DNA from: Chryseobacterium sp. MYb264
Lineage (GTDB): Bacteria; Bacteroidota; Bacteroidia; Flavobacteriales; Weeksellaceae
DNA length: 64,000 nt
Assembly: GCF_035974275.1 (NCBI RefSeq)
Contig: NZ_CP142422.1
Span: 1,054,001 to 1,118,000 of the forward strand
Direction: 5' to 3'
Shown: positions 1 through 64,000 of the stretch, one piece after another
How positions within the stretch are numbered: the first letter of the stretch is position 1
How the letters are laid out: each line of letters begins with the position of its first letter
The notes under the pieces: generated by a model
Told to the model about the DNA's origin: nothing
Database searches by the model: none
What the model saw: the letters and a program-made list of their open reading frames with translations, nothing else
Made by a program: the position numbers and the translations under genes

Positions 1-1041
1 CTCTAATTTTTCAATGTCTTTAGGATCATAGAATGCCAAACAGTGACCTTCACCACCATCTCGCCCTGCACGGCCGGTTTCCTGATAATAGCTCTCCAAA
101 GATTTTGGAAAATCATAGTGAATCACAAAACGGACATCAGGCTTATCAATTCCCATCCCGAATGCAATCGTGGCTACAATCACATCCACCTCTTCCATCA
201 AGAATTTATCCTGATTCGCCACTCTTACTTTTTGATCAAGACCTGCGTGGTAAGGTAATGCATTCACACCGTTTACCTGTAAAAGCTGGGCAAATTCTTC
301 AACTTTCCTTCGGCTTAAACAGTAAACAATTCCCGATTTTCCCTTATGTTGATTGATAAATTTCACAATTTCACGATCTACATTTACTTTTGGCTGTACC
401 TCATAATATAGATTAGGTCTGTTGAAACTTTCCTTGAAAACCAATGCATTGATCATTCCTAGCGTCTTCTGAATATCGTCCTGAACCTTAGGCGTAGCTG
501 TAGCCGTTAATGCAATCACAGGGACATCTGCAATTTTGTCGATAATGGATTTTAAATTCCTGTATTCAGGTCTGAAATCGTGTCCCCATTCTGAAATACA
601 GTGTGCTTCGTCAATAGCAAAGAAGGATATCTTTACCTCTTTTAAAAACTCTAAATAATCTTCTTTAATCAGTGATTCAGGAGCTACATATAACAGTTTT
701 GTTCTGCCACTTTTAATATCATCAAAAACCTGTTTGGTCTGAGTTTTGTTTAGTGAAGAATTCAAAACATGGGCTACCCCGTCTTCGGATGAAAGACCGT
801 TGACTGCGTCTACCTGGTTCTTCATTAAGGCAATTAAAGGAGACACTACTATTGCCGTGCCTTCGGAAATAAGTGCCGGAAGCTGATAGCATAAAGATTT
901 ACCACCTCCGGTCGGCATCAAGACAAATATATCCTTCCCTTCTAACAGATTTTCTATGATTTGCTCTTGCTGACCTTTAAATGTAGAAAACCCGAAATAT
1001 TTTTTCAATTCGCCTGATAAATTGGCTTTTTTTGCACTCAT
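1..1041 (-). CDS. recQ: ATP-dependent DNA helicase RecQ (3' end outside the window)
   Basis: Superfamily 2 3'-5' DNA helicase of recombination and fork repair. I translated the reverse strand from the ATG at 1039-1041: 347 codons with no stop run to the window edge, so the C-terminal RQC and any HRDC domain are missing from view. Visible motifs are Walker A (MPTGGGKS, about residues 42-49), the DEAH box ([13 protein letters not shown], about 142-154), motif III-like LTATATP (about 178-184) and motif VI ([10 protein letters not shown], about 320-329). The [15 protein letters not shown] stretch is the RecQ aromatic-rich loop, so assignment is firm. The gene is divergent from the isomerase gene at 1199 and shares a 157-bp upstream region with it. 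Confidence 0.95.
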
Positions 1042-1198
1042 CTAATTTTCTATTGCTAAATTTGCATGTATCCCAAAGTTATAAAAATTTTGCTTAAAAT
1101 AAAAGCGAACGAATTTATAAAAAATAAAATTTATATTAAATATTCTTTTTAAAATATAACGGTTATAAAGAATTTTATTGTATACCCAGAAAAGTAAA

Positions 1199-2158
1199 AT
1201 GGAAAAAAACAACATCATTTCAATCGCGAAAAACACTTTAGAAATAGAGATTGCGGAACTTGAAAAACTTAAAAACAGACTTGATGATGATTTTGTAAAA
1301 GCTGTGGAAGCCATACATTCGGCAAAAGGAAAACTGATTGTCGTAGGAATCGGAAAATCGGCACATGTGGGAAATAAAATTGTTGCCACGCTGAATTCTA
1401 CCGGAACTCCTTCTCAGTTTTTGCACGCTTCGGAAGCAATTCACGGTGATTTGGGGGTGATTCAGAAGCAGGATGTTGTTTTATGCATTTCTCTTTCAGG
1501 AAATTCACCTGAAATTGTCAACCTTCTTCCTTATTTAAAAGATTATTCTTCATCATTAATAGGAATGACAGGAAATAAATCAAGCAGATTGGCTGAATAT
1601 TCTGATATTATTCTGGATACTCATGTGGATAAAGAAGCTTGCCCAAACAAACTGGCTCCTACAAGTTCTACGACCTTACAAATGGCGCTTGGTGATGCTT
1701 TAGCGATTTCTTTAATGGAACTGAATGATTTTAAAGCTAATGATTTCGCCAAATTTCATCCTGGTGGAAGTTTAGGCAAAAATTTAATCTCAAAAGTTGA
1801 TGATTTCCTTTCTTCTCAAAAACCTCAGGTCACAGAGAATGATACGGTAAAAGATGTTATTATTTCGATAAGCAGTTCACGACACGGGATTACGGTGGTT
1901 ACAGAAAACAACAATATTATTGGTGTTATTACTGATGGAGATTTGAGAAGAATGCTACTAAAAGGCGACGATATTGCTCAGGTTTTAGCAAAAGATATTA
2001 TGTCTGCCAATCCTAAAACAATAGAAAGAACTGCTTTAGCTAAGGAAGCCATGAAAATTTTAAAAGATAACAATATAGGGCAGCTCATTGTTACCGAAGA
2101 GGGAAAATACTATGGAATTATAGATCTGCATAAGTTACTGGATGAAGGAATAAATTAA
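1199..2158 (+). CDS. kdsD: KpsF/GutQ-type D-arabinose-5-phosphate isomerase
   Basis: Interconverts ribulose-5-phosphate and arabinose-5-phosphate, the first step towards Kdo for lipopolysaccharide. The 319-residue protein has an N-terminal SIS sugar-isomerase domain (GIGKSAHVG, then SLSGNSPE, then the conserved HPGGSLG) followed by two CBS domains over roughly the last 115 residues, as in E. coli KdsD/GutQ (about 320-330 aa). An upstream in-frame TTG at 1178 would add seven residues, but the ATG at 1199 gives the family length and is preferred. The paralogous role GutQ cannot be separated from sequence alone. It lies alone, divergent from recQ. Confidence 0.9.
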   Translation: MEKNNIISIAKNTLEIEIAELEKLKNRLDDDFVKAVEAIHSAKGKLIVVGIGKSAHVGNKIVATLNSTGTPSQFLHASEAIHGDLGVIQKQDVVLCISLSGNSPEIVNLLPYLKDYSSSLIGMTGNKSSRLAEYSDIILDTHVDKEACPNKLAPTSSTTLQMALGDALAISLMELNDFKANDFAKFHPGGSLGKNLISKVDDFLSSQKPQVTENDTVKDVIISISSSRHGITVVTENNNIIGVITDGDLRRMLLKGDDIAQVLAKDIMSANPKTIERTALAKEAMKILKDNNIGQLIVTEEGKYYGIIDLHKLLDEGIN

Positions 2159-2342
2159 GCTGAAAGGCCTGAAGCTGGAGGCTGGAAGATTAACAATATA
2201 AACATAACAGCACTACAAATTTACTGTTAAATAACACAATTGGTAGTCGAATGATCATGTGGAACTAGTGGAAGCATCTTAAATTAAAATTAAACTTCTA
2301 TCTTCCCGCGACCATCTTCCTGCTTTACTGAAACTTTTTTCA
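2159..2342. other. intergenic region, no gene seen
   Basis: About 180 bp between the isomerase gene and the tatC promoter. It contains a short Gly/Leu-codon-like CTGAAGCTGGAGGCTGGAAG tract, a sequence type common between genes in this window, and no convincing reading frame or hairpin terminator. Confidence 0.4.
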
Positions 2343-2350
2343 TAAATTTG
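2343..2350 (+). promoter_or_regulatory. -7 element of tatC
   Basis: TAAATTTG matches the Bacteroidota -7 consensus TAnnTTTG and lies 21 bp before the GTG start of tatC. No clear -33 TTG is seen at 19 bp upstream, so the call rests on the -7 box and position. Confidence 0.5.
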
Positions 2351-2371
2351 GAGCCTTAAAAATTTTATTCT

Positions 2372-3199
2372 GTGAGTGAAGGTAAAGACATGTCCTTTCT
2401 TGGACATATTGGAGAACTAAGAGGTCACCTCATCCGCTCGATTCTTGCGATTGTAGTCGCTGCATTCATTGTCGGCTTTAATATCAACTGGATTATGGAC
2501 CATATCTTTTTTGGTCCTACGAGAAATGATTTTCCGACTTTTGAATTGGTCAACCACTTTTCAAAAATGGTATTGGGCGAAGAAAGTATTCACCTTCCGA
2601 AAGATTTTCCGGTGCGTGCAAGTAAATTGTACCAACAATTTAATGTGATGATGGCCGTTTCGATCTTTGGCGGAATGGTTGCCGCATTTCCTTATATCGT
2701 TTGGGAACTTTGGAGATTTATCAGCCCGGCATTGCATCCGAAAGAAAGAAAAAATTCAATCTTTATCATCAATGCAGTCTGGATGTTGTTTATGATCGGA
2801 GTTTTATGCGGATATTTTTTAATTCTACCTTTCGCAGTTAATTTCGGAGTGATCTTTAAAATTTCAGATATTATCGTTCCGTTATATGATCTGAGCGATT
2901 ATACGACATTATTTTTACAGGTTGTTTTAGGAATGGGAGTAATTTTCCTTTTCCCTGTACTCATCTATTTCCTTACGAGCATCGGAATTTTAACACCAAT
3001 GTTCATGAGAACGTACCGTCGCCACGCGATTGTTTTAATTATGGTAGTTGCCGCAATTATTACTCCGGCAGACGTTTTAAGTATGTTGATGGCCGCATTT
3101 CCATTATTATTACTTTATGAATTCAGTATTCTAATGTGTGGTTACACTTACAAGAAAGTGCAGAAAGCCAACGGAAATTTACCTGCCGTTCAGAAGTAA
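2372..3199 (+). CDS. tatC: Sec-independent protein translocase TatC
   Basis: Six-helix inner-membrane receptor of the twin-arginine pathway, binding RR signal peptides together with TatB/TatA. The start is GTG, giving MSEGKDMSFLGHIGELRGHL; the conserved cytoplasmic N-terminus FLxHIxELRxxL is visible, as are ALHPKERKN and several hydrophobic segments (about residues 19-38, 78-100, 115-140, 165-195, 205-225 and 230-255). At 275 aa it is within the family range. An ATG at 2390 exists, but would begin directly at the conserved region, so the GTG is preferred. No tatA is adjacent. Ends at a strong terminator. Confidence 0.93.
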   Translation: MSEGKDMSFLGHIGELRGHLIRSILAIVVAAFIVGFNINWIMDHIFFGPTRNDFPTFELVNHFSKMVLGEESIHLPKDFPVRASKLYQQFNVMMAVSIFGGMVAAFPYIVWELWRFISPALHPKERKNSIFIINAVWMLFMIGVLCGYFLILPFAVNFGVIFKISDIIVPLYDLSDYTTLFLQVVLGMGVIFLFPVLIYFLTSIGILTPMFMRTYRRHAIVLIMVVAAIITPADVLSMLMAAFPLLLLYEFSILMCGYTYKKVQKANGNLPAVQK

Positions 3200-3225
3200 T
3201 CAATAGCAAAAGCTTTTAAAATACA

Positions 3226-3258
3226 GTCCCGAGGATTTTTTTCTTCGGGATTTTTTTT
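3226..3258 (+). terminator. terminator of tatC
   Basis: Stem TCCCGA...TCGGGA with a T-rich loop followed by eight T residues, 27 bp after the tatC stop. Confidence 0.8.
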
Positions 3259-3260
3259 GA

Positions 3261-3380
3261 AGCTATTCTCGCTTTCCGCACTCGCTATTTACTAAGTTTC
3301 GGCGGCGGCAAAGCCGCCGCCGAAACTTAGTAAATGAGCTCAAACAATTGCTGCAATCGAGGCTAGGGATGTTGTCATTC
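3261..3380 (+). repeat. dispersed intergenic element, copy A (with perfect GC-rich palindrome)
   Basis: One of four copies of an element whose ends read about TCCCGCTTTCCGC and GCAATCGGGGCTAG (others at 5208, 25424 and 50912). In this copy the middle is a perfect inverted repeat with 23-bp arms (3287-3309 and 3313-3335) and an AAA loop; the inner part of the stem is CGGCGGCGGC, strikingly GC-rich for this genome. With the terminator before it, this explains most of the 312-bp gap between tatC and the M1 peptidase; no gene is seen there. Confidence 0.7.
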
Positions 3381-3480
3381 AATCAAAAATTCGTCATTCC
3401 AAAAAACGAAACAAGCTTAGCACAATTCAACATTAATTCCATTTTATACTTTTTACTACCACAATTGGCATTAAATTTTC

Positions 3481-3488
3481 TAATTTTG
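3481..3488 (+). promoter_or_regulatory. -7 element of the M1 peptidase gene
   Basis: TAATTTTG fits TAnnTTTG and lies 23 bp before the ATG. The best TTG upstream is only 13 bp away, closer than the usual 17-21, so the -33 element is uncertain. Confidence 0.45.
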
Positions 3489-3511
3489 GAAGGATTTAAT
3501 TTAATTTCAAA

Positions 3512-5140
3512 ATGAAAAAGCTGTCGTATACCCTTTTATTTGCTTCAGGATTGGCTTTCGGGCAATTCTTCGAAACAGATAAAACGTTCACCAAACAAGA
3601 CACATTAAAAGGTTCCAATACAGAATTCCGAAACTTTTGGGATGTAAAAAAATATGATCTTTCTGTAGAGCCCGATTTTGCAAAAAAAAGTATTAAAGGA
3701 AATAACAAGATCAGTTTTGAGATCGTAAAAGATGTCACAAATCCCACTTTTCAGATTGATCTTCAACAGCCAATGAAAGCTGATAAAGTAGAAGGAAATT
3801 TCCCTATTGCGGAATACAAGCAAGAGGGTGATTTCATTTGGGTCAAAACTAAAAAGAGCTTCAAAAAAGGCGAAAAATATACCCTAGACATTACCTATTC
3901 CGGAAATCCTACGATTGCTAAAAATGCGCCTTGGGACGGTGGTTGGGTTTTTACTGAAGACGAAAAAGGAAATCCGTGGATGAGCGTTGCCGATGAAGGC
4001 ATCGGAGCTTCAATCTGGCTTCCGACCAAAGATATCTGGAGTGATGAACCCGACAACGGAATCATCATGAAAATTATTACGCCAAAAGACCTTGTAGGGG
4101 TCGGAAACGGAAAACTGATCGATAAAAAAACAAATGGCGACAAAATAACCTACACTTGGGAAGTTAAAAACCCGATCAATGCCTACTCTATTATCCCGAA
4201 TATTGGTAAATATGTGAATTTTAAAGATACCTTTAACGGAGAAAAAGGAAAACTGGATCTTGATTATTGGGTAATTGATTATAATTTAGATAAGGCAAAA
4301 AAACAATTTCAGCAGGTAAAACCCATGCTTTCCGCCTTTGAATACTGGTTCGGACCATATCCTTTTTATGAAGATTCTTACAAATTGGTAGATTCTCCCT
4401 ATTTAGGAATGGAACATCAAAGTAATGTGGCTTACGGAAACGGATATCAGAACGGATACCGAGGAAGAGATCTTTCAGGAACAGGCGTTGGGCTCAACTG
4501 GGATTTTATTATCATTCACGAAAGCGGTCATGAATGGTTTGCGAACAATATCACAGCAAAAGATCAGGCGGATATGTGGATTCATGAAAGTTTTACCAAC
4601 TATTCTGAGGTCTTGTTTACCGAAAAATATATGGATAAGAAATCTGCCGATACCTATGCCTTAGGAATCAGAAATATTATCAGAAATGATGTGCCGATTA
4701 TCGGTAAATATGGTGTAAGAAATGAAGGCAGCGGCGATATGTATCCAAAGGGAGCCAGTATGCTTCACACGATTCGCCAGGTGATTAATAATGATGAAAA
4801 ATTCCGACAGATTTTAAGAGGAATCAATAAAGATTTTTATCACCAGACGGTAACCACGGAACAGATTGAAAATTATATCTCGAAAAAATCCGGAATTGAT
4901 TTTTCAACAGTGTTTAATCAATACCTGAGAACCATACAGGTTCCGGCACTGGAATACACGCAAAATGGTGATTCATTGAAATTCAGATATACGAATGTGG
5001 TGAAAAACTTCAGATTACCGATCAGAATAAACGGCAATCAAACCATTAACCCAACCGAGGAATGGCAAACCGTAAAGCTGAAAACAGCCACTCCGGTGGT
5101 ATTGGATCCGGCTTATTACATCGATTATCAAAAGATTTAA
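3512..5140 (+). CDS. secreted M1-family zinc aminopeptidase
   Basis: Gluzincin peptidase predicted to trim peptides in the periplasm or outside the cell. A cleavable signal peptide (MKKLSYTLLFASGLAFGQ) is followed by an N-terminal beta domain and the catalytic domain. The zinc site is HESGH at residues 336-340 with the third ligand E359 in WIHESF, the exact HExxH-x18-E spacing of M1. LGMEHQSNVAYG, upstream of it, is the substrate-binding motif region (GAMEN position). At 542 aa it lacks the large C-terminal helical domain of APN/PepN, resembling the short flavobacterial and LTA4-hydrolase-like members. Substrate range is not predictable. Confidence 0.9.
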   Translation: MKKLSYTLLFASGLAFGQFFETDKTFTKQDTLKGSNTEFRNFWDVKKYDLSVEPDFAKKSIKGNNKISFEIVKDVTNPTFQIDLQQPMKADKVEGNFPIAEYKQEGDFIWVKTKKSFKKGEKYTLDITYSGNPTIAKNAPWDGGWVFTEDEKGNPWMSVADEGIGASIWLPTKDIWSDEPDNGIIMKIITPKDLVGVGNGKLIDKKTNGDKITYTWEVKNPINAYSIIPNIGKYVNFKDTFNGEKGKLDLDYWVIDYNLDKAKKQFQQVKPMLSAFEYWFGPYPFYEDSYKLVDSPYLGMEHQSNVAYGNGYQNGYRGRDLSGTGVGLNWDFIIIHESGHEWFANNITAKDQADMWIHESFTNYSEVLFTEKYMDKKSADTYALGIRNIIRNDVPIIGKYGVRNEGSGDMYPKGASMLHTIRQVINNDEKFRQILRGINKDFYHQTVTTEQIENYISKKSGIDFSTVFNQYLRTIQVPALEYTQNGDSLKFRYTNVVKNFRLPIRINGNQTINPTEEWQTVKLKTATPVVLDPAYYIDYQKI

Positions 5141-5150
5141 TCATCAAAAC

Positions 5151-5184
5151 GCAAAATCGTGACATCGCGGTTTTGCTTTTTTAT
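5151..5184 (+). terminator. terminator of the M1 peptidase gene
   Basis: GCAAAATCG...CGGTTTTGC stem (one G-T pair) followed by TTTTTTA, 10 bp after the stop codon. Confidence 0.75.
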
Positions 5185-5207
5185 TTTCAACTATTTTTAA
5201 AATTAAT

Positions 5208-5343
5208 GGCTACCTCCTAGCCCCGATTGCAGCGGATACCCCGCAACTGGGCTGGAGAGTTTGGAAGAGTGAGGGCTTTATGGTTGGCGCGCATGGGAGA
5301 GGTTCGGGGTGAGGAGTATGAGCGGAAAGCGGGATTAAGCTCC
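5208..5343 (-). repeat. dispersed intergenic element, copy B
   Basis: Reverse-oriented copy: begins CTAGCCCCGATTGCAGCGG and ends GCGGAAAGCGGGATTAAGCTCC, the same ends as copies A, C and D. The central part is unlike the other copies and has no obvious palindrome. It fills most of the 303-bp gap between the M1 and M61 peptidase genes; no coding sequence is evident there. Confidence 0.65.
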
Positions 5344-5443
5344 AAAAAAAAATCAAAGAATAAGTTTTTAAGAAAACTTTAATACCTACCTGCGTAACAA
5401 AATGATTTTTAAAGCAACTACTTAATTATAAAATATAAATTCA

Positions 5444-7300
5444 ATGAAGAAATTAGCACTAAGTTTAGGTGTTTTAACTGCTTTTTTGGTTAATGCACAA
5501 TCTATAAAGACCACGATTGACCTTGTAAATGTAAAGGACGATAAAGTGGCGGTAACGATGGAATTTCCGAAAATGAAATCCGGAGACGTGAAGTTTCATT
5601 TTCCGAAAACGGTTCCGGGAACCTATTCCGAGGACGATTACGGAAGATTTGTGGAAGGCATTAAATTTTATGATAATAAAGGCAAAGAGCTGACCTTCAC
5701 CAAAGTGGATGATAATACGTATTCCTTAAAAAATGCTCAGAATTTAACGAAAGTAACCTACCTCGTGAACGACAGTTTTGACGATGAGATGGATACTTCA
5801 AAGCATAAAGCGGTGTTTTCCCCTTCAGGAACAGACATTGAGGAAGGAAAAGTGTACCTGATCAATACCCACGGTTTCGTAGGATATATCGATAATATGC
5901 AGGATGTTCCTTATCAGCTGGTGATCCAGAAGCCTAATGATTTTTATGGGACAACGGCTTTGGTAGATCAGGATAAATCTGAAGCTACCGATACTTTTAC
6001 GCTGGCCAATTATGCAAAAGTTACCGATTCTCCGCTGATGTATACGAAACCGGATTATATCACATTCAACGCTGGTGGAATGGATTTGGTTTTAGGCGTT
6101 TATTCTCCGACAGGAAAATATAAAGCGGCAGATTTTAAAGATAATTTAGAAAAAATGGTGGTTGCTCAAAAGAAATTTCTGGGTGATATGAATACCAATA
6201 AAAAGTATGCAATCATGCTTTATCTTTCGGGTGGTGACGGGCCTCAAATTAAAGGTTTCGGAGCATTGGAACATCATGAATCGACAAGTGTTGTTCTCCC
6301 TGAAATGATGCCTAAAGATGCTATTGATAAAACGCTTACCGATGTGGTTTCTCATGAATTTTTCCATACGGTGAATCCTTTGAAAACACATTCTGAAGAG
6401 ATTCATTATTTCGATTATGCAGATCCTAAAATGTCTCAACATCTTTGGATGTATGAGGGCGGAACGGAATATTTTGCGAATTTATTCCAGATTCAGGAAG
6501 GATTGATTGATAAAGCAGAGTTTTTGAGAAGAATGACTGAAAAAATCACGAATTCTAAGAACTATGATGACACCATGCCTTTCACAGTAATGAGTAAGAA
6601 TGTACTGAAAGAGCCTTACAAGGATCAGTACAGAAATGTGTATGAAAAAGGAACTTTACTGGCCATGTGCCTTGACATTGAATTAAGGAAATTGTCCAAC
6701 GGTGAAATGGGTTATCGTGATATGATCCGTAAACTGTCTCAGCGATTTGGTGAAAACAAACCATTCAAAGATGATAAACTGATTGACGAATTGGTAACCA
6801 TCACAGGCTATCCTCAAGTAAAAGATTTTTACAACAAATATATCGCTGGAAACCAGCCGACACCTTACGAGCAATACCTGAACATGGTAGGTGTGGAAGT
6901 ACAGAAACAGGAAACGCCTCCAATTTTCTGGTTTGTGAAAGATCCTCAGCAAACGGGTTATAACGAGAAAAATAAAACGTTTGTGTTTGATGAAAACTCC
7001 CCGTTATCACCTTTTGCAAAAAGCATTGGTTTTAAAATTACCGATGAAGTGCTTGCTTTGGACGGAAAATCGATCAACATTCAAAATGTACAGGAATTTA
7101 TCGGTTATACGAGAACCATTAAAGAAGGACAAAATGTAACTGTAACGGTTTTAAGAAAGAATGGAGATAAGCTGGAAAAAATTAATCTTACAGGAAAAGC
7201 GATTTTAGATAAAATGACCGTGGAAACGCTTCAGTTTAAACCCAATCCGACACCGGCAGAACAAAAGCTGCAGGATCAGTGGCTGACAGGAAAAAAATAA
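5444..7300 (+). CDS. secreted M61-family peptidase with PDZ domain
   Basis: Glycyl-aminopeptidase-type metallopeptidase, probably periplasmic or exported. Signal peptide MKKLALSLGVLTAFLVNAQS; an N-terminal beta domain to about residue 230; catalytic HEFFH at residues 304-308 with the downstream glutamate E338 in WMYEGGTEYF as likely third zinc ligand; a C-terminal PDZ-like domain from about residue 510 (VLALDGKSI...). The 618-aa length fits M61 (about 600). It is separated from the M1 gene by a terminator and a repeat, so the two peptidases are neighbours but probably not co-transcribed. Confidence 0.9.
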   Translation: MKKLALSLGVLTAFLVNAQSIKTTIDLVNVKDDKVAVTMEFPKMKSGDVKFHFPKTVPGTYSEDDYGRFVEGIKFYDNKGKELTFTKVDDNTYSLKNAQNLTKVTYLVNDSFDDEMDTSKHKAVFSPSGTDIEEGKVYLINTHGFVGYIDNMQDVPYQLVIQKPNDFYGTTALVDQDKSEATDTFTLANYAKVTDSPLMYTKPDYITFNAGGMDLVLGVYSPTGKYKAADFKDNLEKMVVAQKKFLGDMNTNKKYAIMLYLSGGDGPQIKGFGALEHHESTSVVLPEMMPKDAIDKTLTDVVSHEFFHTVNPLKTHSEEIHYFDYADPKMSQHLWMYEGGTEYFANLFQIQEGLIDKAEFLRRMTEKITNSKNYDDTMPFTVMSKNVLKEPYKDQYRNVYEKGTLLAMCLDIELRKLSNGEMGYRDMIRKLSQRFGENKPFKDDKLIDELVTITGYPQVKDFYNKYIAGNQPTPYEQYLNMVGVEVQKQETPPIFWFVKDPQQTGYNEKNKTFVFDENSPLSPFAKSIGFKITDEVLALDGKSINIQNVQEFIGYTRTIKEGQNVTVTVLRKNGDKLEKINLTGKAILDKMTVETLQFKPNPTPAEQKLQDQWLTGKK

Positions 7301-7323
7301 TTTTTTACAATAAATAATAATGA

Positions 7324-7350
7324 AGCGGGGAATTATTCTCCGCTTTTTTG
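7324..7350 (+). terminator. terminator of the M61 peptidase gene
   Basis: AGCGGGGAA...TTCTCCGCT stem with a TTTTTT tail, 23 bp after the stop. Confidence 0.8.
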
Positions 7351-7471
7351 TTTAAACACAAATTTCACGACTATTTCCACAAATAATCACTAATGCGATT
7401 TGGTAATAAGAAGGATGTAGTGCCATTTGTGAAAAACATTTGTGCCTATTAGTGTTTAAGAACTTTTGAAA

Positions 7472-8638
7472 TCAGGCTTTTTTAATCGTAATTCTAAAAG
7501 TTGTTCCTTTCCCAACTTCCGTCTGAGAAATTCGGATATCACCATTATGATATTCCTGAACCACTCTTTTAGCTAGTGAAAGTCCTAATCCCCAACCTCT
7601 TTTTTTCGTGGAATACCCCGGTTTGAAAGCATTTCTGGCTTGCTGTTTTGTCATCCCGCTTCCCGTATCCTGAATTTCCACAACGATATTTTTATTTTTT
7701 TCAAAGACAGACATTGCAATAGAACCTTCGCCTTTCATCGCATCTACCGCATTTTTCACAAGGTTCTCAATGACCCAGCTCATCAGAATCTTATTGTGAG
7801 GAACTGAAATTTCTTCCGGTGGCAAATGCAATCCGAAGTTTATTTTTCGTGAAATTCTTCTTTTCAAATAATCATAGTTTTCCTGAATACTTTCATTGAA
7901 ATTAGTATCATTCAATTCCGGAATAGAACCTATTTTTGAAAATCGTTCGGAAATCGTTCTCAGTCTTTCAATATCTTTTTCTATTTCATAAACCCCTTCG
8001 GAATCGGGAGTTTCCAGTTTCATAATCTCCATCCAACCGATCATGGAAGATAAAGGCGTACCGATCTGATGCGCAGTTTCCTTTGCCAGACCGGCCCAAA
8101 GATAACCTTCATCCGTTTTTTTGATGGTTTTGAAAAACCAGAAAGAAAATCCGAAGTACAGAAGAATAAAAAGTCCTAAAATATAGGGTGAATACCGTAA
8201 ATTATTAAGTAAATGTGAGTTATCATAATACACAAACTGGTTATTTCCATCAGGAACCTTGATTTCTATAGGATCATAGTTTTTCTCCATAGATTCCACC
8301 AATTTGCTCAGTTTTACAGGATCTTTAATGGTATTTTCAGGAATATTTCTGTAAAATCCAAGATCCAGAATTGGCTTTTTATCTTTATCTGTAACAATGA
8401 AGGGAATATTGTTATTAATATTCAGAATTTCAGGCAATAGATCCAGAACATCTGTATCGGGAGACTTTACTTCCTGCTGAATCCTGATGGCTTTAGAAAG
8501 CAAATTAATTCTTTTAATTTCTTCTTTTCTAAGATAATTGATCAATGAAGTGGAGGCAATGACAATCGTAGTAACAACCGCGGTCATCACGACAAAAATA
8601 ATCCAATTGTTCAGTCTTGCAAGTATGGTTCTTCTCAA
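7472..8638 (-). CDS. membrane sensor histidine kinase
   Basis: Autophosphorylating sensor kinase. Two membrane segments (about residues 12-32 and 150-170) enclose a roughly 115-residue extracytoplasmic sensor region without a recognisable domain. The H-box is ETAHQIGTPLSS, with H190 the likely phosphorylation site; N-box (ENLVKNAVDAM), G1 (DTGSGM) and G2 (GWGLGLSL) complete the HATPase. No HAMP is evident: the helix after the second membrane segment leads almost directly to the H-box. It starts 6 bp after the dacB stop, so the two are almost certainly co-transcribed. No response regulator is adjacent. Confidence 0.88.
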   Translation of the reverse strand: MRRTILARLNNWIIFVVMTAVVTTIVIASTSLINYLRKEEIKRINLLSKAIRIQQEVKSPDTDVLDLLPEILNINNNIPFIVTDKDKKPILDLGFYRNIPENTIKDPVKLSKLVESMEKNYDPIEIKVPDGNNQFVYYDNSHLLNNLRYSPYILGLFILLYFGFSFWFFKTIKKTDEGYLWAGLAKETAHQIGTPLSSMIGWMEIMKLETPDSEGVYEIEKDIERLRTISERFSKIGSIPELNDTNFNESIQENYDYLKRRISRKINFGLHLPPEEISVPHNKILMSWVIENLVKNAVDAMKGEGSIAMSVFEKNKNIVVEIQDTGSGMTKQQARNAFKPGYSTKKRGWGLGLSLAKRVVQEYHNGDIRISQTEVGKGTTFRITIKKA

Positions 8639-8644
8639 AGTAAA

Positions 8645-10018
8645 TTATTTTAAAACATTCAGAATTTTCTGCAGCTCATGGCTTCCGATTCCCTGATAAT
8701 TATTGATGATAATTGAAAAAACATAATTTTTACCGTCTTTTGAAGTGTGATAGCCCGCAAAAGATTTGGTGTCTCTCATCGTTCCGCTTTTCATTTTCAT
8801 TCCGTTTTCCTGCGTCGGAAAACCATCGTAATACGCTTCAAACCAAGGTTGCTTTTTAGCATACAATAACGCCTGAACTTCAGCTTTTGCCGCCACATAA
8901 TTTTGTGGTGAAAGTCCGCTTCCGTCGGCAAAATTGATCATACTTCCGTTAACCCCTTTTGATTTCCAGAACTCTTTAATATAGGCCACTCCACTTTTAA
9001 AATTAGAATTTCCTTTCTTTTCCTTGCCCAGTGTTTTAATTAAAGTTTCCCCGTATAAATTGATGCTTTTTCTTAAAAACCAATAGACGATTTTATCCAA
9101 AGTCGGAGATTCGTAGGTAAGAATTGTGTGGTTTTTAGGGAAATCCAGCGTTTGTTTTCCTTCGATCTGAAGTTGCGAATTGGTAATGACTTTCCCCGAA
9201 ACATCAATGCCTGAATCTTTCAGCCATTTCCTCACTTCTATTCCCAATTGTAAAGGAGGATTGGGAGTCGCACCGGAAACCGTCACCGTTTTTCCGCCAG
9301 GCAAGGTTCCGTTGATGAGTGCCACATCGGAATGTGGAGCGGTAAAAATCAAACTCTGATCCGAAGATCCCCCGGTTTTTAGCTCATTAATCCATTGTAC
9401 GCCTTCCAAAGGATAGGAAAAACTTTTAAAATCTGTTCCGTTGATGTTGATATCAAACTGATTTTCGCGCCAGTTAACGCCCCAAACGCCTGCGCCGTAA
9501 TAATTTCCTAAATCATCCCAAGGCCAGCCTCCGGGAATGGTTTGAGCATCAAAATAAGAATCATCAATAATCAGATCACCCGATATTTTTGCGATTCCTA
9601 AAGTTTTTACAGCTTCCATCAACTTCTTTTTAAAGTTTTCGGGCTTGTAATTATCGTACCTCCAGCTTCCCAAAGTGGGATCGCCGTTTGACGAAATAAA
9701 TAAATTTCCGTTAAGTGTTGATCCTGAAATCGTTCCTGAATATCCTGATGTTGTTTTATAGGTATAATTTTTACCTAAAGTTTCCAAAGCGGCACCCGCT
9801 GTAAATATTTTTTGCGTAGAAGCCGTGGAAAGTCCTTTATTTCCCTGATAATCGTAAATAAAATTCCCATTTTCATCAGAAACATAAAATGATAAATTGG
9901 AAGCGATTGCCCCCGAAGATTCCATAAGATCTTTGGTGGCTTTTTCCAGTTTCTGAGCTATATTCTGAGCAAAAATCACCTGTGTGGAAAGGATGAAAAC
10001 GGCTAATGTTTTTTTCAT
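8645..10018 (-). CDS. dacB: D-alanyl-D-alanine carboxypeptidase/endopeptidase (PBP4, S13)
   Basis: Periplasmic penicillin-binding protein that removes terminal D-Ala or cleaves peptide cross-links in peptidoglycan. Signal peptide MKKTLAVFILSTQVIFAQ; catalytic SxxK as S67-T-Q-K70 in STASTQKIF; a long insert typical of S13 enzymes; a DGSGLSPQN segment at the SxN position; and KSGT as the KTG triad near the C-terminus. Length 457 aa matches the class. It is first gene of a two-gene unit with a histidine kinase, suggesting that wall state or beta-lactam stress and signalling are linked, which is inference. Confidence 0.93.
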   Translation of the reverse strand: MKKTLAVFILSTQVIFAQNIAQKLEKATKDLMESSGAIASNLSFYVSDENGNFIYDYQGNKGLSTASTQKIFTAGAALETLGKNYTYKTTSGYSGTISGSTLNGNLFISSNGDPTLGSWRYDNYKPENFKKKLMEAVKTLGIAKISGDLIIDDSYFDAQTIPGGWPWDDLGNYYGAGVWGVNWRENQFDININGTDFKSFSYPLEGVQWINELKTGGSSDQSLIFTAPHSDVALINGTLPGGKTVTVSGATPNPPLQLGIEVRKWLKDSGIDVSGKVITNSQLQIEGKQTLDFPKNHTILTYESPTLDKIVYWFLRKSINLYGETLIKTLGKEKKGNSNFKSGVAYIKEFWKSKGVNGSMINFADGSGLSPQNYVAAKAEVQALLYAKKQPWFEAYYDGFPTQENGMKMKSGTMRDTKSFAGYHTSKDGKNYVFSIIINNYQGIGSHELQKILNVLK

Positions 10019-10038
10019 TGCATTTTTTATTAATAGTA

Positions 10039-10124
10039 CTTCTACAAACTCAGCATGACATTTCTTATACTAATATTTTATAAAACAGTAAATTTTTAGC
10101 GATGTCATGCTGAGCCTGTCGAAG
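10039..10124. repeat. inverted repeat with 23-bp imperfect arms
   Basis: Arms 10039-10061 and 10102-10124; the inner 13 bp (CTCAGCATGACAT and its complement) match perfectly and three mismatches occur outside. The right arm reads ATGTCATGCTGAGCCTGTCG, a sequence type I recall as a widely dispersed intergenic repeat in Bacteroidota. It lies between the divergently oriented promoter side of dacB and the end of the upstream region of pepE. Confidence 0.7.
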
Positions 10125-10192
10125 CGACTTTATATTTTAATTTTAAATATGACCAAAAATCACATTCTTATTCAAATATATAAAAAGAAAAT

Positions 10193-10885
10193 TTAGAGTT
10201 TTGAACCCGCCTCGATCTCGTAAGGTTCTTTATCTTTTTCAAAAATTCTCGTTAACTCGCTTCCTTCAACGGTAATATTATCGCCAATTCTTCTGATCCA
10301 GTTACCTTCACGAAGTCCGACAACTTTTGTTTCATTCTGCGTTAAAAATTCTTTAATTCGCGTTTCTCTCGTTTCTCCATTATGTTTCAATTCAGGATTT
10401 GGATCAAGATAATGAGGATTCAAATTAAAAGGAACCAATCCCATACAATCAAAACTTGGCGGATAAACGATGGGCATATCGTTCGTAGTTTTCATATTCT
10501 GTCCACCGATATTGCTTCCTGCGCTACATCCTAAATATGGTTTTCCACTTTCTACATTTTTTTTCAAAACAGACATCAAACCTTCTTCGTGTAACGTTTT
10601 AACCAACAGAAAAGTATTACCGCCTCCTGTAAAAAAACCTTTGGAATTATTTACGGCTTCAATTTTATCTTCAAATTCGTGAAGACCTTTCACTTTAATA
10701 TTGATGGTTTCGAAAAAAGATTTTGCCTTTGCCGTATAATCATCATGAGAAATTCCGCCCGGTCTTGCGAATGGAATGAAAATAATCTCTTCAACTCCTT
10801 TATAAAGCTGAATTAATTCCTCTCTCAGATATTCTAAATAGTCCCCCCCGAAAAGTGTGGAAGTAGAAGCCAATATAATGTTCAT
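10193..10885 (-). CDS. pepE: dipeptidase E (alpha-aspartyl dipeptidase, S51)
   Basis: Cytosolic serine dipeptidase that splits Asp-Xaa dipeptides. The nucleophile motif GCSAGSN places Ser121 where E. coli PepE has Ser120; FFTGGGNTFLL (about residues 84-94) is the conserved nucleotide-fold loop of the family; 230 aa is the usual length. It appears monocistronic, with its own upstream region ending at the divergent TPR gene. Confidence 0.92.
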   Translation of the reverse strand: MNIILASTSTLFGGDYLEYLREELIQLYKGVEEIIFIPFARPGGISHDDYTAKAKSFFETINIKVKGLHEFEDKIEAVNNSKGFFTGGGNTFLLVKTLHEEGLMSVLKKNVESGKPYLGCSAGSNIGGQNMKTTNDMPIVYPPSFDCMGLVPFNLNPHYLDPNPELKHNGETRETRIKEFLTQNETKVVGLREGNWIRRIGDNITVEGSELTRIFEKDKEPYEIEAGSKL

Positions 10886-11068
10886 AAAATCGTATTGATA
10901 AAAAATTTTTATTTACAAAGATAGCCCAAACACGGACGAATCAAAAATTTAGATAAAAAATTAGCCTAAGCTCTTAATATTTTCTAAAAAAGCCTAAATA
11001 CTCTAAAATTTAAATAATTTTGGAATTATTATTGAATTTTATTCATCACAATTCGAAAATGTAAGATT

Positions 11069-11617
11069 ATGAAAATGATTAAAATGAACACGAAAAACCT
11101 TTTCTTAGGTTTATTATTGACAGGAAGTGTAGGTTTTGTAAATGCACAAACGACAACAGATAGCACAAATAATACAGCTGCAGTAAGCCAGGCAGGAAAT
11201 CCTACGATTGAAGGTCTTAAAAAACAGATTGAAACCAATCCTAAAGATACGGAAGCGTTGGCTAAATTAGCAGCAGCTTATCAAGAGTCTTCAGACTGGA
11301 CAAATGCAGTAGATACATGGAAAAAAATATCAGTTTTATTACCAGATTGGGCTCCGTCATATTATAGCCAGGCCTACGCTTATCAATCTGCAAAAGATGA
11401 TGCAAACGCGAAAATAGCGTATGAGAAATATATTGCGACCGTAAAACCTGAAGAAGTTGAGCAAAATAAGAAGAATCTGGCGTATGCCTATTTCTATCTA
11501 GCTTTCTCTGAACAGAAAAGCGATCCGAACAAAGCGAAAGAGCATATTGCAAAATCAATACAATATGACCCAAGCAATCAGGACGCAGTAAAACTTAATC
11601 AGGTTTTAAATTCGTAG
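11069..11617 (+). CDS. secreted tetratricopeptide-repeat protein
   Basis: Begins with a signal peptide (hydrophobic segment LFLGLLLTGSVGFVNAQ) after a basic MKMIKMNTKN; a later ATG at 11084 is an equally reasonable start. The mature part is about 155 residues of helical repeats with TPR signatures (KDTEALAKLAAAYQ, WAPSYYSQAYAYQ, NLAYAYFYLAFSEQ), so two to three TPR units. No catalytic motif. Probably a periplasmic scaffold; partner unknown. Confidence 0.8.
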   Translation: MKMIKMNTKNLFLGLLLTGSVGFVNAQTTTDSTNNTAAVSQAGNPTIEGLKKQIETNPKDTEALAKLAAAYQESSDWTNAVDTWKKISVLLPDWAPSYYSQAYAYQSAKDDANAKIAYEKYIATVKPEEVEQNKKNLAYAYFYLAFSEQKSDPNKAKEHIAKSIQYDPSNQDAVKLNQVLNS

Positions 11618-11621
11618 TAAC

Positions 11622-11650
11622 AAAAGATCCGGAAATTCCGGATCTTTTTT
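11622..11650 (+). terminator. bidirectional terminator
   Basis: AAAAGATCCGGAA-A-TTCCGGATCTTTT, a 13-bp perfect stem with A/T tails, between the TPR gene and the convergent YdeI-like gene. Confidence 0.85.
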
Positions 11651-11652
11651 GT

Positions 11653-12153
11653 TTATGATGGTTTTGAATTAATTGTTTTTCCAAAGAAATCAGCTTCACC
11701 ATGAAGGTGTTTGATAATTTTTTCGATATTTCGTTGAACGCTCGCTTCGGTTTTTAGATTATTGATATAACGAATTAACTCTAATTTTCTAGAGGGAATT
11801 AAATTTTCAAAATTGGCCAAGGCAACAGGGTGATTTTTTATCGCCTGATCCAGCTTCGGATGAATAGAAATCGTTCGGTCAGCATCGTCAAATTCTACAA
11901 AAATTTCAATGGTTTCGCCAATTCTTTTTGGGGAGTCCTTTAGCATCGTCAGATTAATATACAACCTCCATTCGCCTAAATATTTCATTAAATTTTGCCT
12001 GAATTCTTTCCCGTTTACACTTCCTTTTACAGGAATCGGACTTTTAGTCCTTCCTGAGGTTTCGAAAATTTGGTTTAAAATTTCTTCGGGAATGAATACA
12101 AAAGGATTGATGCCGATGAGTTGGAGCTGGGTAGTGAAGTGGTTATTTTTCAT
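11653..12153 (-). CDS. DUF1905/YdeI-OmpD-associated family protein
   Basis: 166-residue soluble protein. The N-terminal part (about residues 8-95, with PVKGSVNGKEF and a following beta-rich stretch) resembles DUF1905; the C-terminal part (about 115-160, PSRKLELIRYINNLKTEASVQRNIEKI) is the helical YdeI-like segment. Such two-part proteins are frequent in Bacteroidota and have no established biochemical activity; some relatives are named bacteriocin-protection proteins by homology to YdeI. Nearby context gives no added clue. Confidence 0.75.
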   Translation of the reverse strand: MKNNHFTTQLQLIGINPFVFIPEEILNQIFETSGRTKSPIPVKGSVNGKEFRQNLMKYLGEWRLYINLTMLKDSPKRIGETIEIFVEFDDADRTISIHPKLDQAIKNHPVALANFENLIPSRKLELIRYINNLKTEASVQRNIEKIIKHLHGEADFFGKTINSKPS

Positions 12154-12190
12154 TTGGCGATAAGCAATAGGCTAAGTTAGTATTATTTTT

Positions 12191-12244
12191 ACTACCCCGT
12201 CTTTTTGCTTCCGCAAAAATCCACCCCTTCAGGGAAGGGGAATG
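12191..12244 (+). repeat. double-hairpin intergenic element, copy 1
   Basis: ACCCCG, then hairpin CTTTTTGC-TTCC-GCAAAAA, then CCACCCCTT...AAGGGG and AAT. The same order, ACCCCG-hairpin-CCACCCCT-hairpin-GAAT, occurs at 51121 with different stem sequences. Confidence 0.6.
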
Positions 12245-12266
12245 TAAAATTTCTAATACTACACGC

Positions 12267-12315
12267 AACTAACAACTAACAACTAACAACTAACAACTAA
12301 CAACTAACAACTAAC
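12267..12315 (+). repeat. heptanucleotide tandem repeat, seven perfect copies of AACTAAC
   Basis: Seven exact head-to-tail copies, followed by a partial AAC. It lies about 90 bp before the transaldolase start, upstream of its promoter. Confidence 0.95.
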
Positions 12316-12372
12316 AACAAGTTAAACCTTAAACCATCATCGAAATTAATTTCCCACTCGAAAAGGATTCAT

Positions 12373-12380
12373 TATATTTG
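12373..12380 (+). promoter_or_regulatory. -7 element of the transaldolase gene
   Basis: TATATTTG fits TAnnTTTG and is 24 bp before the ATG at 12405. Confidence 0.5.
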
Positions 12381-12404
12381 TATATAATTAAATCTGTATA
12401 TCAA

Positions 12405-13058
12405 ATGAAATTTTTTATTGACACAGCCAACTTAGAGCAAATCAAAGAAGCAAAAGACCTTGGAATTCTTGATGGAGTAACAACCAACCCGTCATTAATG
12501 GCAAAAGAAGGTATTCAGGGAGCTGAAGCGATCAAAAATCACTATAAAGCTATTTGCGAAATTGTAGACGGAGATATTTCTGCGGAAGTACTTTCAACAA
12601 CTTACGAAGAAATGATTAAAGAAGGGGAAGAATTGGCAGCGATCCACCCGAATATCGTGGTTAAAATCCCAATGATCAAGGATGGAATCAAAGCATTAAA
12701 ATATTTTTCTGATAAAGGAATCAGAACCAACTGCACATTGATCTTCTCCCCGGGACAGGCTCTTTTAGCAGCTAAAGCAGGTGCAACTTATGTTTCTCCA
12801 TTCCTGGGAAGACTGGATGATATTACAACAGACGGATTAAACCTGATCCAGGAAATCAGACTGATCTTTGATAATTATATGTATGAAACTGAAATTTTAG
12901 CGGCTTCTATCCGTCATTCAATGCATATCATTGATTGTGCTAAAATCGGAGCAGACGTGATCACTTCACCACTGCCTCCCATCTTAAGCTTGCTAAAACA
13001 CCCGTTAACAGACAGCGGATTAGCTCAGTTTATCTCTGATTCTCAGAAACTGGCTTAA
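12405..13058 (+). CDS. fsa: transaldolase / fructose-6-phosphate aldolase family (TalC/Fsa)
   Basis: Class I aldolase of the small transaldolase subfamily, acting in the non-oxidative pentose phosphate pathway or cleaving fructose-6-phosphate. Starts [10 protein letters not shown] at ATG 12405 (an upstream TTG reading is longer than the family). The Schiff-base lysine is K87 in [16 protein letters not shown] and RLDDI(T/x)DG are family signatures. At 217 aa it matches TalC/Fsa rather than the 310-aa TalB type. Whether it is transaldolase or true F6P aldolase cannot be told from these motifs. Confidence 0.92.
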
Positions 13059-13080
13059 TAAATCACTGTAAAGATAAAAA

Positions 13081-13118
13081 AACAATCCCGAAGAATATTT
13101 CGGGATTGTTTTTTTTGT
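13081..13118 (+). terminator. terminator of the transaldolase gene
   Basis: AACAATCCCGAA...TTTCGGGATTGTT with an eight-T tail. Confidence 0.88.
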
Positions 13119-13146
13119 CAATTTGGAACTTAAATTTAATATTTTT

Positions 13147-13238
13147 TTGCTCACGCAGATTTTACAGATAGCGCAGATTTTAAATTTTTCATATAAAAAA
13201 GTATTATTATTGGTGCATTCGTGGATCAAAAGCTTCAA
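13147..13238. repeat. degenerate CGCAGATTT / CACGAATGCAC intergenic tract
   Basis: TCACGCAGATTTTACAGATAGCGCAGATTTT followed by GGTGCATTCGTGGATC on the plus strand. These are the same word types as in 53501-54290, 18340-18385 and 7365-7440. Confidence 0.5.
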
Positions 13239-13259
13239 TTTTCATCATACGCTTACAAG

Positions 13260-14126
13260 TTATTTCAACAAATCGAGTTCTAAAATATTATTCTCTTTTT
13301 TCAGCTTTTCTTTGGCTCTTTTTTCATCATCACGAAGCATTTTGTTGGTATCCATTACCTTTCCGTTATCGTCCCTCATTTCAACGATCGTACCGTTGTT
13401 AAGCATCTGCCGTAGCCCTTTCATTGGATCTTTAGTGTATTCGCTATATACTTTTTTAAATTTGTTTTCATCAACGTTAATAAGAGGGTTATATCTTTTT
13501 TTATCCTTTCCGCTTATCCACTCCTGTGCGGTATCAAGCTTTTTTACTCCTTTCAGTTCAAAAGTATGAGAATGGCTTTGATCTTCTATTTTCACAATCA
13601 TTCCCGGCAGACCATGAAATTTATAGGGGCCATCCTGAATAGGTAATTCCGTTGTAAACCACGCTGTCCAACGTCTCCCTAAAAAATCACAGACTGCCTT
13701 CTGAACAGAAAAATTTCCTATTTTATCTTTATCTGAAAGAATTTTCCACTGAGGTACTCTGGAATCCTGTACCAAATACTCTTCATTACCAATTGAATTA
13801 ATAAAGCTTACGGCATAATCGGGATAACTTTTTTCGACAGAATATCTCAATTTACCTTTATATCCTACTCCTTTCAAACTAAAATCATTGTTTCCTGATT
13901 TTACCTGTTTTTCGATAAATGCATGCATCAGAGAGTCGGCTTCTTGGTAATCCTTACTGTAAAACTTTGATCCCTTAGGCGCAATATCCAGATTCATCAA
14001 CTCTGTTTCCACCTTATCTTTCGCTGTGGAATCTATTGCAAATTTATATTCATAAACAAAACGCTGATACTGAGCATTGGAAAATATCCCCAGAAACAAG
14101 AAGAGGACTAAAACTGTTTTTTTCAT
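13260..14126 (-). CDS. GLPGLI family secreted protein
   Basis: Member of the Bacteroidota-specific GLPGLI family (TIGR01200/PF09697), function unknown. Signal peptide MKKTVLVLFLFLGIFSNAQ, then about 270 residues with the family hallmark DGPYKFHGLPGMIVKIED near the middle and a preceding WTAWFTTELPI segment. The lysine-rich C-terminus ends FDLLK-like (LELDLLK). A paralogue with the same architecture lies at 14817 on the same strand, separated by an acetyltransferase gene; a third is at 29512. Confidence 0.9.
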   Translation of the reverse strand: MKKTVLVLFLFLGIFSNAQYQRFVYEYKFAIDSTAKDKVETELMNLDIAPKGSKFYSKDYQEADSLMHAFIEKQVKSGNNDFSLKGVGYKGKLRYSVEKSYPDYAVSFINSIGNEEYLVQDSRVPQWKILSDKDKIGNFSVQKAVCDFLGRRWTAWFTTELPIQDGPYKFHGLPGMIVKIEDQSHSHTFELKGVKKLDTAQEWISGKDKKRYNPLINVDENKFKKVYSEYTKDPMKGLRQMLNNGTIVEMRDDNGKVMDTNKMLRDDEKRAKEKLKKENNILELDLLK

Positions 14127-14149
14127 GATATTAGTTTACTTTTTTTATT

Positions 14150-14707
14150 TTAATTTTCAATTTTTTTAATCACTTTACATGGGCTTCCGACTGCTAATAC
14201 ATTATCCGGAATATCCTTCGTCACCACACTTCCTGCTCCGATCACTGAATTATTTCCAATTCTTACTCCCGGAATAACAACCACATTTCCTCCAAACCAA
14301 ACGTTATCTCCAACGGTTATAGGATGAGCAGTTTCTAAACCTGCATTTCTCTGTTTTACGTCCAAAGGATGATTGGCTGTATAAAAACTGCAGTTCGGAC
14401 CGATAAAGACGTTATCTCCAAAAGTCACTTTTGCACAGTCTAAAATCACCAGATTATGATTGGCGTAAAAGTTCTCACCCACTTCAATATTATAGCCGTA
14501 GTCACACCAGAAGTTGGGTTCAATACAGATATTTTCTTTTGTTTTACCCAGGATTTTTTTGATTAATTGAGTTCTGTTTTCGGTATCAGAATTCTTCAGT
14601 TGATTGTATTCCTGACATAAATCTTTGATGGCAATTCTTTCATTAGTCAATTGTTCATCATTTGCATTATACATTAACTCCTGTTTACATTTTTCTTTCT
14701 CCGTCAT
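14150..14707 (-). CDS. maltose/galactoside-type sugar O-acetyltransferase
   Basis: Left-handed beta-helix acetyl-CoA transferase of the Maa/LacA/NodL group. N-terminal helix MTEKEKCKQELMYNANDEQL matches the Maa cap; hexapeptide repeats run from about residue 60 to 175, with the catalytic-histidine segment YTANHPLD and the loop GDNVWFGGNVVVIPGVRIG. 185 aa is the family size. It is placed between two GLPGLI genes, 24 bp before the first; substrate is not predictable from sequence. Confidence 0.9.
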   Translation of the reverse strand: MTEKEKCKQELMYNANDEQLTNERIAIKDLCQEYNQLKNSDTENRTQLIKKILGKTKENICIEPNFWCDYGYNIEVGENFYANHNLVILDCAKVTFGDNVFIGPNCSFYTANHPLDVKQRNAGLETAHPITVGDNVWFGGNVVVIPGVRIGNNSVIGAGSVVTKDIPDNVLAVGSPCKVIKKIEN

Positions 14708-14752
14708 TATTTTGGTTTAAAATTTTAAGTATCCCTTTGAGACCTTAAATAT

Positions 14753-14796
14753 AAAAAAAGAAAACAGGATGACTAATGATAATCATCCTGTTTTAA
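14753..14796 (-). terminator. terminator of the second GLPGLI gene
   Basis: AAAACAGGATGA...TCATCCTGTTTT stem; on the minus strand a T run follows. Only 20 bp after the GLPGLI stop. Confidence 0.8.
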
Positions 14797-14816
14797 GATT
14801 AAAAAATTATGTATTT

Positions 14817-15716
14817 TTATTTGAACAAATCTGGTTCTATCTGATTGTTGTTCTTTTTTAAATTTTCCTTTGTTTTTTTCTCCATATCTCTGAAGACTTC
14901 GTTTGGATCGGTAATTTCTCTTCCGTCAGGATTTTTCACTTTGAAAGAAACATTGGTTCCGTTTCCGTTTTTCATCATCATTTCTCTCATATTTTTTGTC
15001 GGATCGTTTACATAGGCTTTCCAAACTTTTCTGAACTGATCTTTCGTTACTTCAATATCTTTTCCGCCCATCCCGATTAGTCTTACATTTCCCGGAAGTT
15101 CAAGTTCTTTTTCCGTCGAAGAATTTACTTTTTTATTTCCAACCAAAGTCATACTGTGAGAACCTGTAGAATCTTCTAATTTCACAATTAAACCTGGTAA
15201 ACCATAGAATTTATACGGTCCGTCCTGAAAAAGAAGGTCTGTTGTAAACCAAGCCGTCCAGGTTCTTCCTCCAAAATTTGTCGTTGCCTTTTGTGCATTA
15301 TATTCACCAATTTTCTGTTTTTCAGGAAGAATTTTCCATTCAGGTTTTTTATCTTCTTTTACCTTATAAGCGTCTGTTGAAACTCTTGTGAAATAATAGG
15401 TTGTAAAATCCGGATACTGTTTGGTCACGTTATAAGAAACCTGCCCGGATTTTTCTCTCTTAGTAATATTAATACTTCCCGCTCCCGCTTTTAACTGCTT
15501 TTCTAAATCTGCTTTTTGAGTAGAATCTGCAACAAATTTATCATGGCTGTAATATTTAGAACCTGTTTTATCAATATCTAAAAGCATCATTTCTTTTTTT
15601 ACGTCTGCCTTATTTGTAGAATCGGGAATAAATTTATATTCATAAAAAAATCTATTGGTTTGAGCAGTTGTAAAAATGCTTACTAGCAATAAAAAAAGTA
15701 GATTAATATTTTTCAT
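14817..15716 (-). CDS. GLPGLI family secreted protein
   Basis: Second GLPGLI member, 299 aa. Signal peptide (LLFLLLVSIFTTAQ) and then a body collinear with the protein at 13260: NRFFYEYKFIPDST near the start, WTAWFTTDLLFQDGPYKFYGLPGLIVKLED in the middle, and an EPDLFK C-terminus. The two proteins look like diverged tandem duplicates. Function unknown; the downstream hairpin makes it its own transcription unit or the last gene of one. Confidence 0.9.
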   Translation of the reverse strand: MKNINLLFLLLVSIFTTAQTNRFFYEYKFIPDSTNKADVKKEMMLLDIDKTGSKYYSHDKFVADSTQKADLEKQLKAGAGSINITKREKSGQVSYNVTKQYPDFTTYYFTRVSTDAYKVKEDKKPEWKILPEKQKIGEYNAQKATTNFGGRTWTAWFTTDLLFQDGPYKFYGLPGLIVKLEDSTGSHSMTLVGNKKVNSSTEKELELPGNVRLIGMGGKDIEVTKDQFRKVWKAYVNDPTKNMREMMMKNGNGTNVSFKVKNPDGREITDPNEVFRDMEKKTKENLKKNNNQIEPDLFK

Positions 15717-15797
15717 AATTCGTATCTATTTTCATTAAAAAAAGCTTTGCTAACGATAGTTGTGATTTTCATTAACAAAGCTTTATCGGAACTTTAG

Positions 15798-17618
15798 TTA
15801 TTTTGTTTCAACTCTTATTTCTCCGGATTTTTTTCCGTTTGTATGATTTTTATTCACCGTAACACTTTTTATGTTTTGCGGATCCAACACTTTAAATTCA
15901 GATTCAGAAGCTTCTCTTCCATTGATGAAATATTTTATTCCTTCCATATCACCATCAATGCTTTTCACACCATTAGCGATCATAGACTGCCCTCTATGAA
16001 TAACAATATTATCAGCATTTATTTTCATGGTTTTAGGAAATGTATGTACCGAATTACTATAAATATACATTTTTCTGTTTCCGTCTAATGCTCTTCTTTC
16101 AGCTTCCAACTTCGCTCTTTCACCCTCCAGTTTTGCTCTTTTCTCGTCTAATTTTGCTCGTTCTTTTTCAAGTTTAGCTCTTTTTTTTGCAGTGGATGCC
16201 GATTCTTCTCTTCTTTCTTCAGACTTAAAAATCATATCTTGGCTAGGAGACCATTTTGTATCATTAAAGCTATAGACTTTTACTTTAGGCGCATTCGGAG
16301 CTTTTGGAGCATTCGGCGGTGAAGGCGGAGCATCAGGAAAATCAAAATTCATTTCCGGAATTTCTGGAATTTCAAAATTCATATTTTTCAATTCTGAAAC
16401 TTTGTTCTTCCATTCATCAGATTTAAAAAATTCATTGATTTTTTTCACATCGTCATTATTCATGCTATATGCTACTTTAAAATCCTGAGAGCTTGCAATT
16501 TTTCCGATCTCAGCTGATAAAGCACCAAGTTCATCAACATTTTTCTTAAACTCCTTACTTTCAGGTTTTAAGTTTTTTAAAGCCACACTTTTTTCTTCAA
16601 GCTTTTTACTCAGATCATTCAGCTTTTGTTGAGTTTCTGCTCTTTTAGCTAATTTTGGAGCAATAACTTCCACTTCTTTCGCTTTTTTAGGCGTAATGGT
16701 ATCTTTTTTGATCTGAGAAACCGCTTTCTCTATTTCTATATTGGTTGCTTTAATTTCTTGATTTTTAGCATTTACCAAATAAGCAAAGGCTACAGAAAAT
16801 ACTACCGGTAATGCAAAAATTCTACGCGCATACCCGAATTTGGTTTGAGGTTTTTGTAACATTTTGAGTCGTTTTTTTAGATTTGAACTTAAAAACGGAC
16901 TGGTCGCAGGCAACTGGTTTCCGGAAAAGTGGCTTGCTAAAAGCATCTGCGCAAATGCTTTCGTGTCCGATTGTTTTACAGCCTTTTTATCGGCCAGATA
17001 TTCGTGAATTAAACTGATTTCTTTTTTAATGATATGAAAAAACGGATTGAACCAGAAAACAGCAGTAATAATCTCCATAAAAATTTTATCGAAGGAGTGT
17101 TTCTGTTCAATATGAACCATTTCGTGCTTCAAAATCTGCTTCCCGACATCGGAATTCAAAGTAATAGAAGTCTTCCAGAACAGGTTTCTGAAATACGAAA
17201 ACGGTGCTTCTGTAAGATCTGTATGATAGAAATTAATCCCATCAAAGCTTTCTTTTTTAAACTGATTTTTAAGCTGTTGAATCCTGAAGATCCCAAATAG
17301 TAATTTCCCTAAAAAATAGAGAGAAACCAATCCCAAAGCTGAAAAAATAATTCTAAAATAAATGTGGTCATTGCTTATGTTTTTAGTTGAGTTAAAATTC
17401 TGTACCCTATCTATTAACGCATACCAATCATTGCTTACCTCAATCGTAAAATCCTCGATGGTTATTAAAGGAAGCAATAACGATATCAACATCGCAGCCA
17501 AGAGATAAAATCTGTTGTAGTGATGAAAGGTCTTGTCTTTTAAAGACAACTGATAATACAAAAACATTACACCGGAGCATAAAATAACTTTGCCGAAGTA
17601 TAGAAGTACAGTTTCCAT
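15798..17618 (-). CDS. M56-family membrane metallopeptidase (BlaR1-like sensor)
   Basis: Inner-membrane peptidase paired with a BlaI repressor. Membrane helices at about residues 4-23, 36-54 and 87-110, a cytoplasmic zinc site HEMVH (165-169) with E206 in HEYLAD as third ligand, and a fourth helix at about 264-283. There is no penicillin-binding sensor domain of the staphylococcal BlaR1/MecR1 kind. Instead the outer part holds an Ala/Lys/Glu coiled coil, a Pro-Asn-Ala-rich linker, four KRAKLEKE-type heptad repeats (about 482-520) and a final domain (FINGREASESEF...IKSVTVNK) resembling a TonB-receptor plug. Signal sensed is unknown. Confidence 0.9.
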   Translation of the reverse strand: METVLLYFGKVILCSGVMFLYYQLSLKDKTFHHYNRFYLLAAMLISLLLPLITIEDFTIEVSNDWYALIDRVQNFNSTKNISNDHIYFRIIFSALGLVSLYFLGKLLFGIFRIQQLKNQFKKESFDGINFYHTDLTEAPFSYFRNLFWKTSITLNSDVGKQILKHEMVHIEQKHSFDKIFMEIITAVFWFNPFFHIIKKEISLIHEYLADKKAVKQSDTKAFAQMLLASHFSGNQLPATSPFLSSNLKKRLKMLQKPQTKFGYARRIFALPVVFSVAFAYLVNAKNQEIKATNIEIEKAVSQIKKDTITPKKAKEVEVIAPKLAKRAETQQKLNDLSKKLEEKSVALKNLKPESKEFKKNVDELGALSAEIGKIASSQDFKVAYSMNNDDVKKINEFFKSDEWKNKVSELKNMNFEIPEIPEMNFDFPDAPPSPPNAPKAPNAPKVKVYSFNDTKWSPSQDMIFKSEERREESASTAKKRAKLEKERAKLDEKRAKLEGERAKLEAERRALDGNRKMYIYSNSVHTFPKTMKINADNIVIHRGQSMIANGVKSIDGDMEGIKYFINGREASESEFKVLDPQNIKSVTVNKNHTNGKKSGEIRVETK

Positions 17619-17621
17619 GGT

Positions 17622-17987
17622 TTAGTTTTTTTCTTTGAGTTCGTTTAGAAGCATTTCAAGATCTTCTACCGTCATTTCGTTCTTCTCAACAAGGAAAGAG
17701 ACGGCACTTTTGTAAGAACCTTTAAAATAGTTTTTCACAAGACTTTTCATTGTCTTTCCCGAATATTGTTCTTGAGTAATCATCGGAAAATATTCGTGCT
17801 GTCTACCATAGACACTGTAATCTACAAACTCTTTGTCTTTCAATACTTTTAAAATGGTAGAAACCGTATTGGTGTGCGGTTTTGGCTCAGGAAAAAGATC
17901 AAGAATATCTTTGAGAAATCCTTTCTCCAATTTCCATAAATACTGCATCACCTGTTCTTCTGCTTTTGTTAAAGTCTGAATTTTCAT
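17622..17987 (-). CDS. BlaI/MecI/CopY family transcriptional repressor
   Basis: 121-residue winged-helix repressor; the N-terminal half contains the DNA-binding domain (TKAEEQVMQYLWKLEK, then NTVSTILKVLKDKEFVDY), the C-terminal half the helical dimer arm with the typical inactivation-cleavage region. Its stop is 3 bp before the M56 start, so the two form an operon in which the peptidase is expected to relieve repression by cleaving this protein. The upstream region carries two dyads bracketing the promoter (18042-18055 and 18089-18102), arguing for autoregulation. Confidence 0.93.
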   Translation of the reverse strand: MKIQTLTKAEEQVMQYLWKLEKGFLKDILDLFPEPKPHTNTVSTILKVLKDKEFVDYSVYGRQHEYFPMITQEQYSGKTMKSLVKNYFKGSYKSAVSFLVEKNEMTVEDLEMLLNELKEKN

Positions 17988-18037
17988 ATCCCGTTTATTT
18001 AATCATTAAATTGATATAAAATTATCATTAAATCTCA

Positions 18038-18106
18038 TATCACTAAGAAAATAGTTATACAAATGTAGAAATAAAATCTATTCAAACAACTATTTTTTTA
18101 GTGATA
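18038..18106 (-). promoter_or_regulatory. operator-promoter-operator of the blaI-M56 operon
   Basis: Two 19-bp arms, TATCACTAAGAAAATAGTT (18038-18056) and AACTATTTTTTTAGTGATA (18088-18106), are inverted copies with one mismatch. Each also contains its own dyad of the form ACTA-N6-TAGT. Between them on the minus strand is TTG (18087-18089), 19 bp, then TACATTTG (18060-18067), a full Bacteroidota promoter. The -33 overlaps one dyad and the start region overlaps the other. Confidence 0.75.
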
Positions 18107-18425
18107 AAGAAACACAGTGTTTAAATTACTGAAAATCAATTAAATAAATTTTATTAAAATATGTTAATTTTTTAATTGATAGGAAAATTGGTGATTATTC
18201 CAGGAGAAAACCGAAAAATTGAAACTTCGAATTTTGAACACAAAGTTCTCCAAGTTTTTGAATTACTGATTGTTTTGAGTTTCACAGAGCCGCTTTGCTT
18301 ATAAGAGGGTTTGAAAAATGATAAGAGAATTTTATGTTGATTTTATTCTCGCTGATTTTGCTGATTATGCAGATATTTTTTAATAGAAGACTTTAAACAT
18401 TAAATTTTAAACTTTGAATCCCAAA
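18107..18425. other. gene-free region upstream of the blaI operon
   Basis: About 320 bp with no supported gene. It contains the degenerate words CTCGCTGATTTTGCTGATTATGCAGAT (split over 18347-18373) and CACAAAGTTCTCCAAG typical of worn intergenic repeats in this genome. No clear terminator hairpin was found for the AraC gene that ends at 18426. Confidence 0.5.
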
Positions 18426-19346
18426 TCAATTAAAAGATTTTCTGAATTCCAAAGGAGAAAGGTTGGTTTTTGTTTTGAACAAATTACTGAACGATTGTGA
18501 ATGTTCAAAACCTAATGCATAAGCCACTTCCCCAACAGATAAACGCGTCGTGGAAAGCATTTCTTTTGCTTTATTAATCAGTCGTTCATGAATATGCTGT
18601 TGAGTACTTTGTCCCGTTAATGAACGCAACATATCGCTTAAATAACTCGGAGAAAGATTCAGATTTTCTGCGAGATAACTTACCGTTGGAATTCCTTTAG
18701 TTAATGATGTTTCATCTTCAAAATAAGCATCCAACAATATTTCAAACTTTTGCAACAGATCACTGCTTGTTGCTTTTCGGGTAATAAACTGGCGTTTATA
18801 AAAACGATTGGCATAATTAAGCAATAATTCAATCTGAGAAATCATCACATCATGACTGAAATCGTCTATTCTGGCATTTAATTCAGATTCAATAAAACTG
18901 AAAATAGAGAGAATTGTTTTCTTTTCATCCTCCGAAAGATGCAGAGTTTCTTTAATTGAATAAGAGAAAAAACCATACTGTTTGATTTTTTTAGCCAAAG
19001 GATAGCTCAGAAAGAAATCAGGATGAATCAGCAGCGAATATTGAGAACAGGCCGTATCTCCAGAGCCGGTGCCGCCCATAATCTGTCCCGGTGCCGCGAA
19101 TAACAAACCGCCCTGATCAAAGTCGTAATAATCCTGCCCATACTCTACTTTTCCGCCTAATCTTGGTTTATACGAAATTTTATAAAAACCTAAAACATGA
19201 CGATGAGCTATTTTCTCAGGTGGCAAAAAATTATGCGTTTCATTGATCAGACTGATCAACGGATGCTTGGGTTTGGGCAAATCAAAGAAAAGATGTGCCT
19301 CGGTAAGTGACTTAAATTTGGTGAGTGTATGATCGTCTTTTTTCAT
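18426..19346 (-). CDS. AraC-family transcriptional regulator
   Basis: 306 aa. N-terminal cupin-like effector region (with HRHVLGFYKISYKPRLGG) and C-terminal double helix-turn-helix: first HTH around VSYLAENLNLSPSYLSDMLR, second around VGEVAYALGFEHSQSFSNLFK. The gene lies 66 bp downstream of an SDR gene on the same strand and probably regulates it. Ligand unknown. Confidence 0.9.
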   Translation of the reverse strand: MKKDDHTLTKFKSLTEAHLFFDLPKPKHPLISLINETHNFLPPEKIAHRHVLGFYKISYKPRLGGKVEYGQDYYDFDQGGLLFAAPGQIMGGTGSGDTACSQYSLLIHPDFFLSYPLAKKIKQYGFFSYSIKETLHLSEDEKKTILSIFSFIESELNARIDDFSHDVMISQIELLLNYANRFYKRQFITRKATSSDLLQKFEILLDAYFEDETSLTKGIPTVSYLAENLNLSPSYLSDMLRSLTGQSTQQHIHERLINKAKEMLSTTRLSVGEVAYALGFEHSQSFSNLFKTKTNLSPLEFRKSFN

Positions 19347-19412
19347 AATTCTTATATAAAGATAGGAAAAACCGATTATAAAAATAACCGGTTTTGTTTC
19401 AATTTGTTTCGT

Positions 19413-20240
19413 TTATCCCTGAGCCGATCTGGAAATCTCATCCCATTCTTCCCAAAGCGCAATTCGGTCTGCATAAATACCTTTTATCAACGGAAGATTA
19501 TTGCTTCCCAAGTTAAAACGTAATGGCGGATTTTCAGAATCGATCATTTTGAAAAGAGCTTGCGGCGTTGCTTTTGGATCTCCTTGCTCGAAAGTTGATA
19601 GGCTTTTGATAAATTCAGCTTTAAAATCATCGTAAGCTTCAATATTTCCTGAAAACTTCAATGATTCCTGACTTCTAAATTCTGTAGCATACGCTCCGGG
19701 CTCTATGATTGTGACTTTAATTCCGAACTGTTTCACTTCTTCGGCAAGACTTTCGTGGATAGCTTCAAATGCCCATTTCGAAGAACTGTAATATCCGATC
19801 ACCGGCAATGTGAAATGCCCGATATTGCTTGAAGTTCCTAAGATATGTCCGTAACCCTGTGCTCTTAAAATCGGCAATGCAGCCTGAATGACACTTACCG
19901 GACCCATAATATTCGTTTCATACAAATCACGGATTTCGTCTGCACTGGCTTCTTCAATAGTTCCAACCAACGAATATCCCGCGTTGTTCAGAACAATATC
20001 TAATTTTCCAAAATGCTCATGCGCTTGTTTTACGGCTTCTCTTACCTGCTCCGGTTTTGTAACGTCTAATGCTAACGTCAACACCTGATCTCCATATTTT
20101 TCATTAAAATCAGAAATACTTTCAACCTTTCTTGCTGTAGCAACGACTTTATCACCACGTTCCAAAGCTGCTTCCGTCCAAATTCTTCCGAAACCACGGG
20201 AAGCTCCCGTAATAAACCATACTCTATTTTGCTGTGTCAT
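19413..20240 (-). CDS. short-chain dehydrogenase/reductase
   Basis: Classical SDR, 275 aa. NAD(P)-binding TGASRGFGR (Gly motif, about residues 12-20), NNAG (about 89-92), catalytic YYSSSKWA (Tyr-x3-Lys; about 154-161), and PGAYAT after strand beta 6. The R/K residues after the Gly motif suggest NADP preference, which is inference. Upstream partner of the AraC gene at 18426, probably co-transcribed. Confidence 0.92.
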   Translation of the reverse strand: MTQQNRVWFITGASRGFGRIWTEAALERGDKVVATARKVESISDFNEKYGDQVLTLALDVTKPEQVREAVKQAHEHFGKLDIVLNNAGYSLVGTIEEASADEIRDLYETNIMGPVSVIQAALPILRAQGYGHILGTSSNIGHFTLPVIGYYSSSKWAFEAIHESLAEEVKQFGIKVTIIEPGAYATEFRSQESLKFSGNIEAYDDFKAEFIKSLSTFEQGDPKATPQALFKMIDSENPPLRFNLGSNNLPLIKGIYADRIALWEEWDEISRSAQG

Positions 20241-20457
20241 ACTATTAAATTTTATTTTTACTAAGCAAAATTAGCAAGCTTCAGAAGGATTTTTGTAGGC
20301 AAATCGCAGAGGTTTGTAGGCTAAATGAGGAAATTGAAATAAGACTGGAAGTTGAAAGCGAGAAGATTACTAAGTCCTTCATTTTGATTTGATGATAAAA
20401 ATTAAAAAAAAAGAAAGATTTTGATCTTTATGAACTTACATGACCTCCATCTTCCAG

Positions 20458-20492
20458 CATCCAACATCCAACATCCAACATCCAACATCCAA
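20458..20492 (+). repeat. heptanucleotide tandem repeat, five copies of CATCCAA
   Basis: Five perfect 7-bp units, preceded by the near unit CTTCCAG. Located between the SDR gene and the HD hydrolase gene, 12 bp before the end of the latter. Confidence 0.92.
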
Positions 20493-20503
20493 CCTAACAA
20501 GCC

Positions 20504-21097
20504 TTACTCTTTTCTAAGAATACCTTTTTCTGCACTTTCGTTCAATAAATTTTCAGCATAATTCCAAATCGACGAAGAACCGTTGGCAATCGCTTTTTTC
20601 TTGTTGTACACCGTTTGATATTCCACATCGAACTCTTTCCAGGTTCCGCCATTATTGCTGGTATTTTGAAGTAAAGGTTCGAATCTATCCATCGTACGGG
20701 CGAATTTCGCTTCATTGGTAATACCTTCTTCAAATTCCTCCCAAACCGCTAAGAATTCTTTAGCCTGAGCCTCTGGCAATAATCCAAAAATTCTTTTGGC
20801 AGCCAGAAGTTCTTCTTCGGTATTGGTATGATTTTTTGTGGTATCATATATAAAAGTATCGCCGGCATCGATTTCTACCAAATCATGAATTAAAACCATT
20901 TTTACCACTTTTAAAACATCGATCGGCTGATCTGAATGTTCCGCCAGAACCAAAGTCATCATCGCCAGATGCCAGCTATGTTCCGCATCATTTTCATTTC
21001 TATCGCTGTTGAATAATTTTGTTCTGCGCTGAATATACTTTAATTTGTCGATCTCTTTGATGAAATCAATCTGTTTTAATAAATTTTCGGTCTTCAT
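20504..21097 (-). CDS. HD-domain hydrolase (YfbR/HDDC2-like)
   Basis: 197 aa metal-dependent phosphohydrolase. The metal ligands are visible as H40 in AEHSWH and H71-D72 in LIHDLVEIDAGD, with the distal aspartate in ARTMDRFEP. This H...HD...D pattern with the EHSWH/HDLxEIxAGD text is that of deoxynucleoside 5'-monophosphatases (YfbR) and human HDDC2. Likely nucleotide clean-up enzyme; exact substrate not decided. Confidence 0.88.
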   Translation of the reverse strand: MKTENLLKQIDFIKEIDKLKYIQRRTKLFNSDRNENDAEHSWHLAMMTLVLAEHSDQPIDVLKVVKMVLIHDLVEIDAGDTFIYDTTKNHTNTEEELLAAKRIFGLLPEAQAKEFLAVWEEFEEGITNEAKFARTMDRFEPLLQNTSNNGGTWKEFDVEYQTVYNKKKAIANGSSSIWNYAENLLNESAEKGILRKE

Positions 21098-21142
21098 TTT
21101 ACTTTACATTCGATTGAGTCTCAAAGATAATACAAACAGAAT

Positions 21143-21532
21143 TTACTTCACCACCGTAGCTTCAAACTCTACTTTTAGCGTTTCAAATAACATTTTTACT
21201 TCCATTACGGTAGTTGCCTGCTGAACTTCATGTTTCTTAATCCAGTTTTGTAAGACGTCGAAATTTTTAAACAGTTCTTCGTGTTCCGTGGTGTATACAT
21301 TCAGCCGAACGATATTTTTAACTTCAAAATCTGCCTGAATGATTACTTTTTTCAAATTTTCCAGCGCTTCTGTGATTTGAGTTCTCATATCGGCATCGCT
21401 TGAAATTCCATCATCATTAATCGCAGTTTGCCCCGAAATATAAAGCGTACTCTGAACATTTTTTACTTCTACGGCCTGTGCATAATTTCTCGCATCCTGC
21501 CATTTCCAAGGGTTGATGATTGTTTTTTCCAT
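21143..21532 (-). CDS. RidA/YjgF/YER057c-like protein
   Basis: 129 aa, RidA fold: the segment LYISGQTAIND and the C-terminal ATTVMEVKML correspond to conserved parts. The canonical Arg105 region is altered (no clear PxxRxxV), so it may belong to a non-deaminating subgroup rather than being true 2-iminobutanoate deaminase. It is preceded, 76 bp upstream, by a Crp/Fnr-type regulator gene transcribed the same way, suggesting joint control. Confidence 0.8.
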   Translation of the reverse strand: MEKTIINPWKWQDARNYAQAVEVKNVQSTLYISGQTAINDDGISSDADMRTQITEALENLKKVIIQADFEVKNIVRLNVYTTEHEELFKNFDVLQNWIKKHEVQQATTVMEVKMLFETLKVEFEATVVK

Positions 21533-21607
21533 GTTGAATATTTTTTAATTAAATAGAACAACAAAGTTCAGCATCACTCTTCCTTTTCTGTGTGATCTGC
21601 ATCACAA

Positions 21608-22180
21608 TTATTTTGATTCTTTAAAAAGTCGGCTTAGTGTTTCGCGTGATAATCCAAAATAAGCCGCCAAAGTAATTTTAGGAATTCTCTGAACTAAAGA
21701 AGGATAATATTTTAGAAATTGCTCGTATCGTTCTTTAGCACTCAAAGTCATCAAAGACAAAATTCTCCGTTGGTTTGAAATATGCCCATTGACCGCTTTG
21801 GAAAGGAAAAATTCGGTCATTCTAGGAACTTTCTTTAACAATTGATGATAATTGTTATAAGAAAGTTTTAAAACTTCCGTATCCTCAAGGCATTGCAAAG
21901 TCTGGGTCGCTTTTGTTTGAGTATAAAATGCCATAAAATCGGTTTCCCACCAATCTTCCATCGCAAAAGAAATAATATGTTCCTTTCCTTCCTGATCACT
22001 GCAAGAAAGCTTAATTAATCCTGAAACAATAAAGTAAATAGACTCTACCTTATCATTTTCCTGAATGATGAAATCTTTTTTATTAAAATGTTCTTCCTCG
22101 AAAAAAGCACTCACTTTTTCCCATTCATGATCGGAAAGATGTATTGTTTTTTGAATATGATTTCGGAGAATAAGGTTCAT
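21608..22180 (-). CDS. Crp/Fnr-family transcriptional regulator
   Basis: 190 aa with an N-terminal cyclic-nucleotide-binding-like beta barrel (FIVSGLIKLSCSD...EHIISFA) and a C-terminal winged helix (KITLAAYFGLSRETLSRLFKE). No cysteine cluster for an Fe-S centre, so it is not FNR-like. This group in Bacteroidota usually sits next to the genes it controls; candidates are the RidA gene downstream and the divergent flavin oxidoreductase gene at 22351. Confidence 0.9.
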   Translation of the reverse strand: MNLILRNHIQKTIHLSDHEWEKVSAFFEEEHFNKKDFIIQENDKVESIYFIVSGLIKLSCSDQEGKEHIISFAMEDWWETDFMAFYTQTKATQTLQCLEDTEVLKLSYNNYHQLLKKVPRMTEFFLSKAVNGHISNQRRILSLMTLSAKERYEQFLKYYPSLVQRIPKITLAAYFGLSRETLSRLFKESK

Positions 22181-22350
22181 TTATATCGTTGAAAATTGAT
22201 TCTTTACCACAAAAATAATAAAACCGCAGGTGGTTATTTAAAAATCATCCATCATATATTAGAAATCCTCCATTTTATGAGAGTTTATATCAACCCACCT
22301 TTGCAACAGATTAAAATTCATATCAGTAAAATCTTAAAAATTGAAATATA

Positions 22351-23436
22351 ATGTCTGTTTCTGATCTATTTAAACCTCTCACTCTCCTGCATGGTCCGGC
22401 GATGAAAAACCGTTTTATGATGGCTCCATTAACCAGTCAGCAAAGTGAGCACGACGGCTCCGCCTCCAAATACGACCAATATTGGATCGAACAACTCTCT
22501 GAAAGCGGTTACGGATTAATTCAAACCGGAGCTGCAACTGTAGAAGCCGGAGGAATTGCTTTTGAAAGACAATTGGGTATTCACAGCGATAAACATTTAC
22601 CCGGATTAACAAAAATGGCGACCGCCATCCGGGAAGGAGGTGCATTATCTGCCGTACAGCTTCATCACGCGGGACATCGCGCCGTGCCTTCATTGGGAGG
22701 AATCGTTTCTCCAGCTTCAGGTAAAACAGTTTCTCATGTAAAAGCTTTGACGACAGAAGAAGTGGAACGAATTCGTGACAGTTTTATTGAAGCTGCCAAA
22801 AGAGCCCAGTTAGCCGGATATAACGGAGTTTCTGTTCATGGTGCCTTTGGCTGGATCTTATCGGAATTTTTATCGCCAAACCTTAATGATCGCACCGATA
22901 AATATGGCGGCAGTATTAAAAACCGTGCCCGATTCACCCTTGAAGTGATTGAAGGAATTCGAAAAGCCTGTGGTCCGGATTTTCAGATTGGCTGGCGACT
23001 GTCGATTGAACGGTATGGACTTCGTCTGGAAGAATTACGCGAAATTACCGCAGAAATTTTTGATAAAGAATTGATTGATTATCTGGATCTTGCTTTGTGG
23101 GATTCTGCTCAGCTTGTACGAGAAGGTACTTTTCAGGGAAAAACAATGCTCAGCGTTTTTACCGAACTTCCCCGTAAAGGCGTGCGTTTGGGTGCTGCAG
23201 GAAAAATTATGAGTGCTCACCGCGCCGCAGAATTATTAGATGAAGGTTGTGATTTTGTACTGATCGCAAGAGCCGGAATTCTTCAACGGGATTTTCCGCT
23301 TCAGGTAAAGGCAAACCCTTTTTATGACAGTCGGGATCTTCCTGTAACGGCAGATTATCTTCGTGAGGGTGGATTGAGTGAACGTTTTATTGAAACCATG
23401 CGGGGTTGGCAAACTTTCGTGAAATTTGGATCATAA
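22351..23436 (+). CDS. NADH:flavin oxidoreductase, Old Yellow Enzyme family
   Basis: 361-aa FMN-dependent TIM barrel. MKNRFMMAPLT at the start is the FMN-binding first strand; QLHHAGHRA (about residues 101-109) carries the H-H/N pair that binds the substrate; GYNGVSVHGAFGWILSEFLSP and GGSIKNRARF are the OYE signature; LIARAGI binds phosphate near the C-terminus. Acts on alpha,beta-unsaturated carbonyls or related electrophiles with NAD(P)H. Divergent from the Crp/Fnr regulator, which may respond to such compounds. Confidence 0.9.
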   Translation: MSVSDLFKPLTLLHGPAMKNRFMMAPLTSQQSEHDGSASKYDQYWIEQLSESGYGLIQTGAATVEAGGIAFERQLGIHSDKHLPGLTKMATAIREGGALSAVQLHHAGHRAVPSLGGIVSPASGKTVSHVKALTTEEVERIRDSFIEAAKRAQLAGYNGVSVHGAFGWILSEFLSPNLNDRTDKYGGSIKNRARFTLEVIEGIRKACGPDFQIGWRLSIERYGLRLEELREITAEIFDKELIDYLDLALWDSAQLVREGTFQGKTMLSVFTELPRKGVRLGAAGKIMSAHRAAELLDEGCDFVLIARAGILQRDFPLQVKANPFYDSRDLPVTADYLREGGLSERFIETMRGWQTFVKFGS

Positions 23437-23476
23437 ATTATACCAATTTGTCGTTGAAATTTCTTTTAAATTGTTT

Positions 23477-23560
23477 AACCCTTTCAGGGTTATATCATCA
23501 TGGAATATATATTCATCGGGTTTCACCCGACGCTATTCATATTAAACCACTTCGTGGTTT
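23477..23560 (+). repeat. triple-hairpin intergenic module
   Basis: Three consecutive hairpins: AACCC-tttca-GGGTT (23477-23491), TCGGGT-ttc-ACCCGA (23516-23530) and AAACCAC-ttc-GTGGTTT (23544-23560). The last two stems are joined by CGCTATTCATATT. I recall this text as an abundant dispersed repeat in Bacteroidota genomes. It lies directly left of the inserted IS. Confidence 0.65.
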
Positions 23561-23581
23561 TTTAAGGTAAAAAAAACATAA

Positions 23582-23589
23582 ATGATATC
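23582..23589. repeat. 8-bp target-site duplication, left copy (ATGATATC)
   Basis: ATGATATC immediately precedes the left terminal inverted repeat; the same 8 bp follow the right one at 25333-25340. Confidence 0.85.
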
Positions 23590-23652
23590 GAGGGCACTGA
23601 AAAACCCCGTTCATATAGAATTACCAATTGATTTGGAGTTAGAATTAAGAGT

Positions 23653-23692
23653 TTATTACGAAAATTAAACCTTCGTAATAAGCTTTTTTTCT
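23653..23692 (+). terminator. terminator inside the left IS end
   Basis: TTATTACGAA...TTCGTAATAA, 10-bp perfect arms, followed on the plus strand by GCTTTTTTTC. It points towards the 3' end of the transposase gene and would stop plus-strand read-through antisense to it. Confidence 0.75.
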
Positions 23693-23783
23693 TTTTTTCA
23701 GTATCAAATTTTTGAGGTTTAACGGGATTGATATTGCGCCACGCCTGCGATGTTTATAAAAGACGGAGTATAGATCGATTTCT

Positions 23784-25232
23784 CTATATTAATTTCAGGA
23801 TTCTCTTCAAATTGACAGTGAAAATAGCCATTGCACCCTGCATTTGCATATTTTCAATACCATTTGCAATCGCCCTGTCGTAGCCGTGTACGTTTTTAAG
23901 CTCGCTGTTTTTGGCTTCGATTTTATAGCGGTGTTTCGATTTTTCTTTGTAATAATCGCTTTCCTGAAAAATCATTTGCTCCTTATGTAAGTCTGATTTT
24001 ATGGAAACCGAATAAGTTTTAGATTTTGCTCCTTCTTTATAACATCCTTCTTTTAATGGGCAAACCTTGCATTTTTCAATATCAAAATAATAGGTATCCA
24101 CTTGATTTCCGCCTACGTGTTTCTTCCCGCCACGAGCTTTGCGAATCGCCAAATGCCCTGCAGGACACACAAAACGGTCGGCATCTTTATTGTAATCAAA
24201 ACGGTCTTCATCTTTTCGAAAACCCTGGGTGATGGAAGGATTAAGTCTGGCTACTATTTTAATATTTTGTTCGCCCGCAATTTTCAGATTTTCTTTTCCG
24301 CTGTAAGCAGCGTCACCAATGATGGCATCTACCTCCATCCCGTTGTCCTGGCTCATCTGCAGTAATTTTGGCAGTTCCGGGCCGTCGCCTTTTTCTCCCG
24401 AAGTTACCACGGCCGCCGTAATAATCCGCTCTTCGCTCATCGCCAAGTGCGTTTTGTATCCGAAAAAAGAACTGTCAGCCGATTTGTGACCCGTTTTAGC
24501 GTCGGCATCTTTTGAAAAAACCATCTGCTCCCCGGTGTCTCTCACTGTTTCCTTCAAAAGATTCAGCTTCTCCTTTACAGCAGGAATCTCCCTGATAGAA
24601 GCTTCGTTTTCAATGCGTTTTTCGAGTTCTCTGCAATAATCCAATTCTTTGTTTAAATCATTTTCAATATTTTTTGAGGGCATTTTAGTTTTAAATTCTT
24701 CATCAAACTGATAAACGGTCTTGCGAAGCAGTTTTGAGCGCTCCCGCAATACTTCTATCGTTGAAAAAGGATTGCTCATCGACAAGGTGTGAGTGGCATC
24801 TACAATGATGGATCTGGATTTGATGATGCCTTTTTCAATCGCAATACTCACGGTTTTACCAATGAGCAAGCTTAAAAGATCACTATCTTTCAAACGCAGT
24901 TTTCTGAATTTTGTAAGGGAACTGGGATTGATTACATCTTCTTCCGGAGTCATATCCAAGAAATATTTAAAGGACATATCATACCGGGAACGCTCTACCA
25001 CATCTACATCAGAAACTGTATAAATACTTTTTAAAAGCAGGTATTTAAACATCCGTACCGGACTTTCAGCATTGCGACCATTGTTTAAGCAGTATTTGCT
25101 CAAAAGCTCATCATAGATGAAAGAAAAATCAATCAGCTCATTAATTTTTCTAAGAAGGTTTTCCTTCGGTACAATTAAATCATACAAACCGGAATAGGCA
25201 CTCAACGGAAGTTTTTCTTGCTGTATTAACAT
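23784..25232 (-). CDS. IS1182-family DDE transposase
   Basis: 482 aa, apparently intact. N-terminal DUF772-like region (SPVRMFKYLLLKSIYTVSDVDVVERSRYD, then SSLTKFRKLRL), then the RNase-H-like catalytic domain with first Asp in IIVDATHTL, second in IIGDAAYSGKENL and Glu in YKIEAKNSELKNVHGYDRA. A Cys cluster (CPAGH...CKVCPLKEGC) between the second Asp and Glu is typical of IS1182-type transposases. Starts 100 bp inside the right end of the element. Confidence 0.93.
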   Translation of the reverse strand: MLIQQEKLPLSAYSGLYDLIVPKENLLRKINELIDFSFIYDELLSKYCLNNGRNAESPVRMFKYLLLKSIYTVSDVDVVERSRYDMSFKYFLDMTPEEDVINPSSLTKFRKLRLKDSDLLSLLIGKTVSIAIEKGIIKSRSIIVDATHTLSMSNPFSTIEVLRERSKLLRKTVYQFDEEFKTKMPSKNIENDLNKELDYCRELEKRIENEASIREIPAVKEKLNLLKETVRDTGEQMVFSKDADAKTGHKSADSSFFGYKTHLAMSEERIITAAVVTSGEKGDGPELPKLLQMSQDNGMEVDAIIGDAAYSGKENLKIAGEQNIKIVARLNPSITQGFRKDEDRFDYNKDADRFVCPAGHLAIRKARGGKKHVGGNQVDTYYFDIEKCKVCPLKEGCYKEGAKSKTYSVSIKSDLHKEQMIFQESDYYKEKSKHRYKIEAKNSELKNVHGYDRAIANGIENMQMQGAMAIFTVNLKRILKLI

Positions 25233-25267
25233 TTGCTTTGCTATTGAAATTTACATTGAAGATAAAA

Positions 25268-25300
25268 AAATAAGCAAAACTTTTAAAGTTTTGCTTATTT
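25268..25300 (-). terminator. bidirectional terminator inside the right IS end
   Basis: AAATAAGCAAAACTTT-T-AAAGTTTTGCTTATTT, 16-bp perfect arms with flanking A and T runs, between the right terminal repeat and the transposase start; it would shield the transposase from outside transcription. Confidence 0.8.
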
Positions 25301-25332
25301 TTTTTAATGAAGTTTACTTTTTCAGTGCCCTC

Positions 25333-25340
25333 ATGATATC
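25333..25340. repeat. 8-bp target-site duplication, right copy (ATGATATC)
   Basis: Direct copy of 23582-23589. Confidence 0.85.
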
Positions 25341-25423
25341 ACCTATTTTTTTTTAATCCTAAACTAAAGCGGACTTTTATAAAGTTCGCTTCTTTTTTTA
25401 TTGATAAACAAATATTTAAATTA

Positions 25424-25529
25424 CCAACTACAACCCTAGCCCCGATAGAAATGGCATCCTTTTTTGTTGCGGCGGAGCGAAGCGGAGCCGTAACAAAAAA
25501 GATAAAATGGATAGCGGGAAAAAGCTCCT
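25424..25529 (-). repeat. dispersed intergenic element, copy C
   Basis: Reverse-oriented: CCCTAGCCCCGAT...GGATAGCGGGAAAAAGCTCC. The middle is an inverted repeat built on CTTTTTTGTTGCGGC and GCCGTAACAAAAAAG around GGAGCGAAGCGG. Same ends as copies A, B and D. Confidence 0.7.
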
Positions 25530-25614
25530 AAAAAAAATCTCCATGACAAAGTAAAAATCATCCATTCTTTGGCGGTTGTTATTACCACATCTTTGCAGTG
25601 TAAATAAATTTTTT

Positions 25615-25980
25615 ATGAAAAAGACAGCAATTATTATCCTTTCTGATCCAAAATCGGGTTCAGAAGAAGCAATGGGAAGAGTGTTCAACGCGTTGGCATC
25701 AGCCTACGAGTTTAAACATGCAGGAGAAGAGGTAAAAATCATTTTCCAGGGAACGGGAATCAGATGGCCTGAGCAACTTGAAAAGGCAGACCATCCTATC
25801 AACGGGCTTTACAGCGAGGTAAGAAATCATGTTCAGGGTCTTTCAAAAGGTTGTGTAGCGGTTTTCGGAACAGAGGTTTCCGGCTATGATCTTTTGAACG
25901 AAAATGAAGTGCCGGGAACTCCGGGATTGCCAAGCTTGCTCAACCTTAGAAATGAAGGTTTCGATATTTTGATTTTCTAA
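25615..25980 (+). CDS. DsrE-family protein
   Basis: 121 aa, DsrE/DsrF-like alpha/beta fold: starts KKTAIIILSDPKSGSEEAMGRVFNAL and has the hydrophobic strand EEVKIIFQGTGIRW and the turn GCVAVFGTEVSGYD. The conserved Cys of sulfur-relay DsrE proteins could be that in SKGCVAVF. Members in Bacteroidota are found alone and lack a proven role. The ATG at 25615 is preferred; the frame is open upstream but that part does not resemble the family. Confidence 0.85.
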   Translation: MKKTAIIILSDPKSGSEEAMGRVFNALASAYEFKHAGEEVKIIFQGTGIRWPEQLEKADHPINGLYSEVRNHVQGLSKGCVAVFGTEVSGYDLLNENEVPGTPGLPSLLNLRNEGFDILIF

Positions 25981-25990
25981 CAAAGCTCTC

Positions 25991-26025
25991 AACTGCTCTC
26001 CATATTTTTCGGAGGGCAGTTTTTA
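25991..26025 (+). terminator. terminator of the DsrE gene
   Basis: AACTGCTCTCC...GGAGGGCAGTT with a T run. Confidence 0.78.
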
Positions 26026-26066
26026 ATGAAGAACAGTTTAAAAATATTAATTAAATTGCAGGCATC

Positions 26067-26954
26067 ATGTTGTCACAATCTGTATATACGCTTATTAATC
26101 AACAAAATGGAAATCTTGCTTTCAAACTGTTTGAGTTTGATAACAATAGCTATTTTGATCATATTCAGCGTAATAATTATTTCACTTTAATATTAATTAC
26201 TTCCGGTGAAGGAACTGCAACCGTTGATCTTTGCGATTATCAGTTTCAGGAAAATACAATGTTTGCGTTTTATCCTTATCAGCCATTTATGCTGTGTTCT
26301 CAAAAACCAATTATGGGAATTTCTATACAGTTTCATCATGATTTTTTCTGCATTTATCGCCATCATAAGGAAATTGCATCAAACGGTATTTTGTTTAATA
26401 ATGTTTACCAGCAACCTTTTATTTGCCTGAATGAATTCAGCAAAAGTTCTATTTTGAATCTCATCAACGGAATTGCAAGTGAATTAAAAGCAGACGGTTT
26501 CCGAAAAGATGAAGTCTTGGTTTCTTATCTGAAAATTTTGCTCGTAACGGCAACGAGGATAAAACTTGAACAACAATCGCTTCAGGACTCACAATCAACG
26601 AATATCAAGCAACAGTTTATTATTCAGAATCTTAAAAACGCTATTGAAGATAATTTCAGGATAAAACATTCGGCAAGTGATTATGCCGATCTTTTGAATC
26701 AAACTCCGGCTTCGCTGGCGAGAATTACGAAGAATCATTTTAATAAAACCCTTTCTGACCTGATTACCGAACGGATTATTATTGAAGCGAAAAGAGAATT
26801 GTACCTTACCGATAAGACGATTAAAGAGATTGCCTATGAACTGGGATATGATGACGAATATTATTTCAGCAGGCTTTTTAAAAACAAGACCGATATTTCA
26901 CCTCAAATTTATAGAAATACGATTGGTTTCAACAGAGGAAATGTCAATAATTAA
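26067..26954 (+). CDS. AraC-family transcriptional regulator
   Basis: 295 aa. N-terminal cupin-like effector domain (ILITSGEGTATVDLCDYQFQENTMFAFYPYQPF) and C-terminal AraC HTH pair (SASDYADLLNQTPASLARITK, then IKEIAYELGYDDEYYFSRLFK). The downstream deaminase gene begins within about 40 bp and could be under its control or in the same transcript. Confidence 0.92.
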   Translation: MLSQSVYTLINQQNGNLAFKLFEFDNNSYFDHIQRNNYFTLILITSGEGTATVDLCDYQFQENTMFAFYPYQPFMLCSQKPIMGISIQFHHDFFCIYRHHKEIASNGILFNNVYQQPFICLNEFSKSSILNLINGIASELKADGFRKDEVLVSYLKILLVTATRIKLEQQSLQDSQSTNIKQQFIIQNLKNAIEDNFRIKHSASDYADLLNQTPASLARITKNHFNKTLSDLITERIIIEAKRELYLTDKTIKEIAYELGYDDEYYFSRLFKNKTDISPQIYRNTIGFNRGNVNN

Positions 26955-26993
26955 TATCAACCTATTTTCTTTATGATCTGTAAAACAGTAACA

Positions 26994-27464
26994 ATGAATG
27001 AGTACAATAATTATATGCTTGAATGTATTGAATTAGGCAAACAGGCATTAGAAAACGGAAACCCGCCCGTTGGTTCTTTATTGGTTTTTGAAGATAAAAT
27101 TATCGGCAGAGGCGTTGAATCCGGCAAATCATCCGGAGATATTACGCAGCATGCAGAAATTTTAGCAGTGAAAGATGCTTTGACAAATGGTTACCGAGAC
27201 GTTTTAAATCAAGCCACACTTTTCTCAACTCATGAGCCCTGCATTATGTGTTCTTACCTGATCAGGCATCATCAAATTAAAAAAATTATATTCGGTGCTT
27301 CTGTTCCTCTCGTTGGAGGACAAACGTCTGAATTCAAGATACTGGAAACGGAAACGATTCCTAAATGGGGTAAAAAACCTGAAATAGAATCAGGAATTCT
27401 TCAGCATGAATGTGAAGTGCTGAATGACCAATTTCAACAATATCTTGCTACTCAAAATAAATAA
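26994..27464 (+). CDS. nucleoside/guanine deaminase family protein
   Basis: Zinc-dependent cytidine-deaminase-fold enzyme, 156 aa from the ATG at 26994 (an ATG at 26973 would add seven residues not typical of the family). Zinc motif HAEILA (catalytic H-A-E) and EPCIMCS (PCxxC) with the usual spacing of about 30 residues. The text GNPPVGSLLV matches the TadA/guanine-deaminase-like group; at this length it is not the essential tRNA adenosine deaminase, which has other flanking motifs, but that is not excluded. Confidence 0.87.
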   Translation: MNEYNNYMLECIELGKQALENGNPPVGSLLVFEDKIIGRGVESGKSSGDITQHAEILAVKDALTNGYRDVLNQATLFSTHEPCIMCSYLIRHHQIKKIIFGASVPLVGGQTSEFKILETETIPKWGKKPEIESGILQHECEVLNDQFQQYLATQNK

Positions 27465-27678
27465 AATTTAAAATATTAACTTTTTAGATTAAGCTGAAGA
27501 TTTTTATTCAGTAACAATTTATTTAGGCATAAATTACACAAATCATGACTTTGAAATCATCATTTTTATAACAACAGCCAATTAATGTTATCGAATTGTT
27601 AATTTTTATTAAATAAAATTAAAATGTATTGGTTTAAACTGAGAAAATATATTTATTTTAGTGCCTTAAAAATTTCTC

Positions 27679-28257
27679 ATGAAAAGATATAATTTATTTA
27701 TTGTACTATTACTCCTTATTTTTAACGTTACGACGGCTCAAAAAAAGTCTCCTGCTGCAGATCTGAGCATTTTGGGAGAAACAAAATCTAAAATAGAAAA
27801 GACGGTTCCACTGGTTATTCAACATTTGCAGACGATTGCTACGAAAGAAGGTGATAACAATATCGTTGTCAACGGAAAAGCAGCTTTGGCAAGAGAATAC
27901 GGAGTAATGGAATCTGAGTGGTTTTTGTACAGAAATAATATGAAAAACTGCATCCTGAACAACTCATCCAAAAAGGCTAAAAAATGCATGGAATACCATA
28001 ATAATATGTTCAGAGGAACAATGATCAATTATAATAATTATATCACCAACCTTACTAAAAAGAACGGATATTTAGGAGTAGAGGGCGATACAAAGTTTGA
28101 ATTTAAGCCAACTGAGATCTCTACCAAGCTAAGTGAAGCTTACTTCAACGCTAGCGATGCGGCAGGAAGAATGAAAGGGCAACAAAAGGTAGAATTTATG
28201 GATCAGTCGATGGCGGATGGTAATAAACTGACACCTTTCAGTCAATTAGCACAATAA
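27679..28257 (+). CDS. conserved secreted hypothetical protein
   Basis: 192 aa with signal peptide (LFIVLLLLIFNVTTAQ). The mature part is helical and basic, without cysteine pairs beyond MKNCILNNSSKKAKKCM or a catalytic pattern I recognise; GEAYFNASDAAGRMKGQQKVEFMD-like C-terminal text is not attributable to a named family. Ends at a strong terminator, and stands alone behind a 214-bp upstream region. Function unknown. Confidence 0.72.
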   Translation: MKRYNLFIVLLLLIFNVTTAQKKSPAADLSILGETKSKIEKTVPLVIQHLQTIATKEGDNNIVVNGKAALAREYGVMESEWFLYRNNMKNCILNNSSKKAKKCMEYHNNMFRGTMINYNNYITNLTKKNGYLGVEGDTKFEFKPTEISTKLSEAYFNASDAAGRMKGQQKVEFMDQSMADGNKLTPFSQLAQ

Positions 28258-28278
28258 TTTAAGTAAATACAACATAGG

Positions 28279-28309
28279 ATCCTGCTTTTCTAAAGCGGGA
28301 TTTTTTTTG
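28279..28309 (+). terminator. terminator of the 27679 gene
   Basis: ATCCTGCTT...AAGCGGGAT with an eight-T tail. Confidence 0.85.
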
Positions 28310-28368
28310 AAAAATCAACGGCTTTGTTTTTGATTAAAATTAAATATTCCTAACAAAAGACTATAATT

Positions 28369-28569
28369 ATGCTGAAAAAGGGAGATCATGTACAATGGAA
28401 ATTCAGATATGGACAAACTCACGGAATCATTATAAAAATTCATACACAGGATTTTATCTTTATGAATCGACAAAGAAGAGCATATAAAACAGAACCTCAA
28501 TATGAAGTAATGAGCGAGAAAACAGGAAAAACCGCTGTTCATAAAGCTTCTGCCTTAAAAAAGAGATAA
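28369..28569 (+). CDS. small DUF2945/HVA1-like TUDOR-domain protein
   Basis: 66 aa. The start KKGDHVQWKFRYGQTHGIIIKIHTQDF matches the DUF2945 (hypervirulence-associated TUDOR) pattern of a compact beta barrel beginning GDxVxW. Members are small cytosolic proteins of unknown role, frequent in Bacteroidota. It ends at a bidirectional terminator shared with the convergent gene at 28619. Confidence 0.75.
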   Translation: MLKKGDHVQWKFRYGQTHGIIIKIHTQDFIFMNRQRRAYKTEPQYEVMSEKTGKTAVHKASALKKR

Positions 28570-28570
28570 A

Positions 28571-28594
28571 AAAAGCCACAAATCTGTGGCTTTT
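28571..28594. terminator. bidirectional terminator
   Basis: AAAAGCCACA-AATC-TGTGGCTTTT between convergent genes. Confidence 0.82.
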
Positions 28595-28618
28595 AGTTTT
28601 AATATTGATAAGGTATTT

Positions 28619-29029
28619 CTATTTTATTTTATCGTAAATTAATTTTGTGACAATGGCTCCAAAAAGATAATAGGCAACCGTCATCGCTTTTTTCTGATTA
28701 TTTTCTGCGACAGGCGCATCATCTAGTCCCATTTTCTGTGGCAATAATACTGCTCCCAAACCGGCAGCAACTCCTGAAGCCATATTAAAACTACTTGTCG
28801 CCGTGGTTGCGTAATAAATTCCGTTGCTGACAATATCTCCCGCTAACGTCGCAGCATACAACTGATCTTTATCAGTGATTTTCATATCTACTTTGTCAAG
28901 CGCTTTATTTAAAGCTTCCTCGCCTACTTTATTAACTTCAGGAACATTGTCGAAGTTTTTTCTAATGGTTTCGTGTAAAAGGTTCAAGGCAATTGCGCCG
29001 CCTAATCCTGCAAGAATTTTCTTATACAT
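28619..29029 (-). CDS. conserved hypothetical membrane-associated protein
   Basis: 136 aa. Hydrophobic N-terminal stretch (ILAGLGGAIALNLLHETIR) that could be a membrane anchor, a central Gly/Ala segment (SGVAAGLGAVLLP) and a C-terminal hydrophobic helix (MTVAYYLFGAIVTKLIYDKIK). No known domain recognised. The pattern of two or three short hydrophobic helices is seen in flavobacterial conserved hypotheticals. Function unknown. Confidence 0.7.
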   Translation of the reverse strand: MYKKILAGLGGAIALNLLHETIRKNFDNVPEVNKVGEEALNKALDKVDMKITDKDQLYAATLAGDIVSNGIYYATTATSSFNMASGVAAGLGAVLLPQKMGLDDAPVAENNQKKAMTVAYYLFGAIVTKLIYDKIK

Positions 29030-29185
29030 ATTTTTTGATTTTTGGTGTGGTAAAAGACGTGCATAAATTGAGCCAGTAATTGAACTATAATTTAATATGT
29101 ATACTTTAACTAGCTATTTAACATAAAAAATAAATCATAAATTAATTATAATCCCGAAGCAGTGATAAAAATATATTTTGTATTA

Positions 29186-29201
29186 TTACAATCGATTGCA
29201 A
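29186..29201. promoter_or_regulatory. CAATCGATTG palindrome upstream of the small Cys peptide gene
   Basis: TTACAATCGATTGCAA is a near-perfect dyad (CAATCGATTG perfect at 29189-29198) 36 bp before the ATG at 29234. Its core AATCGATT is shared with the LacI-type palindrome at 33964. Operator function is a guess. Confidence 0.35.
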
Positions 29202-29233
29202 TCAAAATCGAAAATTTAACAAACTAATCAATT

Positions 29234-29500
29234 ATGAAAAAAATGATTTTATTAGCTGCTTTTGCAGTTGCAGGCACAATTAGTGCAAAAGGGAATGTTG
29301 AAAATAACATAGTCGACGAATCAAAAAAAACACAAACAGAACAAAGTGAAACCTCGGAAAAAAATCAATTAGAAGCTCAAAAGCAATTTAATTGTATCTC
29401 TTATACTTTATCTTGTGGATGGCCAAGTTTTGCATGTGGATACAGCACAGCAGAAATACTAATAGCTGTTTGGGAAAATGATGCAAATGTTTGTGGATAA
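29234..29500 (+). CDS. small secreted cysteine-containing peptide
   Basis: 88 aa with a clear signal peptide (MKKMILLAAFAVAGTISAKG), then a Ser/Thr/Glu/Gln-rich spacer (about residues 22-50) and a C-terminal core from about 53 with four cysteines: NCISYTLSCGWPSFACGY...ANVCG. This prepeptide-spacer-Cys-core layout is peptide-like rather than enzyme-like. The GLPGLI gene starts 11 bp after its stop, so the two are almost certainly co-transcribed. I do not recognise a family. Confidence 0.75.
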   Translation: MKKMILLAAFAVAGTISAKGNVENNIVDESKKTQTEQSETSEKNQLEAQKQFNCISYTLSCGWPSFACGYSTAEILIAVWENDANVCG

Positions 29501-29511
29501 TTATTAATGAT

Positions 29512-30315
29512 ATGCGATTACTCTTTTTTTTAATTTTCTTTTTAAGCTTTACATCTTTTAAAGCACAAAATCTTAAAAGTGAAAATATGAAAATTTTCAC
29601 TTATCGGTTAACTTATTTTTCAGATTCGACGAACACGGAAAGTAGTAAACAAGAAGATTTTGATTTGCAAATTTTAGGAAATAAATCCTGCTTTGTCAGT
29701 ACTAATTATAAATTTGGTTATCAAAATATCAGAATGATGGCAGCTAGTGGTCAGGGATTGGCAGTTGCTGCGGGAAACCTTATGAAACTACCTAAAAGTG
29801 CTTTCAGATATTCTATTTATAAAGAAAATAATGATATTGCTTTTTATGAAAAAGTATATTCATTTGGACTGAAATATAATGAAAAAGCATCTTTTGATTG
29901 GAAACTTTCTAAAGAAAAAAAGAAGATTGATACTTATAATTGTAATAAAGCCACTCTTACTTATGGTGGCAGAGAATGGATCGCTTGGTATACAACCGAA
30001 ATTCCAATCTCGGAAGGTCCTTATAAATTTAAAGGATTACCAGGAATGATTATACAATTATATGATGCTAAAAATCAATACAACTTTTCTTTAATAGAAG
30101 TTCAAGCGAATAAAGACTATCCTATTTTCTATGATGAATCTTTTAATAATTATAAAGAAATTTCGAGGAAAGAATATTTTGCGACGAGGGACAATCTAAA
30201 AAATAATTATGTGAATAATGTAGAAAGTCAAGGAATAACATTTCAAGCAAAAGATAAAGCTGATATTCAACGAAACATTAATAAAAAAGGAAATAATCCA
30301 ATAGAATTAAAATAG
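29512..30315 (+). CDS. GLPGLI family secreted protein
   Basis: Third GLPGLI member, 267 aa from ATG 29512 (a TTG reading overlapping the previous gene is less likely). Signal peptide LLFFLIFFLSFTSFKAQ; hallmark region REWIAWYTTEIPISEGPYKFKGLPGMIIQLYD in the middle; C-terminus NPIELK like the other two members. Unlike them it lies on the plus strand and directly follows a small secreted Cys peptide gene. Family function unknown. Confidence 0.9.
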   Translation: MRLLFFLIFFLSFTSFKAQNLKSENMKIFTYRLTYFSDSTNTESSKQEDFDLQILGNKSCFVSTNYKFGYQNIRMMAASGQGLAVAAGNLMKLPKSAFRYSIYKENNDIAFYEKVYSFGLKYNEKASFDWKLSKEKKKIDTYNCNKATLTYGGREWIAWYTTEIPISEGPYKFKGLPGMIIQLYDAKNQYNFSLIEVQANKDYPIFYDESFNNYKEISRKEYFATRDNLKNNYVNNVESQGITFQAKDKADIQRNINKKGNNPIELK

Positions 30316-30316
30316 A

Positions 30317-30349
30317 CTCAGGCTCACCTTCGGTGAGCCTGAGCTTTTA
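30317..30349 (+). terminator. terminator of the Cys-peptide/GLPGLI unit
   Basis: CTCAGGCTCACC-TTC-GGTGAGCCTGAG, 12-bp perfect arms, then CTTTTAAA. Confidence 0.8.
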
Positions 30350-30353
30350 AACA

Positions 30354-30384
30354 ATAAAAAAGAGAACCATAACTATGATTCTCT
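30354..30384 (-). terminator. terminator of the tRNA array
   Basis: AGAGAACCAT...ATGATTCTCT stem (one mismatch); on the minus strand followed by a T run. Eight bases after the last tRNA 3' end. Confidence 0.7.
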
Positions 30385-30392
30385 TAATGTAG

Positions 30393-30465
<73 letters not shown>

Positions 30466-30503
30466 GTGTATTTTTAGAGTGCTTACCGAAAGCACTTGCT
30501 TAG

Positions 30504-30576
<73 letters not shown>

Positions 30577-30615
30577 GTGTATTTTTAGAGTGCTTACCGA
30601 AAGCACTTAACTTAG

Positions 30616-30688
<73 letters not shown>

Positions 30689-30726
30689 GTGTATTTTTAG
30701 AGTGCTTACCGAAAGCACTTACTTAG

Positions 30727-30799
<73 letters not shown>

Positions 30800-30810
30800 T
30801 TATTGGATTG

Positions 30811-30818
30811 CAAAAGTA
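30811..30818 (-). promoter_or_regulatory. -7 element of the tRNA array
   Basis: TACTTTTG on the minus strand fits TAnnTTTG, 11 bp upstream of the first tRNA. Confidence 0.6.
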
Positions 30819-30888
30819 CGACTTTTTTTTATAAATCCTAATTTTTCTTTTAAATAAAGGACTTTTATGAAAACTATTTTAATATTCG

Positions 30889-30896
30889 TATCTTTG
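30889..30896 (+). promoter_or_regulatory. -7 element directly in front of the sua5-like gene
   Basis: TATCTTTG fits TAnnTTTG and ends 4 bp before the ATG at 30901, implying a leaderless or nearly leaderless mRNA. Confidence 0.45.
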
Positions 30897-30900
30897 TGAT

Positions 30901-31512
30901 ATGGCAAAAATACTCAGAATTTATCCTGACAACCCACAGGAAAACCTTATCAATGAGGTTATTAAAACTTTAAATAATGGTGGATTAATTATTTATCCGT
31001 CAGACACAGTTTATGCATTAGGGTGTAACATTTTTGATATAAAAGCCATGGAAAAACTGGCACAGATCAAAAAAATCAAGTTGGAAAAAGCTCAATTTTC
31101 TATTATTTGTAACGATTTGAGTCACCTTTCGGATTTTACAAGACCTATCGACACCTCTATTTTCAGGTTTTTGAAAAGTCATCTTCCCGGTCCGTTTACC
31201 TTTATTCTGGAAGCCAATAAAAGTTTACCTTTAGCGTATAAAGGCCATAAAACAATTGGTATCCGTGTTCCGGAACATCCGATTCCTCAGCTTATTGTTG
31301 AAAAATTAGGTCATCCTATTGCATCAACATCGATTAAAGACGACGATGAGGTATTAGAATATTCTACAGATCCCGAATTGATTGCTGAAAAATACGATCA
31401 TCTGGTTGATATCGTGATCGATTCAGGATATGGAGACAATATGGCTTCCACCATTGTAGATCTTACTTCGGGCGAGCCTGAAATTATTCGACAAGGAAAA
31501 GGGATTATTTAA
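30901..31512 (+). CDS. L-threonylcarbamoyladenylate synthase family (Sua5/YciO/YrdC)
   Basis: 203 aa YrdC-fold protein; family makes threonylcarbamoyl-AMP for the t6A modification of tRNAs reading ANN codons. Conserved parts visible: GGLIIYPSDTVYALGCN (KxR/SxN-type nucleotide site region), LPGPFTFIL, GIRVPEHP and HPIASTSIK. The R/K positions resemble YciO-like members, whose role is less certain, so the assignment to true TsaC is tentative. It is followed by yaaA and prmC, both translation- or stress-linked. Confidence 0.87.
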   Translation: MAKILRIYPDNPQENLINEVIKTLNNGGLIIYPSDTVYALGCNIFDIKAMEKLAQIKKIKLEKAQFSIICNDLSHLSDFTRPIDTSIFRFLKSHLPGPFTFILEANKSLPLAYKGHKTIGIRVPEHPIPQLIVEKLGHPIASTSIKDDDEVLEYSTDPELIAEKYDHLVDIVIDSGYGDNMASTIVDLTSGEPEIIRQGKGII

Positions 31513-31615
31513 ATCAAATATCAATATTGACAAGTGAATGACCGACGATATGAAGGATTCACTATTGATCATTCACCATTCCCACTCAATTATTTTAAAA
31601 TTTTTTATTTTTTTC

Positions 31616-32374
31616 ATGAAAATAGTAACATCTCCTGCGAAATTAATGAATGTCGAGAATTCAACAGACCTGTTGAAAACAACAACTCCTAAATTCATTG
31701 AGCAAGCAGAATTCATACAATCTTATTTAAAAGAAAAATCGCCCAAATATCTTTCTGAGCTCATGGAAATTTCGCCAAAACTGGCGGATGAAAACTGGGA
31801 AAGAAATCAAAACTGGAAATCCAAACCTACCGCAAAAGAGTCAGCTCCTGCGCTATTTGCCTTTACGGGAGAGGTTTACAGAGGTTTGAATGCAAAAACA
31901 TTAGATCAAAATGCAGTAGATTACCTTCAAAAAAATTACAGAATGTTGTCAGGATTATACGGTTTGCTGAAACCGTCCGACAAAGTAATGCTTTACCGAC
32001 TTGAAATGGGAAGACCTTTCGAGTTCGATGAGTACAAAAACTTATATGAATTCTGGAGAGAAAGAATTACAGAACAGCTGAATTCTGACATGAAGAAAAA
32101 TGAAATTCTTCTTAACTTGGGAAGTAATGAATATTTTAAAGTAATCGATCGTAAAAAACTGAATCACACGGTTATTGATTTTGATTTTTATGAATTAAGA
32201 GAAGGAAAACTGAAAACCATCGTTGTGTACACAAAACATGCCCGAGGCCTGGTCGTAAGATTCTGTGCAGAGAGCAATGCTCAGACTTTAGACGATGTAA
32301 AAGCCTTCAACTACGAAGGATACAGAATTGACGAGGCAAAATCTACCGACACTAAACTGGTTTTTACAAGATAA
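31616..32374 (+). CDS. yaaA: peroxide-stress protein YaaA
   Basis: 252 aa (DUF328). Starts MKIVTSPAKLM at ATG 31616, the family's usual N-terminus; contains the conserved F(T/x)GEVYRGL, LSGLYGLLKP and the C-terminal YTKHARGLVVRF. In E. coli YaaA lowers free iron during peroxide stress and binds DNA; that role is known for the family, not shown here. The stop codon overlaps the start of prmC by one base (TAATG). Confidence 0.93.
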   Translation: MKIVTSPAKLMNVENSTDLLKTTTPKFIEQAEFIQSYLKEKSPKYLSELMEISPKLADENWERNQNWKSKPTAKESAPALFAFTGEVYRGLNAKTLDQNAVDYLQKNYRMLSGLYGLLKPSDKVMLYRLEMGRPFEFDEYKNLYEFWRERITEQLNSDMKKNEILLNLGSNEYFKVIDRKKLNHTVIDFDFYELREGKLKTIVVYTKHARGLVVRFCAESNAQTLDDVKAFNYEGYRIDEAKSTDTKLVFTR

Positions 32375-33222
32375 TGACATTTTCAGAACTTCATAATTAC
32401 TTTTCAAAACAGCTTTCCGAAATCTATACAGAATCTGAAAGTGCATTTATCTTTCAGATTTTTGCAGAAAATATATTGGCATTAACTACTTTTCAGTTAC
32501 GACAAATGGCCGATCTGGAAATATCTCCTGAAAATGAAGGAAAATTTCATCATATTATTGCTGAATTACAAACGGGGAAACCTTATTTGCAAATTTTAGG
32601 TGAAACAGAATTTTACGGAATGAAATTTTTTGTGGATGAACATGTATTGATTCCGCGTCCTGAAACAGAGGAATTGTTAGAATTGGCAATACAGAAAATA
32701 AAAGCTCTGAAGCCGCCAAGTTCTCCCCTTAAAATTCTTGATATCGGAACAGGAAGCGGCGTTATTCCTTTAGTTTTAAAAAAATATTTCCCTAACTCCG
32801 AAGTAACTTCTATCGACTTTTCAGAAAAAGCATTGGAAACCGCTAAAAGAAATGCATCATTTCATCAGTTGGAAATTAATTTTATCCATGCGGATTATCT
32901 GAATTATGATTTGAATGAAAACTTTGATATCATTATTTCAAATCCTCCTTATATCGGAATTGAGGAAGAACATGAAATAGCTGATTCTGTCAAGGAATTT
33001 GAGCCCAAAATGGCGCTCTTCTCTCCTACTTCTGACACATTGATCTTTTATAGAAAAATTGCCGAAGATTCCGCAAAACATCTGAATAAAAACGGATTAT
33101 TATTCTTGGAAATCAATCAGAAATTAGGTACGGAAACATTAACGTTATATCACGATTTTTCAGAAGCTGCTTTAATAAAAGATTTGTCTGAAAATGACAG
33201 ATTTGTTTTTGGAAGAAAATAG
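32374..33222 (+). CDS. prmC: peptide chain release factor N5-glutamine methyltransferase
   Basis: 282-aa SAM methyltransferase that methylates the GGQ glutamine of release factors. N-terminal helical domain to about residue 90 (FLIPRPETEELLE links the two parts); SAM motif I ILDIGTGSGVIPLVL; catalytic NPPY in IIISNPPYIGIEEE. Translationally coupled to yaaA. Length matches family. Confidence 0.95.
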   Translation: MTFSELHNYFSKQLSEIYTESESAFIFQIFAENILALTTFQLRQMADLEISPENEGKFHHIIAELQTGKPYLQILGETEFYGMKFFVDEHVLIPRPETEELLELAIQKIKALKPPSSPLKILDIGTGSGVIPLVLKKYFPNSEVTSIDFSEKALETAKRNASFHQLEINFIHADYLNYDLNENFDIIISNPPYIGIEEEHEIADSVKEFEPKMALFSPTSDTLIFYRKIAEDSAKHLNKNGLLFLEINQKLGTETLTLYHDFSEAALIKDLSENDRFVFGRK

Positions 33223-33386
33223 ATCTGTCAGTCTAGAGGTCGGAAGGAGGATGCTGGAAGTTTGTTTTGTCAGTATTATCGCGAATGGTTTACATGTTGA
33301 ATGATTCTGCTTACAAAATTTTTATTTAAATTTTGGATTTCAGCCAATTGAACCATTTTACCTTTTACTTTTTCCTTTCCGCACCT

Positions 33387-33704
33387 TTACTCTAAATGAA
33401 AAACTTCCTGCAGAGGAATACTTACGGGAGAATGATCCGGATTGGTTTCCATGAGATCCGCCATGTAATTCCACCACTTTTTTACAATTTCAGACTCTCC
33501 CAAATCCTGAGATCCGGCACCTTCCGAAATAACCTGATGGGCAAATAAGGTATTGGTATCTTTATCCCAATAGATCGTATAATCCGCGACTCCTGAATCT
33601 TTGAGCAATTCTTTTAACTCAGGCCAGATTTCATGGTGTCTTTTTTCATATTCTTTTTCACAACCCGGTTTTAGAAACATTTTAAAGGATATTCTTTTTT
33701 TCAT
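33387..33704 (-). CDS. rhaM: L-rhamnose mutarotase
   Basis: 105-aa dimeric alpha-beta barrel enzyme interconverting L-rhamnose anomers. The text SFKMFLKPGCEKEYEKRHHEIWPELKELLKDSGVADYTIYWD matches RhaM: H in RHHEIWPEL as catalytic residue and the C-terminal WW pair in VKKWWNYMADLM. The gene is divergent from the T9SS pectate lyase, suggesting use of plant pectin (rhamnogalacturonan). No other rhamnose genes lie nearby. Confidence 0.92.
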   Translation of the reverse strand: MKKRISFKMFLKPGCEKEYEKRHHEIWPELKELLKDSGVADYTIYWDKDTNTLFAHQVISEGAGSQDLGESEIVKKWWNYMADLMETNPDHSPVSIPLQEVFHLE

Positions 33705-33953
33705 TTTTTTTAATTGAAAAGTTAAGTTTTTAAAATTAATAAAAATTCATTTTGATTTTGTCAACTTTTTATAATAAAATTTATCAAATCGATGAATTGA
33801 CATTCATAATGGTAAGGGCTAATGACATAAAAAATCATAGGTTATACGATTAACAAATTTATGCTAAAGAACTGCAAATTCTTTCATATAAGCAATTTAG
33901 ACAGAAATTTAACACAAATTTCACATCAAAATGATCTATATTAATTATTTATA
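33705..33953. other. gene-free region between rhaM and the pectate lyase gene
   Basis: AT-rich upstream region shared by two divergent genes. No coding sequence is apparent. The pectate lyase side holds a -7 element and a palindrome, listed separately. Confidence 0.6.
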
Positions 33954-33961
33954 TATATTTG
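33954..33961 (+). promoter_or_regulatory. -7 element of the pectate lyase gene
   Basis: TATATTTG fits TAnnTTTG; 59 bp before the ATG. No good TTG at the -33 distance, so activation may be needed. Confidence 0.5.
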
Positions 33962-33963
33962 TG

Positions 33964-33977
33964 TGTAATCGATTACA
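33964..33977. promoter_or_regulatory. LacI-type operator palindrome TGTAATCGATTACA
   Basis: Perfect 14-bp palindrome centred on CG, as for LacI/GalR-family operators, and positioned right at the expected transcription start, where binding would block initiation. No LacI-family gene lies in the window. Confidence 0.6.
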
Positions 33978-34020
33978 TTTTATCAAATTAATTTAAAAAC
34001 TAAACTAATTTTATCTAATC

Positions 34021-36522
34021 ATGAAAAGAATACTATCCTTTTTCGTGCTTTTATTCGGTATTCTACTACTGAAGGCGCAGGTTACGATTACGCAGGCAAC
34101 AGGCTGGCTTGAAACAGCTTATGTAAAATGGACTCCCGTGAGCGGAGCCGATAGCTATAGAGTTTATTATACCGGCGGCGGCGTTACCAACAAACTTATT
34201 GACACCCAATTGATAAGAAGCTACGGTTCTTATTTCAGAGCCGATATTTTAGGATTAACTCCAGGAAATTATACCATAAAAGTGGTTCCTGTAACCAATA
34301 ATGTGGAAGGAACAGCAGCTTTCTCCAACTCTGTTACTGTTCTACCACAGGACAGAACAGGATTTGCCCACAGCAATGGCAGGACTCCCGGAGCGTATAA
34401 TAATGACGGAACCTTAAAGGCAAATGCAGTCGTTATTTACATCACCCAAAATACAAAAAATACGGTTTCTCTGAATGTCACGGGAGCCAATTCAAATCCT
34501 TGTGTAGGTCTGCAAACTATTCTTGACGGATTCAAAAAAGGAAATGATACCCGCCCTCTAGCCGTAAGATTTATAGGAAATATTACAGATCCCAATTACT
34601 TATTAAATGGTGACATTGTGGTAGAAAATAAGAATATTGCCGCAAGTTCGATTACTTTGGAAGGTGTAGGATCTGATGCCGTTGCCAACGGATGGGGAAT
34701 CAGGATTAAAAATGCCACTAATATTGAAGTGAGAAACCTTGGTTTTATGCTTACTGATGCGGCAGAAGGTGATAACCTGAGCCTACAGCAAAACAACAGC
34801 TATATCTGGGCACATAACTGTGATCTTTTCTATGGAAAACCAGGTAGTGATGCCGATCAGGTAAAAGGAGACGGAGCTTTGGATGCCAAAAAATCTACGT
34901 ATGTTACATTTTCATACAATCACTTTTGGGATAATGGAAAAAGCTGTCTTTTAGGATTAAGCGAAGGAACGACTTCCGGACTGTACATTACGTATCATCA
35001 CAATTGGTTTGATCATTCCGATTCCAGGCATCCGAGAGTAAGGTATTATTCAGCACACGTCTACAATAATTATTATGACGGAAATTCAAAATATGGCGTG
35101 GGTTCCACTATGGGTTCATCCGTTTTTGTGGAAGGAAATTATTTCAGAAACTGTAAGTATCCGATGTTAACCTCAAAACAGGGAACCGATATCGCCAATG
35201 GTTCAACAGGAACTTTTTCTGGGGAAAATGGCGGTGTTGTAAAAGCTTTCAACAATTATATGATGGGTCAGAATGCTTTTGTTCCTTACAATTCAAGTTC
35301 CGCGGCAAGTCATTTTGATGCGTATGTAGCTACCTCGAGAAATGAGATGCTGGGAACCAATATTAAAGCGTTTCAGGGCAATGGAAACTATAATAATTTC
35401 GATACTGATGCTTCTCTGTATGTAAATTCTTTGGTTCCGGACTCCCCTACCGCTGCAAAAGATAAAGTGACCCAATACTCAGGACGAGTTTCCGGAGGTG
35501 ATATCAGCTGGAATTTCAGCAATGCAAATGATGATACTTCGGACGCCGTAAATACAGGTTTAATGGCTGTTTTACAAGGTTACACCTCTTCTCTTGTATC
35601 GGTTCAAGGCGAGACATCAGCTCCGGTAAGCTCTCAAACATTAACGATTGCTTCCAACAACGAGCAAAATGTAAGTTCAGGAAGCTCTATTTCTCCAATG
35701 ATCTTTACCTGGGGAGGAACAGCGACTGATGCTAATGTGACAGGACTTCCGGCTTCGGGAATCAGTTTCGTGAAAAATTCAACTAACAAAACCATTACTG
35801 TTTCAGGAATTCCGACGGCTGATATTGATTTTACCATTACAACAACTGGAAGTTCAGGAAATCCGGTTTCGGCAACGGGAAGTATTTCTGTGACGCCTAC
35901 AGGTTCTAACCCTCAGGGAAATGAAGTCCATAACTTCACAACTTCCAATCTCAGCAGTTCGTTCTACAGCTTTACCTCTGCCAATATGAATTCAACGGAC
36001 GGTTCTGCAAGTTATGATGGATTGACTTTAACCAAAAGATTAAAAATAGAGTCATCAACAGCGATTAATTTTACAACTACAGCTTCTTCAGCTTTGACTT
36101 TGGTTTTTGACCCAACATTTAGCGGAACCATTAAAGTAAATAATGTATCTTACACGGCTTCATCGGGAGTCGTAAATATTCCGAGTTTAGCAGCAGGTTC
36201 GCATTCGATCACGAAAGGAAGCGTTGCCAATCTGTTCTATATTAAAACCGAATATGCGTCATCTATGGTTTTAGCAACCAAAGAAACTTCTATGGAAAAG
36301 GTTAGAATCCATCCCAATCCTGTAGAAACATTCTTTACAATTTTTACTTCGGGGAAAGAAGATATTGAGCAAATTATTATCACCAATTCGATGGGAGAAA
36401 TGGTGAAAAACATCAAAGGAAATGCAAAAACCATCAGTATGGAAGGAATGATGAGCGGAATTTATTTCCTACAGATAAAAACCAATAAAGGAATTATTCA
36501 ACAAAAAATTATAAAAAAATAA
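34021..36522 (+). CDS. T9SS-exported pectate lyase (PL1-like)
   Basis: 833 aa. Signal peptide (ILSFFVLLFGILLLKAQ), an Fn3-like domain (about residues 25-110), a parallel beta-helix lyase domain (about 125-480) with calcium-site and catalytic text DADQVKGDGALDAKKSTYVTFSYNHFWDNGKS and HHNWFDHSDSRHPRVR, a linker with an Ig-like segment, and a C-terminal type A T9SS sorting domain (HPNPVETFFTIF...GIYFLQIKTNKGIIQQKIIKK). It cleaves polygalacturonate by beta-elimination, outside the cell. Neighbour rhaM and a LacI-type operator place it in sugar-regulated pectin use. Confidence 0.93.
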   Translation: MKRILSFFVLLFGILLLKAQVTITQATGWLETAYVKWTPVSGADSYRVYYTGGGVTNKLIDTQLIRSYGSYFRADILGLTPGNYTIKVVPVTNNVEGTAAFSNSVTVLPQDRTGFAHSNGRTPGAYNNDGTLKANAVVIYITQNTKNTVSLNVTGANSNPCVGLQTILDGFKKGNDTRPLAVRFIGNITDPNYLLNGDIVVENKNIAASSITLEGVGSDAVANGWGIRIKNATNIEVRNLGFMLTDAAEGDNLSLQQNNSYIWAHNCDLFYGKPGSDADQVKGDGALDAKKSTYVTFSYNHFWDNGKSCLLGLSEGTTSGLYITYHHNWFDHSDSRHPRVRYYSAHVYNNYYDGNSKYGVGSTMGSSVFVEGNYFRNCKYPMLTSKQGTDIANGSTGTFSGENGGVVKAFNNYMMGQNAFVPYNSSSAASHFDAYVATSRNEMLGTNIKAFQGNGNYNNFDTDASLYVNSLVPDSPTAAKDKVTQYSGRVSGGDISWNFSNANDDTSDAVNTGLMAVLQGYTSSLVSVQGETSAPVSSQTLTIASNNEQNVSSGSSISPMIFTWGGTATDANVTGLPASGISFVKNSTNKTITVSGIPTADIDFTITTTGSSGNPVSATGSISVTPTGSNPQGNEVHNFTTSNLSSSFYSFTSANMNSTDGSASYDGLTLTKRLKIESSTAINFTTTASSALTLVFDPTFSGTIKVNNVSYTASSGVVNIPSLAAGSHSITKGSVANLFYIKTEYASSMVLATKETSMEKVRIHPNPVETFFTIFTSGKEDIEQIIITNSMGEMVKNIKGNAKTISMEGMMSGIYFLQIKTNKGIIQQKIIKK

Positions 36523-36549
36523 TCTTCTTCATTTAATTTAAAATTCGTT

Positions 36550-36578
36550 ACCGCCTCAGATTTTGGGGCGGTTTTTTA
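36550..36578 (+). terminator. terminator of the pectate lyase gene
   Basis: ACCGCC...GGCGGT stem followed by TTTTTTATTT. Confidence 0.8.
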
Positions 36579-36591
36579 TTTAAATTAAAAC

Positions 36592-36621
36592 ACAAAAAAA
36601 CCAATGCCTAGGACATTGGTT
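36592..36621 (-). terminator. terminator downstream of the rhomboid gene
   Basis: AACCAATG...CATTGGTT stem; the A run before it is a T run on the minus strand. Lies between convergent genes. Confidence 0.72.
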
Positions 36622-36645
36622 AGTATTTTTTCTATTAAGTATTTA

Positions 36646-37299
36646 TTATCTAATTTTTTTCTTAACGAAAATCTGGTAGCCTAAATAAATTAAAGGCAAC
36701 GCCATAATTCCTATATAAATTGAATTTTCTATTGCTGCTGCAGGTTGATTAGCAACCGCATAAACTAAACCGAAAAATGCGCCTCCCAAATGAGCTGCAT
36801 GCCCGATATTGTCATGTTGATTAGGGTTTAGCATCATATAAACCGAGTAGCTAAAGTACAACAGGCCAAATACAAATCCAGGTATACCAATAGGAATAAA
36901 AAACATATAAATTTCCAAATTAGGGATCATTGCAATTGAAGCAAATAAAATCCCGGAAACACCTCCACTTGCACCAATTGCAGAGTACCAAGGCTGTCTC
37001 TGATAAAGAAATAATGAAAATATATTCCCTAATAAAATGGAACCGAAATAAACAATCAAAAATCCTAAATTTCCAAATCCCTGAATAACAACTGGTCCAA
37101 AGAAATAAAGAGTAAGCATATTAAACACCAAGTGCATAATATCCGCATGAAGAAATCCTGCAGAAAGCAAACGAATGTATTCCTTTCTGTTCATGATCGC
37201 TCCAACGCTGAACTTATATTTTTCAAAATTGCTGCTGCCATTGGGAGCTATAAAGCTTATAACAGCTGTAATTGCTATAATTAATATTAAAACATTCAT
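36646..37299 (-). CDS. rhomboid-family intramembrane serine protease
   Basis: 217 aa, about six membrane helices. The catalytic dyad is Ser111 in GASGGVSG and His170 in HAAHLGG; HLVFN (about 56-60) is the conserved helix-2 motif. Substrate unknown. The gene starts 8 bp after parC stops, so it belongs to the same transcript, a grouping that need not mean a common function. Confidence 0.92.
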   Translation of the reverse strand: MNVLILIIAITAVISFIAPNGSSNFEKYKFSVGAIMNRKEYIRLLSAGFLHADIMHLVFNMLTLYFFGPVVIQGFGNLGFLIVYFGSILLGNIFSLFLYQRQPWYSAIGASGGVSGILFASIAMIPNLEIYMFFIPIGIPGFVFGLLYFSYSVYMMLNPNQHDNIGHAAHLGGAFFGLVYAVANQPAAAIENSIYIGIMALPLIYLGYQIFVKKKIR

Positions 37300-37307
37300 A
37301 ATATTAT

Positions 37308-39893
37308 TTAATTTTCAGGTGTTTCATCACTTTGAAATAAATCCCCAATCGTTCCGCCATCTTCTTCACCTTCAATACGTTCCGGTTCTTCGTAAACTTC
37401 AGGTTCTTCTTCTTCAGGTTCAGGAATTGTAATATTAATTGACTTTACCTTAAACTTGGTAAACTGATTTCCAATGGCTTTAATGCCTTTTACGGTAATA
37501 AACTCGTCAATATCCACCGTTTCAGGATCGCGGTCTTTTCCTTTATCTTTAGCGAAAATAATTTCTGCAGAAGCACCATTTGCTACAATAACATTTTCTA
37601 TAAATGACTTGGAATGTTCTGACGGCATAAAGGTCTGTACATTCGGCGTATTTTCGAATAAGAATCTCTTAATGAAATAAATATCTTTTTCTCCATCATA
37701 ATAAATACAAGTCACCGCCTGATCCGGGCGCCATTTTTCAAGTACCAAATACTCATCATCAAAACGGTTTCCAAGATCGAAAGAAACCAGTTTAGCTTCA
37801 CCGTTAGTATTGATTGTCAATATTTTATCATCTCCTTTGAAGCTTCCCAGTAAAGTTCCTCTTGCATCTGCATTCAGTCTTCTCACGGTATCATCAAACC
37901 AGATTCTTCTCGGTGCCAAAGTAGAAACACCCTCTTCTTTCATGTCTACTTTTTTCACCGCATATTTTGTCACCAGATTTCCTTTAGAATCACGGCCTTT
38001 GATGGCCAGTTCAGAGAAATCGATGTCCATTTTATTTTTTCTGATGCGTGGATTAGGTTTTAGCAAAACACTCACTGTTTCTGCCTCACCATTCGGATTT
38101 GCTGAAAAATAAAGTGTTTCCGAACCTTTTTTATCGGAAGCCAAAGGATAATCCGTATTTCTGGTAACCCCCGTCACCGAAAAACGTTTCATATAGTAAG
38201 GACCGTTTGTTCCTTCACGATAGATCATGTTGTAGACGGTTCTTTTGTCATTTTTCTTCCAAATGGCAACGTGAAGAATATCTTTTCCGATGAACGTTTT
38301 CGCTTCTACTTTTACCACCTTCATGCTTCCGTCTTTTCTGAAGGTAATAATATCATCAATATCCGAACAATCGAATAAATACTGATCTTTTTTCAAAGAA
38401 GTTCCAATAAAACCTTCTTCAAAATTGGCGTAGAATTTCTCGTTAGCCACCGCAACTTTCGTCGCATCAATCGTATCAAAAATTCTAAGTTCGGTTTTTC
38501 TTTGTCTGTCTTTTCCGTATTTTTTCTGAATATTTAAATAATAATCAATCGCATACTGAATAAGATTCGCCAAATGATGTTTTACCTGCTCGATTTTACC
38601 TTCAAGCGCAGCAATATTTTCTTTAAATTTATCTAAATCGAATCTCGAAATTCTCTTAATTCTGATTTCCGTCAATTTTAAAATATCTTCTTCCGTAACC
38701 GCTCTTAAAAGATGTTTCGTATGAGGTTTTAATCCAGAATCAATGGTCTTCAGAACCTCTTCCCAGCTTTTAACCTCTTCAATATCGTGGTAAATTCTGT
38801 TTTCAATGAAAATTCTTTCCAATGAAGAGAAATGCCAGCTTTCCTGTAACTCGTGAAGTTCAATTTCAAGCTCTTTTTTAAGCAAAGAAACGGTATGATC
38901 TGTATTTCTTCTCAGAATTTCAGAAACATTCAGGAACATAGGCTTATCACCGACAATTACGCAGGCATTCGGTGAAATCGTAACCTGACAATCGGTAAAT
39001 GCGTATAGCGCATCAATGGTTTTATCAGGTGAAGAATCATTGGGAAGATGGATTAAAATTTCGACTTTATCCGAAGTATTATCTTCAATTTTCTTAATTT
39101 TAATTTTTCCTTTTTCATTGGCTTTCAACACAGAATCAATTAAATCTCCTGTATTCTTTGAAAAAGGAAGTTCTGTGATCATCAAAGTATGTTTATCAAC
39201 CTGCGTGATTCTCGCTCTTGCTCTTACTTTTCCACCTCTGTGACCGTCATTATATTCGGAAACATCAAGGAAACCTGCCGTAAGGAAATCTGGATATAAA
39301 TCAAACTTTTTGCCCTTTAAATGAGCAACAGAAGCATTAATTAATTCATTAAAATTATGCGGAAGAATTTTGGTGGAAAGTCCAACCCCGATTCCTTCAA
39401 CTCCCTGAGCCAAAAGCAACGGGAACTTTACCGGAAGATCGATCGGCTCGTTATTTCTGCCATCATAAGACTTTGCCCAGTCTGTTGTTTTCGGGTTGAA
39501 AACCACTTCCAGCGCAAAAGAAGTCAGTCTTGCTTCTATATATCTCGCTGCAGCTGCAGAGTCACCGGTATAAATATTACCCCAATTTCCCTGAGTATCA
39601 ATCAGCAACTCTTTTTGCCCGATTCCCACCATGGCATCTGTAATAGAAGCATCACCGTGGGGGTGATATTTCATGGTATTTCCTACGATATTGGCCACCT
39701 TATTGTAACGTCCGTCTTCCAGCTCACGCATCGAATGCATAATTCTCCGCTGAACGGGTTTAAAACCATCATAAACAGACGGTATAGCCCTGTCTAATAT
39801 TACATAAGAGGCATAATCAAGGAACCAGTCTTTATAAAGACCGGACACTTTTTTCAGGCTCTCACCTTCATGCGAGTATTCTTCTGTCATCAC
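37308..39893 (-). CDS. parC: DNA topoisomerase IV subunit A
   Basis: 861 aa. Catalytic tyrosine Y118 in AARYIEARLT; the winged-helix region carries KYHPHGDASITDAM (quinolone-determining region), where the position of E. coli Ser80 is Ala82. The C-terminal half is a beta-pinwheel with several blades and an acidic tail. Pairs with the ParE at 40469, only one gene away, which supports topoisomerase IV rather than gyrase A. Decatenates daughter chromosomes. Confidence 0.95.
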   Translation of the reverse strand: MMTEEYSHEGESLKKVSGLYKDWFLDYASYVILDRAIPSVYDGFKPVQRRIMHSMRELEDGRYNKVANIVGNTMKYHPHGDASITDAMVGIGQKELLIDTQGNWGNIYTGDSAAAARYIEARLTSFALEVVFNPKTTDWAKSYDGRNNEPIDLPVKFPLLLAQGVEGIGVGLSTKILPHNFNELINASVAHLKGKKFDLYPDFLTAGFLDVSEYNDGHRGGKVRARARITQVDKHTLMITELPFSKNTGDLIDSVLKANEKGKIKIKKIEDNTSDKVEILIHLPNDSSPDKTIDALYAFTDCQVTISPNACVIVGDKPMFLNVSEILRRNTDHTVSLLKKELEIELHELQESWHFSSLERIFIENRIYHDIEEVKSWEEVLKTIDSGLKPHTKHLLRAVTEEDILKLTEIRIKRISRFDLDKFKENIAALEGKIEQVKHHLANLIQYAIDYYLNIQKKYGKDRQRKTELRIFDTIDATKVAVANEKFYANFEEGFIGTSLKKDQYLFDCSDIDDIITFRKDGSMKVVKVEAKTFIGKDILHVAIWKKNDKRTVYNMIYREGTNGPYYMKRFSVTGVTRNTDYPLASDKKGSETLYFSANPNGEAETVSVLLKPNPRIRKNKMDIDFSELAIKGRDSKGNLVTKYAVKKVDMKEEGVSTLAPRRIWFDDTVRRLNADARGTLLGSFKGDDKILTINTNGEAKLVSFDLGNRFDDEYLVLEKWRPDQAVTCIYYDGEKDIYFIKRFLFENTPNVQTFMPSEHSKSFIENVIVANGASAEIIFAKDKGKDRDPETVDIDEFITVKGIKAIGNQFTKFKVKSINITIPEPEEEEPEVYEEPERIEGEEDGGTIGDLFQSDETPEN

Positions 39894-39900
39894 TTAATTT

Positions 39901-40377
39901 TTAACCCTTTCTCTCGTTGTTCGTTTTTATTACTTTACTTAAAGAGAGTTTTAAATCGTTTACTTCTTTTTTTGTCAAATAGGAAATCTGATACTTCAGT
40001 ATGGTAGATCCGCTGTTTTTACTTGAGATGGTAATATACAGACGCTTTACAAAAAAAACATTGATAATATCATAACTTATCAGCTTATATTTTGGAAATT
40101 CATCATGCAGAGGTTTATCCAAAAAAGGAATTACATTTCTGTTTTTAAAATTGAGTGCTTCGCCATCGCTGTCGTATTCAAAGATCTGCCTGCCGTTAAA
40201 ATAAAAGAACAGAATCAGAACTATGGGAATAATAAGGAAAAAATAACTTTCCTTACCCAGAATATTAAATCTGAATTCTTCAAGCAAAAATACTGCGATC
40301 CCCCCGAGGAGCATCATCAGTAATATGGTGTTTAAAAAATTGTAAACCGAAGCTTTGTTACGGTTACTGAGTCTCAT
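39901..40377 (-). CDS. small membrane protein between parC and parE
   Basis: 158 aa with two N-terminal membrane segments (about residues 14-32 and 40-58) and a cytosolic beta-rich tail (NGRQIFEYDSDGEALNFKNR..., KISYDIINVFFVKRLYITI-like text), reminiscent of a PH-like bacterial domain. I do not recognise a named family. Seven bp before parC, so in its operon; its position in this spot in other Flavobacteriales would be worth checking. Confidence 0.75.
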   Translation of the reverse strand: MRLSNRNKASVYNFLNTILLMMLLGGIAVFLLEEFRFNILGKESYFFLIIPIVLILFFYFNGRQIFEYDSDGEALNFKNRNVIPFLDKPLHDEFPKYKLISYDIINVFFVKRLYITISSKNSGSTILKYQISYLTKKEVNDLKLSLSKVIKTNNERKG

Positions 40378-40468
40378 AGTTTTGGTGTTTAAATTATAAA
40401 TTTTTTATTTCTACCCTGTTGTGTTTATGTTTTTGTCCTGCCATCTATTTGTACATATTCTTCGGCTC

Positions 40469-42352
40469 TTATTCCGAAAATTCTGCTGCCAGTTCCTTAT
40501 TATCAATATCAGTATCTTCCACTACCAGATTTTCAAGAATAAACGTTTGCCTGTCCGGTGTATTCTTCCCCATATAAAACTCCAGTAACTGATCAATAGT
40601 CTGATCTTTCCCCACCACTACAGGTTCAAGGCGGATATCTTTTCCAATGAAATGTTTGAACTCATCAGGCGAAATTTCTCCCAATCCTTTAAATCGGGTG
40701 ATTTCAGGATTTTTTCCCAATTCGTTCAGCGCCTTTACTCTTTCCATTTCTGAGTAGCAATATCTCGTTTCCTTCTTATTTCTCACCCTGAATAAGGGGG
40801 TCTGAAGGATATAAAGATGGCCGTTTTTAATTAAATCCGGAAAAAACTGCAGAAAGAACGTAATCATCAACAGACGAATATGCATTCCGTCGACGTCCGC
40901 ATCAGTCGCGATAATTACCTGATTGTACCTTAAATCCTCTAAGCTTTCTTCAATATTTAAAGCAGCCTGCAGCAAGTTGAATTCTTCATTTTCATAGACC
41001 ACTTTCTTGGTTAACCCATAACAGTTCAATGGCTTACCTTTCAATGAAAACACCGCCTGGGTTTCAACATCTCTGGATTTTGTGATAGATCCGGATGCAG
41101 AATCTCCCTCAGTAATGAAGATTTGGGTTTCCCCTTTTCTCTCATTTTTCTGGTCGTTGTAATGCTGTCTGCAATCACGAAGTTTTTTGTTGTGAAGAGA
41201 CACTTTTTTTGCTCTTTCTCTCGCCAGTTTCTGAATTCCTGAAAGCTCTTTTCTTTCTCTTTCCGAGATTAAAATTTTACGCTGAATCGCTTCTGCAATT
41301 TCAGGATTCTTATGTAAAAAGTTGTCTAATTTACTTTTAAGGAAATCAATAATAAAAGTTCTTACCGTTGGTCCGTTTGGTCCTACGTCATTGGAACCTA
41401 ACTTGGTCTTCGTCTGAGATTCGAAAACAGGTTCTTCCACATTAATGGAAACCGCTGCTACAATCGATTTTCTAACATCGGAAGCATCGAAACTTTTATT
41501 AAAAAACTCGCGGATTGTTTTTACATACGCTTCACGGAAAGCATTCAAATGTGTCCCTCCCTGTGTTGTATTCTGTCCGTTTACGAAAGAAAAATAGGTT
41601 TCAGTCTGTGATTTATCGGTGTGGGTAATTGCTACTTCTATATCACTGTCTTTCAGGTGAATGATTGGATAAAGCGTTTCACTTTCCAATTCTTCTTCCA
41701 ACAGATCTTTAAGACCGTTTTCAGAATAAAAAGTTTCCCCGTTGAAAAGAATTTTCAAGCCCGGATTCAGATAAGAATAATTACGGAGCATTCTCTCGAT
41801 ATACTCTTTTCTGAATTTAAAATGAAGAAAAATCTCCCCATCCGGAATAAATGAAATCTCAGTACCATTACGGTCTGAAGTCTCTTTTTCCTCAAAATCT
41901 TCAGTGATAATACCTCGCGAAAACTCTGCCACTTTCAGTCTTCCATCACGGAAAGAACGCACACGGAAATAATCAGAAAGGGCATTTACCGCTTTCGTAC
42001 CGACCCCGTTCAAACCTACTGATTTTTTGAAGGCTTTACTGTCATACTTACCCCCAGTATTCATTTTGGAAACAGCATCAACCACCTTTCCTAAAGGAAT
42101 TCCACGACCAAAGTCTCGAATAGTAACTTTACCTTCGTCCAGTTTTATTTCGATTCTTTTCCCGGATCTCATTCTAAACTCATCAATTGAGTTGTCCAGA
42201 ATTTCCTTTAGCAAAATATAGATTCCGTCATCTGCAGACGAGCCATCGCCAAGCTTTCCGATATACATACCGGGACGCAGACGAATGTGCTCCTGCCAAT
42301 CGAGGGTTCTTATATTATCTTCTGAATAGGTTGGATTTATTTCTTGTGACAT
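40469..42352 (-). CDS. parE: DNA topoisomerase IV subunit B
   Basis: 627 aa from ATG 42352 (an upstream TTG would add five residues). GHKL ATPase motifs: [51 protein letters not shown] catalytic parts EGDSASG and DADVDGMHI. Shorter than GyrB-type Gram-negative enzymes with insert, which fits ParE. Operon parE - membrane protein - parC - rhomboid. Confidence 0.95.
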
Positions 42353-42631
42353 ATGTATTTTCAGCAAACATACAAAAATACGAAAATGAATAAAATTATC
42401 CGAATTTTAACCCCTCTTTTTCTCATTTTTATTATCTTATGAGTATAATCAATCGTCAGGTGAAGAAGACTTTATTTCATTACCTCAAATTATCATTTAA
42501 TAAATTTCTTTTTAAGATTTTGTTTCATTTCCATTGAGTTAACACTTTACTTTCCGATTTAATTTAAATTTAGCACTAAACACTTTAATTTTTTCAGTAA
42601 ATTCGAGGATGTTTTAAAAAATTTCAGTTAC

Positions 42632-43780
42632 ATGATACAACTTCCTTTATCCAAACTTTCCAATGTGGGTACCACTATTTTCAGCCAGATGACACAACTT
42701 GCCAATGAAAATGAGGCCATCAATCTATCGCAAGGGTTCCCCGATTTTATGCCGGATTCTGAGCTGTTGAACCATGTTGATCATTTCATCAAAAAAGGCT
42801 TCAATCAATATGCTCCAATGGGTGGAATGATTGGTTTAAAAGAAGAAATTGCCCGAAAGATTGAAAATTCGCATCAGGCAATATATCATCCGGATTCTGA
42901 AATTACGGTGACAGCCGGCGGAACTCAGGCCATCTTTACAGCCATTGCCACTTTTGTAAAAAAAGATGATGAAGTGATTATTTTTGAACCCGCTTATGAC
43001 TGCTACGAACCGACCGTGGAACTTTTCGGAGGAATTATAAAACGTTTTGAAATGAAAGCGCCCGATTATGAAATAGATTGGAATCTGGTTAAAAGCTTGG
43101 TGACTGAAAAAACCAAAATGATTATTCTGAACAATCCGAATAATCCTTCAGGAAGAATTTTAAAGGAGAATGATATTCAGGAATTGATCAATATTGTAAA
43201 GGGAACTTCAATTCTGATTTTAAGTGATGAAGTCTACGAAAATATTGTTTTTGACGGAAAGCAACATTTAAGCATCTGTAAATATCCGGAATTAAAGGAA
43301 AGAAGTCTTTTAGTGGCATCTTTTGGAAAATTATTTCACGTGACGGGCTGGAAGGTCGGATATTGCGCAGCACCAAAAGTTTTAACCGATGAATTCCGGA
43401 AAATCCATCAGTTCAATGTTTTTTCGGTGAACACGCCTATTCAGCTGGCTTTGGCAGAATACATGAAAAATGATGAACATTATAATCAGTTGAATCAATT
43501 TTTTCAGGAAAAAAGAGATTTTTTAAGAAAAGGACTTGCTAATACTTCGTTTGAATTGCTGGATTGCGAAGGAACTTATTTTCAGGCTTTGAAATATGAT
43601 AAAATTTCAGATAAAAATGATTTTGATTTTGCCAGCGACCTGACCATCAACCACAAAGTGGCAAGCGTACCTTTTTCATCGTTTTATAAAAATAAACTGA
43701 ATGAAAATGTGATTCGTTTATGTTTTGCGAAGAAGCAGGAAACACTGGAAAAAGCCATTGAAAATTTATCTAAATTATAG
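42632..43780 (+). CDS. PLP-dependent aminotransferase (YbdL-type methionine aminotransferase)
   Basis: 382 aa fold-type I enzyme. The PLP lysine is K233 in SFGKLFHVTGWKVGY; NNPNNPSGRI and SDEVYENIVF are the usual cofactor-site motifs; the N-terminus INLSQGFPDF is typical of the YbdL/kynurenine aminotransferase II-like subgroup, which prefers Met, Phe or His. Exact amino donor not decidable. Confidence 0.9.
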   Translation: MIQLPLSKLSNVGTTIFSQMTQLANENEAINLSQGFPDFMPDSELLNHVDHFIKKGFNQYAPMGGMIGLKEEIARKIENSHQAIYHPDSEITVTAGGTQAIFTAIATFVKKDDEVIIFEPAYDCYEPTVELFGGIIKRFEMKAPDYEIDWNLVKSLVTEKTKMIILNNPNNPSGRILKENDIQELINIVKGTSILILSDEVYENIVFDGKQHLSICKYPELKERSLLVASFGKLFHVTGWKVGYCAAPKVLTDEFRKIHQFNVFSVNTPIQLALAEYMKNDEHYNQLNQFFQEKRDFLRKGLANTSFELLDCEGTYFQALKYDKISDKNDFDFASDLTINHKVASVPFSSFYKNKLNENVIRLCFAKKQETLEKAIENLSKL

Positions 43781-43783
43781 AAT

Positions 43784-43812
43784 AAAAGCAGTAGAATTTC
43801 TACTGCTTTTTA
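43784..43812. terminator. bidirectional terminator
   Basis: AAAAGCAGTA...TACTGCTTTT between the aminotransferase gene and the convergent SDR gene. Confidence 0.85.
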
Positions 43813-43830
43813 TTTATAGCGTGAATATTT

Positions 43831-44595
43831 TTATAAAAACATTCCGCCAGAAGCTTCAATTCTCTGTCCGTTGATCCAACGTGCATCTTCTGTACAAAGG
43901 AAAGCTACCACTCCACCGATGTCATCAGGAACGCCCACTCTTCCTAAAGCCGTATTTCCTGCAACCATCGCATTTACATGCTCATCATCTCTTGTTCTTC
44001 CGCCCCCGAAATCGGTTTCAATTGCTCCCGGCGCCACCACATTTGACTTGATTTTTCTCGCTCCCAATTCTTTTGCCTGATATTTCGTCAGCATGTCGAT
44101 CGCCGCTTTCATAGAACCGTAAACCGAAGATCCCGGAACTGCAAATCTTGCCAACCCTGAAGAAATGTTGATAATTCCTCCGTCGCTGTTGATGAAAGGT
44201 AAAAACTTCTGCGTTAAGAAAAATACCCCTTTGAAATGAATATCTACCATATCATCCAACTGTTCTTCCGTAACATCAGGAATTGGCGAATACAAAGCCG
44301 TTCCCGCGTTATTTACCAAGAAATCGATATTTCTGCTTCCCGTATTTTCTTCCAGATGATCTCCTACTGTTTTCACAAAAGCATCAAAACTTTTAAGATC
44401 TTTAGTATCTAACTGATATGCAATTGCTTTTTGTCCCAAAGCCTGAATTTCTTTTACCACTGCCTCAGCTTCTTCTTTATTGCTTCTGTAGGTGATGATA
44501 ATATCAAGCCCTTTTTGTGCCGTTTTAATAGCTGAATTTTTTCCTAAACCACGGCTTCCACCGGTTATTAATGCGATTTTTGTTCTTGTGCTCAT
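43831..44595 (-). CDS. short-chain dehydrogenase/reductase
   Basis: 254 aa classical SDR: TGGSRGLGKNSA (cofactor), NNAG (about 91-94), catalytic Ser/Tyr/Lys with YGSMKAA, and PGAIETDFGGG. The C-terminal INGQRIEASGGMFL ends as in 3-oxoacyl-ACP-reductase-like SDRs. Substrate unknown. The AraC gene at 44683 is just upstream on the same strand (87 bp), giving a second AraC/SDR pair in this window. Confidence 0.92.
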   Translation of the reverse strand: MSTRTKIALITGGSRGLGKNSAIKTAQKGLDIIITYRSNKEEAEAVVKEIQALGQKAIAYQLDTKDLKSFDAFVKTVGDHLEENTGSRNIDFLVNNAGTALYSPIPDVTEEQLDDMVDIHFKGVFFLTQKFLPFINSDGGIINISSGLARFAVPGSSVYGSMKAAIDMLTKYQAKELGARKIKSNVVAPGAIETDFGGGRTRDDEHVNAMVAGNTALGRVGVPDDIGGVVAFLCTEDARWINGQRIEASGGMFL

Positions 44596-44682
44596 TTTAT
44601 TATGTTATTTAATGATACAAAGTTGGCGTATTTTTGAAAGCAGATGTTTGCTTGAATCAATCTGAAATTTGCAAAATTCAAA

Positions 44683-45621
44683 TCAGGTGCGAAATTCTAA
44701 AGGCGTAATCGTTGTTTTCTTTTTAAAAAAGTTAGAAAAGTGCGCAATTTCTTCAAAACCTAGGGCGTAAGAAATCTCAGAAACCGTCCATTTTGTTTGT
44801 TTTAATAATATTTTTGCTTCCTGAATTAATCGATCAGCAATGAATTCGGTTGTGGTTTTTCCAGTGCTTTCTTTTAGTTTTTTATTTAAATAATTAACGT
44901 GAACAGCCAATCGATCGGCGTAATCCTTTGCTGTTTTCAATTGCAATCTCTGTTCTGAAGATTCTATAGGAAACTGCCTTTCCAATAATTCGATGAACAA
45001 AGAAACAACACGCAGCGAAGCGTCATTCGAGGTCGATAATTTCGAGGCAGGCTGTAATTTCTGACCATAATGAATAAGTTCAAGCACATAATTCCGAATC
45101 AAATCGTATTTAAAAATATAATCCGATTCTATTTCTTTTTTCATTTTAAAATACAACTGCTCGATCTCATCTGCCAGCTCATCATCAATTTCAAAAATCG
45201 GAACATTTCCCGGTTGAAAAATAGGTAAACTTTCGAGTGTGCTGTGAGACTTATCTTTAATGAAAAAATCTTCTGTAAACACGCAAAAACTCCCCGACTG
45301 ATTAGGATCTTCCGGAACCCAGTGATAAGGAACTTTCGGAGTCGCAAAAAGAAGGGCATTTTTCGTTATTGAAATCACTTTATCTGCATATTCTGCTCTG
45401 TTTCTGCCTCTTATTAAGCTTATCTTAAAATATCTTCTTCTGTTATAAGGCATTTCGGAAGTCATTCGTATTTTCTCAATCGTTTGAGCAATATCGAAAA
45501 CATTAAAATGCCCAATATCTTTATGAAGCCCTTTCGGAAAAATACTCTCCAGATCTTTTCCCAGCTTCGCCGTCATTTCCCGATAAAAATCTTCCAAAGA
45601 AGTATGAGCTATCTTTTCCAT
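44683..45621 (-). CDS. AraC-family transcriptional regulator
   Basis: 312 aa: N-terminal effector domain (YRREYFK-type start replaced by MPYNRRRYFKISLIRG...) and a C-terminal HTH pair (DYADRLAVHVNYLNKKLKE, then VSEISYALGFEEIAHFSNFFKK). Situated directly upstream of the SDR gene it probably controls. Ligand unknown. Confidence 0.92.
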   Translation of the reverse strand: MEKIAHTSLEDFYREMTAKLGKDLESIFPKGLHKDIGHFNVFDIAQTIEKIRMTSEMPYNRRRYFKISLIRGRNRAEYADKVISITKNALLFATPKVPYHWVPEDPNQSGSFCVFTEDFFIKDKSHSTLESLPIFQPGNVPIFEIDDELADEIEQLYFKMKKEIESDYIFKYDLIRNYVLELIHYGQKLQPASKLSTSNDASLRVVSLFIELLERQFPIESSEQRLQLKTAKDYADRLAVHVNYLNKKLKESTGKTTTEFIADRLIQEAKILLKQTKWTVSEISYALGFEEIAHFSNFFKKKTTITPLEFRT

Positions 45622-45740
45622 AATTGAACATTTGTAAAATTCAAATATACAAACTTATAGACACATGATAATAAATACATTATTTATTCTGACTATTGAA
45701 AATTTTTCTATAATTAGTGATTTACCATTAATATTTTTCT

Positions 45741-45748
45741 TATCTTAG
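45741..45748 (+). promoter_or_regulatory. -7-like element TATCTTAG of the peptide cluster
   Basis: TATCTTAG deviates from TAnnTTTG at one base, and lies 31 bp before the first peptide ATG. The identical octamer is at a near-identical distance upstream of the genes at 54366 and 54854. Confidence 0.5.
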
Positions 45749-45779
45749 TTTTAAGCTAAAATACTAAAAATCAAATACT

Positions 45780-45974
45780 ATGAAAGATTTACTTTTAACA
45801 AAAGGAAAGAAACTTAACAAAAAGCAATTGAAAACAATCGCTGGCGGATTATTAGACTGCATGCAGTCTGTAATCTGTACCGATCCACCATGTGAATTCT
45901 ATCCGCCAGATGATTACAGAGCCTGTACACAAATCTCAATAAGCTGTGCACAAAAGGTATGCAGACCACTTTAG
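45780..45974 (+). CDS. double-glycine-leader cysteine peptide 1
   Basis: 64 aa. Leader MKDLLLTKGKKLNKKQLKTIAGG ends in Gly-Gly, the classical cleavage site of peptidase-containing ABC exporters; the core LLDCMQSVICTDPPCEF... has six cysteines (27, 33, 38, 49, 56, 61), and its last three spacings (C-x6-C-x4-C) equal those of peptides 2-4. Probably a ribosomally made, exported bacteriocin-like or signalling peptide; no modifying enzyme is seen nearby. First of a four-gene tandem array. I do not recognise a named product. Confidence 0.8.
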   Translation: MKDLLLTKGKKLNKKQLKTIAGGLLDCMQSVICTDPPCEFYPPDDYRACTQISISCAQKVCRPL

Positions 45975-46012
45975 CAATTAAGATCAAACTAAATCATTAA
46001 AAATCAACAGTT

Positions 46013-46174
46013 ATGAAAAACCAAAATTTACAAAAAGGTAAAAAATTAAACAAAAAACAATTAAGAGTAATCTCAGGTGGACTTCAAATGTGCTACGACA
46101 AAGATTCAGGCGAATGTATCGCGTATGGAAAACGATGTGCAGAATTCCAATGTGTATACCCTATTTTACCATAA
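46013..46174 (+). CDS. double-glycine-leader cysteine peptide 2
   Basis: 53 aa, found by reading the sequence. Leader MKNQNLQKGKKLNKKQLRVISGG, core LQMCYDKDSGECIAYGKRC..., four cysteines at residues 27, 35, 42 and 47. It starts 38 bp after peptide 1 ends. Residues 6-23 are nearly those of peptide 1 and 3, showing recent tandem duplication. Ends VYPILP. Function unknown; bacteriocin-like by layout only. Confidence 0.85.
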   Translation: MKNQNLQKGKKLNKKQLRVISGGLQMCYDKDSGECIAYGKRCAEFQCVYPILP

Positions 46175-46200
46175 TTTAAATAAATCATAAAATTACAACT

Positions 46201-46347
46201 ATGAAAAATCAAAATTTACAAAAAGACAAAAAGCTTAACAAAAAAGAATTAAAAACCATCAAAGGCAGACTTCAGATGTGTTGGGATGCTTTTACAGGAG
46301 AATGTACCTCTTATGGCAGACAATGTGCCGAGGCTCAATGTAAATAG
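46201..46347 (+). CDS. cysteine peptide 3, 3' end altered by IS insertion
   Basis: 48 aa as it stands; leader MKNQNLQKDKKLNKKELKTIKGR with GR instead of GG at the cleavage site, core LQMCWDAFTGECTSYG... with cysteines again at 27, 35, 42, 47. The TAG stop straddles the edge of the IS (TA from the target, G from the IS). Without the IS, reading continues at 47820 for YSDPVFP then TAA at 47839-47841, giving 55 aa. So the gene is insertion-modified; loss of the seven-residue tail and the GR site both cast doubt on activity. Confidence 0.8.
   Translation: MKNQNLQKDKKLNKKELKTIKGRLQMCWDAFTGECTSYGRQCAEAQCK
46341..46346. repeat. 6-bp target-site duplication, left copy (TAAATA)
   Basis: TAAATA at the left edge of the IS; the same six bases follow its right end at 47814-47819. 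Confidence 0.8.
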
Positions 46348-47813
46348 TCGCTCCTTAAAAAGCTGTTTTTTGACTTTGAAAATTATATTTGCCTAAAAAG
46401 ATTCGGAGAACAAGTTCGAGCCAAAGAAGAATTTGTTGTTTGATTTGATTCAATCTCATCTTCAAATTGTATCCAATCCCTGCTAATAATGCATTATTAA
46501 TATCTCCAGCCACTCCTTTCAGGAAGTTTAATCCTAAGGAGTGGTTTCTTTTTAAATGAGAGATACAAGGTTCTATGGCTGCTCTTGCCCGGAATCTTAA
46601 TCTGGCTACTTGTTGCCCATATTTTGTTTTTTCTTTTTTTGCGGGAAGCAAAATTGCTGTTCCTTCCACTTCTTTGATTCCTTTAAATCCTCTGTCTGTA
46701 GTGGCTTTCGTAGGTCTTGTTCCGCCAACGGATTTTCTTACCCTCTCACTCTGTGCCAATGATTCTTCAAGAGTTTTACTATCGTGAGGATTGCCAGAAA
46801 ATCTCTTTACCGAGCTGATGATCCCTGTTTTCCGACCTCTTACTACTGCTACTTTTGTCCCAAACTCGTATGCTTTTCCCGATTTTCCTTTCGCAATACA
46901 CGCAACTTGTGGCTCGTGAAGACTGTAAATTTTATCTTTCGTGGTACGTTCTTGGGTGAGTGCTTTAAGGTAAATTTTAAAAACGTCTTCGTAGCCTTTC
47001 AAAACATCTTTAGGAAGTTTTCTTTCCAATTCCCGAAGAACTCTTTTACCAATCGTCCTGAGCTTTTTCCTCGCCATTTTTGCCTTCTTCTGTCTTCTGG
47101 GATGATGTCCAAAAAAAGCGTCCCGCAATAATTGTTTGCTCACTCTTCTGTAGCTTTGTCTTTGTACAACGCTCTCTTTTTCTGCTATTTTTCTACAATT
47201 GTCGATTACTTTTTTTGCTAATTTGGCATCGGTAGGAAAGGTAATGTTCTTCTCCTGAACCGTCGTATCTACCTGAACTTCATCTTCTGTTTTGGCTTTG
47301 GGATGGAGAGAAACGCTTTGTCCCAAAAGAAATTCCAAACCCTTATCTCCAATTCTTTTTCTGAAGTGTACAAAATTGCTCGGATCGAAAGGCTGCTCTG
47401 TCTGGAAAAAGGTTTCTCCGGTAAAATATTGCCAATACGCATTCTCAATCCATCTCTCTATTACACTTTCATCACTTTCTTTAAACATTTCCTTGAGCAA
47501 AAGCATTCCTGCTATTTTACGGATAGCAATAGAAGGTCTTCCGTTTTCTGAAAATAATTTCTCAAACTCTGACTCCATTTTATCCCAGGAAATCTCCCCA
47601 GCTAATTTTACCACCGGATGCTCCATATTAATAAGCTCCGTAAGCCTGGTCTTGAATAAATTCTGCTGTAAATCCTCTCTTATTTTGCCTAACATTTTGC
47701 CACTTTTTATATCCTAAAAATACAATTTATTGCAATTTTTTACAACGATTTTTTACGAAATATAAGTGCATAAAACTGATAATCAAAATATTACTTGGTT
47801 TTTAAGGAATGAC
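46347..47813 (-). mobile_element. IS5-type insertion sequence inside peptide gene 3, 1467 bp
   Basis: Imperfect terminal inverted repeats: left GTCGCTCCTTAAAAAGC (46347-46363) and right, read inward, GTCATTCCTTAAAAACC (47813-47797), 14 of 17 matching. One intact transposase gene. 6-bp target duplication. Its insertion separates peptide gene 4 from the promoter of genes 1-3. Confidence 0.88.
46355..47695 (-). CDS. IS5-family DDE transposase
   Basis: 446 aa. N-terminal DUF772 region (GRPSIAIRKIAGMLLLKEMFKESDESVIERWIENAYWQYFTG), then DDE core: Asp in VQVDTTVQEKN, Asp in ATTDRGFKG and Glu in AIEPCISHLKRNHSLGLNFLKG. Intact. The stop codon lies within the left terminal repeat. A 6-bp duplication is not one of the sizes I associate with main IS5 subgroups, so the family name rests on the protein. 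Confidence 0.9.
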   Translation of the reverse strand: MLGKIREDLQQNLFKTRLTELINMEHPVVKLAGEISWDKMESEFEKLFSENGRPSIAIRKIAGMLLLKEMFKESDESVIERWIENAYWQYFTGETFFQTEQPFDPSNFVHFRKRIGDKGLEFLLGQSVSLHPKAKTEDEVQVDTTVQEKNITFPTDAKLAKKVIDNCRKIAEKESVVQRQSYRRVSKQLLRDAFFGHHPRRQKKAKMARKKLRTIGKRVLRELERKLPKDVLKGYEDVFKIYLKALTQERTTKDKIYSLHEPQVACIAKGKSGKAYEFGTKVAVVRGRKTGIISSVKRFSGNPHDSKTLEESLAQSERVRKSVGGTRPTKATTDRGFKGIKEVEGTAILLPAKKEKTKYGQQVARLRFRARAAIEPCISHLKRNHSLGLNFLKGVAGDINNALLAGIGYNLKMRLNQIKQQILLWLELVLRIFLGKYNFQSQKTAF

Positions 47814-47819
47814 TAAATA
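47814..47819. repeat. 6-bp target-site duplication, right copy (TAAATA)
   Basis: Direct copy of 46341-46346; followed by the stranded last codons of peptide gene 3 (47820-47841). Confidence 0.8.
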
Positions 47820-47890
47820 TTCTGATCCAGTTTTTCCTTAATAACTCGGATTTTAAACAACAAAATTAATAATTCACAAAATCAAAAAAC

Positions 47891-48058
47891 ATGAAAAATC
47901 ACAACTTACCACAAGGCAAAAAGCTTAACAAAAAAGAATTAAGAGTTATTACCGGAGGCTTGAGAGACTGTATCGATCCTCAAACCGGCGGATGTAAAAT
48001 TATCTCGATCGGATGCGCACAATTGGAATGCAGGCCACAAATAAACCCTATCGAGTAA
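47891..48058 (+). CDS. double-glycine-leader cysteine peptide 4
   Basis: 55 aa. Leader MKNHNLPQGKKLNKKELRVITGG, core LRDCIDPQTGGCKIISIGC..., cysteines at 27, 35, 42, 47 as in peptides 2 and 3; tail RPQINPIE. Before the IS arrived it would have begun 49 bp after the end of peptide 3 and so was last in the four-gene unit. Now it depends on read-through from the IS or its own promoter; I see none that is convincing. Confidence 0.82.
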   Translation: MKNHNLPQGKKLNKKELRVITGGLRDCIDPQTGGCKIISIGCAQLECRPQINPIE

Positions 48059-48081
48059 TAATATTAAAAAAAAAAAAAAAG

Positions 48082-48115
48082 AATACCATTCATTAACCCT
48101 AATGGTATTTTTTAA
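48082..48115 (+). terminator. terminator of the peptide array
   Basis: AATACCATT...AATGGTATT stem then TTTTT. It is preceded by a run of 15 A residues (48066-48080). Confidence 0.8.
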
Positions 48116-48117
48116 GC

Positions 48118-48152
48118 AAAAAACGCTCCCAAAATACATCGGAAGCGTTTTT
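48118..48152 (-). terminator. terminator of ychF
   Basis: AAAACGCTCCC...GGAAGCGTTTTT stem; T run on the minus strand. Lies back to back with the peptide-array terminator. Confidence 0.75.
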
Positions 48153-48177
48153 CATTTATAACTAACTTTAATATTTC

Positions 48178-49269
48178 TTATACGTTGAATCTAAAGTGCA
48201 TGATGTCGCCATCTTTCACGATATATTCTTTACCTTCTACAGAAAGTTTTCCTGCTTCTTTGATCTTTACTTCAGAACCATACGTCATATAATCATCAAA
48301 CTTGATAACTTCTGCACGAATGAACCCTTTTTCAAAATCTGTGTGGATTACTCCAGCAGCCTGAGGCGCCGTCCAACCTTGTCCGATTGTCCAAGCTCTC
48401 ACTTCTTTAACACCAGCTGTAAAATACGTCTGAAGCTTCAATAAATCGTAAGCCTTTCTGATCAAACGGTTTACACCCGGCTCCGTAAGACCAAGCTCTT
48501 CAAGGAAAATTTCTCTTTCTTCGAAAGTTTCAAGTTCGTTGATATCGGCTTCAATCTGAGCAGCTAAAACGACCACTTCAGCGCCTTCACCTTTTGCCAT
48601 TTCCTCGATCTTCCCGATCCATTCGTTTCCGTTTTTAATTGAATTTTCATCCACATTACAAACGTAAAGAACAGGCTTATTTGTCAGCAACTGAACTTCT
48701 CCTATTACAGATTTAGCAAAATCATCCGTTGCGAATTCTCTAGCATTTTTACCATCTTCTAAGAATTTCTGAAGATTCTGAAGCGTTTCATACGTCAAAA
48801 TATCTTCTTTTTTTCCGGATTTGATGAACTTTTTCGCTTTCTCCACTGCTTTTCCAACAGTTTCCAAATCTTTTAATTGAAGTTCAATATCAATAATTTC
48901 TTTATCTCTTAAAGGATCTACCGAACCTTCTACGTGAATGATATTTCCGTTATCAAAACATCTCAAAACATGGATAATAGCCTCACACTCACGGATGTTA
49001 GCAAGAAACTGATTTCCTAAACCTTCTCCTTTGCTCGCTCCTTTTACAAGACCCGCAATATCTACGATCTCTACAACCGCCGGCAAAACTCTCTCCGGTT
49101 TTACTAATTTTTCCAGTTCAAACAATCTGTGATCCGGTACAGAAACTGTTCCCAAATTCGGCTCGATTGTACAGAAAGGATAATTGGCTGACTGAGCTTT
49201 TGCGTTGCTCAAACAGTTAAAAAGAGTTGATTTACCTACATTTGGTAAGCCTACGATTCCACATTTCAT
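48178..49269 (-). CDS. ychF: redox-regulated ATPase YchF
   Basis: 363 aa Obg-related P-loop protein that hydrolyses ATP and associates with ribosomes. Walker A GLPNVGKST, switch CTIEPNLG, G3 DIAGLVKGASKGEGLGNQFL and C-terminal TGS domain (TYFTAGVKEVRAWTIGQGWTAPQAAGVIHTDFEKGFIRAEV). Length and motifs are canonical. Confidence 0.96.
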   Translation of the reverse strand: MKCGIVGLPNVGKSTLFNCLSNAKAQSANYPFCTIEPNLGTVSVPDHRLFELEKLVKPERVLPAVVEIVDIAGLVKGASKGEGLGNQFLANIRECEAIIHVLRCFDNGNIIHVEGSVDPLRDKEIIDIELQLKDLETVGKAVEKAKKFIKSGKKEDILTYETLQNLQKFLEDGKNAREFATDDFAKSVIGEVQLLTNKPVLYVCNVDENSIKNGNEWIGKIEEMAKGEGAEVVVLAAQIEADINELETFEEREIFLEELGLTEPGVNRLIRKAYDLLKLQTYFTAGVKEVRAWTIGQGWTAPQAAGVIHTDFEKGFIRAEVIKFDDYMTYGSEVKIKEAGKLSVEGKEYIVKDGDIMHFRFNV

Positions 49270-49394
49270 ATTGTAAAATTCTAAGTTTTATGTTTAATGT
49301 TCTCAGTTTAATAAAATTCAACTTTACATTTTGAATTCTTAAACCTTAAACTTTCAGCGTGCAAAGATAGTGATTTTAAAGGGAGATTCATAAT

Positions 49395-49429
49395 AAAAAA
49401 ATCTGCCAGTATTCTGACAGATTTTCAAT
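49395..49429 (-). terminator. terminator of the DUF4468-like gene (35-bp duplicate 1)
   Basis: AATCTGCCAG...CTGACAGATT stem with a T run on the minus strand. All 35 bp are identical to 50101-50135. Confidence 0.75.
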
Positions 49430-49486
49430 TCGTTAATTTAAAAATCGTTTATATACTTTCATTATAAAGTAAATACAATATCCACA

Positions 49487-50023
49487 TTACCAATCATTAT
49501 TTTTATTTTCAACCAAATCTTTTTTGAAATTTTTTATAAAAGTATTTGTAAATGCTTCCGCAAACATGACAGCATTTTGAAATCGAACAATCCCTCTACT
49601 ATTAAAAAAATTTCCAATTGTTGCCACATTATTGTTATCTGTATTTCTTAAATTTACAAAACTAGGCCTGATCATAATTTTACCATCTTTAAAATTGATC
49701 TCATATCTGTTTACAACCCTCCAAACATTAGGACCTTCTCTATTAATAAAAATAGTTCTAGATGTTTGGCTCATAATATTTAAAACAATTTGCTCATTTT
49801 CTAACTCTACATATTGCTCATTCAACAACTCTTTATATAGCTTATTAACATTCTCTTTTACAATTTTAAAAAGATACTCTTTTTTATGTCCCTGAAAATC
49901 AATCACAACATAATTCTTAGTATTATCTTCCTTTAATTTATAATTTGCCTCTGTTAATATAAATTCTTGCGAAAAAGCAAAATTAGCTAATAGCAATACA
50001 ATCAGTAAAAATATTTTTCTCAT
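49487..50023 (-). CDS. secreted DUF4468-like hypothetical protein
   Basis: 178 aa from ATG 50023 (an upstream TTG is unlikely). Signal peptide MRKIFLLIVLLLANFAFSQ, then an alpha/beta domain whose text (YVVIDFQGHKKEYLFKIVKENVNKLYK..., MSQTSRTIFINR) resembles DUF4468 (TBP-like fold) found in Bacteroidota secreted proteins. No catalytic residues evident. A TATATTTG -7 element lies on the minus strand at 50038-50045. The gene is bracketed by identical terminators. Confidence 0.7.
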   Translation of the reverse strand: MRKIFLLIVLLLANFAFSQEFILTEANYKLKEDNTKNYVVIDFQGHKKEYLFKIVKENVNKLYKELLNEQYVELENEQIVLNIMSQTSRTIFINREGPNVWRVVNRYEINFKDGKIMIRPSFVNLRNTDNNNVATIGNFFNSRGIVRFQNAVMFAEAFTNTFIKNFKKDLVENKNNDW

Positions 50024-50037
50024 AGTTATTATTTTTA

Positions 50038-50045
50038 CAAATATA
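50038..50045 (-). promoter_or_regulatory. -7 element of the DUF4468-like gene
   Basis: TATATTTG on the minus strand, 14 bp before the ATG at 50023. Confidence 0.5.
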
Positions 50046-50100
50046 GCCAATCTACACCATCAGACTTTATGGGAAACAGTAATCAAGACTATTAAAAATC

Positions 50101-50135
50101 AAAAAAATCTGCCAGTATTCTGACAGATTTTCAAT
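50101..50135 (-). terminator. terminator of ferritin (35-bp duplicate 2)
   Basis: Same 35 bp as 49395-49429, 24 bp after the ferritin stop. Confidence 0.75.
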
Positions 50136-50159
50136 AATTTAAATTTCACCAAACGGTTT

Positions 50160-50711
50160 TTATGGATTATCTCCTGTAGCTTCCTGAGCCAAAGGAACAC
50201 CATTCGGTGCGCTTTGTAAAGTTTTATCTAAAGTAAACAGAGATTCGTCCGTAGCTCTGTCTCCACCTGCTATTTTCAATTTATCGATCAGGTTCTGAGC
50301 CAGTGTTTCCTCTTCAATTTGTTCCTGAACAAACCACTGCATGAAATTCCATGTTGCCCAGTCTTTTTCCTCTAATGAAAGATCTACAATTCTATAAATT
50401 GCCGTTGTGTTATCTACTTCATGTTTAAAAACGCCATCGAAACACTCCGTTAAATTTTTAGGATCTGCAGGCGGCGCGGGAATCGTATCAACTTTAGGCT
50501 TTCCACCGCGGTTTAACACATATTCCATAAACTTAATTGAATGATTTCTTTCCTCCTGAGCATGTCTATACAAAAAATTAGCAATTCCCTGATATCCTTT
50601 ATCATCCGCCCAGATTCCGTACGATAAAAAAACGTGTGAAGCATGAATTTCTTTGTTCATTTGGTCGCTCAATGCTTTTTCGATAGTCTCGGAAAGTCTT
50701 TTAGTATTCAT
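50160..50711 (-). CDS. non-haem ferritin
   Basis: 183-aa iron-storage protein forming a 24-subunit cage. Four-helix bundle with ferroxidase ligands in KEIHASHVFLSYG, AQEERNHSIKFMEY and EQIEEETLAQNLID. A 15-residue C-terminal extension (APNGVPLAQEATGDNP) beyond the usual 165-170 aa is seen also in other Bacteroidota. Stands alone. Confidence 0.94.
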   Translation of the reverse strand: MNTKRLSETIEKALSDQMNKEIHASHVFLSYGIWADDKGYQGIANFLYRHAQEERNHSIKFMEYVLNRGGKPKVDTIPAPPADPKNLTECFDGVFKHEVDNTTAIYRIVDLSLEEKDWATWNFMQWFVQEQIEEETLAQNLIDKLKIAGGDRATDESLFTLDKTLQSAPNGVPLAQEATGDNP

Positions 50712-50911
50712 AATGTATATTTTTAGTTGTGATTAATGAATACGATACAAAAATGGTTCCGAGAAGTTTTCAATTTAAATCAAATCAGAGAATATAAATT
50801 TATAATTTATTGAATTACTTTATTTTAAGTTAATAATTTATAGTTATTCTAAACTTCTTTTGCTATTCTGAATGCTTTTTTTTTATTCATTGACTTGTTT
50901 AAATTTTTTAT
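50712..50911. other. gene-free AT-rich region
   Basis: Upstream region of the ferritin gene; no coding sequence or hairpin is supported. Together with the two repeats that follow it makes a 557-bp gap. Confidence 0.5.
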
Positions 50912-51018
50912 GAGTTTAATCCCGCTTTCCGCTATATCTTTTTCATTACGGCTTCCGCTTTGCTCCAGCCGCAACAAAAAAGGATGCCGCTGCAATCGGG
51001 GCTAGCAATGTTGTCGTT
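50912..51018 (+). repeat. dispersed intergenic element, copy D
   Basis: Plus-oriented: TTTAATCCCGCTTTCCGCT at the left, GCTGCAATCGGGGCTAG at the right, then CAATGTTGTCG, as GGATGTTGTCA after copy A. The middle is an inverted repeat on TTTTTCATTACGGC and GCCGCAACAAAAAAGG. Confidence 0.7.
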
Positions 51019-51117
51019 TAAGTATTGGGAAATATTTTCAGAGTTTGAAATTAAAAAGTTTAATTATGAAGTACATTTGACTAATTACCATTGATTATTT
51101 ATCATTTATCTACATGA

Positions 51118-51177
51118 ACCACCCCGACAAAAATTCTTGCAAATTTTTGCCACCCCTCCTCTGGAGGAGAATTTTTT
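51118..51177 (+). repeat. double-hairpin intergenic element, copy 2
   Basis: ACCCCG-A, hairpin CAAAAATT-cttgc-AAATTTTTG, CCACCCCT, hairpin CTCCT-ctgg-AGGAG, GAATTTTTT. Same architecture as 12191-12244 with different stems. A 25-codon reading frame here is made only of this repeat. Confidence 0.6.
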
Positions 51178-51268
51178 GTGAGCGGTTTTAAATCCATAAA
51201 CAACTGGTTTACTTTAAATTAATTATTGTTATTTTTAAACAGTATTAATCAAGTCAAAAATAATAATC

Positions 51269-51439
51269 ATGAAAAATGTAAAAAAACTCAACAGAAACGA
51301 AATGAAAACAGTTTCAGGAAACGGATTATTAGATCCTGTCTGCAAACTTCTTTGCTCTTTGGCAGATTCCGGGCTGCTGAATCTCACCGATATTCAGTCA
51401 TTTTTATGTCCGGATTTAGATTGTGCAAACGCTAATTAA
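51269..51439 (+). CDS. GNG-leader cysteine peptide (short relative of the Gly-repeat peptides)
   Basis: 56 aa. The first 22 residues, MKNVKKLNRNEMKTVSGNGLLD, match the leaders of the Gly-repeat peptides at 54366 and 54854 almost residue for residue. The core has four cysteines (25, 29, 47, 52: C-x3-C-x17-C-x4-C) and no Gly repeat. By layout an exported bacteriocin-like peptide whose GG-type site is GNG. Stands alone, between repeats and a terminator. No family name recognised. Confidence 0.75.
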   Translation: MKNVKKLNRNEMKTVSGNGLLDPVCKLLCSLADSGLLNLTDIQSFLCPDLDCANAN

Positions 51440-51519
51440 AGGAAGTAAAAAGTAAAAAGATTCAAGTAGTGAAGTTGAAATTTTCACATTACTACAACAA
51501 TCAATTCATTAAAAAAAAC

Positions 51520-51546
51520 AAACCGGCTCTTATGAACCGGTTTTTA
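51520..51546. terminator. bidirectional terminator
   Basis: AAACCGG...CCGGTTT with A and T runs, between the 51269 peptide gene and the convergent glycosidase gene. Confidence 0.8.
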
Positions 51547-51567
51547 TATTGAATAAAATTCTAAATT

Positions 51568-53178
51568 TTACTTAATTTTTTTCGCAAGATAATCACTTTC
51601 GTTTCCTAATCTGTCGACTGCTTTAATGGCTACCCCATTCAGTTTTTTGCCATCTTTAGATTTTGGAACTTCTTTTGAAAGCGTATCTAAAGTTAAAATT
51701 TCGGTTTCCCAAACGCCGTTATATTGTGTGAAAAGCACCCATTGGAAAACATCTTTTATATTTTTGTTGCTCCAGCTTACCTGTACAAAATTTCCGTTAT
51801 CATTGGTAAAAACTGTCGGAGTCTGCAAAGGTGTTGCTTTCAGCCAAGAAGTTTTCGGAACCAACGCTTTTTCTTTGTACGGACCGTTTTTCAAGGTAGG
51901 AAGCATATTTGCATTTTTCGTTAAACCAGCAATACTCCAATGTACTTCACCTGCATCTTTTCCTAGCACCTGCCTTGAAATTTCAATCTGATTCTTAATT
52001 TCTGTTGGGCGGTCAGACGTTTTAATCTCAACCGTATTTAATCCTGGCCAAAGGTGACGGTTCATTGTGTTTTCAGATTTCCACCAGCTCAATAATCCTT
52101 CAAAAGGTTGTCCCTTAGACTCTATCGGCCAGTATAATTGAGGTGAGAAATAATCCACCCAACCTTTATTCAGCCATAATTTGGCATCTGCATACAATTC
52201 GTCATATTGAGAAGATCCCACAACACCAGCCGGATAACCCGGTTTCCAGATTCCAAAGGGACTGATCCCGAATCTCACATAGCTTTTCTCTGCATGAATT
52301 TCTTTATATATTCTTTCAACAAATTTATTTACGTTTTCTCTTCTCCAGTCTGCTCTTGTTAAAGTTCCGCCATTTCTTACATATTCATTCCAGGTGGCAT
52401 TATCCGGGAAATCTGCCCCTTTATTATACGTCGCATAAGGATAAAAATAATCATCAAAATGCACCGCATCAATATCATATCTCTTCACAATATCCTTCAC
52501 GACATTCGAAACGTGACCTTGTGTTTTAGGATTGGCAGGATCAAACCAATACATTCCGTTCTTTAGCCTTACCACGATATCCGATAGCTTATTCGCCATC
52601 GATAAACTGTTGGGGGAGCCACCGTTGGTATGATGGGCACGGTAAGGATTTAACCAGACGTGAAGTTCCAGTCCTCTCTTGTGAGCCTCTTCGATCCAAA
52701 ACTGCAGCGGATCGTAATTTGGATAGGGAGCTCTTCCCGTTTCGCCGGTCAAAAAGTAAGACCAAGGCTCAATATTACTGGTATATAAAGCATCTGCCGA
52801 TGGTCTCACCTGAAAAATAACCGCGTTGAAATTATTATCTCTCAACATATCCAACATAGAAATTGCCTCCGCTTTTTGCTGATCAACCGTCAAATTATTT
52901 CTTGACGGCCAATTGATATTGGCCACACTGGCGATCCATGCGCCGCGAAACTCTCTCCTGATCTCCGGAAGATGGGTTCTGAAAACTTCTTCTTCCTTTG
53001 GCGGAACATTAGGTTTTATGGTAGCAACGGGAGGTTTTGGCGCTGAATTGCGAACCGGTACCGTTTTATTTTTGTCCGGTGTTGATCCTTTTACCGCATT
53101 ATTTTGTACGGAGCATGAGTTTCCGACTACTGCAAAAGAACTGAGCAGGAACAATAATTTTATCGTATTGATTTTCAT
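51568..53178 (-). CDS. GHL10-type glycosyl hydrolase lipoprotein (DUF187)
   Basis: 536 aa from ATG 53178. Lipoprotein signal with Cys in VVGNSC (about residue 22), a Pro/Lys linker, then a TIM-barrel of the YngK/GHL10 family: FRGAWIASVANINWPS, FNAVIFQVRPSADALY, LHVWLNPYRAH, AVHFDDYFYPY, and KLWLNKGWVDYFSPQLYWPIE. A C-terminal Fn3-like part follows (about 430-536). Probably acts on cell-surface or environmental polysaccharide; substrate unknown. Confidence 0.88.
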   Translation of the reverse strand: MKINTIKLLFLLSSFAVVGNSCSVQNNAVKGSTPDKNKTVPVRNSAPKPPVATIKPNVPPKEEEVFRTHLPEIRREFRGAWIASVANINWPSRNNLTVDQQKAEAISMLDMLRDNNFNAVIFQVRPSADALYTSNIEPWSYFLTGETGRAPYPNYDPLQFWIEEAHKRGLELHVWLNPYRAHHTNGGSPNSLSMANKLSDIVVRLKNGMYWFDPANPKTQGHVSNVVKDIVKRYDIDAVHFDDYFYPYATYNKGADFPDNATWNEYVRNGGTLTRADWRRENVNKFVERIYKEIHAEKSYVRFGISPFGIWKPGYPAGVVGSSQYDELYADAKLWLNKGWVDYFSPQLYWPIESKGQPFEGLLSWWKSENTMNRHLWPGLNTVEIKTSDRPTEIKNQIEISRQVLGKDAGEVHWSIAGLTKNANMLPTLKNGPYKEKALVPKTSWLKATPLQTPTVFTNDNGNFVQVSWSNKNIKDVFQWVLFTQYNGVWETEILTLDTLSKEVPKSKDGKKLNGVAIKAVDRLGNESDYLAKKIK

Positions 53179-53500
53179 ATATAGCAAAAATGAAAGATAA
53201 TCATTTATTAAGAAAAAGCAAATTTATAAACTTAGAATCAAAAAACAATAAAACTGTTAGTAGCAGAATATAAGAAACAATTGCTTTCTTATCTTAGCAA
53301 AAATGACATAATTACACTCTGAAAACTGTTTGTATTTCTGTGGAGGAGCTCCAAAATCCTGAAAAATAATCCCCGGATTATGTGACAGCACTTATTTTAA
53401 AATGAATTCAAAAGATAGATTTTTACACATTATTAACCATCAGGTTTTGTTCTCGATATACCTCATCTAAAAATAGATAATCATGGGTCAGGTCTACCAT
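53179..53500. other. gene-free region upstream of the glycosidase gene
   Basis: About 320 bp. A TTGCTTTCTTATCTTAG string (53281-53297) resembles the peptide promoters but no gene follows it. A short AATCCCCGGATT palindrome is also present. No supported gene. Confidence 0.5.
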
Positions 53501-54290
53501 TTGGGGAGAAATCGTTTAGGTATATTTTTTACCAAAGATGCACCAATATTTCTATCTCCACAAAGGTCACCGATTTTGACAACTGCTGCTGATATTTTTC
53601 TTCATAATCTTTGTGTTCTCTCATAAGTACCAAGGCTTGGTAAGACTTAAGACGGTTAATTATCAGAAAACTTGACATTTCGTGTTCAATGTTTAAATCT
53701 TGAGGGAAAATCTTCATCATATGCAAAATCCTGGATAGCAAAAAATAAAAATTTCGACTCAAATCCTCCGATCTTTTACTGTGTTCCCACTTTTTAAACT
53801 GATCCATAATCAGGATCGGTTTAAAAACTTGGGGAGAAATTCTTTAGATATTTTTTTGCCACGAATGCACGAATATTTTTATTCCCCACAGATCCTTCTC
53901 TATTTGTTGGTTTTTCGCAAAGCCGCAAAGATATTTTTTAATACTTTATGTTTTTAAGACGCAAGGATTTTATCAAAGATAAAATTGAGGGCTGCATATT
54001 ATCGCCACGGATACTCGAATATTTTTATTTCCTACAGATCGCATAGATTTTCCACAGATGGTATCGTTGATTTTCTTTGTTTAACCTTTGCGGTCTTTTA
54101 TAGGTAGAAAGGTTTGGTGAGAATTAAAAATGGGGAGTTGTCAAAAAACTTGTAGAGCCCTGGTGTTCAATATGTAAAGTGTAAGGAAAAAATCTGCATC
54201 ATTTGCAAAATCTGCGAGAGTAACAAAAAACGTTCTGATGAGTTAACCTTTTTGCTTAGTCCCCAAGTTTTGCGCTTGATCACATAATCA
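53501..54290. repeat. degenerate repeat tract, two diverged copies
   Basis: TTGGGGAGAAAT...CTTTAG...ATTTTTT...CACGAATGCAC appears at 53501 and at 53829; GTGTTCAAT...AAAATC...CATCAT...GCAAAATC appears at about 53682 and 54161 in the same order. So 53501-53828 and 53829-54290 are two worn copies of one unit. Words such as CGCAAAGCCGCAAAG and CCACAGAT recur. A 92-codon minus-strand frame (53529-53807) lies entirely inside and is not considered a gene. Confidence 0.6.
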
Positions 54291-54317
54291 TGTAAAAAAT
54301 TTTATTATGCCAAACAT

Positions 54318-54345
54318 AAAAAAACCGCTCTAAAAGAACGGCTGT
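54318..54345 (-). terminator. terminator of Gly-repeat peptide A
   Basis: AACCGCTCT...AGAACGGC stem (one mismatch) with a T run on the minus strand. Confidence 0.65.
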
Positions 54346-54365
54346 TATTTACTATGTCTGCTGGA

Positions 54366-54650
54366 TTAGCAAGAAGCGTTACAATTCAAAAGCTTGATTT
54401 GGATGACTCCGTTTACGACACACTGTACATTACACAATGTTCCTTCCAATACGCCGCCAACACCCGTTACAACACCGCCTACAGTACCTACAACACCTCC
54501 TACAAGGTCGCCAACAACACCACCAACTCCTCCGATAGCGCCGCCCACGGCACCACCGATACCGCCTATAAGCCCTCCAAGACCGTCAAGCAGACCATCT
54601 CCAGTAATTGTTTTTAGCTCATTTCTGTCTAGTTTTTTGAAATTTTTCAT
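54366..54650 (-). CDS. Gly-Gly-repeat cysteine peptide A
   Basis: 94 aa. Leader MKNFKKLDRNELKTITGDGLLD; then about 45 residues of (G-G-hydrophobic-hydrophobic)n, such as GGLIGGIGGAVGGAIGG; then a C-terminal module with cysteines at 73, 77, 90 and 94 (C-x3-C-x12-C-x3-C). The repeat is glycine-zipper-like, compatible with membrane insertion, but that is inference. A tandem duplicate lies at 54854, with matching length, promoter and cysteine positions. A long plus-strand Pro/Thr frame over it is a shadow. Confidence 0.82.
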   Translation of the reverse strand: MKNFKKLDRNELKTITGDGLLDGLGGLIGGIGGAVGGAIGGVGGVVGDLVGGVVGTVGGVVTGVGGVLEGTLCNVQCVVNGVIQIKLLNCNASC

Positions 54651-54678
54651 GACTTTTTTTTTAATGATTAATACATCA

Positions 54679-54686
54679 CTAAGATA
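54679..54686 (-). promoter_or_regulatory. -7-like element TATCTTAG of peptide A
   Basis: TATCTTAG on the minus strand, 28 bp before the start codon. Confidence 0.5.
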
Positions 54687-54799
54687 TGAATAATTATATT
54701 ATTTTGAAATATTTTTCTTTAAAAATTGTATTAAATCTTTATAGATTTACAATTCATAAACATCCGATATTCAAAGTACAGGCACCGTTCCTTAGTTGA

Positions 54800-54827
54800 T
54801 AAAAAAACCGCTCTTTTCAGAGCGGTT
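54800..54827 (-). terminator. terminator of Gly-repeat peptide B
   Basis: AACCGCTCT-tttc-AGAGCGGTT, perfect 9-bp arms, with a T run on the minus strand. Confidence 0.85.
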
Positions 54828-54853
54828 ACACCTTTACTTTACTTGTTATTTAA

Positions 54854-55138
54854 TTAGCAAGCAGAGCCGCAAGAAAGAAGTTTAATTTGAACTACTCCTC
54901 CTACAACGCACTGTACCTGGCAAAGTGTACCTTCTACTACTGTACCTACCCCTCCAACGGCACCACCTACAGCACCTACTACACCGCCGACAGCACCGCC
55001 AACTACACCTACTACTCCACCTACGGCACCGCCGATAGCCCCTACAAGACCACCAACTAAACCACCGATTGGATCAAGTAATCCGTTTCCTGAAATAGTT
55101 TTCAACTCATTTCTGTCTAATTTTTTGAAGTTTTTCAT
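54854..55138 (-). CDS. Gly-Gly-repeat cysteine peptide B
   Basis: 94 aa, same length as peptide A. Leader MKNFKKLDRNELKTISGNGLLD, then GGLVGGLVGAIGGAVGG-type repeats and cysteines again at 73, 77, 90 and 94. The ends are close to peptide A (TLCxVQCVVxGVxQIKLL), while the repeat part has drifted, as expected if selection acts on the leader and Cys module more than on the repeat. No maturation or export gene is adjacent. The RND operon at 55442 is near but reads as a general efflux system. Confidence 0.82.
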   Translation of the reverse strand: MKNFKKLDRNELKTISGNGLLDPIGGLVGGLVGAIGGAVGGVVGVVGGAVGGVVGAVGGAVGGVGTVVEGTLCQVQCVVGGVVQIKLLSCGSAC

Positions 55139-55166
55139 GACTTTTTTTTATGTGATTAATACATCA

Positions 55167-55174
55167 CTAAGATA
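55167..55174 (-). promoter_or_regulatory. -7-like element TATCTTAG of peptide B
   Basis: TATCTTAG on the minus strand, 28 bp before the start codon, with TTTG 18 bp further upstream as -33. Confidence 0.55.
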
Positions 55175-55359
55175 GGAATAATTATTTTATTTCAAATTAA
55201 TTTTCAAAAAAATATTAAAATAAAAATATAATTTAATATTTCATTAATATAAACGGAATTTATTGAATAAATCATTCCCTAGCTTATTTATTTGATTTTG
55301 TTAGGATTAAAAATAATAATTCTAATTTAATTGAATTATTTATAATTTTAATTTTTATT
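55175..55359. other. gene-free AT-rich region
   Basis: Almost purely A/T between the peptide B promoter and the efflux-operon terminator; nothing recognised. Confidence 0.5.
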
Positions 55360-55397
55360 AAAAAATAAAGTTCGTTTTATTAATAAAACGAACTTTT
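55360..55397 (-). terminator. terminator of the RND efflux operon
   Basis: 15-bp perfect arms AAAGTTCGTTTTATT and AATAAAACGAACTTT (55367-55396), with a T run on the minus strand. Confidence 0.85.
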
Positions 55398-55441
55398 CAG
55401 ATTAAAAATGATGAAAAATATAATGAGTTTTCTTTAATTTT

Positions 55442-56857
55442 TTATTGAATTCCTCCGCCCAACGCCCGATAGAGTTCAACTTCCGCATTTAATTTTTCCA
55501 AAATGACGCTGTTTTGTTCCAAATCATTTTGAAGCTTATTGTTCTGTGCAGTGATGACTTCTAGATAAGTTGCCATCCCACTTTTATATAATTTTAAAGC
55601 ATCTGTTATTCCTTTTTCGAGAATTTGTGTCCGTTCATGTAACAAAGCTAATCTCTCTGTACTTCCTTTGGATTTGGCCATTGCATCAGAAACTTCCCCC
55701 ACAGCGGTCATCATCGTCTGCTTAAAAGTAATCACGGCCTTTTCCTGTTCAATAATCGCTGTCTGATACGCTGTTTTCAATTGTCTTTTCTGTAAAATCG
55801 GCATCGCCAAATTGGCCGCAAGCGTTTTGGTAAGAGAACCGGGAAGGTCGAACCATGTATTGACCTTAAATGAATTGACTCCAATTTGTGGTGACAGGCT
55901 GATACTCGGATACATCGCTGCTTTTGCGAGTCCAGTTTTCGCATTCAGACTAATAACATTCAATTCTGCAGCTTTCAGATCCGGTCTCCGGCTAAGTAAT
56001 TTTGCAGGAACTTCCGCTGTCAGAGAATTTTCGGAGATCCTACGGGTGATGCCTTCTGATCTTTCAACATACGCAGGATACTCTCCGCAAAGAATACTCA
56101 GCGCATTTTCCTGCACGGAAATATTTTGCTGCGCCAGAGGAACGAGAAGTTCTGCCGTTTTCTTTTGCGCTTCCGATTGCTGAATCGCTAATGAATTAAT
56201 CTGTCCTGCCGTATACTGAAGCTTCATCATCTGCAGTGTTTTGTCACTAAGCTCAATATTCTGCCTGGCAATTCTTAACTGTTCATCAAGGCTCATGAGA
56301 TTATAGTAAGCCTGTGCGACCTGAACAATAATCCTGCTTTGGATGGCGTTTACATTTTCTTTTTGAGCAAAATAGTCTGCAGCAGCAGATTCTTTCTGCT
56401 TTTTAGCTTTGCCCCAAATATCTACTTCCCAGGAAAGCCTCAGACCTGCACTGAAATCATCCAGATATTTATTCCCGGTAAACTGCTCATTCAAAGAACC
56501 GTTTAAACTGTTTTTGGAAGCCCAACTTCTGTTAGCGCCCGCGCTGAAATCTACGGTGGGCATCAACGTGTTCTTCGCCTGCTTATATGCCAGATCCAAT
56601 TGCTCAATATTTTTCAATGCCATGTGGATCTCATTATTTCTGGTTAAAGCTTTTTCAATTAAACCAATCAGTTTTGGATCTTTAAAAAATGTTTTCCAAG
56701 GTAAGATGATGCTGTCACCCGTTACTTTTACCTGTTGATTATAATTTTCAGGAATTTCAAGATCTGGTTGGGTATAGGTTTTTCCCACCGAGCATGACAT
56801 CATAAAAGAGACGGTAGCTCCTGCAAGGAAAATTGATTTAATATTAGATATTTTCAT
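55442..56857 (-). CDS. outer-membrane efflux factor (TolC/OprM family lipoprotein)
   Basis: 471 aa. Lipobox FMMSC (about residues 18-22) followed by SVGKTYTQPDLEIPENY, the NodT/OprM-like N-terminus; the two OEP repeats are visible (QLDLAYKQAKNTLMPTVDFSAGANRSW and LNAKTGLAKAAMYPSISL). Forms the outer-membrane duct of the tripartite pump with the two genes upstream. Last gene of the operon; 33 bp after the pump gene. Confidence 0.93.
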   Translation of the reverse strand: MKISNIKSIFLAGATVSFMMSCSVGKTYTQPDLEIPENYNQQVKVTGDSIILPWKTFFKDPKLIGLIEKALTRNNEIHMALKNIEQLDLAYKQAKNTLMPTVDFSAGANRSWASKNSLNGSLNEQFTGNKYLDDFSAGLRLSWEVDIWGKAKKQKESAAADYFAQKENVNAIQSRIIVQVAQAYYNLMSLDEQLRIARQNIELSDKTLQMMKLQYTAGQINSLAIQQSEAQKKTAELLVPLAQQNISVQENALSILCGEYPAYVERSEGITRRISENSLTAEVPAKLLSRRPDLKAAELNVISLNAKTGLAKAAMYPSISLSPQIGVNSFKVNTWFDLPGSLTKTLAANLAMPILQKRQLKTAYQTAIIEQEKAVITFKQTMMTAVGEVSDAMAKSKGSTERLALLHERTQILEKGITDALKLYKSGMATYLEVITAQNNKLQNDLEQNSVILEKLNAEVELYRALGGGIQ

Positions 56858-56890
56858 TTGAAAGTTGATTTTGTGATACAGAAGCTTTTT

Positions 56891-59800
56891 TTAAGAAATT
56901 TTTTCATCAAGAAACTGAAACAACATATATAATATAGGAATCACAAAAATTCCTAACACTACTCCGCTAAACATTCCCATCGCCGCACTTACGCTGATAG
57001 ACTTATTTCCTGAAGCCATCCCTCCTGCTGAAAGCATCAGCGGAACCATTCCCACAATGAAAGCCAATGAGGTCATGATAATGGGTCTCAATCTCGCTTT
57101 TGCACCTTCCAATGCAGATTCAACAATCGACAATCCTGATTTTCTTCTTTGAACAGCAAATTCTACAATCAGAATGGCATTTTTGGCTAAGAGCCCGATC
57201 AGCATGATCAAACCGACCTGCACATATATATTATTATCAAATCCAATCGCTTTTATACCTAAAAATGCACCGACAACTCCTGTTGGAATGGAAAGCATTA
57301 CCGCTAAAGGCAGAATATAACTTTCATATTGTCCCGCCAATAAAAGATAAACGAACAATAAACAAAGTCCGAAAATAGCAATCGTCTGTCCGCTAGATGA
57401 TTTTTCTTCTAAGCTTAAACCGGTCCATTCATAACTGTAGTCGGAAGGAAGTTTGTCTAAAGTATTTTCAAGCTTAGTAATCAACTCTCCGTTACTTACA
57501 CCCGGTTTTGGAGTCACATTGATATTTAAAGAGTTGTATAAATTGTACCGTTGCACCGATTCCGGGCCGTATACTTTATTTAAGGTAATCAAGGTATTGG
57601 CTGGCACCATTTCTCCTTTATTATTTTTCACGAAAATATCGTTGAAAGCAGTTTCATCCATTCTGAAAATTCCGTCAGCTTTAATATTCACACGGTAAAA
57701 TTTCCCGAATCTTGAAAAGTTCTGCGACTGATCTCCTGAAAAATAAGTCTGAATGGTTCCTAATAAGCTGGAAATACTTACGCCCAACTGTTTTGCCTTG
57801 TCTTCATTAACCTCTAATTCCAGTTGAGGATAATCGGCACGGAACATGGTGTACGCAAAACCAACCTCAGGGATCTTCATCAGCTGGCTGATTACCTCAT
57901 CGGCCTTGGCTTTCAGTACCTGCGGATCTCTTCCCATACGGTCCTGCAAAACAATTTCTGCATCATTGGTTACTCCGTAGCCTTCTACCGGTGGCATTCT
58001 GAAAGTCATCACACTTCCTTCTTTAATAACAGAAAGTTTTTCATTGATTATATTCATTATGGCATCAATATCATGAATTTCTCCTCTTTCTTTTTTAGGT
58101 TTTAATTTCACAAATCCCATCGCATACGCCGGTCCGGCACTATTGCTTAGCAGATTAAATCCTGTAATGGATGTATTGGTCTCCACAGCCGGAATAGATT
58201 TGAAAATCGTATTTACCCTTTCGGTTACTTCTGTTGTTTTTGTTAAACCTGTTCCGGGAGGCATGCTTAAGGTGTACATCATTAGTCCGTCATCTTCCAT
58301 CGGAACAAAACTTCGTGGTGTGCTCGTCATTAACCAAGCAGCTAAAGCAATAATTCCGACCACGAAACCTCCTGCAAGCCATTTGCGTTTAACTAAAAAT
58401 CTTAATCCCTTTACATAACGGTTCGTCATATTATTAAAACCGGCATTGAAAGCCATTGAAAATCTTTTGGTAAAACTTTTTGTCTCTTCATACTGATTTC
58501 CGGAATGGTTATTTTTAAGAAAAACGGCACATAAAGCAGGTGTTAACGTTAAAGCATTCACCGCCGAAATGATAATCGCAATCGCTAAAGTATATGCAAA
58601 CCGCTTATAGAACAGTCCCGCAGAACCCGACATAAATCCGATAGGAATAAATACTGCAGACATGACCAAAGTGATTGAAACCACGGCTCCCGTAATCTCA
58701 TGCATCGCTTTATGCGTAGCTTCTTTTCCCGAAAGATTCGTTCCTTCCATATTACTGTGAACAGCTTCTACTACAACAATTGCATCATCTACTACGATAC
58801 CGATGGCTAAAACCAATGCGAAAAGAGTCAACACATTAATGGTAAATCCTAAAATCAGAAGGAAAAAGAATGTTCCAACAATTGCGACAGGAACTGCCAC
58901 CGCTGGAATGATGGTAGATCTGAAATCCTGAAGGAAAAGCAAAACCACTATAAATACCAGAATAAAAGCCTCAATTAAAGTCGATTTTACCTGTCCAGTC
59001 GCTTCATCCAGCTTATCTTTGGTACTCATGACCTTAGTCACTTTTACATCGGGAGGAAATGATTTTTCCAGTTTTTCTAGGGTTTTATTAATTCCAACTT
59101 CAATATCATTGGCATTAGAACCCGTGGTCTGCATAATAGCGATGGTTACCGCATTTTTCCCATTCGAAAGGTTGTCGCCGCTGTAAGAAATAGCCCCAAA
59201 TTCCACTCTTGCCACGTCTTTTAACCTGATGAGCTGAGTGCCGTCATTTTTCACCACGATATTTTCATATTGATCGGGTTTGTTTTTCTTTCCTTTATAT
59301 CGGATGACGTATTCCAGAGCAGCATTGGACTCCTCACCCAATTTTCCGGGTGCCGATTCCAGACTATGATCGGCAATGGCATTCGAAATATCCGAAGGCT
59401 CCAAGCTATACGAAGACATTTTCTGAGGATTCAGCCAAATTCGCATGGAATAATCTTTAAGTCCGAAAACCTGCGCCTGCCCGACTCCTTTTACTCTTTT
59501 CACCTGCGGAATCAGGTTGATATTGGCATAATTCTGCAAAAATCTCTCGTCATATTTTTTATTGTCTTCCGTATAAATATTGAAGATCATCACCATACTG
59601 TTCTGCTGTTTGGAAGTCGTTAAACCCATTCGGATCACTTCCTGAGGCAAAATTGGCGTTGCCTGCTGTACTCTGTTCTGCACATTTACCGCCGCCTGAT
59701 CTGCATTGACTCCCTGTTTAAATATAATGGAGATCGAGAAAGAACCGTCATTACTGGCGTTAGACTTAATATATTCCATATCTTCCACCCCGTTGATCTG

Positions 59801-60001
59801 TTCTTCAAGCGGAGTTACTACCGAACGGATCACGGTCTCACTATTTCCTCCCGGATAAGAGCCCGAAACAGTAATGGTGGGCGGTGAAATATCAGGAAAA
59901 CGCGTTACCGCCAGCTGATTCAGCCCGATAATTCCCAGAATCACAATGATAAGGGAGATCACGGTTGCCAAAACAGGGCGATCTATTATTTTTTTTAACA
60001 T
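56891..60001 (-). CDS. RND multidrug efflux pump (HAE1/AcrB family)
   Basis: 1036 aa, the size of AcrB-like proton antiporters. 12 membrane helices with two large periplasmic loops; the proton-relay pair D-D in GIVVDDAIVVVEAVH, and GLLAKNAILIVEFA in the second half (helix 10 Lys). N-terminus MLKKIIDRPVLATVISLIIVILG is the family start. Substrates (drugs, bile, dyes) cannot be predicted. Middle gene of adaptor-pump-channel operon. Confidence 0.95.
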   Translation of the reverse strand: MLKKIIDRPVLATVISLIIVILGIIGLNQLAVTRFPDISPPTITVSGSYPGGNSETVIRSVVTPLEEQINGVEDMEYIKSNASNDGSFSISIIFKQGVNADQAAVNVQNRVQQATPILPQEVIRMGLTTSKQQNSMVMIFNIYTEDNKKYDERFLQNYANINLIPQVKRVKGVGQAQVFGLKDYSMRIWLNPQKMSSYSLEPSDISNAIADHSLESAPGKLGEESNAALEYVIRYKGKKNKPDQYENIVVKNDGTQLIRLKDVARVEFGAISYSGDNLSNGKNAVTIAIMQTTGSNANDIEVGINKTLEKLEKSFPPDVKVTKVMSTKDKLDEATGQVKSTLIEAFILVFIVVLLFLQDFRSTIIPAVAVPVAIVGTFFFLLILGFTINVLTLFALVLAIGIVVDDAIVVVEAVHSNMEGTNLSGKEATHKAMHEITGAVVSITLVMSAVFIPIGFMSGSAGLFYKRFAYTLAIAIIISAVNALTLTPALCAVFLKNNHSGNQYEETKSFTKRFSMAFNAGFNNMTNRYVKGLRFLVKRKWLAGGFVVGIIALAAWLMTSTPRSFVPMEDDGLMMYTLSMPPGTGLTKTTEVTERVNTIFKSIPAVETNTSITGFNLLSNSAGPAYAMGFVKLKPKKERGEIHDIDAIMNIINEKLSVIKEGSVMTFRMPPVEGYGVTNDAEIVLQDRMGRDPQVLKAKADEVISQLMKIPEVGFAYTMFRADYPQLELEVNEDKAKQLGVSISSLLGTIQTYFSGDQSQNFSRFGKFYRVNIKADGIFRMDETAFNDIFVKNNKGEMVPANTLITLNKVYGPESVQRYNLYNSLNINVTPKPGVSNGELITKLENTLDKLPSDYSYEWTGLSLEEKSSSGQTIAIFGLCLLFVYLLLAGQYESYILPLAVMLSIPTGVVGAFLGIKAIGFDNNIYVQVGLIMLIGLLAKNAILIVEFAVQRRKSGLSIVESALEGAKARLRPIIMTSLAFIVGMVPLMLSAGGMASGNKSISVSAAMGMFSGVVLGIFVIPILYMLFQFLDEKIS

Positions 60002-60030
60002 GTTAATTTTTTCTTGATTGAATGATTAAA

Positions 60031-61143
60031 TTATTTGGCAGAAATCACGTTCGGAACCACATCCGCACCATCGGTAAGCGCATCGATTCTATTAACGGCA
60101 ATTTTATCACCTGCTTTTATCCCCTCTGAAACAAAATAATCCTGAGGTGTTCCTTCCGAAACTTCAACGGGAATCATTTTTACTTTCGTTCCATTTAATT
60201 GATACACAAAAAATTTATCCTGAATATCTTTTACGGCCGTTTTTGGAATTTTAACAACATCATTTACATATTTATGAATCATCAACCTTGCTGTTCCGCC
60301 TGATCGTAACAACTTTTCAGGGTTTTGAAAAATAGCTTTCATTTGAATACTTCCTGTATTTCTGTCGAAATTTCCACTGGCATTTTCCAGTTTCCCTTGA
60401 TAGTTGTATTTTGAACCATCAGCAAGAATTAATTCTACGTTTCCTGTATTATTTTCAGAAGAAGATTTATTGTATTTAATATAATCCGCTTCATTCATCG
60501 AAAAATAGACATTCACTGTATTGATATTTGAAAGGGTCGTTAACGGCGCAGAATCTGAAGAAGAGATCAAATTTCCGATTCGGTTTGGGATTCTTCCGAT
60601 ATATCCGCTCACAGGCGCTTTGATGTAAGTGAAATTCGCATTTATTTTTGAAGAACCTAAAGCCGCCTTTGCCTGAGCAACCTGAGCTGAAGCCGCCTGA
60701 TAATTGGCCTGTGCTGTTTTAAGCTGCATTTCGGAAACTACATTGCCATCCACTAAAGGTTTTAATTTATCAACTTCAAGTTTAGCACTAGCCTGACTTG
60801 CCAGTGCAGATTTCACTGCGGCTTCGCTGTTATTTACCTGCTCATTATAAACTGAAGGATTTATTTTAAATAAAGTCTGTCCTTTGTTCACATATTGTCC
60901 TTCCTTTACATACACCGCCTCAAGATAACCTGTAACCTGAGCTTTAATATCTACATTATCCTGCCCTTCGATACTTCCGGGATACCCTGTAGAAACATCT
61001 GCATTTCCAGATTGCAGCTGAATAAAATCTGTCGGCATGGCAGTTGTCTGCTCCGCGGGTTCCTGGCTTTTCCCGGAGTTGCAGGAATACATGATTGCAG
61101 CCATCGAAAGAGAGAGTGCCCAATATACTTTTTTATACTTCAT
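60031..61143 (-). CDS. efflux periplasmic adaptor (MFP family lipoprotein)
   Basis: 370 aa. Lipobox AIMYSC near residue 20; lipoyl-like half motifs GSIEGQDNVDIKAQVTGYLEAVYVKEGQYVNKGQTLF and ANFTYIKAPVSGYIGRIPNRIGNLIS around an alpha-helical hairpin (about residues 95-170); beta-barrel and membrane-proximal domains follow. First gene of the operon. No TetR or AraC regulator is directly beside it. Confidence 0.93.
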   Translation of the reverse strand: MKYKKVYWALSLSMAAIMYSCNSGKSQEPAEQTTAMPTDFIQLQSGNADVSTGYPGSIEGQDNVDIKAQVTGYLEAVYVKEGQYVNKGQTLFKINPSVYNEQVNNSEAAVKSALASQASAKLEVDKLKPLVDGNVVSEMQLKTAQANYQAASAQVAQAKAALGSSKINANFTYIKAPVSGYIGRIPNRIGNLISSSDSAPLTTLSNINTVNVYFSMNEADYIKYNKSSSENNTGNVELILADGSKYNYQGKLENASGNFDRNTGSIQMKAIFQNPEKLLRSGGTARLMIHKYVNDVVKIPKTAVKDIQDKFFVYQLNGTKVKMIPVEVSEGTPQDYFVSEGIKAGDKIAVNRIDALTDGADVVPNVISAK

Positions 61144-61456
61144 GTGATGATTTGTTTTGTAATCTTCTGCAAAATAACCGCATAGAAAAGTTTTTCAGAC
61201 GGATAAATAAAGTGAAGCGGAATTAATGACCGTTGAAGTGCATCATATTTAAAATGAAAGGATTTGACTGTTTTTCAGCTTAGAAAGAGATTAAAACACC
61301 TTATATCCATTTCATTTTTATTAAATGCTGCTTGAACATTCATTTTCTCCGTTTCACTGTAAAATTTGCAAAAATGAGTCTGCTTTACTATTATCTTTAA
61401 GAAGTTATGAAAGTTTGGGTTTCATCAGGCTTTTTGTTTCTTTATATCATATTATT
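61144..61456. other. gene-free region between the efflux operon and an SMR gene
   Basis: Contains the efflux promoter region; no recognisable gene. A 90-codon plus-strand frame (61325-61597) has no signal or family resemblance and overlaps the terminator and SMR gene end. Confidence 0.5.
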
Positions 61457-61490
61457 AAAAATGCCTCAGAAATTTTCCGAGGCATTTATT
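61457..61490. terminator. terminator-like hairpin
   Basis: AAATGCCTC...GAGGCATTT stem flanked by A- and T-rich sequence, 87 bp downstream of the SMR gene. Confidence 0.65.
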
Positions 61491-61576
61491 TTATTATTGA
61501 AGAGACAAGTAAAGTCAGGACTTTTTATTTTCACTTCATCCACTTGGTTCTTTATACTTTTCCCTTTTTACTTCAT

Positions 61577-61909
61577 CTAGTGCGTTGCCGATTTTGAAAA
61601 AACATTAATAACCACAACTCCCATAACGATCAGAAGAATTCCGATGATGGCAGGAACATCCAGGGTCTGTTTATACACAAAATACCCGATTAGGGAGATG
61701 AGAACAATCCCGACCGCCGACCAGATTGCGTAGGCAATTCCTATGGGAATTACTTTAATGGCATGAGTTAACAGATAAAATGATGCTGACATCGCCACAA
61801 CAAAAATGGCTGTCTGCAAGGGCTTGGTAAAATTTTCCGAAGCCTTCAAAAATGAAGTAGCTAGTGATTCCAGAAGAATGGCACAGGCCAGAAATATATA
61901 GTTTTTCAT
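61577..61909 (-). CDS. small multidrug resistance (SMR) family transporter
   Basis: 110 aa with four membrane helices. The essential glutamate is E14 in AILLESLATSFLKASENF, and the helix-3/4 text AYAIWSAVGIVLISLIGYFVYKQ is SMR-typical. Could export quaternary ammonium compounds (EmrE/QacE) or guanidinium (SugE/Gdx); the WSAVG motif with no SugE marker favours the former. 10 bp after the response-regulator stop, so likely co-transcribed with the two-component genes. Confidence 0.9.
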   Translation of the reverse strand: MKNYIFLACAILLESLATSFLKASENFTKPLQTAIFVVAMSASFYLLTHAIKVIPIGIAYAIWSAVGIVLISLIGYFVYKQTLDVPAIIGILLIVMGVVVINVFSKSATH

Positions 61910-61919
61910 AATTTAAAAT

Positions 61920-62684
61920 TTAATAGTCCATCCAGGATTTGAGAGCAGAAGCCTTTTCACGGCTTACAATAACTTCCATTTCAGGATTTTTGATCAGTTC
62001 GAGTTTCAGTTTTCCGTTAAAATGATTAAAAACCTGCTTTACAGAATCGATATGAATGATAAACTGCCGGTTAGCCCTGAAAAATGATTTAGGATCCAGC
62101 TGCTTGTCCAGTTCTTCCAGCGTCTGGGGAACAGTCTCTATAGTTCCTGTATTTAACATCGCTTTGCTGATGCCGTGTTCGGTATAAAAATACAGGATAT
62201 CTTCTGCCAAAACAGTTTTATAACCATCCCGATGTGCCAACAAAAAGCGTTTTCTGTAATCTTTAGGCTGAATATAGTTGAGTAATCCTTCAATCGCATT
62301 TCCCAGATAAGGGATGTTTTCCATGAAATTTTCATACGTCCGAAGAGCTGCATCCAGTTCTTCTTCCTCGATAGGTTTCAATAAATAATCGACACTGTTA
62401 TATTTAAAAGCTTTTACGGCGTATTCATCATATGCCGTAGTAAAAATAACAGGGCTTTTCACGTCAAACTCATTGAAAATTTCAAAGCTCAACCCGTCTG
62501 CCAGGCGAACATCGAGCATGATCATATCAGGCGTACCGTTATTATTGAGCCATTCTACGGTGGACGAAATGGAATCTTCTACAGAGAGAATTTCAAGATT
62601 CGGCCTAAGCTTCAGCAATAATCTTTTTAACCGATCTGCGTTCGGTTTTTCATCTTCAACGATTAAAATTTTATTTATCTTCAT
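61920..62684 (-). CDS. LytTR-type response regulator
   Basis: 254 aa. Receiver domain (about residues 1-120) with phosphoacceptor D58 in MIMLDVRLADG; K in LLKPIEEEE; C-terminal LytTR DNA-binding domain (about 150-254: FLLAHRDGYKTVLAEDILYFYTEHGIS..., SFFRANRQFIIHID). Overlaps the sensor kinase gene by 14 bp and precedes the SMR gene, which may be a target. Confidence 0.94.
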   Translation of the reverse strand: MKINKILIVEDEKPNADRLKRLLLKLRPNLEILSVEDSISSTVEWLNNNGTPDMIMLDVRLADGLSFEIFNEFDVKSPVIFTTAYDEYAVKAFKYNSVDYLLKPIEEEELDAALRTYENFMENIPYLGNAIEGLLNYIQPKDYRKRFLLAHRDGYKTVLAEDILYFYTEHGISKAMLNTGTIETVPQTLEELDKQLDPKSFFRANRQFIIHIDSVKQVFNHFNGKLKLELIKNPEMEVIVSREKASALKSWMDY

Positions 62685-63765
62685 ATAGAGGAATTTTAGC
62701 GATGAAATCTTTATCAGTTTTTAAAATAATAGGTCTTTTATTGCCTAAAAATTCAAACCGATTGATGATATTTTTAATGCCCATCCCGGCAGATTCTGTT
62801 TTATTAATTAATGGTGATAAAGAATTATGAACTACCAGATACTGATCGCTTGTGGTATAAATTCTGATCTGGAGAGGATTGGATTTTGAAGTCTGATTAT
62901 GTTTTAATGCATTTTCAACCAAAAACTGAAGCGCCAAAGGAGGCAGTAAAAACTGTTTCAGCTCATTATTTACCGAAATATGAAAATGTACCCCATCCCC
63001 GATTCTTTTTGTTGTTAAATACATATAGGAATTTAAAAATTTCAACTCTTCTTCTAAAGTGATGGTATCTTTTTTAGAATTAACCAATAAATAACGATAA
63101 ACTTTTGCAAAGCTTTCAGAGTATTCATAACCAAGTTGTTGATCTTCGAGAATAAGTTCAGACAAAACACTTAAATTATTGAATATGAAATGTGGATCAA
63201 TCTGCAATTTCAAAGCCTGAAGTTCGGCCGCCATCGCCGCTCTTTTATGTTCGGAAGCTTTTAATTTATGTTGAGTTGCTTCCAAAGCTGTTTTTTTCCA
63301 ATTTTCCAAAAGGAAAGTTCCTGTATTTATGGCACTTATCAATAAAGAAACAATAATATTGGTCGCGATCCATTGAGACATTAACGTAATTTCCTTCCTG
63401 TAATCTATATTTCCAAGGTTATCGCAACCTTCAAAAAATATAAAATTAATGATGATAACAATCACGATACTTCCGATGATCTGAAGTAATGTCTGTGTAA
63501 TCAGCCTCTTACTGCTCTTTGTATGCCAGGAAATTTTCTTATCTAAATAATAATCTATAAAAAGGCTGACTTCCGCAATAATGATTGAGAATAAAAAGAT
63601 CCAAAAAATATCTTCAATGATATATGAAAAAGGTTTGTGAAGAAGCTCTTTATACGAAAAAGGATCAATAAGATAGATGAATATGTAGGAAAATAAAAAG
63701 GCAATGATCCAAATGACTATCCTTTTTTTGAATCCGTCTAAAAAGTTTTTCTTTTTACTGTTCAT
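62671..63765 (-). CDS. LytS/YehU-type sensor histidine kinase
   Basis: 364 aa. Four membrane helices (about residues 15-34, 48-72, 90-112 and 134-154), then a coiled-coil and the His_kinase domain with H192 in LQIDPHFIFNNLSVL, and an HATPase end (PPLALQFLVENALKHNQ; GMGIKNIINRFEFL). Cognate partner of the overlapping LytTR regulator. No extracytoplasmic sensor domain: the signal probably acts at the membrane. Confidence 0.93.
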   Translation of the reverse strand: MNSKKKNFLDGFKKRIVIWIIAFLFSYIFIYLIDPFSYKELLHKPFSYIIEDIFWIFLFSIIIAEVSLFIDYYLDKKISWHTKSSKRLITQTLLQIIGSIVIVIIINFIFFEGCDNLGNIDYRKEITLMSQWIATNIIVSLLISAINTGTFLLENWKKTALEATQHKLKASEHKRAAMAAELQALKLQIDPHFIFNNLSVLSELILEDQQLGYEYSESFAKVYRYLLVNSKKDTITLEEELKFLNSYMYLTTKRIGDGVHFHISVNNELKQFLLPPLALQFLVENALKHNQTSKSNPLQIRIYTTSDQYLVVHNSLSPLINKTESAGMGIKNIINRFEFLGNKRPIILKTDKDFIAKIPLYEDK

Positions 63766-64000
63766 ACAATTACGCAGTGGTTTTATGAATGTAAAGATAA
63801 ATATTGATTTAAAGAAAAAAACGGTTTTAAAAGTCAGACGGTGAAAAAAGCAGTTGAAACGTTGATTGATAAGGTTAGAATGATTGCCTTAATCAGATTC
63901 TCACATTTGATACAAAGACATTTCAACCCACAAAAACCACACTTCATCCGTATTTTTATCCAGGTCGCCCTATTTTTTCAATAAAAAACCTCGATTTAAT
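63766..64000. other. upstream region of the kinase gene, no gene seen
   Basis: 235 bp to the window edge. Contains AT-rich promoter-like sequence and no supported reading frame. Confidence 0.5.

Follow-up and report, generated by a model that had tools for sequence, protein, structure and literature searches.

Tandem cysteine-rich peptide genes with double-glycine-type leaders in Chryseobacterium and a candidate shared exporter and oxidase for their products

The chromosome of Chryseobacterium sp. MYb264 carries four small open reading frames (ORFs) in tandem at positions 45780-48058 of the window, by which we mean the whole stretch of 64,000 nucleotides analysed (GCF_035974275.1, NZ_CP142422.1, 1,054,001-1,118,000 of the forward strand; Table 1). 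All four lie on the plus strand, start with ATG and encode a leader of 23 aa of the double-glycine type followed by a cysteine-containing core of 41, 30, 25 and 32 aa (peptides 1-4), with net charges of -2, -1, -1 and -1. This bears out the tandem array of four cysteine peptides described in a first-pass annotation of the window, including the cysteines at residues 27, 35, 42 and 47, which are exact in peptides 2-4. Peptide 1 keeps the terminal C-x6-C-x4-C, as that annotation had stated, in a pattern of six cysteines (27, 33, 38, 49, 56 and 61; C-x5-C-x4-C-x10-C-x6-C-x4-C). The leaders share L-12, L-7, I-4, G-2 and G-1, and leaders of C39 substrates follow the pattern L-12, L-7, I/V-4, G-2 and G/A/S-1. 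Peptides 1, 2 and 4 conform to it, but peptide 3 has arginine at -1 (..IKGR), so the reported double glycine holds for three of the four leaders. Gaps of 26-49 bp were confirmed between peptides 1 and 2 (38 bp) and 2 and 3 (26 bp), while the third gap requires peptide 3 to be read across an insertion sequence (IS). Beyond the four peptides and the IS, no convincing further ORF was found in the interval.

Table 1 Features in and around the array (positions in the window).
Feature	Position	Strand	Description
AraC-family regulator	44683..45621	-	Divergent from the array
Intergenic region, AraC-family gene to peptide 1	45622..45779	+	Promoter-like box TA..TT.G
Peptide 1 precursor	45780..45974	+	64 aa; leader 1-23 = KKLNKKQLKTIAGG; six-Cys core
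Peptide 2 precursor	46013..46174	+	53 aa; leader end GG; core C-x7-C-x6-C-x4-C
Peptide 3 precursor	46201..46347	+	48 aa; Cys spacing C-x7-C-x6-C-x4-C; leader end GR; damaged copy
IS5-family insertion sequence	46347..47813		Divides the array; TAAATA on either side
IS5-family transposase	46355..47695	-	446 aa; NF033578, 410.8 bits (cut-off 275)
Peptide 4 precursor	47891..48058	+	55 aa; leader end GG; core C-x7-C-x6-C-x4-C
YchF-type GTPase	48178..49269	-	Other conserved flank; core neighbour, outside the system
Further GG-leader-type peptide	51269..51439	+	56 aa, four Cys, different core; leader end GN; above NF047798 cut-off
Further GG-leader-type peptide	54366..54650	-	94 aa; glycine/valine-rich core, four C-terminal Cys
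Further GG-leader-type peptide	54854..55138	-	94 aa; paralogue of the 54366..54650 peptide

The IS5-family element is present in the genome in at least 42 near-identical full-length copies, each at 100% identity after rounding. The stop codon of peptide 3 arises at its junction (t46345 and a46346 from the flank, g46347 from the IS), and the present C-terminus therefore differs from the original one; peptide 3 has probably lost its function in this strain. A copy that lacks both the GG and a stop codon of its own, next to so abundant an element, would fit an array that is decaying as a whole, but peptides 1, 2 and 4 are intact, peptide 4 is close to the family consensus and the conserved upstream box is retained, and we regard a decaying relic as unlikely.

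That box, TA..TT.G (TATCTTAG in this window), is conserved across 51 aligned upstream regions and gives the one hint that the array may be transcribed. General scans gave 13 sigma-70 promoter-like sites against 8.0 expected and two terminator-like sites against 1.4 expected, with models that are uninformative for this phylum, and no structured RNA scored above the gathering threshold between 44500 and 48600. The AraC-family gene was considered as a dedicated regulator of the array, an idea weakened by the finding that 32 of 40 peptide-less genomes also have an orthologue (77-91% identity). In the 29 peptide-less AraC loci that were fetched, an SDR gene adjoins in all and ychF is in view in 28. 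A lipoprotein-like extra gene found in the interval of some species was rejected as an immunity gene, given that its occurrence does not follow theirs: it is present in 18 of 29 loci that lack the peptides and in 21 of 72 that carry them.

Relatives of the array peptides are widespread in the genus. A profile built from the four peptides (A1) matched 133 of 173 genomes, the figure adopted here; a second profile (A2) matched 145, many of the extra matches being weak. Named loci lie between the AraC-family gene and ychF in 70 of 72 cases, and together with the spread of relatives this synteny places the family beyond chance. At family level relatives occur in 149 of 320 genomes and are confined to two of 33 genera; the second genus has two or three tandem six-cysteine relatives with different flanking genes. 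The C-x7-C-x6-C-x4-C spacing expected in other genomes is the most frequent one in the family, present in 82 of 221 distinct cores, and leaders end in GG in 242 members, AG in two and GR in one (245 parsed of 271 matches). A protein database returned 49 relatives, including two from the window itself, and many of these entries bear source names such as 'bacteriocin'; peptides of 48-64 aa are thus not systematically missed by gene callers, contrary to the earlier suggestion. The best explanation of these loci treats the AraC-ychF interval as one site of gain and loss for GG-leader cysteine-rich peptides.

The number of cysteines is strikingly regular. It is 4, 6 or 8 in all 239 distinct parsed cores, as is expected of disulfide-rich peptides with even, conserved cysteines; seven of the 271 matches could not be parsed, two of which (L092 and L107, with no full leader) have five cysteines. 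By eye, 16 of 18 eight-cysteine cores look like two joined four-cysteine modules. Even counts also characterize 26 of 27 parsed GG peptides of the MYb264 genome, and the same-strand peptides of 21 exporter loci described below have four or six cysteines in 75 of 75 cases, although shared descent means that these counts are not independent. The cores are acidic, with a median charge of -1 for 135 four-cysteine, -2 for 86 six-cysteine and -1 for eight-cysteine cores, and only 2% of four-cysteine cores reach +2 or more. Pooled pN/pS over 152 orthologous pairs is 0.14 in the cores and 0.18 in the leaders. Purifying selection thus acts on orthologous cores, which do not drift freely, and the drift outside leader and cysteines that the first-pass annotation had described applies between the paralogues of the array and not between species; an arms-race diversification of the cores is likewise unsupported by such conservative values. 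Searches for a known family or fold gave little: Pfam over 52 cores yielded five weak one-member matches, a PDB sequence search gave short matches only (best E 0.005 over 8 residues), and defence-system models matched none of peptides 1, 2 and 4 or the AraC protein. For the peptide 4 core, the best of five AlphaFold2 models reached a pLDDT of 88.9 (others 55-87; pTM 0.45), and Foldseek found no fold match to it in the PDB.

As to export, MYb264 does encode exporters of the C39-peptidase type that the first-pass annotation proposed to look for, three C39-ABC exporters in addition to a single C39-only ORF, and one of the exporters sits in a locus with a cysteine-rich GG-leader peptide. This candidate (G000:C1:4191409-4193601) lies about 3 Mb from the array, to which it is unlinked in this genome, has C39 and ABC domains and an HlyD-type adaptor, and is 89-93% identical across the genus among the matches listed. 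By eye, it has Q, C, H and D at what we take to be the positions of C39 catalysis. Adjoining it is a protein with the domains (VKOR and Thioredoxin_4) and motifs (CRVC and CGFC) expected of a disulfide-forming oxidase, and with two further cysteines. In all 21 C39-ABC/HlyD loci examined there are further GG-leader peptides, and in one genome (G001) a relative of the array family (E 1.2e-10) and two other GG peptides lie on the strand of the VKOR gene, upstream of it by no more than 0.8 kb. The VKOR-thioredoxin protein is matched in 162 of 173 genomes, and the peptide family is present in 132 of the 162 genomes with it compared with one of the 11 without it (Fisher 1.5e-6); thirty genomes have the oxidase and no match to the family. 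In an AraC protein tree of 58 loci, which includes six of the 11 oxidase-less genomes, those six fall within peptide-less branches. The co-occurrence is hence confounded by phylogeny, and we rejected it as proof of function.

Leader models bear on the link between the array and the exporter-linked peptides. An HMM of the leaders of the 75 exporter-locus peptides (21 loci), trained on nothing else and run over 324 window ORFs, returned just seven below E 0.002, the four array peptides and three others (Table 1), with the next at 0.57. The array leaders score 13-15 bits and the three others 25-31, and the array leaders are longer than those of the exporter loci. The array leaders share the lysine-rich L..I.GG type of NF047798 (leader_Chryseo, 'bacteriocin-like protein') and fall below its cut-off of 23.5 (18.5, no hit, 17.0 and 12.7 for peptides 1-4), which is passed at 17 places in the genome, the exporter-linked peptide among them. 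This model covers 18 leader residues only and is silent on cores, cysteine parity, exporter and oxidase.

The other two C39-ABC exporters may be alternative carriers of the array precursors. One lies in a lanthionine dehydratase region and one beside a radical-SAM/SPASM gene, and the array peptides could on this account be enzymatically modified RiPPs (lanthionine, sactipeptide or graspetide) whose LanB-type, radical-SAM or other modifying enzymes are encoded elsewhere. Of 51 family members, 30 give a match to the rSAM-target leader model TIGR04149 at E up to 1, though among the array peptides only peptide 4 scores (13.4, cut-off 25; no hit for the other three). Graspetides are known in Chryseobacterium: the chryseoviridin precursors, according to PMC8939145, are likewise several in tandem with C39-type cleavage discussed, but they are modified by ATP-grasp enzymes, whereas no modifying enzyme was seen beside the array in the window. 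None was seen by eye in the intervals of ten relatives, and no radical-SAM gene occurs among the scanned genes adjacent to the array. The even cysteine counts of all parsed cores fit disulfides, and the exporter locus with the matching leaders includes an oxidase gene, all of which makes enzymatic modification improbable.

Class II bacteriocins typically have cationic cores and a linked immunity gene. Our default guess for the array peptides is that they act against other bacteria, one to which we give slightly less than an even chance, and the same holds for the specific proposal that they are ordinary class II bacteriocins, exported by this route for short-range killing of relatives. The leaders point that way: the window's four score 12.8-15.4 with TIGR01847 (bacteriocin_sig), near the cut-off of 15.7 but under it, and 46 of 51 family members match at E up to 1, as do the database names. 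There is also an analogy within the Bacteroidota. Bacteroidetocins (class IIf) are proven bacteriocins, four-cysteine GG peptides with a C39-type ABC exporter and a thiol oxidoreductase, according to PMC6671954. As described there, their locus has four genes in one region (peptide, TM protein, oxidoreductase and C39-type ABC) and makes one peptide, with a leader of 15-16 aa and a mature part of about 42 aa (42-aa mature peptide). By that description the array is set apart, with its 23-aa leaders, 25-41-aa cores, several peptides and a distant exporter that stands together with a VKOR-thioredoxin fusion elsewhere in the genome. Against killing as the role stand the acidic cores, an interval in which no immunity gene was seen and the lipoprotein-like gene does not track the peptides, and strong purifying selection between species in place of diversification; an immunity gene may still lie unlinked to the array.

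These same features, namely acidic cores under purifying selection, wide presence in the genus and no immunity gene seen, would suit secreted disulfide peptides that do not kill but serve as signals (pheromones) or target proteases or a eukaryotic host. In Treponema denticola, PMC11879956 describes clustered proteins with bacteriocin-type signal domains that are secreted, with killing undetected; as in the array, GG-signal genes stand in tandem, with duplication as the presumed origin, but transporter and lipoprotein genes are linked to them and the phylum is another. For the array, no receptor or two-component gene was seen beside it in the window, and several different cores in one array would be unusual for a pheromone; we consider a non-killing role of this kind less likely than not.

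Whatever the role, the sequence evidence supports the earlier view of ribosomally made, processed peptides, with homologues of the same spacing and C39 exporters both present, and we think it probable that the four genes specify precursors whose cores are folded by disulfides, are secreted and share a C39 exporter-oxidase outlet with many dispersed peptides. The leader would bring the precursor to the C39-peptidase ABC exporter and its HlyD-type adaptor, a role we infer for this particular exporter; the C39 peptidase would cut behind the GG and the VKOR-thioredoxin protein would oxidize the core outside the cytoplasm, giving two, three or four putative disulfides in cores with four, six or eight cysteines, and the products would then leave the cell. 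The exporter and oxidase would thus be a common outlet for GG-leader cysteine-rich peptides dispersed over the chromosome.

A wider reading, which taken as a whole we judge about equally likely to be right or wrong, is that the array is one module of a genus-wide, venom-like repertoire: tens of small scaffolds per genome, mostly with four, six or eight cysteines and some with cystine-knot-type spacings, scattered in arrays that are gained and lost at fixed sites, all served by one conserved C39-ABC exporter with its own disulfide-forming VKOR-thioredoxin protein, and with a role that is not necessarily killing. In the sources searched, the only traces of the class are a leader model and protein names such as 'bacteriocin'. 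Were this reading correct, a common genus would possess a shared secretion and oxidation line for many unrelated disulfide peptides, and with many cargo genes distant from the exporter, genome mining that relies on an exporter next to the peptide genes would overlook them. The genus would also provide a naturally occurring set of bacterial enzymes with which to make cysteine-rich peptides, and deleting one gene, that of the exporter or of the VKOR protein, could expose the function of the whole repertoire in one step.

The first-pass annotation had placed four cysteine-peptide ORFs between 45780 and 48058, and all four are present there. Their alignment contains 18 invariant columns, mostly in the leader and at the cysteines; peptides 2–4 do share C-x7-C-x6-C-x4-C, and peptide 1 has an insert carrying two extra cysteines. 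The statement that all four leaders end in GG does not hold, given that the leader of peptide 3 ends in GR. The reading frame of this peptide runs into an IS5-family element and stops there at the first base, and in MYb264 it is best seen as damaged, with intact relatives existing elsewhere. Two further genomic copies of the element match at 99.9%, and a genome search finds at least 42 full-length matches in the chromosome (100% after rounding), a lower bound with 40 of 117 candidates scored. The chromosome has probably experienced a recent burst of this element and, given the near-identical copies genome-wide, the insertion into the array is probably recent. Two pairs among these copies sit 6 bp apart.

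Features of the window, of the MYb264 chromosome (G000:C1) and of fetched loci (L-numbers); bare positions are window coordinates
Feature	Position	Strand	Remark
Array peptides 1–4	45780-45974, 46013-46174, 46201-46347, 47891-48058	+	
IS5-family element	~46347-47813		TAAATA on either side
GG-leader-type peptide	51269-51439	+	four cysteines, unrelated core; ~3 kb from array
Two paralogous 94-aa GG-leader-type peptides	54366-54650, 54854-55138	-	leaders above NF047798 cut-off
Third C39-ABC exporter	G000:C1:4191409-4193601		~3 Mb from array along contig; ~2 Mb in the opposite direction if the replicon is circular
Three adjacent GG-leader-type peptides	G000:C1:4914012-4914381 (L017)		cystine-knot-like spacing C-C-CC-C-C
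Lipoprotein-like gene, ~360-370 aa, array-ychF	L098 6217-7335; L109 8071-9147; L123 6504-7628; L106 9265-10344		

A profile of the four peptides gives 49 matches in a public protein database, including two from the window itself; all matches with an organism name are from Chryseobacterium, several are named bacteriocin, and a chance origin of the array pattern is excluded. Family matches occur in 133 of 173 Chryseobacterium genomes and, with a broader profile, in 149 of 320 family-level genomes, from 2 of 33 genera only. In the second genus (L181, L182, L183, L184), two or three tandem six-cysteine relatives lie among other flanking genes and are followed by a different six-cysteine peptide with a CC pair. 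The named genome collection contributes 72 loci, all titled Chryseobacterium except one 'Weeksellaceae' MAG, which together with the window hold 271 family ORFs. Of the 267 outside the window, 219 lie in the interval between the AraC-family gene and ychF, 44 between the upstream aminotransferase gene and the SDR gene, and 4 elsewhere. The interval has at least one family ORF at 70 of the 72 loci (range one to six), and neighbouring family ORFs are separated by a median of 37 bp (n = 172). Pfam confirms the identities of the window's flank genes. Some species carry a four-ORF cluster on the opposite strand in the gap between the AraC gene and the array (L094 1738-5331, L124, L131, L115).

An AraC orthologue is found in 32 of 40 peptide-less genomes. 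The 29 such loci that were fetched retain the SDR-AraC pair, with ychF in view in 28, and a pattern scan for cysteine-rich GG-leader peptides returned just three spurious ORFs. This empty form of the site indicates that the array behaves as a cassette, acquired or deleted at one set location; because the AraC gene is kept there, it belongs to the location and not to the array. A tie between the peptides and the lipoprotein-like gene that some species have before ychF was rejected, given that its presence does not track the peptides (18 of 29 peptide-less versus 21 of 72 peptide-bearing loci).

With a strict leader pattern, 245 of the 271 family ORFs (242 GG, 2 AG and the GR of peptide 3) could be parsed, yielding 221 distinct cores with four (120), six (84) or eight (17) cysteines and never an odd number. 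With a looser pattern, 264 ORFs were parsed into 239 distinct cores (135, 86 and 18, respectively), again without odd counts; of the seven outside this parse, two without a full leader (L092 and L107) each have five cysteines. Gain of cysteines in pairs is what disulfides predict. The spacing ends in x6, x4 in the 221 cores, one eight-cysteine core excepted, and by eye 16 of the 18 eight-cysteine cores read as two tandem four-cysteine modules. For the commonest core, C-x-D-P-x-T-G-x-C-x3-[GS]-x2-C-A-[EQ]-x-[QE]-C (84 sequences), no fitting family was found in Pfam and no fitting structure in PDB. AlphaFold2 modelling of the peptide 4 core gave a best pLDDT of 88.9 (five models, 55–89) and a pTM of 0.45, and is not taken as support for disulfides.

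Pooled over 152 nearest pairs from different loci, with 70–99.5% DNA identity and the same cysteine spacing, pN/pS is 0.18 for leaders (bootstrap 0.16–0.20) and 0.14 for cores (bootstrap 0.12–0.16). Both are under purifying selection, and such low values are strong evidence of coding function. The initial picture of a kept leader and cysteines with drift elsewhere applies between paralogues but not between near relatives, in which the cores are conserved, and this argues against only the leader and cysteines mattering. Upstream, a box TA..TT.G is kept at ≥90% in 51 aligned regions (those <260 bp) and agrees with the Bacteroidetes -7 element TAnnTTTG at all but one base.

A C39 exporter had been suggested as something to seek; MYb264 encodes three C39-ABC exporters as well as a C39-only ORF. 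One of the C39 exporter regions L141 and L142 has a lanthionine dehydratase and the other lies beside a radical-SAM/SPASM gene; the leader pattern used finds no precursor in either. The third exporter neighbours an HlyD adaptor, a GG-leader-type six-cysteine peptide and a 502-aa VKOR-thioredoxin domain protein containing CRVC, CGFC and two more cysteines. Across the genus this exporter is 89–93% identical among the matches listed, and 162 of 173 genomes have a match to the oxidase. Twenty more exporter-oxidase loci were hand-picked, non-randomly, from listed coordinates. With the MYb264 locus added, GG-leader-type peptides lie no more than 2.5 kb away at all 21; the operon strand carries 75 different ones (58 with six cysteines, 17 with four), and the opposite strand a single five-cysteine one. 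In another genome (G001), an array-family relative belongs to a peptide trio that lies upstream of the oxidase gene at a distance of ≤0.8 kb.

A leader model trained only on the 75 exporter-locus peptides was run on 324 ATG-started window ORFs. Seven score E <0.002 (next 0.57), namely the four of the array (13–15 bits) and those at 51269, 54366 and 54854 (25–31 bits). The array family occurs in 132 of 162 genomes with the oxidase versus 1 of 11 without it (Fisher 1.5e-6). However, in an AraC tree of 58 proteins (29 peptide-bearing genomes), the 6 of 11 oxidase-less genomes included fall inside peptide-less branches, hence this co-occurrence is not independent evidence. We infer a secretion and folding route for the array peptides.

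The NCBI leader model NF047798 (leader_Chryseo, 'bacteriocin-like protein') matches 29 places in the MYb264 genome at E ≤1, 17 of them above cut-off. Parsing gave 27 distinct peptides, including three of the array, with two (1), four (10), five (1), six (14) or eight (1) cysteines. Counted by the cystine-knot spacing rule, the C-C-CC-C-C type also occurs in other genomes, among their exporter-linked peptides (7 of 76); shuffled cores give means of 0.05 (own-genome set) and 0.17 (exporter-linked set) matches. The 94-aa paralogues have long glycine/valine-rich cores with four cysteines at the end.

One candidate explanation is that the array peptides are classical bacteriocins, as bacteroidetocins combine the same three parts and have proven killing activity (PMC6671954); the acidic cores, the lack of an immunity gene in the interval and the conservative selection argue against it. 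For Treponema denticola, clustered GG-signal proteins are reported to be secreted, with killing not detected (PMC11879956). Among the open-licence papers listed in literature searches, we recognised none describing the array, its exporter-oxidase or the peptide repertoire in Chryseobacterium. The central proposal of the first-pass annotation, ribosomally made and processed peptides, is upheld, with three side statements corrected: the array is real, common across the genus and under selection, and is a variant of a known double-glycine peptide kind.
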